From positions 2,471 through 32,103 of the IMG/VR virus record IMGVR_UViG_3300030101_003411: a stretch of DNA of 29,633 nucleotides. The stretch is one strand, 5' to 3'. Shown piece after piece: positions 1 through 29,633 of the stretch. The position numbers were made by a program, and so were the translations under genes. Each line of letters begins with the position of its first letter. Positions within the stretch are counted from its first letter, which is position 1. A model generated the notes under the pieces. The model saw only the letters and a program-made list of their open reading frames with translations. It did no database searches and was not told where the DNA came from. Origin of the DNA: a virus.

Positions 1-410
1 TAAAATTCGAACCATTCATCTTCAAATATATCATAACCTGCTTCTGTTAGGTAGTTGTCTGATTTGAATACATAATATTTACCCATTTCTTCACTTACCA
101 TTTCAAATAATTCGTCGTCAAAGTGTTTTAGTATTTTATCTATAATAGCTCGTTTAGTTTGTGCTATATCGTTTTTTGTATATCTGCTTGGATTCATTTC
201 TTCTTCTATTTGTTGAGCCATTACTTCTTGAGCATTGCTCCATGTTTTGTTATAGTGTTCGTTAAGTTCTTTGTTTTCTTCAGGCCAATGCCTTTTACAT
301 CCTTCAGCTCCTGCCTTATCAAGGTCTTCTTGATGAATATCACCATCGTAGTTGTCTATAGTGGCTGTCCAATGTGGATTAACCTGTCTTAGTTTGTTTA
401 GATCTGCCAT
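1..410 (-). CDS. Hypothetical acidic protein, runs off the left edge
   Basis: A minus-strand reading frame starts with ATG at 410 (MADLNKLRQV) and stays open for 136 codons to the window edge, where the last two bases are TA, possibly the start of a stop codon. The product is hydrophilic and acidic, with a middle stretch rich in Glu, Asn and Lys (for example EEMNPSRYTKNDIAQTKR) and a C-terminal part rich in Asp, Glu and aromatics (FEDEWFEF). No signal peptide, membrane segment or catalytic motif is visible and I do not recognise the family. It overlaps the end of the 379-510 gene, and it is the most distal gene seen in the leftward unit that starts at the promoter near 816. Confidence 0.7.
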   Translation of the reverse strand, partial: MADLNKLRQVNPHWTATIDNYDGDIHQEDLDKAGAEGCKRHWPEENKELNEHYNKTWSNAQEVMAQQIEEEMNPSRYTKNDIAQTKRAIIDKILKHFDDELFEMVSEEMGKYYVFKSDNYLTEAGYDIFEDEWFEF

Positions 411-510
411 TTTTATGTTTAGTTTTACGTGTATATTTCTTTTTATTCCTATGAACAGAGGGACGCATAGCGTCGTATATTTCTTTCATGGTTACTTTTA
501 TTTTTTTCAT
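379..510 (-). CDS. Small strongly basic peptide, 43 aa
   Basis: The ATG at 510 gives MKKIKVTMKEIYDAM followed by an Arg/Lys-rich tail (RNKKKYTRKTKHKNGRSKQ) and a TAA at 379-381. The start lies directly next to the 3' end of the tRNA-like gene, and the last 32 bases overlap the next gene in another frame. The high positive charge could suit nucleic-acid or ribosome binding, but that is only inference. An internal ATG at 489 (MKEIYDAM) is an alternative start. It is short and unrecognised, so it is held with moderate confidence. The packing is like that of its neighbours. Confidence 0.45.
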   Translation of the reverse strand: MKKIKVTMKEIYDAMRPSVHRNKKKYTRKTKHKNGRSKQTKTG

Positions 511-512
511 AG

Positions 513-594
513 AGCGAGAGAGAGGATTCGAACCTCTCATGTCTAGAACAGTCGCCAAGAGTTTTTAATCTCTACATGCATACCTGACCTCGCT
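513..594 (-). tRNA. Divergent class II tRNA-like gene, possible Leu(TAA)
   Basis: Read on the minus strand, 594-588 (AGCGAGG) pairs with 519-513 (TCTCGCT) as an acceptor stem, and 538-520 forms a T-arm with the typical GGTTCGAATCC. Between them is a stem AGAG/CTCT enclosing ATTAAAAA, which places TAA in the anticodon position as in tRNA-Leu. A long variable region follows (TGGCGACTGTTCTAGACAT). Several points are abnormal. The D-arm is only about 14 nt with no convincing stem, the anticodon loop is 8 nt rather than 7, the acceptor and T stems fit as 7+6 rather than 7+5, and no CCA is encoded. It may be a specialised, a degenerate or a mis-sequenced tRNA. Confidence 0.5.
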
Positions 595-596
595 GT

Positions 597-657
597 CCAA
601 GCTGAGCCGTCACTCAGCCCCACGGTTTTTCTTCTTCACCGCTACGACACGGTGTGT
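597..657 (-). ncRNA. GC-rich structured segment beside the tRNA
   Basis: This short segment is far richer in G and C than its AT-rich surroundings and holds two perfect stem-loops: GCTGAG/CTCAGC at 601-606/613-618 and CACCG/CGGTG at 637-641/650-654. The loop bases CCGT at 607-610 are also complementary to ACGG at 622-625, so alternative pairing is possible. No reading frame occupies it. In the leftward direction it lies between the 47-aa gene and the tRNA. It could be part of a processed tRNA precursor or a separate small RNA. Strand is assumed from the neighbouring genes. Confidence 0.35.
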
Positions 658-669
658 TGAAGTTGTGGT

Positions 670-813
670 TTATTTTTGTACAAAAGTCAAGCCTTTGTAG
701 TTAAACCATGACGTTAAGTCGTCTGGTATGCTATCTATAGTGTAACCTTTGTATAATTTGTTGTCTAATTTTATTTTAGACCTGTCGCTTGGGTAAAATT
801 TTATTGTTTTCAT
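670..813 (-). CDS. Hypothetical 47-aa protein behind a T7-like promoter
   Basis: ATG at 813 gives MKTIKFYPSDRSKIK and ends YKGLTFVQK before a TAA at 670-672. It is a short soluble peptide with several aromatics and lysines and the segment YTIDSIPDDLTSWF. The start lies about a dozen bases after the conserved phage-type promoter at 816-849, so this is the first gene of that unit and probably strongly transcribed. No family is recognised. Its reading frame and its tight fit to the promoter support it being real despite its size. Confidence 0.65.
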   Translation of the reverse strand: MKTIKFYPSDRSKIKLDNKLYKGYTIDSIPDDLTSWFNYKGLTFVQK

Positions 814-815
814 AT

Positions 816-849
816 TTATATTATCTTTTACTTATCGTATTTATTTTGT
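816..849 (-). promoter_or_regulatory. T7-like phage promoter, copy 1
   Basis: Read on the minus strand this is ACAAAATAAATACGATAAG followed by TAAAAGATAATATA. It shares the core TAAATACGA and the AAAGATAATAT start region with five other copies in the left arm. It overlaps the stop codon of the 841-1089 gene and drives the 47-aa gene, the structured RNA and tRNA region, and the last two genes. Confidence 0.75.
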
Positions 850-1089
850 ATATTCTTTTTTCTTCTTTTCAGCTTTATTATATTCTTTTTCAACTTGGTA
901 AGCTATTGTTTCTAATATGTTATAATAATTTCTAGCCCATCCCTCCTCTATTAAGTCCAACTCATAATCTTTTTGAATATAATTTTGTAAAGTATAAATA
1001 TCTTTTGATATTTGTTTTAATTTATGTGGAGAATAAGGTTTATAAGTGCTACAACTAACGAACATTAGTGATATAATTAATTTTTTCAT
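841..1089 (-). CDS. Small putative lipoprotein, 82 aa (copy A)
   Basis: The N-terminus MKKLIISLMFVSCSTYK is a short charged and hydrophobic leader ending in Cys-13, which looks like a lipoprotein signal with a relaxed lipobox. The rest is a helical charged domain with the pattern I..LQ.YI..D....L...WA.NYYN.LE, ending in a Lys/Glu-rich tail. The protein at 3258-3509 has the same layout and pattern. The start overlaps the stop of the upstream 45-aa gene by ATGA. It would sit in the host inner or outer membrane; superinfection exclusion or envelope modification are possible roles, but these are inference. Its stop codon lies inside the next promoter. Confidence 0.7.
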   Translation of the reverse strand: MKKLIISLMFVSCSTYKPYSPHKLKQISKDIYTLQNYIQKDYELDLIEEGWARNYYNILETIAYQVEKEYNKAEKKKKEYTK

Positions 1090-1223
1090 TGAGTGTTGTT
1101 TACTAGTTTTCGTACCGCTGCGCCAAGTTCTTGATCGTTTGGATACTTATCAGTCAATGATTGTACTTGCCACCACCTTAATTTCATTAAAGCTTCTTCT
1201 TCTAAAATATTTGAGTTTCTCAT
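1086..1223 (-). CDS. Hypothetical 45-aa protein
   Basis: ATG at 1223 gives MRNSNILEEEALMKLRWWQVQ and ends KLVNNTQ with TGA at 1086-1088. Both ends overlap neighbours by the four bases ATGA, the signature of translational coupling, which is the main reason to accept so short a gene. The product is helical and amphipathic, with a WW pair and no membrane segment or cysteine. Function is unknown. Confidence 0.65.
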   Translation of the reverse strand: MRNSNILEEEALMKLRWWQVQSLTDKYPNDQELGAAVRKLVNNTQ

Positions 1224-1423
1224 AGTTCTTCAAATTTTATATTACTATCATCGTCAAACCAAGTATGTTTTGGATCTATTATTAGTTCGCCTTCATATAT
1301 TTTTCTTGCTTGGTTGTGAGCATATTGCCACTTTTGTGTTTCTGTACCTGCTTTTTGTGTAGTACCATAGTATCCGGCTAAGATATCTTTTGTTATAGCC
1401 TCTATTGCTTGTATTTCATTCAT
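1220..1423 (-). CDS. Hypothetical 67-aa protein
   Basis: I take the ATG at 1423 (MNEIQAIEAITKDILAGYY), which overlaps the upstream stop by 8 bases. An in-frame ATG at 1435 (MVKKMNEIQ) would add four residues. The protein is small and soluble, helical at the N-terminus, and acidic at the C-terminus (HTWFDDDSNIKFEEL). No catalytic or metal-binding motif is seen and the family is not recognised. It is coupled by ATGA to the 45-aa gene downstream in the unit that starts at the promoter near 2788. Confidence 0.65.
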   Translation of the reverse strand: MNEIQAIEAITKDILAGYYGTTQKAGTETQKWQYAHNQARKIYEGELIIDPKHTWFDDDSNIKFEEL

Positions 1424-1580
1424 TTTCTTCACCATTAAAAGTTTGATAGTAATCTAATTCGTCTTGTAATTTAGATATTAGTTCTTCTAAGTACCATGTT
1501 ATTTCTTCTACATCACCGCCAAAGTTGTTGTGAAAGAGATCATGTACTTCTTCCATTGTTCTGCTTACGTATTTACTCAT
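1416..1580 (-). CDS. Hypothetical acidic 54-aa protein
   Basis: ATG at 1580 gives MSKYVSRTMEEVHDLFHNNFG and the frame runs to TGA at 1416-1418. The start follows directly after the stop of the MSYCRF-type gene (TAA then ATG), and the end overlaps the next gene. The protein is acidic and mostly helical, with a tyrosine- and glutamate-rich C-terminal half (LISKLQDELDYYQTF). It resembles the short acidic coiled proteins common in phage early regions, but I cannot name a family. Confidence 0.65.
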   Translation of the reverse strand: MSKYVSRTMEEVHDLFHNNFGGDVEEITWYLEELISKLQDELDYYQTFNGEENE

Positions 1581-1766
1581 TTAGTATATTATTCTTTTTA
1601 TTTCTTCTTCCATTTGCATTATGTCTTCAGCCATTTCTAATAGTCTAGTTAAACCATTTAGTTCATAGCTGTTCAGATTTTCTGTCTCACCTCTTTCTAT
1701 CGCAGAAATACAGTCTGCTAAATCATTTGCAGTGTTTTCAAACCTGCAGTAACTCATATTTGCCAT
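1581..1766 (-). CDS. Conserved MSYCRF-type phage protein, 61 aa
   Basis: The N-terminus MANMSYCRFENTANDLADC resembles a small conserved protein that I recall from many phages, usually beginning MSYCRFENT and with a second cysteine about 13 residues later. The remainder is helical and acidic (LTRLLEMAEDIMQMEEEIK). The function of that group is unknown to me. The start could instead be the inner Met at 1757, which matches the common family start better. It sits in the middle of the coupled leftward gene string. Confidence 0.75.
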   Translation of the reverse strand: MANMSYCRFENTANDLADCISAIERGETENLNSYELNGLTRLLEMAEDIMQMEEEIKRIIY

Positions 1767-1767
1767 A

Positions 1768-1938
1768 TTATTTAATTAATTCGTTTATTACTTTATTTAT
1801 TAGCTTGTCAGCATCTTCAACATACTTGTCGTCAGTTTCAGTATAACCTAGTTCTTCAAACATATAGTAGTCTAGCTCATTATAAAGTACAGTAACTAAT
1901 CTGTCACATACTTTGTATATTACTTCTTGCTCAGTCAT
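1768..1938 (-). CDS. Hypothetical acidic 56-aa protein
   Basis: The ATG at 1938 (MTEQEVIYKVCDRLV) overlaps the upstream stop by ATGA, which favours it over an upstream ATG at 2001 that would run 64 bases into the preceding gene. The protein is helical and acidic, with DADKLINKVINELIK at the C-terminus and a Tyr-rich middle (LDYYMFEELGYTETDDKY). No known motif is seen. Confidence 0.65.
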   Translation of the reverse strand: MTEQEVIYKVCDRLVTVLYNELDYYMFEELGYTETDDKYVEDADKLINKVINELIK

Positions 1939-2222
1939 ATTAAATCTAGTTTTTTGATTAATTCTTGTGATTTTTCTTTTAGCATATAACCGCCGTGACA
2001 AGTCATTAACATGTTATGTAACACTTCGGTTACATTATGTGTACCTTGTACATGAAATGATGGAGCACCACTTGATGAATCTTTTCTGAAGTCATAGAAC
2101 ATAGATCCGCCGTACCTATTTGATAGTTTTTCTACATCAGCTACAAACTTATCTACTATTTCTCTACACTCTGCGCTTACTTTTTGTTGAAGTGCTTTTT
2201 CTATTGTGTTTAAATCTTTCAC
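1935..2222 (-). CDS. Hypothetical 95-aa protein with GTG start
   Basis: The frame begins with GTG at 2222 (MKDLNTIEKALQQKVSAEC), overlapping the upstream TGA as GTGA, and ends at 1935 in an ATGA overlap. The N-terminal half is helical. The second half has a serine/glycine-rich stretch (FRKDSSSGAPSFHVQGTH) that could be a surface loop or beta region, then a helical end. No catalytic motif is recognised. The non-ATG start may lower expression relative to its neighbours. Confidence 0.65.
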   Translation of the reverse strand: MKDLNTIEKALQQKVSAECREIVDKFVADVEKLSNRYGGSMFYDFRKDSSSGAPSFHVQGTHNVTEVLHNMLMTCHGGYMLKEKSQELIKKLDLI

Positions 2223-2371
2223 TTTTTCTTAGTTTTTAATTCGTTAATCTCACTTTTCAACTGGTGGATTTCAGTTTGACACTTTCTCATAGCGTCTTTC
2301 ATTTTTCTTGCTTGATAGAATTCATTCCAAGAATAGAGATTTTGTAGCTGTTTTATTTTACGACTTACCAT
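2219..2371 (-). CDS. Small basic coiled-coil protein, 50 aa
   Basis: ATG at 2371 gives MVSRKIKQLQNLYSWNEFY and ends in a heptad-like Lys/Glu/Leu stretch (IHQLKSEINELKTKKK). It is basic and probably helical. It overlaps the membrane peptide upstream by 7 bases and the GTG-start gene downstream by 4. The function is unknown; a coiled coil suggests a protein-protein contact. Confidence 0.65.
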   Translation of the reverse strand: MVSRKIKQLQNLYSWNEFYQARKMKDAMRKCQTEIHQLKSEINELKTKKK

Positions 2372-2523
2372 CCAAAGAAAGTTTTATATATTTCTTGTAC
2401 TACTGCGACCATCGCTGTTAACCATACTCCTAAGAATATTGTAGTCATAACTGTTGCATATATTTTAAGCATATGCCACTCGACTGCTTTATAGCAGAAC
2501 TTTTTTATTGCTTCTTTAACCAT
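2365..2523 (-). CDS. Single-span membrane peptide, 52 aa
   Basis: ATG at 2523 gives MVKEAIKKFCYKAVEWHML, a basic amphipathic start, then one hydrophobic span (about residues 22 to 43: YATVMTTIFLGVWLTAMVAV) and a short tail. Positive residues before the span suggest the N-terminus stays in the cytoplasm. It overlaps the upstream gene by 8 bases and the downstream gene by 7. Such single-span peptides in early phage regions often act on host membrane proteins, but nothing here shows the target. Confidence 0.65.
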   Translation of the reverse strand: MVKEAIKKFCYKAVEWHMLKIYATVMTTIFLGVWLTAMVAVVQEIYKTFFGW

Positions 2524-2782
2524 TTTTATATTTTTTTAATTTGGTTAGTAATTCGTGTATTTCTTCGTTTGGAAAGGTAGAATACACCTCGTCTACCTTG
2601 TCTTTGACATAGTCAAATGTGAATTCGTTTGGTTTAACACCGTAATGACTTACAATTAAATCTCTTTTGTCGTAACCATAAGGACTATGGTATGAATTGA
2701 ATATTTGTAGCTTCATGTCTCTGCCATAATTGAGTATCATAGCGTCAAGATTTTTTGTGGATATGTATGTTACGTTGTTCAT
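2516..2782 (-). CDS. Hypothetical 88-aa protein, first gene after promoter 2
   Basis: ATG at 2782 gives MNNVTYISTKNLDAMILNYG, about 15 bases after the predicted start of transcription at the promoter 2788-2818. It is a soluble alpha/beta-looking protein with a Tyr-rich middle (YHSPYGYDKRDL) and a charged helical end (IHELLTKLKKYKNG). No family is recognised. Its position at the head of a ten-gene coupled string means it is probably the best expressed gene of that unit. Confidence 0.7.
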   Translation of the reverse strand: MNNVTYISTKNLDAMILNYGRDMKLQIFNSYHSPYGYDKRDLIVSHYGVKPNEFTFDYVKDKVDEVYSTFPNEEIHELLTKLKKYKNG

Positions 2783-2787
2783 ATTGT

Positions 2788-2818
2788 TATTATCTTTACT
2801 TATTCGTATTTAGTTTGT
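2788..2818 (-). promoter_or_regulatory. T7-like phage promoter, copy 2
   Basis: On the minus strand this reads ACAAACTAAATACGAATAAG then TAAAGATAATA. It matches the six-copy consensus and lies 6 bases upstream of the 88-aa gene start. It overlaps the stop codon of the 144-aa gene. It heads the longest leftward string, from 2782 down to 841. Confidence 0.78.
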
Positions 2819-3244
2819 AATTAGTTTGGTTAATTTTACAATAGTATTATATTGTAGTTGTGATATTTCGTAGTTATCGAGTGCACGTTGTAAGTAACGA
2901 GCAGCAAGATCTTGATCTATATCATAGTAATCTACATAAGTTTTGCCAACTTGTTCGTATAATTGTTGACTACCTACGTTAGTTAAGCGACAGCCATTAC
3001 CGATTTTACGCTTTTTAGTAACAGATTTACCTGATAAAGCGCGAAGAGTTGAGTAACCTGCACGTTGTAGTAACTTACTAGCTTTTGCTGCGTCACTACG
3101 AGACATAACTTGTATTGAGTTGCCTGTTTTGTGGTTGATAGTATCTATGCAACCATAACGCTCGACAGTTGAGCACTCGACACACGTAGTATAACCTAGT
3201 GACAAGCGAGCTTTTGGTATTATATTTTTACATTTGCATTTCAT
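2810..3244 (-). CDS. Putative zinc-binding protein, 144 aa
   Basis: The true start is most likely the ATG at 3244 (MKCKCKNIIPKARLSLGY). An upstream in-frame ATG at 3265 lies inside the promoter, so the seven residues it would add are promoter sequence. The N-terminus carries a C-x-C pair (Cys-3, Cys-5) and a C-x2-C pair (TTCVEC), which together would form a four-Cys zinc site. The rest is basic with an Ala/Lys-rich helical part (SDAAKASKLLQRAGYSTLRAL) and a basic KSVTKKRKIGNGCRL. The combination suggests nucleic-acid or transcription-factor contact; this is inference. It is transcribed alone from the promoter at 3249. Confidence 0.75.
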   Translation of the reverse strand: MKCKCKNIIPKARLSLGYTTCVECSTVERYGCIDTINHKTGNSIQVMSRSDAAKASKLLQRAGYSTLRALSGKSVTKKRKIGNGCRLTNVGSQQLYEQVGKTYVDYYDIDQDLAARYLQRALDNYEISQLQYNTIVKLTKLITN

Positions 3245-3248
3245 ATAT

Positions 3249-3280
3249 ATATTATCTTTACTCATTCGTATTTATATTGT
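3249..3280 (-). promoter_or_regulatory. T7-like phage promoter, copy 3
   Basis: On the minus strand this reads ACAATATAAATACGAATGAG then TAAAGATAATATA. It lies inside the last codons of the 83-aa lipoprotein gene, so that gene's final residues NINTNE are encoded by promoter bases. It drives the putative zinc protein with a leader of about 15 bases. Confidence 0.78.
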
Positions 3281-3509
3281 ACAAATATATACTTAGATCT
3301 TCTGCTTCATCTAGATATTCTATATAATACTCTGCATAAGCTGAGTCAATTATACCTTGTTTCATATCTTCTCGCATCCACTCACGCATGTCTGCTATGT
3401 TATCTACAAGGTGATTCCAATGAGCTTGTTCAGGTAATTCTACTTTTGTACCATCTTGTTGGCAACTAAGTCCGCTTAGTAAACCAATAGTTATTATTAT
3501 TTTATTCAT
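3258..3509 (-). CDS. Small putative lipoprotein, 83 aa (copy B)
   Basis: MNKIIITIGLLSGLSCQQDG is a short hydrophobic leader ending in Cys-16, followed by polar residues, as in a lipoprotein signal. The mature part has the same helical pattern as the protein at 841-1089 (I..MREWM..DM......A.YYIEYLDEAE), and both end just before a promoter. The start overlaps the upstream stop by ATGA. It is predicted to be exported and lipid-anchored. Its role is unknown; related small phage lipoproteins can be exclusion factors or outer spanins, but no partner inner spanin is seen here. Confidence 0.7.
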   Translation of the reverse strand: MNKIIITIGLLSGLSCQQDGTKVELPEQAHWNHLVDNIADMREWMREDMKQGIIDSAYAEYYIEYLDEAEDLSIYLYNINTNE

Positions 3510-3715
3510 AAGTTATTAGTTAAGTTGTAAATAGTTTTATCAGTGTGAAACATATATTCCACTTCAGTTAAATCATAGCCAAGACCTGTTATAAAATCGT
3601 CTAGTTCTTCGCTATTAGTAATTTTTTCATAGTCAATATCATTGTATTGATGTATTTCACCTGCTGAATAATCAAGTACAGTTAGTGTTTGATTTGGGTA
3701 TAGTTTAGTTTTCAT
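3506..3715 (-). CDS. Hypothetical acidic 69-aa protein
   Basis: The ATG at 3715 (MKTKLYPNQTLTVLDYSAG) overlaps the upstream stop by ATGA, so I prefer it to an in-frame ATG at 3748. The protein is acidic with many Asp, Tyr and Thr residues (IDYEKITNSEELDDFITGL) and ends IYNLTNNL. No membrane segment or cysteine is present. It is coupled to the lipoprotein gene downstream. Not recognised. Confidence 0.65.
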   Translation of the reverse strand: MKTKLYPNQTLTVLDYSAGEIHQYNDIDYEKITNSEELDDFITGLGYDLTEVEYMFHTDKTIYNLTNNL

Positions 3716-3906
3716 AGATTTATTACTTTTATTGGTAAGTTGTAACAACCTTCTTCGTAGAATATTGCTTTTTCAAATGCACTTATATCATCTTCAAACT
3801 CATTTTCTATAAATTCTAATAGTTCTTGAGTTAGTTCTATTGACTCGTGCGTTAGCCAAGTAGATTCTTGAGTATTATCTCTAGGTATTATTTCTAATTC
3901 GTACAT
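3712..3906 (-). CDS. Hypothetical acidic 64-aa protein
   Basis: MYELEIIPRDNTQESTWLT starts 2 bases after the stop of the preceding gene. It is very acidic in its central helix (LLEFIENEFEDDISAFEKA) and ends in a short hydrophobic strand (LPIKVINL). Such small acidic proteins in phage early regions are often DNA mimics or protein inhibitors, but nothing here goes beyond composition. Confidence 0.65.
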   Translation of the reverse strand: MYELEIIPRDNTQESTWLTHESIELTQELLEFIENEFEDDISAFEKAIFYEEGCYNLPIKVINL

Positions 3907-3908
3907 AG

Positions 3909-4109
3909 TTATAGTATTTGACCGAGTATTTCGTAAAGATTATCTTGTTTGTCTTTACTTAGTTTAACATATTCACCGTGAGATTTACCTGGGTAATCTG
4001 CTAAGTGATTAACGACTTGCTGAGTTAATTCAGCTTGAGTGACAGTCTTTTCCATTTCTGCGAATGCTTTTGACCAAGTCCAGTTTGAAGGATTATTAGG
4101 ATTATACAT
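3909..4109 (-). CDS. Hypothetical 66-aa protein, first gene after promoter 4
   Basis: MYNPNNPSNWTWSKAFAEM begins about 85 bases after the promoter at 4193-4229. The N-terminus is Asn/Pro/Trp-rich and the remainder helical (VTQAELTQQVVNHLADYPG). No known motif is seen. The leader between promoter and start contains a small hairpin, CATGC/GTATG, near 4163-4176. It heads a four-gene coupled unit ending in lipoprotein copy B. Confidence 0.65.
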   Translation of the reverse strand: MYNPNNPSNWTWSKAFAEMEKTVTQAELTQQVVNHLADYPGKSHGEYVKLSKDKQDNLYEILGQIL

Positions 4110-4192
4110 AGTTATTAATTTTAAAAAGTTTGTGCCAAGTCAGGTGTTCGTATTATTTATACATGCTAAAGTATGACTATCAACGACATGTT

Positions 4193-4229
4193 TATATTAT
4201 AATCTTTACTTAATCGTATTTACATTGTA
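4193..4229 (-). promoter_or_regulatory. T7-like phage promoter, copy 4
   Basis: On the minus strand this reads ACAATGTAAATACGATTAAG then TAAAGATTATAATATA. It overlaps the stop codon of the 42-aa membrane peptide gene and heads the unit 4109 to 3258. The variant start region GATTATAATATA is shared with copy 6. Confidence 0.78.
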
Positions 4230-4348
4230 CAGTAGTCAATTACTACCATTACTATAAAGATTATTACTATTGCTAGAAGTGCATCATTTGCTACTTGCTC
4301 ATCTTGCTTGTTACTTTTATATTTATCTTTGTAATTAAATTTTCTCAT
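4220..4348 (-). CDS. Single-span membrane peptide, 42 aa
   Basis: ATG at 4348 gives MRKFNYKDKYKSNKQDEQVA, a basic cytoplasmic head, then a hydrophobic span (ALLAIVIIFIVMVVI) and a short tail DYCTM before TAA inside the next promoter. Its start shares one base with the stop of the upstream 28-aa peptide (TAATG). The layout predicts an inner-membrane peptide with a cytoplasmic N-terminus. Function unknown. Confidence 0.6.
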   Translation of the reverse strand: MRKFNYKDKYKSNKQDEQVANDALLAIVIIFIVMVVIDYCTM

Positions 4349-4434
4349 TATTTATTAGTTATTAATTGGTGAATAATATCAACTAGTATTATAGTTGGAA
4401 TAATTAGTGTCATAGTGGATATAATTAGTATCAT
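4348..4434 (-). CDS. Possible hydrophobic micropeptide, 28 aa
   Basis: ATG at 4434 opens a frame encoding a nearly continuous hydrophobic stretch (MILIISTMTLIIPTIILVDI) with a short polar tail HQLITNK and a TAA that overlaps the next ATG as TAATG. The coupling and the clean membrane-span composition favour a real peptide. AT-rich DNA can produce Ile/Leu-rich frames by chance, so confidence is limited. Confidence 0.4.
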   Translation of the reverse strand: MILIISTMTLIIPTIILVDIIHQLITNK

Positions 4435-4537
4435 AAGAGTGTATATTTGTTTAGTTATTAAATTTTATTAAATAGTTCAACACTTGATATCTCAATATCT
4501 TACATAGATATTAAATATATTTTATTTAAGTGTTATA

Positions 4538-4580
4538 TGACATAAGCTAGTTAATATATAAGAGTAACTAGCTATTGTCA
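4538..4580. repeat. Large inverted repeat, copy 1
   Basis: TGACATAAGCTAGTTA faces TAACTAGCTATTGTCA across a short AT-rich loop, giving a long imperfect stem. A related copy with the same outer TGACA/TGTCA and inner TAACTAGCTA lies at 5307-5349. It sits between the end of the 79-aa gene and the two membrane peptides. It could act as a terminator or processing site for leftward transcripts, or as a protein-binding site. Confidence 0.6.
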
Positions 4581-4587
4581 CATGTTA

Positions 4588-4827
4588 CTACTCACTTATA
4601 GTACTTAATTCTCTGCAGAATTTTGGTACAATGTTAGAGTTAGTATAAGATTTGTACTCTTGAAAGCAGTTCATTGACTCGAACTTTTCTTGAAATGTAG
4701 AGTATATTTCGTCATGATCATAAGTATATGTAATACCTTTTGAGTTAGTGAATGTAATGATAGCATTCTCGCCAATTAATGATTTTCTGATTACGAATCT
4801 TTTAGTAGTTATATTATTAGTTTTCAT
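4588..4827 (-). CDS. Hypothetical 79-aa protein after promoter 5
   Basis: MKTNNITTKRFVIRKSLIG starts about 40 bases after the promoter at 4863-4896. The sequence looks like a small beta-rich domain (ENAIITFTNSKGITYTYDHD) followed by a helix and a C-terminal part with one cysteine (PKFCRELSTISE). No family is recognised. It is followed directly by the inverted repeat at 4538-4580, so it may be a one-gene transcript. Confidence 0.65.
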   Translation of the reverse strand: MKTNNITTKRFVIRKSLIGENAIITFTNSKGITYTYDHDEIYSTFQEKFESMNCFQEYKSYTNSNIVPKFCRELSTISE

Positions 4828-4862
4828 AGTTTATATATATTTATTTATTAATTATTAGTTTA

Positions 4863-4896
4863 TTATATTATCTTTTGTATGTCGTATTTAGTTTGT
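4863..4896 (-). promoter_or_regulatory. T7-like phage promoter, copy 5
   Basis: On the minus strand this reads ACAAACTAAATACGACATAC then AAAAGATAATATA. The core and start region match the other copies, but the spacer differs (CATACA). It drives the 79-aa gene with a leader of about 40 bases rich in A and T. Confidence 0.72.
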
Positions 4897-4904
4897 ATAA
4901 TGAA

Positions 4905-5045
4905 TTAGCTTTTATAATCAGGTAATTCATTATGATGTTGCATGAATTTGTAATGCATTGGATGGTTAGTATAATGCCAGCCTTTTGATAGCATTTCATA
5001 TAAGTTAGTAATTTCTTGATTTTGTTTTTTAGTTAAATTATTCAT
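4905..5045 (-). CDS. Hypothetical 46-aa protein, first leftward gene
   Basis: ATG at 5045 gives MNNLTKKQNQEITNLYEML and ends NELPDYKS with TAA at 4905-4907. It is polar and contains a His/Tyr/Met-rich middle (WHYTNHPMHYKFMQHHN) that could bind metal; this is inference from composition. It is the first gene of the left arm, behind the best match to a T7 promoter in the window, so it may be among the first and most strongly made proteins of this set. Confidence 0.65.
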   Translation of the reverse strand: MNNLTKKQNQEITNLYEMLSKGWHYTNHPMHYKFMQHHNELPDYKS

Positions 5046-5086
5046 ATTGTTTATATTAAGTTGTTATTAGCTTTTGTTTGTTTGTT

Positions 5087-5122
5087 TATATTATAATCTT
5101 TAATGAGTCGTATTTAGTTTGC
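5087..5122 (-). promoter_or_regulatory. T7-like phage promoter, copy 6 (best match)
   Basis: On the minus strand this reads GCAAACTAAATACGACTCAT then TAAAGATTATAATATA. Aligned to the T7 class III promoter (AATACGACTCACTATAG), AATACGACTCATTAAAG matches at 15 of 17 positions. The start would be the G of GAT. It heads the leftward arm. Confidence 0.85.
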
Positions 5123-5123
5123 A

Positions 5124-5167
5124 ACGTAATATTGTAGCAAATATGTGAATGTCGACGCAATATTGTA
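5124..5167. repeat. Direct repeat ACGYAATATTGTA
   Basis: ACGTAATATTGTA at 5124-5136 and ACGCAATATTGTA at 5155-5167 differ by one base and start 31 bp apart, about three helical turns. Each contains the palindrome AATATT. They sit just behind the leftward promoter and could be binding sites for a regulator or replication protein. Confidence 0.4.
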
Positions 5168-5190
5168 ATGAAAAGGTAAAACGTTATGCA

Positions 5191-5211
5191 ATAATCGATT
5201 AAAAAAAGGGG
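5191..5211 (+). promoter_or_regulatory. Possible rightward phage promoter for structural genes
   Basis: ATAATCGATTAAAAAAAGGGG has the CGA core at the same distance from a G-run as in T7 promoters (CGA at -12 to -10 if the first G of GGGG is +1). The other positions match poorly. It is the only GGGG-starting candidate in front of the right arm, so I list it as a weak candidate. Confidence 0.25.
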
Positions 5212-5306
5212 CGGCCATGAAATTAAATTGCGTTTTGTGTTGAGGTTACACAATAAAATTTTGGGGTAAAGAACTATACCTCTATATATCTAACACTATT
5301 TTTATA

Positions 5307-5349
5307 TGACATTAGGTTGTTAAGTATAAATAATAACTAGCTAGTGTCA
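5307..5349. repeat. Large inverted repeat, copy 2
   Basis: TGACATTAGGTTGTTA faces TAACTAGCTAGTGTCA across an AT-rich loop. The two mismatches within the arms would be G-U pairs in RNA, so the stem is kept at RNA level if read in the right orientation. The arrangement and outer bases match the copy at 4538-4580. It lies in the leader of the structural operon. Confidence 0.6.
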
Positions 5350-5439
5350 CACTTTGCCGTTTATGTAAATTTATCTATTTATATGTAAATAACTATATAT
5401 AACGAACTTATTATAACAACATTAAACAAAATTGACCAA

Positions 5440-7452
5440 ATGGCAATAATTTATACATATACAAAAGTAACACCTCAGCCACTAGATTCTATGGTTATCA
5501 CAGATGTGGATAACAAGAATTTTACTAAAACGGCTTTAATAGGAGAAGCGGTCAATGAATCTATTGCCGCTGGTACTAACATCTGCTTAGGATGGGATAG
5601 TAACACGGGTATTACAACTATAAACTCAGCTAGTTACTCATTTGAAGGAATTTATGAACCACAATTTTGGGAGGTAAAACTTAACAAAGATTTATGTGGA
5701 TTAGCATCTACAGTAGATATTTTAAAATTTATTATAACTCCAGTAAATGGAACAGACGTAATATCTACAGGCGAACCATTAGACTACGATACATCGAATC
5801 CGGATGTTTGGAACTTAACACAGTTTGCTTATGGAGGCGGTGGAAATGTAGGATATGTTCCAGCTGGTGGTGATGTAGGTGAATATTTAGATGGTGGAAC
5901 CGGATTATGGACAACATTACCTGCAGATCAAAATACTACATATGATCTTACTGCAGCAGCTGATGTTACAACTCCTGCAAACATGAACATTTTATTGAAC
6001 GGATCTGATACTACTGTCGACACAGTTACATTGGTACCAGGTACTAATATAACAATGACCGACTTAGGTTCTAATCAAATACAGATAGAAGCTGCAACAG
6101 GTGGTTATTCATGGGATGTATCAGGTGGATCTAACACATACACTGTATCAAATGCCGAGAAAGTTAAGTTTACAGGTGCTGGTGGTATTTCAGTAAGTTG
6201 CTCTGCAGATCCAAACACTGGTAGTCCTTACACAGTTAATATAGATGGTAGTGGTATTTCACCAGGTACTGGTACAGTTACAAAAGTAGGTGCTAATACG
6301 AATGTTAGTGTTGCGTCTAGTGGTCTTTCAGTATCTACAACACCTTCCGCTGGTATTACGAGTACTGGAGATGTTGACTTAAAATGGAGTGGTTCTGTAG
6401 GAGATTTATTAACTGCTGAAAGTGATGGTTCGGGCGGTGCTATATTAACTAAATTAGCTATATCCACAAATAGTGGCGATGTATTAACAAGTAATGGATC
6501 AACTGCATCGTGGCAAACCCCATCTACGCCTCCTGGCGGTTGTTCTAAAGCTATAGGAGAATTTACAGTTACAGCCGGAAATACTGTTACAGTAGATAAT
6601 TGTGGTGAAACAATAGCTTTTGCATCCGGCAATAATACTGTAGAAATAACAGGAACAAACACTGCAGGTAGTAAATCTATAGATCTTGAAATTAAAAACT
6701 TACCATGTGCATCATCTGTAAATAATGGTGGTATAAAAGTAAACAATACTTTATATACTGGAAGTATAGAGGCAGTAAGCAGTGGTAAAGCTTATCCTGT
6801 TCAAGTAAACGATGGTTGTGAAGCAGTTGTAAGAATACCAGCCAGTTCAGCTCCAAGCGACATAGTAGGAACATTTGAACCAATAATGGTTGAACAAGGG
6901 TTTGATGGTACAGGTAGTTTACAACCACACACATATGTAAATTCAATGATCAATAGCACTGGTAGATACAGAGTATCTGGAGGTATAGCTTATATAGAAT
7001 TTTATGTAGAATTTGACGGAGCACCAAATACGTATTTACTAAATACACTTGGTGTAGCTATTGCAGCGCCACAAGGCAGCAGAGATCCGGTATTAGGTCT
7101 TGAAACTTTAAATGGTCTTGCTAACTTACCCACAAACAATGATATGAATGCTTGTGTTACAATAGCTGATTGTGGTTTAAAAAATGTTTCAGATATTAAT
7201 GGAATTGCAAGTTGGAGAAGAGCAGTAGTTGGTGGAAAACTAAATAAGTTTTATGGATTAAATCCTGATAAAGAACTTAAATCAGTTATTTGGCTTATGA
7301 ATGGTGGATCAGCAAATACATCTGGAATTAGACAATCACCAACTTGGGGTGTACAACCAAGCCCAACGTCTGGAGATTATTGGTTACAATTTACAAATGA
7401 CGCAGGAAACCCATATGTAGCAGGAAGTTTAACCATTAGTTTAAACCAGTAA
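5440..7452 (+). CDS. Tail fibre or receptor-binding protein, 670 aa
   Basis: The first gene of the right arm. The sequence is rich in Gly, Ser, Thr, Asn and Val with few charges, typical of beta-structured trimeric fibres. It contains fibre-shaft style elements such as PADQNTTYDL (residues 161-170), GTNITMTDLGSNQIQIEA and LTSNGSTASWQ. The 697-aa protein at 16480 carries the same DxNTTYDL elements, so the two are related modular fibres. The N-terminal 100 residues are distinct and may attach to the tail. The last 150 residues (ending VAGSLTISLNQ) form a separate region that could be the receptor-binding tip. No catalytic motif is seen. The chaperonin genes follow directly. Confidence 0.75.
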   Translation: MAIIYTYTKVTPQPLDSMVITDVDNKNFTKTALIGEAVNESIAAGTNICLGWDSNTGITTINSASYSFEGIYEPQFWEVKLNKDLCGLASTVDILKFIITPVNGTDVISTGEPLDYDTSNPDVWNLTQFAYGGGGNVGYVPAGGDVGEYLDGGTGLWTTLPADQNTTYDLTAAADVTTPANMNILLNGSDTTVDTVTLVPGTNITMTDLGSNQIQIEAATGGYSWDVSGGSNTYTVSNAEKVKFTGAGGISVSCSADPNTGSPYTVNIDGSGISPGTGTVTKVGANTNVSVASSGLSVSTTPSAGITSTGDVDLKWSGSVGDLLTAESDGSGGAILTKLAISTNSGDVLTSNGSTASWQTPSTPPGGCSKAIGEFTVTAGNTVTVDNCGETIAFASGNNTVEITGTNTAGSKSIDLEIKNLPCASSVNNGGIKVNNTLYTGSIEAVSSGKAYPVQVNDGCEAVVRIPASSAPSDIVGTFEPIMVEQGFDGTGSLQPHTYVNSMINSTGRYRVSGGIAYIEFYVEFDGAPNTYLLNTLGVAIAAPQGSRDPVLGLETLNGLANLPTNNDMNACVTIADCGLKNVSDINGIASWRRAVVGGKLNKFYGLNPDKELKSVIWLMNGGSANTSGIRQSPTWGVQPSPTSGDYWLQFTNDAGNPYVAGSLTISLNQ

Positions 7453-7493
7453 ATGAAATAAAATAAAAATAAAATTTAATTTAATCAAATCAA

Positions 7494-9035
7494 ATGAACA
7501 ATACAATAGTTAAGCATCTTAACTTCGGTGAAGATGCAAGAGGCAAGATATATGCCGGTATAGAGAAATTAACAAACGCTGTTAGTTCTACATTAGGAGC
7601 TAGTGGAAAGTGTGTTATAATGGAAGACTTAAATGGTAATCCTATTATAACTAAAGATGGGGTTACAGTAGCAGAAAGTGTTATATTATTAGATGCAGTG
7701 GAAAACATCGGATCTAAACTTATAAAACAAGCTGCTAAAAGAACTGTAAAAGAAGCGGGTGACGGAACGACAACCGCCACGGTTTTAGCGCATGCTATAC
7801 TAACAGAAGCTTATAAAGCGATAAAATCGGAAAATCCACGTCAATTAAAAGAAGGTATTAATTTGGCTGTTGAAAAAGTAGTGCGTTATCTTGAGAAAAA
7901 TTCTTCAAAAGTTGAAGGTGATAAAATAAAACAAGTAGCTACTATCTCAGCCAATAACGATTCACAAATAGGAGAAATAATATCTACTGCGTTTAAAATG
8001 GTAGATGAAACTGGTATAGTCTTGATGGAAACTCACGACATGCCAGACACTATTGTGGAGAAAATAGAAGGTGTTCAATACGAAGAAGGTTTTTATAGTA
8101 ACCACTTTGTTACTAATAAAGAAAAAAATACAGCAGAATTAGATAATCCTCTAGTTTTAATACTAGAAAGCACATTAGATAACATTAGAAAAGTACAAAA
8201 CGTACTAGAACATGTTATAAAAAATGGAGAAAGCTTGTTAATTATAGCTGATGTAGACCCTCAAGTTGGAAATGCTTTAGCAATGAATAAAATTAAGGGT
8301 AATATTAAGGTAAATATTATAAATACACCACCATTTGGGGTAAATAAAAAGACAACTTTACAAGATTTAGCTTTATTAACAGGAGCTACAGTGATAAATG
8401 AGCAATTAGGAGACGATTTAGACTTGATAAATGTTGATCATTTAGGTAAATGTGTAAAATCTACCTCAACAAATGAAGAAACTGTGCTACAATTGGAAAA
8501 AATACCAGAAGAAGTGCAAAATTTAGTAAAAAAATTAAAATCTGAAATAAAATCTTTATCAAATCCTAATTCTATAACAAATCAAGAGAAAAGAATTGCT
8601 AGATTGTCCGCAAAAGTAGCTGTTGTCAAGGTTGGTGCTAATTCTGAGGTAGAATTAAAAGAAAAACGTGATAGAGTAGAAGATGCTATTTGTGCTACAA
8701 AAGCCGCGATTAAAGAAGGTATAGTACCTGGAGGTGGTATAGCGTTATTAAACGCTTCTCAATCTATAAATGCTAAATCAAAAGCAGAAGAAGTTTTATT
8801 GGAAGCTATTAAAGCTCCTTATTCAACTATTTTACAAAATGCTGGTATAAATGATTATGAAACACCAACCTCTAAAGGTAAAGGATTGAATGTGGTTACA
8901 GGTAAAACGGTAAGTATGGTAAAGTCCGGAATAATAGATCCTTTATTAGTAACTAAAAGCGCTTTAAAAAACGCGGCTTCTGTAGCTACTACTATTTTAT
9001 CTACTGATTGTGTAATTAATAATATAAGAGCATGA
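7494..9035 (+). CDS. groEL: Phage-encoded chaperonin GroEL
   Basis: A 513-aa group I chaperonin that refolds proteins in an ATP-driven ring with GroES. Family landmarks are in place: TLGASGK near residue 33 (usually TLGPKGR), ITKDGVTVA at 52-60 with the Asp matching E. coli D52, GDGTTTATVLA at 89-99 with the Asp matching D87, and RVEDA at 394-398 with the catalytic Asp matching D398, then PGGG at 412-415. It is about 35 residues shorter than bacterial GroEL and lacks the Gly/Met-rich C-terminal tail, ending VINNIRA. The altered GASGK loop and missing tail mark it as a divergent phage form rather than a recent host copy. It overlaps groES by ATGA. Likely clients are the large capsid or fibre proteins; that is inference. 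Confidence 0.96.
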   Translation: MNNTIVKHLNFGEDARGKIYAGIEKLTNAVSSTLGASGKCVIMEDLNGNPIITKDGVTVAESVILLDAVENIGSKLIKQAAKRTVKEAGDGTTTATVLAHAILTEAYKAIKSENPRQLKEGINLAVEKVVRYLEKNSSKVEGDKIKQVATISANNDSQIGEIISTAFKMVDETGIVLMETHDMPDTIVEKIEGVQYEEGFYSNHFVTNKEKNTAELDNPLVLILESTLDNIRKVQNVLEHVIKNGESLLIIADVDPQVGNALAMNKIKGNIKVNIINTPPFGVNKKTTLQDLALLTGATVINEQLGDDLDLINVDHLGKCVKSTSTNEETVLQLEKIPEEVQNLVKKLKSEIKSLSNPNSITNQEKRIARLSAKVAVVKVGANSEVELKEKRDRVEDAICATKAAIKEGIVPGGGIALLNASQSINAKSKAEEVLLEAIKAPYSTILQNAGINDYETPTSKGKGLNVVTGKTVSMVKSGIIDPLLVTKSALKNAASVATTILSTDCVINNIRA

Positions 9036-9292
9036 AAGCAGTAGGTAAATATATAGTTATACAACCTAATAAAGAAAAAACTACTAAGACAAAAGGTGGT
9101 TTAATCTTAGGTGAAGAAAATAGAGAAGATATAAGATATAGAATAGCAGAGGTATTAGAAGTTGGAAGTGAAGTAAATGTTATAAAAAAAGGAGATACAG
9201 TGTGTTATGACAAGCATGCAGGATTTGATGTTGAAATCAAAGATAAAATTTATACAGTAATAAAAGAATTTGATATAGTTATAGTTTTATGA
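9032..9292 (+). CDS. groES: Phage-encoded co-chaperonin GroES
   Basis: An 86-aa Cpn10 protein, the lid for the GroEL ring. The N-terminal strand GKYIVIQPNKEK, the mobile-loop region TKTKGGLILGEENRED that binds GroEL, the EVLEVGSEVNVIKKGDTV core and the C-terminal IYTVIKEFDIVIVL all follow the family order. It is slightly shorter than bacterial GroES (about 95 aa). The roof loop region (YDKHAGFDVEIKDK) retains the usual AG element. It is coupled to groEL upstream and to the metalloprotein gene downstream by ATGA overlaps, so a single transcript delivers both partners. Confidence 0.93.
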   Translation: MKAVGKYIVIQPNKEKTTKTKGGLILGEENREDIRYRIAEVLEVGSEVNVIKKGDTVCYDKHAGFDVEIKDKIYTVIKEFDIVIVL

Positions 9293-10221
9293 GTTTTACT
9301 AAAAAGTTTCGTAAAAAAAACCCTATTACACAACTGTCTATAGGAGAAGAAAAAGTAAAAAACTTAAGACAAAATCTTAAAGATAACTATACAATGCCTT
9401 TAACTCCAAGCGATAATTATCCAGATGTTGAAATAACTGACGAGATGTTAACGCCTTATCAAAAACAATTAATTGAGTGGAATCAAGCTAGATATAACAC
9501 GGGAAGATATGATGATCAACTTGGCGATGGAAATTTAGAAAGACAAAAAATAAACTTAGCTTCAGCAAAAACTATACAAGATAAAGAAGAAGCTGAAAAA
9601 ATAAATAGAAATATAGAATGGCCTACAGCTGGTCAGTATTTTCCTGAAACACACACTATGTTTTCAGGTGGTTTAGGTTTGATTGACAGATTAGCAGCTA
9701 GAATAGATGGTGGAGGAATTGGAACAACTAAAAAACACGAAACTGCACACGCTGCTAATGCTAGACCTCAAGATGATAAAATAACAGAAATAACAGGTCA
9801 TGCTCAACCTAGGTTTATGAATGATAAAACTGGAGAAATGATTGACGACAAGGGTAACATTGTAAAAGACCCAGGTTATTTAAAAAGAGCGGATGAAGTT
9901 TATGCTAGACTAACAGCATTTAGATTAGACAACAATATAGATCCAAATAGAATATGGACAGAACAAGATCTACCAGAACTTAAAAATATGATAAGACCAA
10001 GCGTAGATAAATTTAAAGAAATAGGAGAAAAAAATAATTACGAACAACTAAAATCTCAAGGTTATTCAGATGATGAAATATTTGGTGTTTATGGAGGCAA
10101 GTACAAGTTTTGGGGAGAGTTAGATGATAAAGACTTATTAAGATTAATGAATGAAGTTGCTGTTAATTCACCAAAAGAAACTTGGCAAGAAGAAATGCAA
10201 AGAAAAAATAATATCACATGA
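9289..10221 (+). CDS. Putative HExxH metallopeptidase, virion-associated
   Basis: A 310-aa protein with a zincin motif HETAH at residues 150-154 and a likely third zinc ligand in ADEVYARL (Glu-203), the spacing and sequence seen in gluzincin-type phage proteins. The N-terminus is basic and contains KKNPITQL (residues 9-16), a form of the short motif that recurs in several downstream proteins. No signal peptide is present. A role in processing virion proteins or in cutting peptidoglycan cross-links is possible; the sequence supports only a metal-dependent peptidase fold. It overlaps groES and the next gene by ATGA. Confidence 0.7.
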   Translation: MSFTKKFRKKNPITQLSIGEEKVKNLRQNLKDNYTMPLTPSDNYPDVEITDEMLTPYQKQLIEWNQARYNTGRYDDQLGDGNLERQKINLASAKTIQDKEEAEKINRNIEWPTAGQYFPETHTMFSGGLGLIDRLAARIDGGGIGTTKKHETAHAANARPQDDKITEITGHAQPRFMNDKTGEMIDDKGNIVKDPGYLKRADEVYARLTAFRLDNNIDPNRIWTEQDLPELKNMIRPSVDKFKEIGEKNNYEQLKSQGYSDDEIFGVYGGKYKFWGELDDKDLLRLMNEVAVNSPKETWQEEMQRKNNIT

Positions 10222-10706
10222 GATTAAGTTCTATTGACTTAAAAGAACTTGGATTATTGAAACATTATCGTATAATACGTAAATGGGCATGCAAAACGTG
10301 TAATATTAAAGATGCAGATCTTGAACTAATTATATACTTAGAGTCTATTGATTACTTTAAAAAACAAGATTTTAAAGATGGATCTTATTCTTATAGTTGG
10401 GATAATAGACGTTGGAATAGATTATTAAAAGAAGGTTGGATAGTTGTTTGGAGAAAAAGAAATAGAACAACTCAAAAATACAATTTATACAAAGTATCAA
10501 CTAAAGCAAAACATTTAATAGCAAGAATATATAGAATGATGTTAGGTGAAGAAGAAATACCAGAAGGAACATCTAACAAGATTATGCAAAGAATAACATA
10601 TTCAGATAAAGTTTTAGCAACAGCTATTACTAAAATGAATAAAGACATTAGACAAAATTATGGCTTACAAACAAAAAGGGTTTCCGCAACATATAAGTAC
10701 AATTGA
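10218..10706 (+). CDS. Winged-helix (MarR-like) DNA-binding protein
   Basis: A 162-aa basic protein. The segment LELIIYLESIDYF, then a YSYSWDNRRWNRLLKEGW helix and a basic hairpin VVWRKRNRTTQKYNLYKVS, matches the helix-turn-helix plus wing of MarR-type regulators. I recall similar proteins in the structural regions of other Bacteroidota phages, but not an assigned role. It has two cysteines (ACKTC) near residue 26 that could sense redox or bind metal. Lying in the late block, it may be a late regulator or a virion DNA-binding protein. It overlaps the upstream gene by ATGA and, unusually, the next gene by 47 bases. Confidence 0.6.
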   Translation: MRLSSIDLKELGLLKHYRIIRKWACKTCNIKDADLELIIYLESIDYFKKQDFKDGSYSYSWDNRRWNRLLKEGWIVVWRKRNRTTQKYNLYKVSTKAKHLIARIYRMMLGEEEIPEGTSNKIMQRITYSDKVLATAITKMNKDIRQNYGLQTKRVSATYKYN

Positions 10707-11400
10707 CAGATCACCTGCCCAAGGCTGGGATTGGTGGGATGAAAACGTACAAGATCAAGGCTATGGTGGAGCTGCTTTAAGTGGAGCTGCTACAGGTGCT
10801 CAAATAGGATCTATAGTTCCTGGAGTTGGAACTGCTGTTGGTGGTATAGTAGGAGCTGTTGCTGGTATTGGAATAAATGCTTTTAAAAATAATAAATCAG
10901 ATGAACCTGCTGAAAAAGTAGATCAAATGAAATATCACCGTCAAGAAAGAGCTGCTTTAGAGGCAGAAGCAGCAGCAAGAGAATCTCCAGAAGAAAAACA
11001 AGAGAGATGGCAAAAGGCAACTGACAAAAGGAGTTATGATAAATTTTTAGATGCAAATATTGAAAGAGGTTCAATTAACCCGGGTTTAATGGCTAAAGCT
11101 CAACAGACTAACAAACTAAAAGGTGAAGGAAGATATAATCCTAACCCAGCTAAACCTGTAGATCAAAGTACAACTCATTTAACAAATTGGAACGAAATGC
11201 TAAAAAAATCATCACCAGCTACGCAATTAACATCACCTAATAGAGGAGGAAGAGCTGTAGAAAGTAACACGCTAAATCCTATGTCGTCTACTTTATCAGC
11301 TTTGAATGGAAGTGATTCAACTAATTTAGCTGTAAAATATAATCAGTTTAATAATATTGCACAAAACCTTAATGAAGGTTTACAATCAGATAATACTTAA
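10660..11400 (+). CDS. Glycine-zipper membrane-active virion protein
   Basis: A 246-aa protein. Residues 36-73 form a glycine-zipper segment (GAATGAQIGSIVPGVGTAVG and onward) with Gly or Ala at four-residue spacing, as in pore-forming or DNA-ejection proteins. After it comes a charged helical region (RAALEAEAAARESPEEKQER) and a disordered tail holding SSPATQL at 184-190. Another SPAQG lies at residues 18-22. The start at 10660 is inside the preceding gene, but the frame has no better start and the N-terminus MAYKQKG resembles neighbouring proteins. A likely role is membrane penetration during genome entry, by inference. Confidence 0.6.
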   Translation: MAYKQKGFPQHISTIDRSPAQGWDWWDENVQDQGYGGAALSGAATGAQIGSIVPGVGTAVGGIVGAVAGIGINAFKNNKSDEPAEKVDQMKYHRQERAALEAEAAARESPEEKQERWQKATDKRSYDKFLDANIERGSINPGLMAKAQQTNKLKGEGRYNPNPAKPVDQSTTHLTNWNEMLKKSSPATQLTSPNRGGRAVESNTLNPMSSTLSALNGSDSTNLAVKYNQFNNIAQNLNEGLQSDNT

Positions 11401-11410
11401 AAAAATAATT

Positions 11411-11587
11411 ATGCCAAGCGAAGGAAAAATACAAAAATCAGCAGGAGTAGAACTACCATGTCCAGAAAGGTGCAAACCAGTAGGAACTAGAATTATGAAG
11501 TCAAATAACTCTACTATTACTCCAACTTTAAAACAAATCGATAATATCGAATATAAGGGTAACGCTGTTTTAAACGCAAACAAATGA
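11411..11587 (+). CDS. Small Cys-containing protein, 58 aa
   Basis: ATG at 11411 (MPSEGKIQKSAGVELPCPERC) is in the TAATTATG context used by several genes here. An upstream in-frame ATG at 11357 would start inside the previous gene and is less likely. The protein is small and mostly disordered, with CPERC as a possible half metal site and a Thr/Ser/Asn-rich middle. It overlaps the holin-like gene by 4 bases. Function is unknown. Confidence 0.6.
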   Translation: MPSEGKIQKSAGVELPCPERCKPVGTRIMKSNNSTITPTLKQIDNIEYKGNAVLNANK

Positions 11588-11754
11588 TTGGCTTAGAAGA
11601 TTTGAGGTTGTATTGTTTAAATATAACCTCATTTACCATTGCTAGTTTTGATTGGTTAGAACCAGTTTTAAAAATTACATTGTTAGCTGTAACTATAGGT
11701 TATACCGCTCATAAATGGTGGTTAATGAAAAAATCTAAAGATGAGACAAATTAA
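11584..11754 (+). CDS. Holin-like single-span membrane protein, 56 aa
   Basis: ATG at 11584 gives MIGLEDLRLYCLNITSFTIA, then a hydrophobic stretch about residues 29-43 (LKITLLAVTIGYTA) and a basic tail (HKWWLMKKSKDETN). The last 14 bases overlap the start of the amidase gene. A small membrane protein with a positively charged C-terminus directly coupled to an endolysin fits a class III holin or a release accessory protein. A separate larger holin is encoded at 15454, so this one may be a pinholin, an antiholin, or an i-spanin-like helper. Confidence 0.6.
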   Translation: MIGLEDLRLYCLNITSFTIASFDWLEPVLKITLLAVTIGYTAHKWWLMKKSKDETN

Positions 11755-12154
11755 TAAGATTATTGTACATTGCTCAGCTACCAGGGAAGGTGAAAACTAC
11801 ACAGTAGATACTATACGTAGTTGGCACGTTGACGGTAGAGGCTGGAGCGACATAGGCTATCATTTCTACATAGACCTATATGGTGAAATACACAAAGGTA
11901 GAGATATAGCTAAAATCGGGGCTCACACGAAGGGTCAGAATCGTAATTCAATAGGTATATGCTATTGTGGTGGCGTTGAAACTGATGGTAAGACCCCGAA
12001 AGATACTAGACTTGATTGTCAAAAAGAAGCTTTAACCGCGGTGCTTAGAACTTTAAAAGCAATGTATCCAGAAGCTGTAATACACTCACACAATGACTTT
12101 GCTAGAAAAGCATGTCCATCATTTGATGCCACAGAAGAATATAAAAATTTGTAG
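11741..12154 (+). CDS. Endolysin: T7-lysozyme-like N-acetylmuramoyl-L-alanine amidase
   Basis: A 137-aa zinc amidase that cuts the bond between MurNAc and L-Ala in peptidoglycan. Zinc ligands by comparison with T7 lysozyme are His-10 (IIVHCSAT), His-117 and Cys-125 (HNDFARKACPSF). The catalytic pair corresponding to T7 Tyr-46 and Lys-128 is Tyr-40 (DIGYHFYI) and Lys-123. GRGWSDIGYHF and NSIGICY are conserved. The N-terminal tail that T7 lysozyme uses to bind and inhibit T7 RNA polymerase is shorter here. No signal peptide, so a holin must release it. The start overlaps the holin-like gene and is fixed by MRQINKIIVHCS. Confidence 0.92.
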   Translation: MRQINKIIVHCSATREGENYTVDTIRSWHVDGRGWSDIGYHFYIDLYGEIHKGRDIAKIGAHTKGQNRNSIGICYCGGVETDGKTPKDTRLDCQKEALTAVLRTLKAMYPEAVIHSHNDFARKACPSFDATEEYKNL

Positions 12155-12155
12155 T

Positions 12156-12308
12156 ATGTTAGGAGACGATATTGAAAAAATTACAAAAGCTACAGGTATA
12201 AAAAAAGTAGTAGATAAAATACCTGGAGATTGCGGTTGTAATAAAAGAAAAGAAAAGTTAAATAATCCTAATCTTTTAATTAATAAAATACTTTATAAAA
12301 ATAAATAA
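12156..12308 (+). CDS. Conserved small phage protein with CGC motif, 50 aa
   Basis: ATG at 12156 gives MLGDDIEKITKATGIKKVVD, then GDCGCNKRKEKLNN. The pattern IEKIT.ATGIKK followed by CGCxKRKEKLN recurs, from memory, as a small protein or domain in many aquatic phages, often near lysis or tail genes. Its function is not known to me. The CGC cysteines could bind metal. An upstream frame start at 12093 would lie inside the amidase and is less likely. Confidence 0.7.
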   Translation: MLGDDIEKITKATGIKKVVDKIPGDCGCNKRKEKLNNPNLLINKILYKNK

Positions 12309-12309
12309 T

Positions 12310-12468
12310 ATGGAAACTGTTAAAGAAATTATTAATCACCCATTATCTAAAGCTGTAGCTTGCGGTGCTATAGGTTTATTACTAATTATGCATTCACACT
12401 CAATGTATGCTGGAATAGCTTTTGGTATGGGAATTAGAGAATTTTTATTAGCTTTTAAAGCAGATTAA
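12310..12468 (+). CDS. Small membrane protein, 52 aa, lysis block
   Basis: METVKEIINHPLSKAVACG leads into two hydrophobic stretches (AIGLLLIMHSH and YAGIAFGMGIREFLLAF) with a short polar turn between. This could be a hairpin of two short spans. Its position next to the endolysin suggests a holin or antiholin function. It ends one base before the start of the metalloprotein gene. Confidence 0.6.
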   Translation: METVKEIINHPLSKAVACGAIGLLLIMHSHSMYAGIAFGMGIREFLLAFKAD

Positions 12469-12469
12469 A

Positions 12470-12841
12470 ATGCCTTTTAAATTAAAAGCTCCTTATAAAA
12501 TAAGTAATACTCCTATCTACAACGTGGTTGACAGCGACGACGTTAATGGTAGAGCTAATAAAAACGGAACTATAACTATTAATCCAAATAACATGGATTC
12601 TCCAGAGCAAGAGATCAATACTATATCACATGAGGAAACTCACGTAAAACAATTTAAAGAGTTTAACGAAAGTGGTGGTAGTAAAGGTTTAGACTACGGA
12701 GATGATTATGTTACATGGAACGGTAAAGACTATAAAAGAGAAAACGGCAAAATATTTTACGAAGGTAAGTGGAGACCTGAAGGTTGGCCTCAGTTTCCTT
12801 GGGAAAAAGAAGCCTACGATAACGAACAACCAATAACTTAA
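12470..12841 (+). CDS. Second small HExxH metalloprotein, 123 aa
   Basis: A compact protein with HEETH at residues 54-58 (TISHEETHVKQFKEF) and a C-terminal PWEKEAYD (residues 110-117) that may supply the third metal ligand. The N-terminus MPFKLKAPYKISNTPIYN resembles the starts of the other proteins in this block. The fold looks like a minimal gluzincin. Possible roles are maturation of virion proteins or peptidoglycan peptide cleavage. It is unrelated in length to the 310-aa HETAH protein, so the block carries two different zinc peptidase candidates. Confidence 0.65.
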   Translation: MPFKLKAPYKISNTPIYNVVDSDDVNGRANKNGTITINPNNMDSPEQEINTISHEETHVKQFKEFNESGGSKGLDYGDDYVTWNGKDYKRENGKIFYEGKWRPEGWPQFPWEKEAYDNEQPIT

Positions 12842-12843
12842 CT

Positions 12844-14022
12844 ATGAAAAAAGCAATTACAAAACAAGCTAAACCAGACTATATTGATATTGATGGAGAC
12901 GGCAATAAAAAAGAACCAATGAAAGAAGCTGCAAAATCTATGGCTAAACAAAATGACAAAGCAGCTAAAGACTTTATTGAATCTGACAAAAAGCCAAAAG
13001 GAGACGCTTTAAATAAAAAACAAAAAAAGCAATTTAAAAAATTAAGTAAAAAAGCAGCTAAACACGCTTCTAAATCTATGGCTAAAAAAATGTCAGAAGA
13101 TCATAAAATGGCATATGATAGAGCTGAGATTGGTAGACTTAAAACTGATATTCATGATGATGATTTAAAAAAGAAAGGCATGACACAGCCAAAAGCGCCT
13201 ACTTATGCTCATGCATCTTTTGCCAAACAGTTTTCTTCAAAAAATCCAATTGCTCAAATGAAATCAAATCAAGACGGTGGTGGTGATAGTACTACAGAAG
13301 CAGCTGATCAATTAAAAAGATTACAGAAGCAGTATTCTCCAAAACTAGGTTCTTCAGCAGAAGGTTATGTAAGACCAGGTTATGACAAAGATGGAAAAAG
13401 GATAGATAACACGATAAAACCTTTGAAAGACGGGGATTACGAGAAGCCAATACATGGGAAACATTATGAAAAACAGAAACCAGCTTCAATTGCTAAGCAA
13501 ACTCCTTTTGAAAATTTCATGCAAAAATACCCAAACTCAAATCCTAGTGATACTTTAGCTGTGAATGATCCTAGAGAAATTTTGGGATATCCTACTGAGC
13601 GTAGAATGGATCTAAACAAAGCTTTTGATGATACTTATAGTCCTGATCCATTTATAACAATGGATATAGCTGATGAGGAGATAACAGAAGAAGAAGGTAG
13701 AGCACAGGGAGCAGCTAACAATGCTAAAATTGCTAAAGAGAAAGAAGCTGCAGCAATGAAAGAAAAGTTATATCAAGATTATCTTAAGAGTCAAGGATCA
13801 GCAACTCCGCAAAATAAAACTATGGCTTATAAAAAGTCTTGCGCGTATAGACAAGATGGTCACGGAGAAAGCAAAGGAGATCAATCAGCTACTCATACTG
13901 ATTATGCTAATTACAAAGGAACAGATAAAGGGTATCATGGTAAAACTGGCTCTTCTCACGGAGATCAGTCGGCTACACATAGAGACTATGCACATCCAAT
14001 TTTTAAACACATGAAACGATAA
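12844..14022 (+). CDS. Lysine-rich, mostly disordered virion-region protein
   Basis: A 392-aa protein starting with DYIDIDGDGNKKEP at residues 12-25, which resembles an EF-hand calcium loop (D-x-D-x-D-G). A strongly Lys-rich helical region follows. It carries several copies of the recurring short motif: SMAKQ (32-36), SMAKK (78-82), SFAKQF (125-130), NPIAQM (134-139) and SIAKQT (215-220). The C-terminus has a tandem element GDQSATHTDYA (345-355) and GDQSATHRDYA (373-383). No enzyme domain is visible. It may be an internal head protein or DNA condenser; charge and position support this only loosely. Confidence 0.65.
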   Translation: MKKAITKQAKPDYIDIDGDGNKKEPMKEAAKSMAKQNDKAAKDFIESDKKPKGDALNKKQKKQFKKLSKKAAKHASKSMAKKMSEDHKMAYDRAEIGRLKTDIHDDDLKKKGMTQPKAPTYAHASFAKQFSSKNPIAQMKSNQDGGGDSTTEAADQLKRLQKQYSPKLGSSAEGYVRPGYDKDGKRIDNTIKPLKDGDYEKPIHGKHYEKQKPASIAKQTPFENFMQKYPNSNPSDTLAVNDPREILGYPTERRMDLNKAFDDTYSPDPFITMDIADEEITEEEGRAQGAANNAKIAKEKEAAAMKEKLYQDYLKSQGSATPQNKTMAYKKSCAYRQDGHGESKGDQSATHTDYANYKGTDKGYHGKTGSSHGDQSATHRDYAHPIFKHMKR

Positions 14023-14024
14023 TT

Positions 14025-15272
14025 ATGGCTTTTAAAATGTCCCCAATAGGCCGCAATAAAGATCCTTATGCTACTATGGCAAAGAGAGGTTATATTGCTC
14101 CTATGACGCAAAACAAAACCGATGAAGAAATGCGAAACAATGCTAGTCTTGATGCTAAAAACAACATGGCTAGTACTGGAGAACCTAAAGTAACTTATAG
14201 TGAACCTGTTGTTACCTATGGTGAAGATGAAAAAGGTAAATATGAGCAAACTGATAGAGATAGAATTACTACTGAAAATTTTGAAGGCAAAGGTACTGAT
14301 CGAGATGCTTGGAACGAAAATAGAAAAGGTGTACAAGGTAGGTATTCTAGTTTTGAAGAATTTGAAAAAGATGCTCAAGCTTACAGAAATAAGATGACTA
14401 AAAAAGTTGATCACGAGAGCAATAGAAAATATCTTCCTGATACCGATAACTCGTCTAATAAAAAAAGTAATAAATTACCTCATAAAGTTAGGGCAGATGA
14501 AATGACTAGTGAAAGAAAGATTACTGGTTATAAAGAAAACCCTAAATACGATATTAGGTATAGTTCTAAATATAACGAAGAACAAGGTAATGGACCTAGA
14601 AAACTTCCAGTATATGAAGAGATTAAAGCTATAAAAGGTTTAAACTCTGAAGAAATTAAAGCTAAAACTAACAGTGGAGATAAAAATATTACTGTAAATA
14701 GTTTAACTCCGGAATATGATAGATTATCATCTTCTAGTACTAAAGATATACAAGATAAATTAAAGCAAAATCCAGATAATAATAAAACTGAATTAAGTGA
14801 TGATTATTCTGTTTTAGAAAAAGAGTTTAACGAAAAAAACGCTCCTCCTCAATTATCTCCAACTAGACAATTGATGAATAAGTATATGCCAAATAAATCT
14901 ATGGCTAAACAGGAGAAAAAAACTACATACGTATCAAATAATGAAACCACTAAAAAAGGTAAAGAAGGTTACGAAGAAAATAAGCAAAGGTATGAAAATG
15001 CTAAAATACTAACTAGTGAAGGGAGAACCTCTCTTGATCAAAACTTATCTTATCAATCAATGTTGCCTGAAATAGAAATAACACCTTCAAATCAAATGAG
15101 AAATCATTCTGTAGCTACACAATGTGCTAAGTCAGAAGGTGGAGATGGTTGTGTTAAGAAAATGGGTAGCGGTTGGAAAGTAATAAGTAATAATGATGGA
15201 GAACCATGGGATGCTACGTATGGCAGTGAAGAAAAAGCTGATGCAGCTCTTAAAGCTTTTCATTCAAAATAA
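14025..15272 (+). CDS. Disordered virion-region protein with C-terminal domain
   Basis: A 415-aa polar, low-complexity protein beginning MAFKMSPIGRNKDPYATM. It contains SPTRQL (278-283) and SMAKQE (292-297), forms of the motif found in its neighbours. The last 50 residues form a compact domain (CVKKMGSGWKVISNN, then DATYGSEEKADAALKAF), of a type I recall from other phage proteins with unknown function. No membrane span or catalytic site is seen. It and the preceding gene look like two members of one architecture, with a disordered body and a small folded end. Confidence 0.65.
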   Translation: MAFKMSPIGRNKDPYATMAKRGYIAPMTQNKTDEEMRNNASLDAKNNMASTGEPKVTYSEPVVTYGEDEKGKYEQTDRDRITTENFEGKGTDRDAWNENRKGVQGRYSSFEEFEKDAQAYRNKMTKKVDHESNRKYLPDTDNSSNKKSNKLPHKVRADEMTSERKITGYKENPKYDIRYSSKYNEEQGNGPRKLPVYEEIKAIKGLNSEEIKAKTNSGDKNITVNSLTPEYDRLSSSSTKDIQDKLKQNPDNNKTELSDDYSVLEKEFNEKNAPPQLSPTRQLMNKYMPNKSMAKQEKKTTYVSNNETTKKGKEGYEENKQRYENAKILTSEGRTSLDQNLSYQSMLPEIEITPSNQMRNHSVATQCAKSEGGDGCVKKMGSGWKVISNNDGEPWDATYGSEEKADAALKAFHSK

Positions 15273-15274
15273 TT

Positions 15275-15502
15275 ATGAAGAAATCAATAGACGGATACAA
15301 AAGAAATAGTAAAGATGTCAATGAGCCATGTAATATAATACCTGGTGGAAACATCACTATGAAAGGTGTTGACTTTAAAGTCTTGGGGACAGACGATAGA
15401 GGATACACGAAAGTAATGTATCCTGGTTACGATTATAATTTTAGAAACGCAAAATGGGTAAAGGAAAAACCGATAAGAAAAAATTCAAAGACACAAAAGT
15501 AG
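15275..15502 (+). CDS. Conserved IDGYKRNS-type phage protein, 75 aa
   Basis: MKKSIDGYKRNSKDVNEPCN, then IIPGGNITMKGVDFKVLGTD and MYPGYDYNFRNAKWV. This string of IDGYKRNS, IIP..NITM and PG.DY.F matches a small conserved protein I recall from other phage structural regions, with no known function. It is probably beta-rich. The last 49 bases overlap the holin gene in another frame, one of three unusually long overlaps in the window. Confidence 0.7.
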   Translation: MKKSIDGYKRNSKDVNEPCNIIPGGNITMKGVDFKVLGTDDRGYTKVMYPGYDYNFRNAKWVKEKPIRKNSKTQK

Positions 15503-15915
15503 GAGTTTTCTTAACAGAGAAAGCTCCAGATCTTTTAGACAAGGTAGGTGAATTTTTACCAGATAAAGGTGGTTTAGGTATATTAAAAAATATTATTACA
15601 CAAGACGATCTAATGCCAACTAAAGATAAAGAGATGGCGTTAAAACTATTAGAGCAAGATATAGCTGAAATGAATAATATATCAGCTAGATGGGAGAGTG
15701 ATATGTCAAGTGACTCTTGGTTGAGTAAAAACACTAGGCCAATGACTCTTATATATCTTACTTTATCAATGACAATATTTATAGTATTGGATTCAACCAT
15801 ACTATTAGAAATAAAAGACGGTTGGGTTTCATTATTAGAAGCTTTACTTATAACAGTTTATGTAGCATACTTTGGTAGTAGAGGTGCTGAAAAAATAACA
15901 AAAATTAAAAAATAA
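15454..15915 (+). CDS. Holin, 3-TM-family type
   Basis: A 153-aa protein with a soluble Lys-rich N-terminal half (LLDKVGEFLPDKGG) and a C-terminal membrane part. The conserved EMNNISARWESDMSSDSWL, NTRPMTLIYLTLSM (span about 97-117) and a second span SLLEALLITVYVAYFGSRG (about 126-143) match the phage holin 3-TM family. It would form lesions that let the amidase reach the wall. It starts inside the previous gene, and ATGGGTAAAGG is the only sensible start. It is separated from the amidase by about 3.3 kb. Confidence 0.8.
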   Translation: MGKGKTDKKKFKDTKVGVFLTEKAPDLLDKVGEFLPDKGGLGILKNIITQDDLMPTKDKEMALKLLEQDIAEMNNISARWESDMSSDSWLSKNTRPMTLIYLTLSMTIFIVLDSTILLEIKDGWVSLLEALLITVYVAYFGSRGAEKITKIKK

Positions 15916-15919
15916 TAAA

Positions 15920-16312
15920 ATGGCAACAATTAACGAAGTGGATATAGCCGGAGCAGTAGGTGAAATGCAAGCAGAACCAAGGGTATTTGCTCATGACGCT
16001 AGACTTTTAGATTTAACAATTCCAACAGACGGAAGCGGTAATAATGATCCAAACGCGTATGTAGATGTATTACCAACAGGTACGCCAGTAGCTGGTGATC
16101 AAGTTACAGTTTTAGAAAGAGGAGCTTGTTTATATGTTGGAGGAGCGGGTAATGTAGATGTAGAAATGGAAAGTGGTCAAAGAGTAACTTTTAAAGGAGT
16201 TGCTGCAGGTGCTTTTTTACCTATATTAGTAACAAAAGTTTACTTAACGGACGGAAAAACACCATCTGCAGCACAAACAACTGATGCAACAGATATCTTA
16301 GCATTATTCTAA
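15920..16312 (+). CDS. Small beta-rich structural protein, 130 aa
   Basis: MATINEVDIAGAVGEMQAEPR followed by a beta-barrel-like sequence (VAGDQVTVLERGACLYVGG, then VEMESGQRVTFKGVAAGAF) and an end TTDATDILALF. The size, Gly/Val/Ala content and lack of charge suit a head decoration or tail-neck protein. The region after the capsid gene has a similar-looking partial protein at 29493 (a Gly/Ser/Val-rich start), but I see no clear relation. Not recognised at family level. Confidence 0.6.
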   Translation: MATINEVDIAGAVGEMQAEPRVFAHDARLLDLTIPTDGSGNNDPNAYVDVLPTGTPVAGDQVTVLERGACLYVGGAGNVDVEMESGQRVTFKGVAAGAFLPILVTKVYLTDGKTPSAAQTTDATDILALF

Positions 16313-16473
16313 TGTCAGCAATAGGTATAACAAATACAATACCTTGGTTAATTAATTTACCAGGTCAATCAGGTCCACCAGCACCACCGCTAGGAGACTT
16401 TATAGCTTTAGAGTCAGGGTTGACTGACATTATGCTTTTAGAAGACGGTGGTAAAGTACAATTAGAAATATAA
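16312..16473 (+). CDS. Short protein sharing the N-terminal motif of the BspA-type fibre
   Basis: ATG at 16312 shares a base with the upstream TAA (TAATG). The 53-aa product begins MSAIGITNTIPWLINLPGQS and then has GPPAPPLGD. The BspA-type protein at 18577 begins with a related motif (IPIPWL...SGPSGP). Its C-terminus LTDIMLLEDGGKVQLEI resembles short repeat units of phage fibre proteins. It may be a tail-tip cap, an assembly peptide, or a remnant of a larger fibre gene. Confidence 0.6.
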   Translation: MSAIGITNTIPWLINLPGQSGPPAPPLGDFIALESGLTDIMLLEDGGKVQLEI

Positions 16474-16479
16474 TAAAAA

Positions 16480-18573
16480 ATGGCAAATAAACCAATTAGT
16501 GATAACACGGCGTTTCCTTTCGAGACAAATGTAAGAGCAATAGCTGGATTAGCAGGATTTAAAACCGGTACAACTAATAGTAACACAAAGATAGGTGGAA
16601 CAGAATTAGTACAGAGCGTGATAAACGGTGGAACTGCCAGTGCTGGCGGATTAGCTGTATATTCTACTAGTGGAACAGGAAAAGAATTATCAACTTATAT
16701 AAGTTTAAATTACACAAATGGTACTACAAGTACACCTTCTGTATTAGCACTAGGAACGCCTAGTAACCCTAGTACGGTTCAAATATCTGGTAATTTTAAC
16801 GGTCCAAACGCATTCGTTTCTCCTAAACTTACATTCTTAACAAAAAACACAACATCAGGCTCTAATACAGTTTCTATTGAACCTAGTTCTGTAGCCACAG
16901 CTAATCAATCTTTAGTTTTACCACCAGCAGCAGGTACAGCAGGGCAAGGTTTAAAAGCAGCAAGTGTTAGTTCTGGAGACGTATTATTAGAATGGTATAC
17001 AGTAACAGACGATGACACAACATACACATTTGATTCAACTCAAAGTACCGCTGGAAGTGATGCTGATCCTTTTTTAACATTAACAGGAACTGATACTTCA
17101 ATAGATAATGTAAAACTAGTAGGCGGCACATCAATAGGTATTAGTAGAAATACAGCAGGTGATCAAGTTACAATAGCTTACACAGGTAGTGATGATAATA
17201 CTACCTACGATTTAGGTACAGCTAGTCAAGCAAGTTTTGGACAAATAGACTTAATCCCGAGTAGTGGAGCGACTGATTCAATAAAATTAACAGGTGCTGG
17301 TACAGTAAGTGTTACTTCTAACGCTACAGGGGACATAACTATAACTGGAGCTGGTAGTAGTGGTGGTGATTCAGTACAAACCTTAACTGGTTTAACTTGG
17401 GATTATAATAACGGTAATAGCGCTATATTTACACCAAACGACAATGGTACTAATCCAATTGATGTTCTAGTTGCAAGTAATTTTCCTTCAGGAGCTAGAG
17501 GAGCTTTAAAAGTAATTCCTACAAATACAACTAAGTTTGCTTTATTTGCAGGAAGTAAAATACCTAGCAGTCAAAACGTTTTAACTATATCCGCTACAAA
17601 TCCAACTATATTATACTACTTTTACGATGGAACTAATTTTTATTGGTTTTATGACATTAACTACATAGATCCTATATACCCTTCACCAGCATCTCCAGAA
17701 CCAACTGTAGATGGTAATTATAATTTACTAGGATTTTGGTTTCCTGGTTCTTACGCTGGTACGGATGGTGCGGGAGTAGGATTTGGCGCAACATGGACAA
17801 AGTCTGCAGGAGGAAATCTTATAGGAGATTTAGACAGAGTAGGAGCAACTTCTACAACTAGTCCAGCAATGCGGTGGTATGACAGAGATAACGCCAATGA
17901 AGAAGCACCTTACTGGGCGCTTTCTGAAGGTGGAACAACAAACCAAGGTAATTGGGAGAGTGGTACACTTAGTACAACTATTGGAACATGGTCAGCAACT
18001 TTTTATATGAGAGTTCTTTCTACTACTGCTACTGGCTATGAAGGCATACTTGATCCTAATAAAAACGATAACGAAGCTTTATATTTATATAACAGAAGAT
18101 TATTTTTATATGACCCTTCTAATTATGTACAGGGAAATTTTCCTGCATTTACACCGGCGGGAACTACAACTTCGAATCAACAAAACCCAAATACATTTAG
18201 TTTAGAAGATGAATGGATTTTTTGTCATGTATCTTTTTTACATAATGGTGGGAGTAGTGTTGTTACTAGCTATATAGGTTGTAAACCAACGTTTGATGCT
18301 AGCACTGATCAAGGAGGTAGTGGCACAATATTAGGAAGAGATGGAAATCCTATTACATTAACTTCTGATGGTTTATATGTGTCAAACGTATCTGGATTTA
18401 CTTTAAATGATGGAAACTGGACAAGTGTTGAGTATGGATCAGCAGGTAACGGATCTTTTAGTTGGTCGGGTGGTCATTTAGGCTTGTTAGCTATGTACGC
18501 TCAAGAAATACCAGCTAGTGTAGTGCAAGCTAATTGGGCAAACACAAGAGAGGCTTACTATATAGAAACGTAA
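16480..18573 (+). CDS. Modular tail fibre with C-terminal jelly-roll-like region, 697 aa
   Basis: The N-terminus MANKPISDNTAFPFETN is followed by Gly/Ser/Thr-rich shaft repeats, including DDDTTYTF (177-184) and DDNTTYDL (238-245), which also occur in the 670-aa fibre at 5440. Between about residues 410 and 697 the sequence changes to an aromatic-rich domain (LGFWFPGSYAG, then ALYLYNRRLFLYD, and HLGLLAMYAQEIPASV) that resembles concanavalin/LamG-like binding domains, with the final strand NWANTREAYYIE. This end is a good candidate for the receptor-binding part. It lies between the 53-aa gene and the BspA-type gene. Confidence 0.75.
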   Translation: MANKPISDNTAFPFETNVRAIAGLAGFKTGTTNSNTKIGGTELVQSVINGGTASAGGLAVYSTSGTGKELSTYISLNYTNGTTSTPSVLALGTPSNPSTVQISGNFNGPNAFVSPKLTFLTKNTTSGSNTVSIEPSSVATANQSLVLPPAAGTAGQGLKAASVSSGDVLLEWYTVTDDDTTYTFDSTQSTAGSDADPFLTLTGTDTSIDNVKLVGGTSIGISRNTAGDQVTIAYTGSDDNTTYDLGTASQASFGQIDLIPSSGATDSIKLTGAGTVSVTSNATGDITITGAGSSGGDSVQTLTGLTWDYNNGNSAIFTPNDNGTNPIDVLVASNFPSGARGALKVIPTNTTKFALFAGSKIPSSQNVLTISATNPTILYYFYDGTNFYWFYDINYIDPIYPSPASPEPTVDGNYNLLGFWFPGSYAGTDGAGVGFGATWTKSAGGNLIGDLDRVGATSTTSPAMRWYDRDNANEEAPYWALSEGGTTNQGNWESGTLSTTIGTWSATFYMRVLSTTATGYEGILDPNKNDNEALYLYNRRLFLYDPSNYVQGNFPAFTPAGTTTSNQQNPNTFSLEDEWIFCHVSFLHNGGSSVVTSYIGCKPTFDASTDQGGSGTILGRDGNPITLTSDGLYVSNVSGFTLNDGNWTSVEYGSAGNGSFSWSGGHLGLLAMYAQEIPASVVQANWANTREAYYIET

Positions 18574-18576
18574 AAA

Positions 18577-20616
18577 ATGATAGGTAATGCTCTTCCGATT
18601 CCGTGGTTGAGGAGCATATATAGTTCCTCTGGCCCTTCAGGTCCAAAACCTTTTATATTAAAAATAGATACTAACAATACCGCAGGTGGTCCTAACTATC
18701 CATTTGGAATTTTTGCATCTCCGTTTTATACATATGATTATACTGTAGACTGGGGAGATGGAACTATAACAAGTCACACTGGTACAAGTTCTCATACTTA
18801 TAATACTCCAGCCGTGTATGAAGTTAAAATATCTGGTGAGTGTCCAACATTAACTTTTGGTCAGTGGAATGTAACTTATGGATCTAATTATATAATTGAT
18901 ATAATACAATGGGGTGACGTGGAGTTTAAAAGTTTAAAACAGACTTTTAAATATTGTAGTTTTTTAGGAAATCCAGGTGGAAGTAATATAACACCTGGGG
19001 TACCTTTAACAGCTACTGATACTCCTACATTTGCTAGTGATTTTGCTTTTGATGGTCTTTACGAGTGGGCTTCTAACACATCCTTAACATCAATACCTAA
19101 CCTCAACAATTGGCAATTACCTAGTACATTAACTAGTCTTGAAAGGTGTTTTAGTGAAATGAAATATTTTGACTCTAGTGTTTCAGACTGGGATGTTTCT
19201 AACGTAGGTAATTTTGAAAGAATGTTTTTCTTTTGTAGAAATTGGAAAAACGGAGGAGAAGATTTAGATAATTGGAAAGTTGGTAAAAACTATACTGGTG
19301 ACTTAAATTTTGATGAAATGTTTTACTATTGTGAAGAAATAGTAGACATGAAAATGTGGAAACAAGATTTGTATTTGCTGAACATAAATTTTATAAGTAC
19401 TAGATTTATGTTTTACTTTTGCCAAAAGTGGAAACTAGAACTAGAAAACTGGGACAACGCCTCAGTTAAAATTAATAATATAGAAGGCATGTTTAGTTCT
19501 GTTGGTTTTTATTATGGTGGAGATAATAGACCAAGTGGAGGACGACAGTACACTGATGAAGGTTTAAAAACTGATTTTTTTGGTTGGGATTTTAATACTA
19601 ATAAAACCTCTCTTAGAGCTTTGTTTCAAAGTGCTCATTTTGACGCGACTTTTAACGCTAATTTAGATGGTCATACAGCAACTAATATTACTGATTTTGA
19701 CTTGATGTTTTCGAGTACTTTCATATGTTCTCCAACTAGCGTAGATAATTGGGTTTTAGGAAGTACACCTAATATAACTATGAGAGAAACTTTTTCTGGT
19801 AGACCTTTTAATAGGTGGCCTGGCCCACAAGAAAGAAGAGGTTTAGATTGGAGAGGTGATTTTGGATCAGTACAAACACTAAACGGTTGGGATGTTTCTA
19901 ATGTTATTAACTTTACAAGATGTTTTAACAGCGCTCAATTCAACACTGGTCCCGATGATTGCAAACCTATAATAGGTAATTGGACTTTATGTACAGATCC
20001 AAACGTTACTCTCGTTATAGAAAGAATGTTTAGAGATAGTCAATTTAACGACACTCTTGTAAATGATCCTAGCAAATGGAATTTAAGTAGAGTTACTAGT
20101 TTATTTGAAATATTTGGAGGTGCAGGAGGCACTAGATTTAACCAATCTTTGAGTAATTGGAATACTAGCACTATTACAAATATGAGGCAATTTGTTTATT
20201 ACAATGTGTATTTTAATCAAGATATTAGTCATTTTGATATGTCAAATGTAACAGACGTAAACAGAATGTTTGATAAGACACAATCTTATTCATACGGTAT
20301 GGATTGGATGGAAATGCCTCTTATAACAGACGGTACTAGATTTCAGTATCAATGGAAGTTTGATACTCAAAAATACACAGACACTTTAAATGCCTGGGCT
20401 TTATACTATTACAATAGAGTACAATCAGGTTTAACTGTTCCTCAAAATATAGATATGACTTTTAACACTATAAGTTATTGGGGTGTTACAAATTACTTTA
20501 TAAATGGGTTAAATACTTTGCCTAATGGTTTAACAACAAGAGATTATTTAACAACATCCACATCAGCAACAGTTCCTGGATTAGGTTGGAATTTATTAGA
20601 CGGAGGAGGTATATAA
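18577..20616 (+). CDS. PKD plus BspA-type repeat surface protein, 679 aa
   Basis: After the N-terminal IPWL...SGPSGP motif comes a PKD-like domain (TVDWGDG, THTYNTPAVYEVKISG style residues at about 60-95). Then follow degenerate BspA/DUF285 repeats with the pattern W-(D/N)-V/T-S-N-V...F-x-x-x-F, for example SDWDVSNVGNFERMF, NGWDVSNVINFTRCF, SNWNTSTITNMRQF and SHFDMSNVTDVNRMF. BspA-type repeats are right-handed solenoids used for binding to surfaces or other proteins. Here it is probably a receptor-binding fibre or tail spike. It ends QSGLTVPQN, then LGWNLLDGGGI. The next gene starts in the stop codon. Confidence 0.85.
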   Translation: MIGNALPIPWLRSIYSSSGPSGPKPFILKIDTNNTAGGPNYPFGIFASPFYTYDYTVDWGDGTITSHTGTSSHTYNTPAVYEVKISGECPTLTFGQWNVTYGSNYIIDIIQWGDVEFKSLKQTFKYCSFLGNPGGSNITPGVPLTATDTPTFASDFAFDGLYEWASNTSLTSIPNLNNWQLPSTLTSLERCFSEMKYFDSSVSDWDVSNVGNFERMFFFCRNWKNGGEDLDNWKVGKNYTGDLNFDEMFYYCEEIVDMKMWKQDLYLLNINFISTRFMFYFCQKWKLELENWDNASVKINNIEGMFSSVGFYYGGDNRPSGGRQYTDEGLKTDFFGWDFNTNKTSLRALFQSAHFDATFNANLDGHTATNITDFDLMFSSTFICSPTSVDNWVLGSTPNITMRETFSGRPFNRWPGPQERRGLDWRGDFGSVQTLNGWDVSNVINFTRCFNSAQFNTGPDDCKPIIGNWTLCTDPNVTLVIERMFRDSQFNDTLVNDPSKWNLSRVTSLFEIFGGAGGTRFNQSLSNWNTSTITNMRQFVYYNVYFNQDISHFDMSNVTDVNRMFDKTQSYSYGMDWMEMPLITDGTRFQYQWKFDTQKYTDTLNAWALYYYNRVQSGLTVPQNIDMTFNTISYWGVTNYFINGLNTLPNGLTTRDYLTTSTSATVPGLGWNLLDGGGI

Positions 20617-20864
20617 TGGATTTTGAAAAAGAGTATGAAGAGTTACATTTTAACGAAAGCCAAATTGAAAATCCAATTTTTTATATAGGCTTTAGAGTTA
20701 AAAGAGCATTAAATTTAATAGTAACAGATAGAGAAGTAAGACAATTTGGTGCTACAAAGAATATAGAAGACATAAAATCCATATGGGAAGTGGAAACTTT
20801 CACAGAATCAAGTGATTTCTATAAAAGAATACAAAAGTTTCTACCAATGGTAGTTACATTATAA
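20616..20864 (+). CDS. Hypothetical 82-aa protein
   Basis: The ATG at 20616 shares a base with the preceding TAA, so this start (MDFEKEYEELHFNESQIEN) is preferred to an upstream ATG at 20586. The upstream GGAGGAGG is part of the preceding coding frame but would also serve as a ribosome site. The protein is mixed alpha/beta with a charged centre (VKRALNLIVTDREVRQFG) and a C-terminal FYKRIQKFLPMVVTL. Not recognised. Confidence 0.65.
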   Translation: MDFEKEYEELHFNESQIENPIFYIGFRVKRALNLIVTDREVRQFGATKNIEDIKSIWEVETFTESSDFYKRIQKFLPMVVTL

Positions 20865-20884
20865 TTAAAATTAAATTAAATAAA

Positions 20885-21142
20885 ATGAAAATTAAAGAAG
20901 AACAATTATCAGTTATTAAAGATCAACAAGAAAGAATAAAAAATTTAGTAACTGAAATAGGCTTAATGGAGTCTAAAAAACATCAATTACTTCACGGTAT
21001 AGCTGTAGTAAACCAAGAGGTTGAAGATTACAAAAAAGTACTTGAAGAGGAGTATGGTGCTATCAATATAAATGTTGATACGGGAGAATACACTAAGATA
21101 GAGAAAGAAAAAGAAGAAAAATTAGAAACAAGTGATGTCTAG
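20885..21142 (+). CDS. Small coiled-coil protein, 85 aa
   Basis: MKIKEEQLSVIKDQQERIK begins a long heptad-like helix (LVTEIGLMESKKHQLLHGIA and onward) that ends with a short conserved-looking tail EEEYGAININVDTGEYTKI. This layout matches a small coiled-coil protein I recall from other phages, usually upstream of the packaging genes. The function is unknown; a scaffold-like or terminase-accessory role fits the position. Confidence 0.7.
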   Translation: MKIKEEQLSVIKDQQERIKNLVTEIGLMESKKHQLLHGIAVVNQEVEDYKKVLEEEYGAININVDTGEYTKIEKEKEEKLETSDV

Positions 21143-21362
21143 TGTAATAAGAAAAATTAGTATTGGTTCTGATTATAAAAACGAAGCTATGCACTATTCT
21201 GTAGGTCAACAAGTATACGGAGGTCATACTATTTGTAATATATTAAGTAGCGAAACAAAAGGAGACTACATGATATATATTAAAAAAAATGATGAAGTTT
21301 TACCATGGAAGAAATTCAATTCAAACATGGCAATAGCAGTTGAGTTTGATTTAGAATATTAA
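21135..21362 (+). CDS. Conserved small phage protein, 75 aa
   Basis: The ATG at 21135 (MSSVIRKISIGSDYKNEAMH) overlaps the upstream gene by 8 bases; a GTG three bases earlier is less likely. The sequence continues YSVGQQVYGGHTICNIL and ends WKKFNSNMAIAVEFDLEY, a beta-rich small domain. I recall similar proteins near the terminase genes of other phages with no known role. Its end shares a base with the next start. Confidence 0.65.
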   Translation: MSSVIRKISIGSDYKNEAMHYSVGQQVYGGHTICNILSSETKGDYMIYIKKNDEVLPWKKFNSNMAIAVEFDLEY

Positions 21363-21967
21363 TGAAGTCGTTATATAATTTTATAATAAAACCATATAAA
21401 CAAAGATATAACAATGAAATTAATGTTGGGGATAAAAAGCTAATATTAAATTCTAATATCGAAATTCACAGTTCAGTTGACAAAAGAGCAGTTGTAGTTT
21501 CTACTCCAGCTGCTTTTAATACTAAAATTAAAGTAGGTGATATTGTTTATGTTCATCATAATATATTTAGAAGATACTATGGTGTGAGAGGAGAAGTTAG
21601 AAACAGCAGTAGTTATTTTAAAGATGATTTGTTTTTTTGTGAACCACATCAAATATATTTATATAAATCAAATGAAAAATTAGAATGTAATTTAGATTAT
21701 TGCTTTGCTTGTCCTGTTGAAAATGACAATGATTTAAGCTTAGAAAAGGAAAAACTAATGTTAGGTGTTATGAAGTACTGTAGTAGTTCCTTAAAGGATC
21801 TAGGAATAAATCCTGGAGACCTCATCACTTTTTCACCAGATTCAGAATTTGAATTTATAGTGGAAGATGAATTATTATATTGTATGAAATCTAAAGATAT
21901 AGCACTAAAACATGAAGACAAAAGAAACGAGAAAAAATATAATCCAAGCTGGGCGAAAAGCAGTTGA
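21362..21967 (+). CDS. GroES-like protein, possibly two barrel halves, 201 aa
   Basis: RAVVVSTPAAFNTKIKVGDIVYVHHNIF resembles the central strands of Cpn10 proteins (VxSVG...VKVGDxVxx) and is split here as RAVVVSTPAAFN then KIKVGDIVYVHHNIF (about residues 42-69). A second, more diverged half is near GINPGDLITFSPDSEFEF and LLYCMKSKDIAL, matching the Cpn10 C-terminal pattern GDxVxF...YxxxxxxDIxA. Whether it forms a lid ring or is only a related fold cannot be told from sequence. It is unlike the 86-aa GroES. It ends with an unusually long overlap (56 bases) into the next gene. Confidence 0.55.
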   Translation: MKSLYNFIIKPYKQRYNNEINVGDKKLILNSNIEIHSSVDKRAVVVSTPAAFNTKIKVGDIVYVHHNIFRRYYGVRGEVRNSSSYFKDDLFFCEPHQIYLYKSNEKLECNLDYCFACPVENDNDLSLEKEKLMLGVMKYCSSSLKDLGINPGDLITFSPDSEFEFIVEDELLYCMKSKDIALKHEDKRNEKKYNPSWAKSS

Positions 21968-22184
21968 TGAATTAATAAAAGTAGCAAAAGAACCTATAGT
22001 TGACACAGGAGAAGATGTTTCAGCAGATAGGCTTAAAAACGCAGCTGCAACTAAAAAGCTTTGTATTATGGATGCTTTTGAAATACTACAAAGAATTGAA
22101 GAAGAAGAAGATAGGTTAAGTGATAAACCAAAGGAAGTAAAAGAAGAAAGAGTTTTCAAATTTGCAGAAGGGAGAAGTAGATGA
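21912..22184 (+). CDS. Small terminase subunit candidate, 90 aa
   Basis: MKTKETRKNIIQAGRKAVDEL begins a helical protein with DTGEDVSADRLKNAAATKKL and IMDAFEILQRIEEEEDRL, ending FKFAEGRSR. It immediately precedes the large terminase and overlaps it by ATGA, the usual place for TerS. No clear helix-turn-helix is visible, and 90 aa is short for TerS, so this is based mostly on position. It starts inside the GroES-like gene. Confidence 0.5.
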   Translation: MKTKETRKNIIQAGRKAVDELIKVAKEPIVDTGEDVSADRLKNAAATKKLCIMDAFEILQRIEEEEDRLSDKPKEVKEERVFKFAEGRSR

Positions 22185-24409
22185 GTTATCAACAAACTTT
22201 AGTTGAAGAATTAAACGATTATATAAATCCTAAGATTATAAAAAAGAAAAATAAAACTAAGTCTTGGGATTATGGATATAATAGCGATTATGATTTTATA
22301 GTTATTAGCAAAACTGGAAAAATTGGAAAGATCATTGAAATTCAAAACCTCCGTATTGCATTACCAGCGGAAAATGAACCTTTTAAACGAAGCGAAAAGC
22401 AAGAGGAACAGTATTGGGAGCAAAAGGAATATCCAAAAGAGTTAAAAAGAATTAAAAGTAGATTTGATTGGGAAGAATATCCTATTGATTTTAAAGAAAA
22501 ATGGTTTGATTATATAGATGAAGAATTTAAAAAACGAGATGAAGGGTATTGGTTTTATAATAACGGTATCCCTACTTATATTACAGGTACTCACTATATG
22601 TACTTGCAGTGGTCAAAAATCGACGTTGGAGCTCCAGACTATAGAGAGGCAAATAGACTCTTCTTTATATTTTGGGAAGCGTGTAAAGCCGATAGCCGAT
22701 GTTATGGAATGTGCTATCTCAAGAATAGACGGAGTGGCTTTAGCTTCATGTCATCCGCAGAGCTTGTTAACCAAGCCACTATATCTTCAGACGCAAGATT
22801 CGGTATTCTTTCAAAGACTGGAGCAGACGCTAAGAAAATGTTCACAGATAAAGTTGTCCCGATATCCGTTAACTATCCGTTTTTCTTCAAACCAATCCAA
22901 GATGGTATGGATCGTCCTAAAACCGAACTGGCTTATAGAGTACCAGCTTCAAAACTTACTAGACGTAAACTAGAATCTAAAGAACAACTAAAAGAATTAC
23001 AAGGTCTTGATACAACTATAGACTGGAAAAATACGGGAGACAACTCTTACGATGGTGAGAAATTAAAAATATTAGCACACGACGAATCAGGAAAATGGGA
23101 ACGACCAGACAATATATTAAACAACTGGAGAGTTACAAAAACTACATTAAGACTAGGCCGAAGAATAGTAGGCAAGTGTATGATGGGCTCAACTTCAAAC
23201 GCATTAGATAAAGGTGGAAACAATTTCAAAAAATTATACTACAATTCAGACGTTACAAAAAGAAATAGAAACGGACAAACAAGTTCTGGCCTCTACTCTC
23301 TTTTCATCCCTATGGAATGGAACTACGAAGGATACATGGATACTTTTGGACTTCCTGTATTCACTACGCCAGAAAATCCAGTCAAAGGAGTCGATGGTCT
23401 CCCAATTAACATTGGAGTTATCGAGCACTGGGAAAACGAAGCAGATGGACTTAAACAAGACCAAGACGGTTTAAATGAGTTTTATAGACAATTTCCACGT
23501 ACTGAAAAACACGCGTTTAGAGATGAAACTAAATCTAGTCTATTTAATTTAGTTAAAATATACCAACAAATAGATTACAACGAAGAGATACAAAACGTAT
23601 CTTCAATAAGTAAAGGTAATTTTCAATGGGTTGGCGGTATAAAAGATACTACAGTAAAGTTCTATCCTAACTCTAATGGAAGATTTTATATATCCTGGGT
23701 TCCTGACGCTTATTTACAAAATAAAATAATATTAAAAAATGGACTTAAATACCCTGGAAATGATCATCTCGGAGCATTTGGTTGCGACTCTTATGATATT
23801 AGTGGTACTGTCGACGGCAAAGGGTCTAAAGGATCACTTCACGGACTGACAAAATTTTCTATGGAAAATGTACCACCTAATCACTTTTTTTTAGAATATA
23901 TAGAAAGACCACCTACTGCTGAAACTTTTTTTGAAGATGTACTTATGGCGTGTGTTTTTTATGGTATGCCTATATTAGCAGAAAACAATAAACCTAGATT
24001 GTTATATTATTTTAAAAGAAGAGGATATAGAGGTTACAGTATCAATAGACCTGATAAACTTTATAACAAACTATCTGTTGCAGAAAGAGAAATTGGTGGA
24101 ATACCTAACTCCAGTGAAGATGTTAAGCAAGCTCACGCTGCAGCTATTGAGACTTTCATAGAAGAAAGCGTAGGTGAGCAACCTGATGGCACTTATGGTG
24201 ATATGTATTTTCAAAGAACGTTAGAAGATTGGGCTCAGTTTGATATTAACAATAGAACTAAACACGATGCTTCTATTAGTTCTGGTTTAGCTTTAATGGC
24301 TTGTAATAAAAACAAATATAGACCAAGAGCTAAGATTAATTTACAACCAATAGATATAGGTATTAGAAGATATGATAATAAAGGATTAATTTCAAAAATA
24401 ATAGAATAA
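22181..24409 (+). CDS. terL: Terminase large subunit (packaging ATPase and nuclease)
   Basis: A 742-aa motor that pumps DNA into the head and cuts concatemers. The ATPase domain has a deviant Walker A at about 181-188 (KNRRSGFS), Walker B LKILAHDE (295-302, acidic D301/E302) and a coupling motif GSTSN (336-340). The nuclease domain starts near residue 480, with the acidic strand GAFGCDSYDIS around 532-541 (Asp-536). The N-terminal region has the NNGIPTYITGTHYMYLQWSKID stretch, split here as NNGIPTYITGTHYMY then LQWSKID, which I associate with crAss-like and other Bacteroidota phage terminases. Codon use and GC in the middle (about 22680-23480) differ from both ends. The start is fixed by the ATGA overlap. 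Confidence 0.93.
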   Translation: MSYQQTLVEELNDYINPKIIKKKNKTKSWDYGYNSDYDFIVISKTGKIGKIIEIQNLRIALPAENEPFKRSEKQEEQYWEQKEYPKELKRIKSRFDWEEYPIDFKEKWFDYIDEEFKKRDEGYWFYNNGIPTYITGTHYMYLQWSKIDVGAPDYREANRLFFIFWEACKADSRCYGMCYLKNRRSGFSFMSSAELVNQATISSDARFGILSKTGADAKKMFTDKVVPISVNYPFFFKPIQDGMDRPKTELAYRVPASKLTRRKLESKEQLKELQGLDTTIDWKNTGDNSYDGEKLKILAHDESGKWERPDNILNNWRVTKTTLRLGRRIVGKCMMGSTSNALDKGGNNFKKLYYNSDVTKRNRNGQTSSGLYSLFIPMEWNYEGYMDTFGLPVFTTPENPVKGVDGLPINIGVIEHWENEADGLKQDQDGLNEFYRQFPRTEKHAFRDETKSSLFNLVKIYQQIDYNEEIQNVSSISKGNFQWVGGIKDTTVKFYPNSNGRFYISWVPDAYLQNKIILKNGLKYPGNDHLGAFGCDSYDISGTVDGKGSKGSLHGLTKFSMENVPPNHFFLEYIERPPTAETFFEDVLMACVFYGMPILAENNKPRLLYYFKRRGYRGYSINRPDKLYNKLSVAEREIGGIPNSSEDVKQAHAAAIETFIEESVGEQPDGTYGDMYFQRTLEDWAQFDINNRTKHDASISSGLALMACNKNKYRPRAKINLQPIDIGIRRYDNKGLISKIIE

Positions 24410-26821
24410 ATGCAAATAGAAACTAATTATAGTGCTTTTCCTAATCAGGTTGTACCTGTAGCAGAGAAAAACTCTTTAGATTATGGTTTACAGGTTGGTA
24501 GAGCTATAGAAGGAGAGTGGTTTAGAAACTATAGAGGTGGTTTAGGTGCTGCATATCAAAATGGAGGTTATGCAGTTAACTTCAACGCTTATCATACTTT
24601 AAGATTATATGCTAGAGGAGAACAACCAATACAGAAATACAAAGATGAATTATCAATTAATGGAGATTTATCTTACTTAAACTTAGATTGGCAACCTGTT
24701 CCTATTATTTCTAAATTTGTAGATATAGTTGTTAATGGGATGTCTGAAAGAAATTATGAAGTAAGAGCGTTTGCTTGTGATCCAGAGTCTACAAAAAAAC
24801 GTACTGAATATGCTAGCTTGTTAGCTAGGGATGTTGAAGAAAGAGAATTATTTGAACAACTTAGACAAACGTTAGGTATAGATATAAGAATGGAAGAATC
24901 TAAATTATTAGCTTTAGAATCTCCAGAAGAACTTCAATTGCATTTAGCTTTAGATTATAAACAATCTGTAGAAATAGCTGAAGAAGAATTAATAAACAAT
25001 GTGCTAGATAAAAACAAATTTGACTTGGTTAGAAGAAGGTTTGTTTATGATTTAGTAACTTTAGGTATAGGAGCAACAAAAACAGACTGGAACAAATCTG
25101 AAGGTATTACAGTAGATTATGTAGACCCTGCAAACATGGTTTATTCTTACACTACTGATCCTAATTTTGAAGACATATATTACGTAGGCGAGGTTAAATC
25201 TGTTAGTTTAGAAGATTTAAAAAGACAATTTCCTTATTTAACTGATGAGGAGATGAAGCAAATACAACAATATAGAGGCAATGAAGAGTATTTAAGAAAC
25301 TGGAGTGGAAGAAACGATAATAACACTGTACAGGTTTTATATTTTGAATATAAAACATACATAGACCAAGTGTTTAAAATAAAAGAAACTCCAAATGGAT
25401 TAGTAAAAGCTCTAGAAAAACCTGACACTTTTGATCCACCTGAAAGTGATAACTTTGAAAGAGTTTCAAGATCTATAGAAGTATTATATAGCGGTGCTAA
25501 AATATTAGGACATCCATTAATGCTAAAGTGGGAAATGGCTAAAAATATGACAAGACCTAATTCTAACATTTCCAAAGTAAATATGAATTATGTTATCTGT
25601 GCTCCAAGAATGTATAAAGGTAGAATACAATCTTTAGTTGGTAGAATAACAGGTTTTGCTGATATGATACAGTTGACTCATTTAAAGTTACAGCAAGTAT
25701 TATCTAGAATGGTACCTGATGGAGTTTATTTAGATATGGATGGTTTAGCTGAGGTTGATTTAGGAAACGGAACTAACTATAACCCAGCAGAAGCGTTGAA
25801 TATGTATTTTCAAACTGGTAGTATTGTTGGTAGATCAATGAATCAAGATGGTGAAATGAACCATGGTAAAGTGCCAATACAAGAATTACAGTCTAGCTCT
25901 GGCGGCGCTAAAATACAAAGTCTTATTCAAACTTATCAATACTATCTACAAATGATAAGAGATGTTACCGGACTTAACGAAGCTAGAGATGGTAGCACTC
26001 CAGATAAAGACTCATTAGTAGGTTTACAAAAGTTAGCTGCTGCTAATTCTAATACTGCAACAAGACACCTAGTTCAAGCAATGTTATACTTGTCTTCTAG
26101 AATATGTGAAAACATAACATATAGAGTAGCAGATTCTTTAAGTTACCCTTTAACTTATGAAGCTTTAAAAGATAGTTTAAATAGATATAACACTGCTACG
26201 TTAGAAGAACTAAAAGAGTTGAGCCTACATGACTTTGGGATTTACTTACAGTTGGAACCTGATGAAGAGGAAAAAGCTATGTTAGAACAAAACATACAAA
26301 TGGCATTGCAACAACAACAAATAACACTTGAAGACGCGATTGATTTAAGGGAAATACCAAACATAAAGTTAGCGAATCAAATGTTGAAGCAAAGAAGAAA
26401 GAAAAAACAACAAGAAGATCAAGCTCAACAACAGCAGATGATACAAGCTCAAGCTCAAGCTAATGCTGAAGCGGCTGAAAAAGCAGCTATGGCAGAGGTT
26501 CAAAAACAACAAGCTTTAGCTCAGACAGAATTACAAGTTGAACAAGGAAAAACTCAATTTGATATTCAAAAAATGGAAGTTCAAGCGCAGATGAAGCAAA
26601 AACAAATGGAACAACAGTTTCAGTATGACATGCAACTTAAGCAAATGGATTTACAAGAGATATCAACTAGAGAGCAGTTTATAGAAGATAGAAAAGATCA
26701 AAGAACTAAATTACAAGCCTCTCAACAAAGTCAATTGATTAATCAACGTAACGAAAACATGATGCCAATTAACTTTGAAGATCCAAACTATGCGGAAACA
26801 GGAGGTCCTGGATTAGCATAA
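24410..26821 (+). CDS. Portal protein, 803 aa
   Basis: The twelve-subunit ring through which DNA enters and leaves the head. Position right after TerL, length, and sequence support this. YVDPANMVYSYTTDP (237-251) and ITGFADMIQLTHLKLQQV, followed by YLQMIRDVTGLNEARDGSTP, match portal wing and clip regions. The C-terminal 150 residues form a Gln/Lys-rich coiled coil (QQQQMIQAQAQANAEAAEKA) that could be the barrel or crown. It is longer than T7 or lambda portals, as in crAss-like phages. The coding frame starts immediately after the TerL stop. Confidence 0.88.
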   Translation: MQIETNYSAFPNQVVPVAEKNSLDYGLQVGRAIEGEWFRNYRGGLGAAYQNGGYAVNFNAYHTLRLYARGEQPIQKYKDELSINGDLSYLNLDWQPVPIISKFVDIVVNGMSERNYEVRAFACDPESTKKRTEYASLLARDVEERELFEQLRQTLGIDIRMEESKLLALESPEELQLHLALDYKQSVEIAEEELINNVLDKNKFDLVRRRFVYDLVTLGIGATKTDWNKSEGITVDYVDPANMVYSYTTDPNFEDIYYVGEVKSVSLEDLKRQFPYLTDEEMKQIQQYRGNEEYLRNWSGRNDNNTVQVLYFEYKTYIDQVFKIKETPNGLVKALEKPDTFDPPESDNFERVSRSIEVLYSGAKILGHPLMLKWEMAKNMTRPNSNISKVNMNYVICAPRMYKGRIQSLVGRITGFADMIQLTHLKLQQVLSRMVPDGVYLDMDGLAEVDLGNGTNYNPAEALNMYFQTGSIVGRSMNQDGEMNHGKVPIQELQSSSGGAKIQSLIQTYQYYLQMIRDVTGLNEARDGSTPDKDSLVGLQKLAAANSNTATRHLVQAMLYLSSRICENITYRVADSLSYPLTYEALKDSLNRYNTATLEELKELSLHDFGIYLQLEPDEEEKAMLEQNIQMALQQQQITLEDAIDLREIPNIKLANQMLKQRRKKKQQEDQAQQQQMIQAQAQANAEAAEKAAMAEVQKQQALAQTELQVEQGKTQFDIQKMEVQAQMKQKQMEQQFQYDMQLKQMDLQEISTREQFIEDRKDQRTKLQASQQSQLINQRNENMMPINFEDPNYAETGGPGLA

Positions 26822-26844
26822 ATTATTAATTATTATATTTTATT

Positions 26845-27912
26845 ATGTCAAAAACAAAACAAGAACAAGAGGCACAACCTCTAAAAATAAAAAAACCATC
26901 ATTCAAAAGAGAAAACGATGAAACTTTCAAGCTAGATTTATCAAAAGAAAAAGAAGCAAAAGAAGAAACTGTAAAGCCAGAAGTAAAAGAAACTGAAGCA
27001 AAGGTTGATGAAGTAAAAGAAGAAAAGCCAACAATAACAGAGATTGTTTCAGAAAAAAAAGAAACACCACAACCTACTAAAGAAAACAAGATTGAGATGC
27101 CAGAAGGCGTTGAGAAATTAGTTTCTTTTATGAAAGAGACTGGAGGTACACTTCAGGACTACGCAAGATTAAACGTTGATTTATCTAAAATTGATGATGA
27201 TGCAATATTAAGACAATATTATTCTAGTACTAAACCTCATTTAAACCACGAAGAAGTAGATTTTTTATTACATGATAAATTTACTGCAAAAGAAGATGAA
27301 GATGACAGAAGTGCCAAGATGAAAAAATTAGCCTTAAAAGAGGAAATAGCTCAAGCAAAAAACTATTTTGAGAATACTAAGAAAAAGTATTACGAAGATC
27401 TTAAGTTAAGATCTAGTAATGTAGATAGTAAAGCGCAAGAGTTTTTCGATAGGTATAATAAAGAGCAAGAAATTGCTAAACAAAAACAAGGAGAGTTTGC
27501 AAGTAAAACGCAAGACTTTTTTAACAATGAATTCAAAGGTTTTGAAATTAAAGTTGGAGATAAAAAGTTTAATTACGGAGTAAAAAATCCTGACAACATA
27601 GCTCAACAACAGTCTAAAACAAACACTATTTTTAAAAAGTTTTTAGGAAATCAAGGTGAAATAACAGATTTACAGGGTTATCATAAAGCTGCTTATGCGG
27701 CAAACAACATTGATTCTATTGCTGAACACTTTTATGAGCAAGGTAAAGCCGACGCAACTAAAAGTATAATGGCCCAATCTAATAATGTGAGTACAGACCC
27801 TCGACCACAAGATGGTGGAGATGTTTTTATAAACGGTATGAGAGTTAAAGCCATTAGCGGAGTAGATAGTTCAAAGTTGAAAGTAAAATTCAAAAATAAA
27901 ACTAAAAATTAA
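26845..27912 (+). CDS. Scaffold-like head assembly protein, 355 aa
   Basis: The protein between portal and capsid genes is charged and helical: a Lys/Glu-rich disordered head (DLSKEKEAKEETVKPEVKE), a middle helical region (ENTKKKYYEDLKLRSSN) and a C-terminal part ending KLKVKFKNKTKN. This composition and position are typical of head scaffolds. No protease triad is visible, so there is no sign that it is a fused protease. The equivalent position in crAss-like phages, between the portal and capsid genes, also holds a protein of this kind. Confidence 0.7.
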   Translation: MSKTKQEQEAQPLKIKKPSFKRENDETFKLDLSKEKEAKEETVKPEVKETEAKVDEVKEEKPTITEIVSEKKETPQPTKENKIEMPEGVEKLVSFMKETGGTLQDYARLNVDLSKIDDDAILRQYYSSTKPHLNHEEVDFLLHDKFTAKEDEDDRSAKMKKLALKEEIAQAKNYFENTKKKYYEDLKLRSSNVDSKAQEFFDRYNKEQEIAKQKQGEFASKTQDFFNNEFKGFEIKVGDKKFNYGVKNPDNIAQQQSKTNTIFKKFLGNQGEITDLQGYHKAAYAANNIDSIAEHFYEQGKADATKSIMAQSNNVSTDPRPQDGGDVFINGMRVKAISGVDSSKLKVKFKNKTKN

Positions 27913-27917
27913 AAATC

Positions 27918-29435
27918 ATGGGATTTGTACAAGGCGGGAGTTTTCCTGCGTCATTAAGCCCTGCTGCACAAAAAATGACACTATCAACAAACTTTTTAAG
28001 TTTTGATGATAATAGTGGAAATGATTTTGCTCAGCAGTATCTACCAGAGCTTTACGAAGCTGAAGTAGAGAGATACGGAAACAGAACTATTTCTGGTTTC
28101 TTAAGAATGGTCGGAGCAGAAATGCCAATGACCTCAGATCAAGTAATCTGGTCTGAACAAAATAGATTACACATTGCTTATCAAAAAGCTACAGTTTCTG
28201 CTTACACTGCTGGTGTTTTGGATGCTGACATTGAAGTTGAACTTGACCTTTCTAACACCTCTGGTGGTGCTGACGCGCCTTCAGGTGCTGTAAGAGTAGG
28301 ACAAACTATTTTAATGGCTGATAATGCAACTGGACTAATCGTTCAAAAAGGTTTAGTTCAAGGTGTGACTGATGGTGGCGGTAAGCCAGCTGATACATTA
28401 ATAGTTAAGTTTTACGGAACTGCTACTAATGCTTTACCAACAACTACAGCTGGAATAAACTTATATGTTTATGGTGCTGACTTTGGAAAAGGTGCAGTGG
28501 GAATGGACGGTTCTATTGAACCACAGTTCACTCAATATGCTAACAATCCAATTATCATTAAAGACAACTTCCAGATCAATGGTTCTGACACTGCTCAAAT
28601 CGGTTGGGTTGAAGTTGCTACAGAAGATGGTCAATCAGGATACCTTTGGTATTTAAAATCTGAATCTGAAACAAGATTAAGATTTGAAGATTATCTTGAA
28701 ATGGTGATGGTTGAAGCTTTACCAATGAACAACGCGGCTTATAACACTGCTGTCAATTACGACTTTGGTGGTGCTGGGCCTACAGCTTCTAACATTAATG
28801 TTAAAGGTTCTGAAGGTTTATTTGCTGCTATCGAAGATAGAGGTAATGTTTATTCTGGATTTGCTGGAGCTGCTGCTCCTGGTTCTGGTGCTTTAGGTGA
28901 TTTCGATCAAATACTAAAACAACTAGATAAGCAAGGTGCTATTGAAGAAAACATGCTTTTCTTATCAAGATCTACAGCTCTTGACTTTGACGATATGGTT
29001 GCTGCACAAGCTGGTGGAGGTTATGCTTCTACTCAGTCTGCTTCATATGGTTTATTCGAGAACGATGGAGATATGGCTCTTAACTTTGGTTTCTCTGGTT
29101 TTAGAAGAGGTTCTTATGACTTCTATAAAACTGACTGGAAATATCTAAACGATGCTTCTTTAAGAGGTTTATCTAAAGAGATTGACGGTGTTATGATACC
29201 AGCTGGAACTACAACTGTTTATGATCAAATGCTTGGATCAAATATTAGAAGACCTTTCTTACACGTAAGATATAGAGCTTCTGAGACTGAAGATCGAAGA
29301 ATGAAATCATGGATCACTGGTTCTGTAGGTGGTGCATACACTGACACTTTAGATGCAATGACTGTAAGTTTCTTGTCTGAAAGATGTTTAGTAACTCAAG
29401 CTGCTAACAATTTCGTATTGTTTAAAGGAGCTTAA
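27918..29435 (+). CDS. Major capsid protein, 505 aa
   Basis: The likely HK97-fold capsid subunit. It follows the scaffold-like gene, is about 500 aa long and starts MGFVQGGSFPASLSPAAQKM. The Gly/Ala-rich core (ADIEVELDLSNTSGGADAP) and the C-terminal WITGSVGGAYTDTLDAMTVS suit a capsid fold. Codon use is richer in G and C than in neighbouring genes (TTC, AAC, GAC, GCT), as expected for the most abundant protein. A stem-loop terminator lies 11 bases after the stop. No maturation cleavage site can be assigned by eye. Confidence 0.85.
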   Translation: MGFVQGGSFPASLSPAAQKMTLSTNFLSFDDNSGNDFAQQYLPELYEAEVERYGNRTISGFLRMVGAEMPMTSDQVIWSEQNRLHIAYQKATVSAYTAGVLDADIEVELDLSNTSGGADAPSGAVRVGQTILMADNATGLIVQKGLVQGVTDGGGKPADTLIVKFYGTATNALPTTTAGINLYVYGADFGKGAVGMDGSIEPQFTQYANNPIIIKDNFQINGSDTAQIGWVEVATEDGQSGYLWYLKSESETRLRFEDYLEMVMVEALPMNNAAYNTAVNYDFGGAGPTASNINVKGSEGLFAAIEDRGNVYSGFAGAAAPGSGALGDFDQILKQLDKQGAIEENMLFLSRSTALDFDDMVAAQAGGGYASTQSASYGLFENDGDMALNFGFSGFRRGSYDFYKTDWKYLNDASLRGLSKEIDGVMIPAGTTTVYDQMLGSNIRRPFLHVRYRASETEDRRMKSWITGSVGGAYTDTLDAMTVSFLSERCLVTQAANNFVLFKGA

Positions 29436-29446
29436 TTTAACATAAC

Positions 29447-29480
29447 GCAGGGAGAAATCCCTGCTTTATTAATCTTTTAA
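29447..29480 (+). terminator. Stem-loop terminator after the capsid gene
   Basis: GCAGGGA pairs perfectly with TCCCTGC around a GAAA tetraloop at 29454-29457, and the stem is followed by TTTATTAATCTTTT. It sits between the capsid gene and the next gene and would raise the level of capsid mRNA relative to what follows, by termination or by protecting the 3' end. Confidence 0.82.
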
Positions 29481-29492
29481 ATAATAAAAATT

Positions 29493-29633
29493 ATGGCAAT
29501 GATAAAAATTCCTTATGCGAGTGGATTTGCTTCAATTGATGTTAGTGGTGTATATGAAGTAGATGCTTCTAGTGCTCCAAACATGGTGTTGAAGACTGAT
29601 ACTCCTGTAAGTGCAGGAAATGTCGTGGGTATA
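29493..29633 (+). CDS. Structural protein, incomplete at the right edge
   Basis: ATG at 29493 opens a frame (MAMIKIPYASGFASIDVSGV) that continues YEVDASSAPNMVLKTD and stays open to the window edge, 47 codons. The Ser/Val/Gly-rich start and its place right after the capsid gene suggest a head or neck structural protein. Too little is present to name it. The capsid-gene terminator lies just upstream. Confidence 0.7.
   Translation, partial: MAMIKIPYASGFASIDVSGVYEVDASSAPNMVLKTDTPVSAGNVVGI

Follow-up and report, generated by a model that had tools for sequence, protein, structure and literature searches.

In phage T4, MotA acts together with sigma70, and the middle promoters consist of a MotA box and a −10 element. 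Phage-encoded sigma factors are also known; these include phiEco32 gp36 and gp47 of Salmonella phage 7-11, which redirect the host polymerase to phage promoters (PMC8948821). The promoters of 7-11 are described as bipartite, with a fixed spacing and with starts 6–9 bp from the element (PMC8948821). A sigma-70 gene has been reported in the marine Bacteroidetes phage OBV_N00025 (group 2; the best match alone is given), and GroEL in 36 genomes of the phi38:1 group of marine phages (PMC5332604).

The sites described here, which lie in a 29,633-base stretch of viral DNA (the window), would form a phage sigma regulon, which is a known kind of system, with a promoter class that appears undescribed; no description of the motif or of its pairing with a sigma factor was found among the papers listed in literature searches, an absence that carries little weight. 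The sites share with T4 middle promoters a conserved box near −30 plus a −10 element, but here the sigma gene adjoins a helix-turn-helix (HTH) gene, and the −10 differs from the box recognised by flavobacterial sigmaA. As in phiEco32 and 7-11, a phage sigma factor would redirect the host polymerase to promoters of fixed spacing, a likeness predicted here from sequence. Whereas the consensus published for those phages is GTAAtg-(16)-aCTA or tAATGTAtA (PMC8948821), the promoters here would be built from three elements, one of them an inner box, and would come with leaderless starts and a coupled HTH protein, in relatives infecting flavobacteria; ‘marine’ and ‘flavobacterial’, as applied to IMG/VR contigs, are taken from named relatives. 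The likeness to OBV_N00025 lies in a sigma-70 gene in phi38:1-group marine phages, a comparison by gene that does not imply clade membership, and the main text of that report does not contain the word ‘promoter’ (PMC5332604).

An earlier note on this DNA had described six minus-strand sites as T7-like promoters in front of leftward gene units. All six are present (Table 1), and a repeat search of window positions 800–5440 returned one group consisting of exactly these sites; a seventh copy lies beyond the window. A PWM scored the seven sites, on which it was itself trained, at 40–46 bits, while the next-best place in the 58-kb record scored 7.7 and the best score over 20 Markov-1 58-kb genomes was 13.2 bits. 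The full motif, TTACAAAn-TAAATACGA-N7-AAGATAATA, extends beyond the version first described, with TACAA 7 bases upstream, and recurs in related viral contigs. At least 689 non-redundant sites were collected there, which are distinct sequences and not independent; the related IMG/VR records and loci were drawn from among the matches listed, and some may be fragments.

Table 1. Predicted promoters and palindromes of the window, with the seventh motif copy beyond it. Leaders run from the predicted +1 to the first ATG (at least 25 codons).
Feature	Position	Strand	TAAATACGA start	Predicted +1	Gene (product)	Leader (nt)	Remarks
Promoter 1	5092..5123	-	5116	5086	4905-5045 (46 aa)	41	-35-like, TAAATACGA box, GATTATA -10-like
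Promoter 2	4866..4897	-	4890	4860	4588-4827 (79 aa)	33	Gene conserved among relatives
Promoter 3	4198..4229	-	4222	4192	3909-4109 (66 aa)	83	
Promoter 4	3250..3281	-	3274	3244 (A of ATG)	2810-3244 (144 aa)	0	Gene conserved; alternative longer-ORF start at 3265 falls within the promoter itself
Promoter 5	2788..2819	-	2812	2782 (A of ATG)	2516-2782 (88 aa)	0	
Promoter 6	819..850	-	843	813 (A of ATG)	670-813 (47 aa)	0	
Seventh motif copy	L001 909-878	-				0	Beyond the window
Interrupted palindrome	4538..4580						TGACA..AGCTAG..CTAGCT..TGTCA
Interrupted palindrome, second copy	5307..5349						Separates the final leftward promoter from the structural genes running rightward

The spacer, previously given as 6–8 bases, is invariably 7 bases to AAGAT. 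Over 118 loci together with the window and L001, in counts that are not deduplicated, a spacing of 7 gave 169, 128 and 124 matches at 0, 1 and 2 mismatches, while spacings of 6 and 8 gave none and a spacing of 5 gave three; spacings of 10, 11 and 12 gave 62, 2 and 66 matches, none of them perfect. The spacing is also kept in G019, where TTCGAA replaces the −35-like part in four of six sites. No RNA genes were found by ARAGORN, or by Rfam in window positions 1–6000. The repeated sites are supported as real promoters common to a group of related phages, and their proposed place ahead of leftward gene units stands, the predicted start lying 0–83 nt from the first ATG.

Position 30 of the motif, a purine seven bases past GATAAT, is the probable start of transcription. 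Among the non-redundant sites, an ATG at this position is open in 176 of 185 cases, and a purine occupies it in 96% of the 379 sites with no ATG at 28 or 30. An ATG at position 28 was rejected as the start codon, being open in only 8 of 125. Since real start codons pile up on the position-30 purine, many of the mRNAs should be leaderless. Transcription had been proposed to start at the G of AAAGAT (position 18); the open start codons and the purine signal contradict this, and would place +1 twelve bases downstream.

This placement bears on the idea that the sites are recognised by a single-subunit RNA polymerase of T7 type. They carry AATACGA at exactly the T7 distance from the following G, their spacing is rigid, and the site at 5087 does match the T7 class III promoter at 15 of 17 positions, as the earlier note had counted. 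The same 17 letters of the T7 promoter (core −16 to +1) are matched at only 10–13 positions by the other six sites, however, and conservation reaches approximately 8 bases further upstream than in a T7 promoter. The PF00940 profile, which gave E 9.9e-110 with T7 as positive control, had no match in any of 19 related viral records, which are 57–71 kb long (18 picked by motif and one by terminase; records may be fragments), and the window's own 58-kb record also has no match. A T7-type enzyme is therefore very unlikely. What holds in outline is the expectation of a specificity unlike that of T7 and of a transcription gene outside the window; in the relatives, that gene encodes a sigma-70 family factor and not a polymerase.

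This factor is encoded in 27 of 30 related IMG/VR records (among the matches listed), namely 26 of the 29 chosen by motif, with the window's own left out, and G019, chosen by terminase; the three motif-chosen records without it are 57.5–58.8 kb long. It matches sigma region 2 (1.7e-5) and region 4 (3.6e-7) in Pfam, each region being matched by 20 of 25 aligned members at E 1e-3, as well as phrog_351 (1.4e-21) and solved SigB, SigA and FliA chains (best E 8e-7). In Foldseek searches with an AlphaFold model (pLDDT 78, pTM 0.47), each of the best 50 rows was an entry for an initiation complex or a sigma factor (best E 3e-6); TM was only about 0.3 because the sigma domains are placed differently, and domain 2 superposes on 7xya_F over 98 residues (rmsd 2.2, Z 13.4). 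Among 50,697 phage records there was no close relative, only five weak matches (best E 9e-6). The gene is absent from the window's own incomplete record, which breaks off within the ligase gene. In relatives the ligase precedes the sigma gene; in G010, which has the closest ligase (90% identity), sigma lies 1.9 kb past the ligase match. The window's own phage thus probably carries the gene just past the left end of its record. One contig, G032, has sigma without the motif, and starts at sigma.

It is very probable that the sites are promoters of a phage-controlled regulon, read by this sigma factor with the host's multisubunit RNA polymerase and probably with the help of HTH206, the HTH protein. 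A factor of approximately 250 aa, with regions 2 and 4, would recruit the host enzyme to promoters with a −35-like TTACAAA (−38 to −32), the TAAATACGA box (−30 to −22) and a GATAAT −10 (−12 to −7). The predicted +1 would be a purine, mostly after T or C, and in roughly a quarter of transcripts it would coincide with the A of the start codon. That the core enzyme would come from the host is consistent with profile searches, in which PF00940 (0 of 19 viral records) and the beta' domain PF04997 (unmatched in 18 of 18) revealed no phage core polymerase.

Giant proteins of 1365–3675 aa are also encoded, and bring to mind the virion-borne polymerases for which N4 and crAss-like phages are the model. 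Such an enzyme, within a giant structural protein, could read the sites as the earliest promoters, and they do lie in a block that looks first-transcribed. Sequence searches of the PDB with four giant proteins brought up no polymerase, however, and the proteins of 3675 and 1790 aa have no Pfam match; this reading is extremely unlikely, and the genes served are probably middle genes rather than the earliest. The position of the sites within an early-looking leftward block would also suit a host alternative sigma factor. Against this, a search of 84,980 species with the exact pattern (contigs of at least 3 kb) gave just 19 single matches across unrelated phyla, one of them a single copy in Flavobacterium psychrophilum, and no host regulon bearing the motif was seen, which makes it highly improbable that a host factor of this kind is responsible.

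Linkage of the motif to the phage sigma factor was followed at ligase-anchored loci. In the 41 fully covered among 80, motif and sigma occurred together in 33 and were both missing from 8, with no discordant locus; as the loci are related by descent, a Fisher value is not a true probability here. The eight negatives are unrelated phages (terminase in 0 of 8), and the linkage therefore holds at clade level only. Six named relatives have neither the motif nor sigma region 2. Because sigma, HTH206 and ERF are co-inherited (28 of 28 each), presence or absence cannot single out sigma. After accounting for ligase, motif divergence across 30 loci tracked that of sigma (partial r 0.24, p 0.004) and of HTH206 (0.32, p 0.001) and did not track ERF (0.01, p 0.44); for the exonuclease, a control, the signal after ligase was weak (0.13, p 0.035, 29 loci) and did not persist after sigma (0.10, p 0.16). 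HTH206 given sigma retained 0.26 (p 0.001) and sigma given HTH206 0.11 (p 0.09), and HTH206 divergence thus follows the motif no less closely than sigma divergence does. Element-wise Mantel tests were mixed, HTH206 tracking the −35-like part and the −10, and sigma the box and the discriminator; they are not relied on, given many tests on 30 loci.

The HTH206 gene lies just upstream of the sigma gene, usually overlapping it. At E 0.01, Pfam HTH_11 matched 35 of the 42 members, and Foldseek against the PDB gave nothing better than E 0.65. HTH206 might itself be an activator bringing the host holoenzyme to the sites, leaving the phage sigma for another promoter class, e.g. that of the structural genes, which need a promoter and upstream of which nothing convincing by way of a shared motif emerged in five records. 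Its slightly closer tracking of the motif would fit this role, as would the TAAATACGA box, since −30 to −22 is an activator-box position; such a box with invariant spacing is unusual for recognition by sigma alone. However, sigma too tracks the motif after ligase, and the exact-pattern search showed no host regulon. The GATAAT −10 is also unlike the flavobacterial sigmaA −10, given as TAnnTTTG (PMC9723704), and host-type promoters are not in excess: the Bacteroidetes sigmaA pattern TTTG-N18-21-TAnnTTTG occurs 0 times in the window (1.35 expected), twice in L003 (1.0 expected) and once in L212 (0.3 expected). An activator role with the host holoenzyme is accordingly unlikely, and reading by the phage sigma is preferred.

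The motif is found in none of the 200-nt regions upstream of HTH206 (0 of 72). A palindrome similar to those of the window (Table 1) spans the start codon of the HTH206–sigma operon in relatives. Tentatively, sigma and HTH206 may form a two-protein unit that reads the three-element, rigid promoter to give leaderless mRNAs, the operon being governed via the start-codon palindrome, which recurs at the early/late divide. If true, this would be a phage transcription switch resting on no known host promoter.

If the sites are read by a phage sigma factor, a T7 lookalike becomes a defined sigma regulon, open to testing, within a group of phages common in IMG/VR. It may offer an orthogonal sigma–promoter pair for flavobacteria, and its natural set of promoter variants can be compared against sigma variants. 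Leaderless mRNAs make up 5.5% in Flavobacterium psychrophilum (PMC9723704); the phage promoters would provide a case of promoter architecture that favours leaderless transcripts.

The six minus-strand sites that the earlier note described as T7-like promoters are all present (see table), and a repeat search grouped the same six sites and no others; a seventh copy lies to the left of the window in its 58,065-base virus record, of which the window covers positions 2471-32103. The full motif reads TTACAAAn-TAAATACGA-N7-AAGATAATA. By a position weight matrix built from the same seven sites that it scores, these reach 40–46 bits and the rest of the record at most 7.7 bits. A scan of IMG/VR for TAAATACGA-N7-AAGATWATA returned at least 118 stretches. 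With at most 2 mismatches tolerated over 18 bases, a spacing of 7 was matched 421 times among the stretches listed (169, 128 and 124 with 0, 1 and 2 mismatches); of the 6–8 base spacer proposed previously only the 7 holds, since spacings of 6 and 8 had no match among these stretches. Spacing 5 gave 3 matches there, while spacings 10, 11 and 12 gave 62, 2 and 66, none perfect, which are taken as shifted matches within AT-rich repeats.

The motif is a family feature. It occurs in 35 of 46 records, with 1 to 22 copies each (at most 3 mismatches over 22 bases), and 31 of these records carry it on a single strand; the pattern reversed is absent from all 46. The 11 records without a match comprise G019 and G032, three large records whose sigma is distant (G037–G039), and six named relatives (MW202828, Flavobacterium elemoE_6-9C, Maribacter Panino, Cellulophaga phi19:3 and phi38:1, and Tenacibaculum Gundel_1). 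G019 carries the sigma gene, and TTCGAA replaces the TTACAA part in 4/6 of its sites with the spacing unchanged. Other variants are AAATACA with GGATAATA in most G034 sites, TATAATA in 5/5 sites of G033 and TTGCAGA in 4/4 sites of G030.

The reading by a T7-type polymerase encoded outside the window is unsupported: PF00940 was unmatched in 19 related viral records, 18 picked by motif and one by terminase. This family is absent from the 14 control genomes, and the meaningful positive control, T7 itself, was matched. The beta' domain PF04997 was found in 0/18 viral records and in 14/14 cellular controls. A 3675-aa protein encoded on a related contig (L003) has no match in PHROG or Pfam; elemoE encodes a protein of similar size, annotated as structural.

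The position of start codons suggests where transcription begins. If the T of TAAATACGA is numbered 0, position 30 falls 7 bases past GATAAT. Among 689 non-redundant sites, 185 have an ATG at position 30, which in 176 starts a reading frame of 40 codons or more; 125 sites have an ATG at position 28, open in 8 of them, and positions 19–29 hold 20 open ATGs in total. Where neither 28 nor 30 begins an ATG (379 sites), a purine still occupies position 30 in 96% and a pyrimidine position 29 in 67%. Each of the seven sites in the window's record has A at position 30, and in four of them this A is the first base of an ATG. Judged from sequence, this is how a sigma-type start would look, GATAAT being the putative -10 and TTACAAA lying at -38 to -32. 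The G of AAAGAT, the start expected in the T7 register, would lie 12 bases upstream of the start inferred from these ATGs and the purine at position 30.

In relatives, a candidate sigma factor is encoded beside the sites. In G001, a 71-kb relative, the adjoining block encodes DNA ligase, the helix-turn-helix protein HTH206, a 251-aa sigma-70 family protein, ERF and exonuclease, together with primase/helicase, thymidylate synthase, MazG and ribonucleotide reductase. The sigma protein has sequence matches to solved sigma factors, and a structure search with its predicted model returns sigma chains; superposition of the whole model is loose (TM about 0.3), and domain 2 of the model alone superposes within 2.2 A over 98 residues. 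Of 33 records, 27 have the gene. The six without it are the window's record (58 kb), three motif-bearing records (57.5–58.8 kb), MW202828 and elemoE; two records of comparable size (58.8 and 59.3 kb) do carry it. The window's record stops within its ligase gene; the closest ligase, at 90% identity, is that of G010, where sigma lies 1.9 kb past the ligase match. In G009 (L251, L252) the sigma frame is interrupted by stops and matched as two overlapping pieces, and G034 has two different sigma genes of the family.

Ligase relatives provided a sample not picked by motif (80 loci). Full coverage, meaning 3 kb or more on the upstream side and 3.2 kb or more on the downstream side, applies to 41 loci: motif and sigma occur together in 33, both are missing in 8, and none is discordant; the sigma gene at locus L349, overlooked in the ORF-based count, was detected by tblastn. 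The 39 partial loci were excluded from this count, and the 17 of them missing one feature only each have less than 900 bases of the flank expected to hold it. Relatives of the window's terminase occur in 0/8 double-negative loci versus 4/4 sigma-bearing loci tested. The 8 negatives are therefore unrelated phages, so the test shows linkage at the level of the clade rather than gains and losses that occurred independently. ERF and HTH206 show the same degree of linkage (28/28).

Divergence of the motif, corrected for ligase over 30 loci, correlates with that of sigma (partial r 0.24, p 0.004) and of HTH206 (0.32, p 0.001), and not with that of ERF (0.01); a weak residue for exonuclease (0.13, p 0.035, 29 loci) vanishes after correction for sigma or HTH206. 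Because the HTH206 signal persists after sigma (0.26, p 0.001) whereas that of sigma is mostly lost after HTH206 (0.11, p 0.09), HTH206 must be taken as a serious candidate for a partner or rival reader of the motif. Among 67 distinct sigma genes, 64 have the HTH206 gene upstream within 800 nt, and in 47 it overlaps the start of sigma, by 4 or 14 nt. The protein is conserved, with a C-terminal helix-turn-helix; Foldseek against the PDB gave nothing better than E 0.65.

The TAAATACGA promoter is absent from the 200 nt upstream of HTH206 in all 72 regions. An interrupted palindrome, TGTGACA..AGCC..GGCT..TGTCACA, occurs there in 57/72 (background of the search expression, 4.9% per 212 nt), and in 50 regions its end lies 6 nt inside the HTH206 reading frame as called. 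It is found at the early/late divide and, in relatives, over the start codon of the HTH206–sigma operon; a search of five named relatives, three of them covered in part, found no copy. Three copies fold as hairpins (z -4.5, -3.0 and -4.1), and the element may act as an operator or as an RNA switch.

Coordinates of the promoter sites, the palindrome and other features (L numbers are fetched stretches of related viral contigs)
Feature	Position	Remark
Promoter motif	window 816, 2788, 3249, 4193, 4863, 5087	minus strand
Palindrome, 43 bp	window 4538-4580	second family-wide element
Palindrome, 43 bp	window 5307-5349	second family-wide element
Palindrome in relatives	L211:18083; L212:5293; L213:6761; L216:5167; L220:2165; L224:1461 and 8381	
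HTH206	L070:5165-5785	also in relatives
Sigma genes of G034	L263:10001-10753; L288:17782-18534	
3675-aa protein	L003:1603-12630	
Phage GroEL	window 7494-9035	phrog_5725, E 1.2e-135
tRNA T arm and acceptor stem likeness	window 513-600, minus strand	by eye; ARAGORN and Rfam report no tRNA

The named relatives, identified through terminase, infect Flavobacterium, Cellulophaga, Tenacibaculum and Maribacter. The flavobacterial sigmaA box, TAnnTTTG (PMC9723704), differs from the motif. Across 84,980 bacterial and archaeal species the exact motif gave 19 single matches, scattered over taxa and including one in Flavobacterium psychrophilum; a rough estimate puts this close to chance for 18 fixed bases among 257 billion, and hence no host regulon is apparent.

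Sigma factors encoded by phages are already known (PMC8948821), and a 2017 paper noted a sigma-70 gene in a marine Bacteroidetes phage (PMC5332604); in the literature searched we found no description of this promoter class, its link to sigma or the HTH partner. The promoters are very probably real, and the best reading is that they form the regulon of a phage sigma factor, probably acting with HTH206.

Follow-up and report, generated by a model that had tools for sequence, protein, structure and literature searches.

The locus examined here encodes both partners of a chaperonin, and the question it raises is what such a pair does in a phage: whether it works as the host pair does or as a folding machine of a different build, and for which proteins. 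The window, as we call the whole stretch of 29,633 nucleotides that was analysed, corresponds to bases 2471-32103 of a 58,065-base virus record (IMGVR_UViG_3300030101_003411). The host group of this virus is marine Bacteroidota, and by the sequences of its terminase, portal and head genes the phage belongs with the flavobacterial podoviruses (phi38:1-like). Residue positions follow the Salmonella/E. coli GroEL numbering. The window GroEL was compared with its 80 closest phage relatives (71 distinct clade sequences for the salt bridges) and with 79 cellular GroELs.

Table 1. Features of the window discussed in the text
Feature	Position	Strand	Description
Phage GroEL, 513 aa	7494..9035	+	ATG 7494 to TGA 9035; catalytic residues kept, ring-ring interface lost
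Single-domain GroES, 86 aa	9032..9292	+	GGLIL mobile loop, short roof; ATGA overlap (9032-9035) with GroEL stop
679-aa protein	18577..20616		DUF285 repeats, 113.7 bits (over Pfam cut-off); weak PKD match
Second co-chaperonin, 201 aa	21362..21967	+	Two tandem GroES folds (predicted), Cpn20-like; N-domain gp31-like
90-aa gene between tandem co-chaperonin and terminase	21912..22184	+	Homologue in 141/160 loci; no family match
Large terminase subunit	22181..24409	+	PHROG 6681, 2.1e-165; constant neighbour of tandem co-chaperonin
Portal protein	24410..26821	+	PHROG 6547; Pfam P22_portal, 28.3 bits
505-aa virion head protein	27918..29435	+	PHROG 13704 head and packaging, 6.6e-88

The GroEL/GroES pair, its relatives and its origin

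An earlier note on this DNA had described a complete, divergent and coupled GroEL/GroES pair, and this description holds: the two genes overlap by 4 bp and both products score well above the Pfam cut-offs. GroEL matched Cpn60_TCP1 with 199.6 bits (cut-off 34.3) over profile positions 1-488 and PHROG 5725 'chaperonin groEL' with 454 bits, while GroES matched Cpn10 with 53.1 bits (cut-off 21.1). A full-length Cpn60 domain with its catalytic residues, together with a dedicated GroES-type co-chaperonin carrying a mobile loop, identifies the pair as a group I chaperonin.

The ATP-site aspartates mentioned in that note are all present (D52, D87, D398 and D495) and are invariant across all 80 relatives, and loss of ATPase activity was rejected on this ground. 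Two further features it had pointed out were also confirmed and proved to be clade-wide. GASGK replaces GPKGR at positions 32-36 in the window GroEL and in 79 of its 80 closest relatives, but in none of the 79 cellular GroELs; neither the window GroEL nor any of the 80 relatives has the GGM tail, compared with a GGM or GMM tail in 74 of 79 cellular sequences. GASGK was considered as the mark of a new mechanism; although clade-wide, it was not decisive, since the loop also differs in other phage GroELs (GASGR in Panino and phi40:1, GPSGR in immuto). Neither feature is probably the functionally telling change; such changes probably lie in the ring-ring interface, the apical groove and the GroES loop.

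GroELs 59-71% identical to that of the window are present on 80 IMG/VR contigs, and each of the 107 environmental loci in which the two genes were found has groEL followed by groES, overlapping or abutting. The pair is thus a fixed trait of the clade and no quirk of the window genome. Its order is the opposite of the groES-groEL order of the Salmonella operon.

Could the protein have another use altogether? For phage phi38:1, mass spectrometry found GroEL not only in infected cells but also in free-virion samples (PMC13288928), as would suit a moonlighting or structural protein, such as a virion component, that is no folding machine. Virion samples may, however, contain lysate proteins, and a GroEL whose ATPase residues are all invariant and which is always coupled to a GroES with an intact mobile loop makes this reading very improbable.

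Recent capture of the pair from a host, with use like that of the host pair, would have parallels: the phage GroELs of Va1 and D509 (Vibrio) and SJC03 (Bacteroides) cluster with cellular sequences of related hosts. In contrast, the window GroEL is only 38-43% identical to the closest cellular GroELs, compared with 59-71% within its own phage clade. In the tree, its clade is monophyletic with a support of 100/100, sits on a long branch and is not nested in Bacteroidota GroELs; branches in this tree are long, and how the phage lineages branch at depth is unreliable. Since the gene order is reversed as well and the changes in the GroES-binding groove are fixed in the clade, host capture was rejected as extremely improbable.

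The terminase of the window is 64% identical to that of Manatee Spring MW202828, 44% to those of Flavobacterium elemo phages, 42% to that of Maribacter phage Panino and 37-39% to those of Cellulophaga phages. These values, with the shared order tandem co-chaperonin - terminase - portal, place the window phage in the phi38:1-like group (Pervagoviridae, elemo and kin). The Pervagoviridae (Cellulophaga phages phi38:1, phi40:1 and Calle), the elemo phages, Panino and MW202828 carry the same three genes as the window, namely GroEL, a single GroES and a tandem co-chaperonin adjoining the terminase. Their GroELs are nevertheless only 37-40% identical to that of the window, and the arrangement varies: in phi40:1 and Calle the single GroES lies 5' of GroEL in the replication region with one gene between, and in elemo phages the pair sits on the other strand, unlike in the window. 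MW202828, with its 64% identical terminase, shares only 37% identity in GroEL, 41% in GroES and 35% in the tandem co-chaperonin; the chaperonin genes appear either to evolve faster than the terminase or to have been replaced.

For these relatives, the GenBank entries name GroEL and the majority of the GroES genes. Within a group to which phi38:1 belongs, Nishimura et al. 2017 described GroEL from 36 genomes (PMC5332604), and the core genes of Pervagoviridae include Cpn10 (PMC8776804). The pair is therefore standard in phi38:1-like flavobacterial podoviruses and already known, and the earlier view of a full pair as notable stands only in part: the pair is complete, but the whole phi38:1-like/elemo group has one.

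Ring interface, apical groove and mobile loop

Both inter-ring salt bridges, K105-D435 and R452-E461, are kept in 79 of 79 cellular GroELs compared with 7 of 71 distinct clade sequences. The window GroEL has lost both, with A435, S452 and N461 at the interface, and in 76 of the 80 relatives 5-6 residues are deleted from the helix Q region (459-476). When conservation was compared over every 13-residue segment, 107-119 and 461-473, where inter-ring contact residues lie within or next to the segment, were among the three that drop most. The interface residues were chosen from the GroEL literature and fixed ahead of the conservation test; as a set they lost more conservation than random equatorial sets (p = 0.002), with overall conservation about equal within the clade (0.67) and the cellular set (0.70).

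With the inter-ring contacts gone, the window GroEL probably works as a single heptameric ring instead of two. Loss or replacement of ring-ring contacts is shared with the single-ring chaperonins phiEL, OBP, AR9, mtHsp60 and the SR1 mutant (PMC7185714, PMC9598537, PMC5934643, PMC5575113, PMC12696368). Mainly single-ring mtHsp60 is without the same two salt bridges (PMC5575113), SR1 is a published parallel for lost ring-ring contacts (PMC12696368), and phiEL has a loop instead of helix Q and rings that come apart with ATP (PMC7185714). The window GroEL differs from this group in a nucleotide site nearer to that of GroEL; phiEL, OBP and AR9 are also reportedly independent of a co-chaperonin, whereas the window phage retains two. 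The seven clade members that keep both salt bridges speak against a single ring.

An alternative is an ordinary double-ring GroEL/GroES whose interface has drifted and is held by other contacts, the 201-aa protein being a gp31-like lid mainly for host GroEL. Double rings of phiEL use different, 1:1 contacts (PMC7185714), and by analogy a novel kind of ring contact may exist here too. Moreover, the Va1, D509 and immuto phage GroELs have altered ring-interface residues with the length of the helix Q region unchanged. Against a double ring stand the deletion in the contact helix and the high variability of segments 461-473 and 107-119 in an otherwise conserved protein, which argues against a fixed replacement contact. 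We consider the double-ring alternative possible but rather doubtful.

The lid and its binding site have changed as well. In the apical groove, which binds the GroES loop and substrates, the alterations are largely fixed, with V264M and L234Q in all clade members and V263A and Y203H in most. The first residue of the GroES mobile-loop tripeptide (position 25) is Leu in 108 of 108 clade sequences; most cellular sequences have Ile at this position, and Leu is found in some of them too. A single-ring GroEL mutant is known to trap GroES, and the I25L and I25F variants of GroES appear functional with it (PMC5575113). The roof segment is 8-10 residues long in the small GroES of the clade compared with 12-17 in cellular GroES, and the window protein lacks most of the roof hairpin. 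By analogy with gp31, another phage lid, which enlarges the cage (PMC5780408), the reduced roof may provide a larger cage.

A predicted tandem co-chaperonin beside the terminase

The 201-aa protein matches nearly all of the 200 profile positions of PHROG 13932 'co-chaperonin GroES', to which the small GroES aligns over the last 90 positions only. Its AlphaFold2 model (pLDDT 84, pTM 0.78, 49-sequence alignment) has chloroplast Cpn20 of Chlamydomonas as best PDB match (7ekq_R, 201 columns, E 5e-5, TM 0.54); next in rank are another chain of that entry, 7ekq_Q, and then single GroES structures. The N-terminal 104 residues modelled alone (pLDDT 85.5) gave T4 gp31 as the top PDB match and a leading list composed entirely of co-chaperonins (Foldseek probability ~1, E only ~0.007). 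Sequence comparison of this domain with GroES by hhalign returned nothing convincing, and the predicted fold is the sole support for its assignment. In the C-domain, GroES is recognised by profile; it scores above the Pfam Cpn10 cut-off in phi19:3, phi46:3 and phi38:1. Two GroES folds in the 201-aa protein are therefore found on predicted models.

Within the window clade, a loop region of 30 residues with an L-I-I-like motif is present in the N-domain, and the C-domain loop is short and without a GG-I-x-L-type motif; the C-domain may thus be without a working mobile loop. In the tandem C-domain of phi19:3 and phi46:3, the loop is longer and includes a hydrophobic stretch, a possible mobile loop.

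Two known lids are informative for comparison. Chloroplast Cpn20 has two GroES folds per chain and occurs with the single-domain Cpn10 in the same organism, as the two lid types do in the window phage, and Cpn10 and Cpn20 build mixed lids (PMC5780408). In contrast to Cpn20-type proteins, with a mobile loop in both domains, the clade's protein carries the long loop in its N-domain only, and the two share 13% identity; their likeness is probably convergent. The closest PDB match of the N-domain alone, T4 gp31, folds the capsid protein gp23 together with host GroEL (PMC5780408). Gp31 is a single-domain protein and T4 supplies no GroEL of its own, whereas the tandem lid has two domains and its phage does have a GroEL. 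The 201-aa protein, as modelled, may function like Cpn20 without being Cpn20. That it is a tandem lid is the firmest part of our overall reading and appears quite likely from the predicted folds.

The tandem gene lies 5' of the large terminase with one 90-aa gene between them in 139 of the 140 environmental loci with room, and the same neighbourhood occurs in elemo, MW202828, phi38:1, Panino, phi19:3 and phi46:3. The complete genomes of phi19:3 and phi46:3 encode the tandem protein (201 aa) and a single GroES (85 aa) and no GroEL, and thus the tandem gene need not partner a phage GroEL. This accords with the double-ring alternative and its lid for host GroEL, but all complete GroEL-bearing relatives of this family among the phages searched also carry the tandem gene. 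Gundel_1 has none of the three genes. The constancy of the tandem lid in the head module, with GroEL in some lineages only, suggests that the lid could serve host GroEL too. No match to the tandem gene was found in 296 Bacteroidota genomes, a search that had no positive control and shows little.

The tandem domain structure is absent from the annotations examined for Pervagoviridae, elemo, Panino and MW202828. GenBank lists the protein as hypothetical in phi38:1 (gp089; L195 6001-6585) and MW202828 (L083 14159-14722), and other records label it cpn10 or GroES. The uncharacterised 129-aa protein BFVD S0A2F3 of Cellulophaga phage phi14:2, which also has GroEL, gave a co-chaperonin fold match with an E-value of 0.009.

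Combined reading and candidate clients

The reading we prefer, at a probability of roughly 60%, is that of a group I chaperonin system in three parts, all phage-encoded (GroEL, single GroES and tandem lid), likely with a single ring, two lids and head proteins as clients. In this model, which reads ring number, lid affinity, lid composition and clients from homology, conservation, gene order and predicted folds, GroEL would hydrolyse ATP and act as a single heptameric ring, at least in the ATP cycle. The coupled GroES would cap the ring, contacting it by the GGL(L/I)L mobile loop. Leu25 of GroES and the GroEL changes Y203H, L234Q, V263A and V264M would weaken lid binding, allowing a single ring to release the lid without a second ring, and the smaller roof would leave more room in the cage. 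The tandem lid from the head-packaging module would act like T4 gp31 or chloroplast Cpn20, either alone or in a joint lid with the small GroES, in which three double chains and one single chain, for instance, would give seven domains.

A natural single-ring GroEL cycling with exactly this seven-domain mixed lid (three tandem chains and one single GroES chain) is a speculative and unlikely extension. If true, the phage would have arrived independently at an equivalent of the lid that Cpn10 and Cpn20 form in chloroplasts, adapted to the folding of a capsid protein with which the host cage copes badly.

Head proteins are the likely clients, with the 505-aa protein as first candidate. The earlier note had called it a capsid protein; the PHROG match establishes a head and packaging virion protein, and its identity as the major capsid protein is probable. 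Judged from gene position, capsid protein is a plausible client, and the positional support is strengthened by the tandem co-chaperonin gene adjoining the terminase. A head-protein client is the weakest part of the overall reading, with about even chances. Three large fibres had also been proposed as clients: the 679-aa gene, with its DUF285 repeats, possibly encodes a fibre or adhesion protein, but a Pfam search with the 670-aa and 697-aa genes gave no match above cut-off, which leaves the fibre label of these two unsupported. The 90-aa gene beside the terminase might, at a guess from its position, encode the small terminase subunit.

While the GroEL/GroES pair is known, the three-part composition and the joint changes in interface and lid look new; the literature searched gave no description of an interface-stripped GroEL combined with a Leu25 lid and a chloroplast-like tandem lid. 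The system offers a small natural test of two questions: can a chaperonin that depends on GroES run its cycle in nature with one ring only, and how does a tandem lid, with its even number of domains, match the sevenfold symmetry of the ring? For a widespread group of marine phages, it also supplies a concrete hypothesis about clients.

Elsewhere in the window, the product of positions 10660-11400 (246 aa) contains a glycine-zipper stretch and shows weak similarity to TraT, below the Pfam cut-offs.
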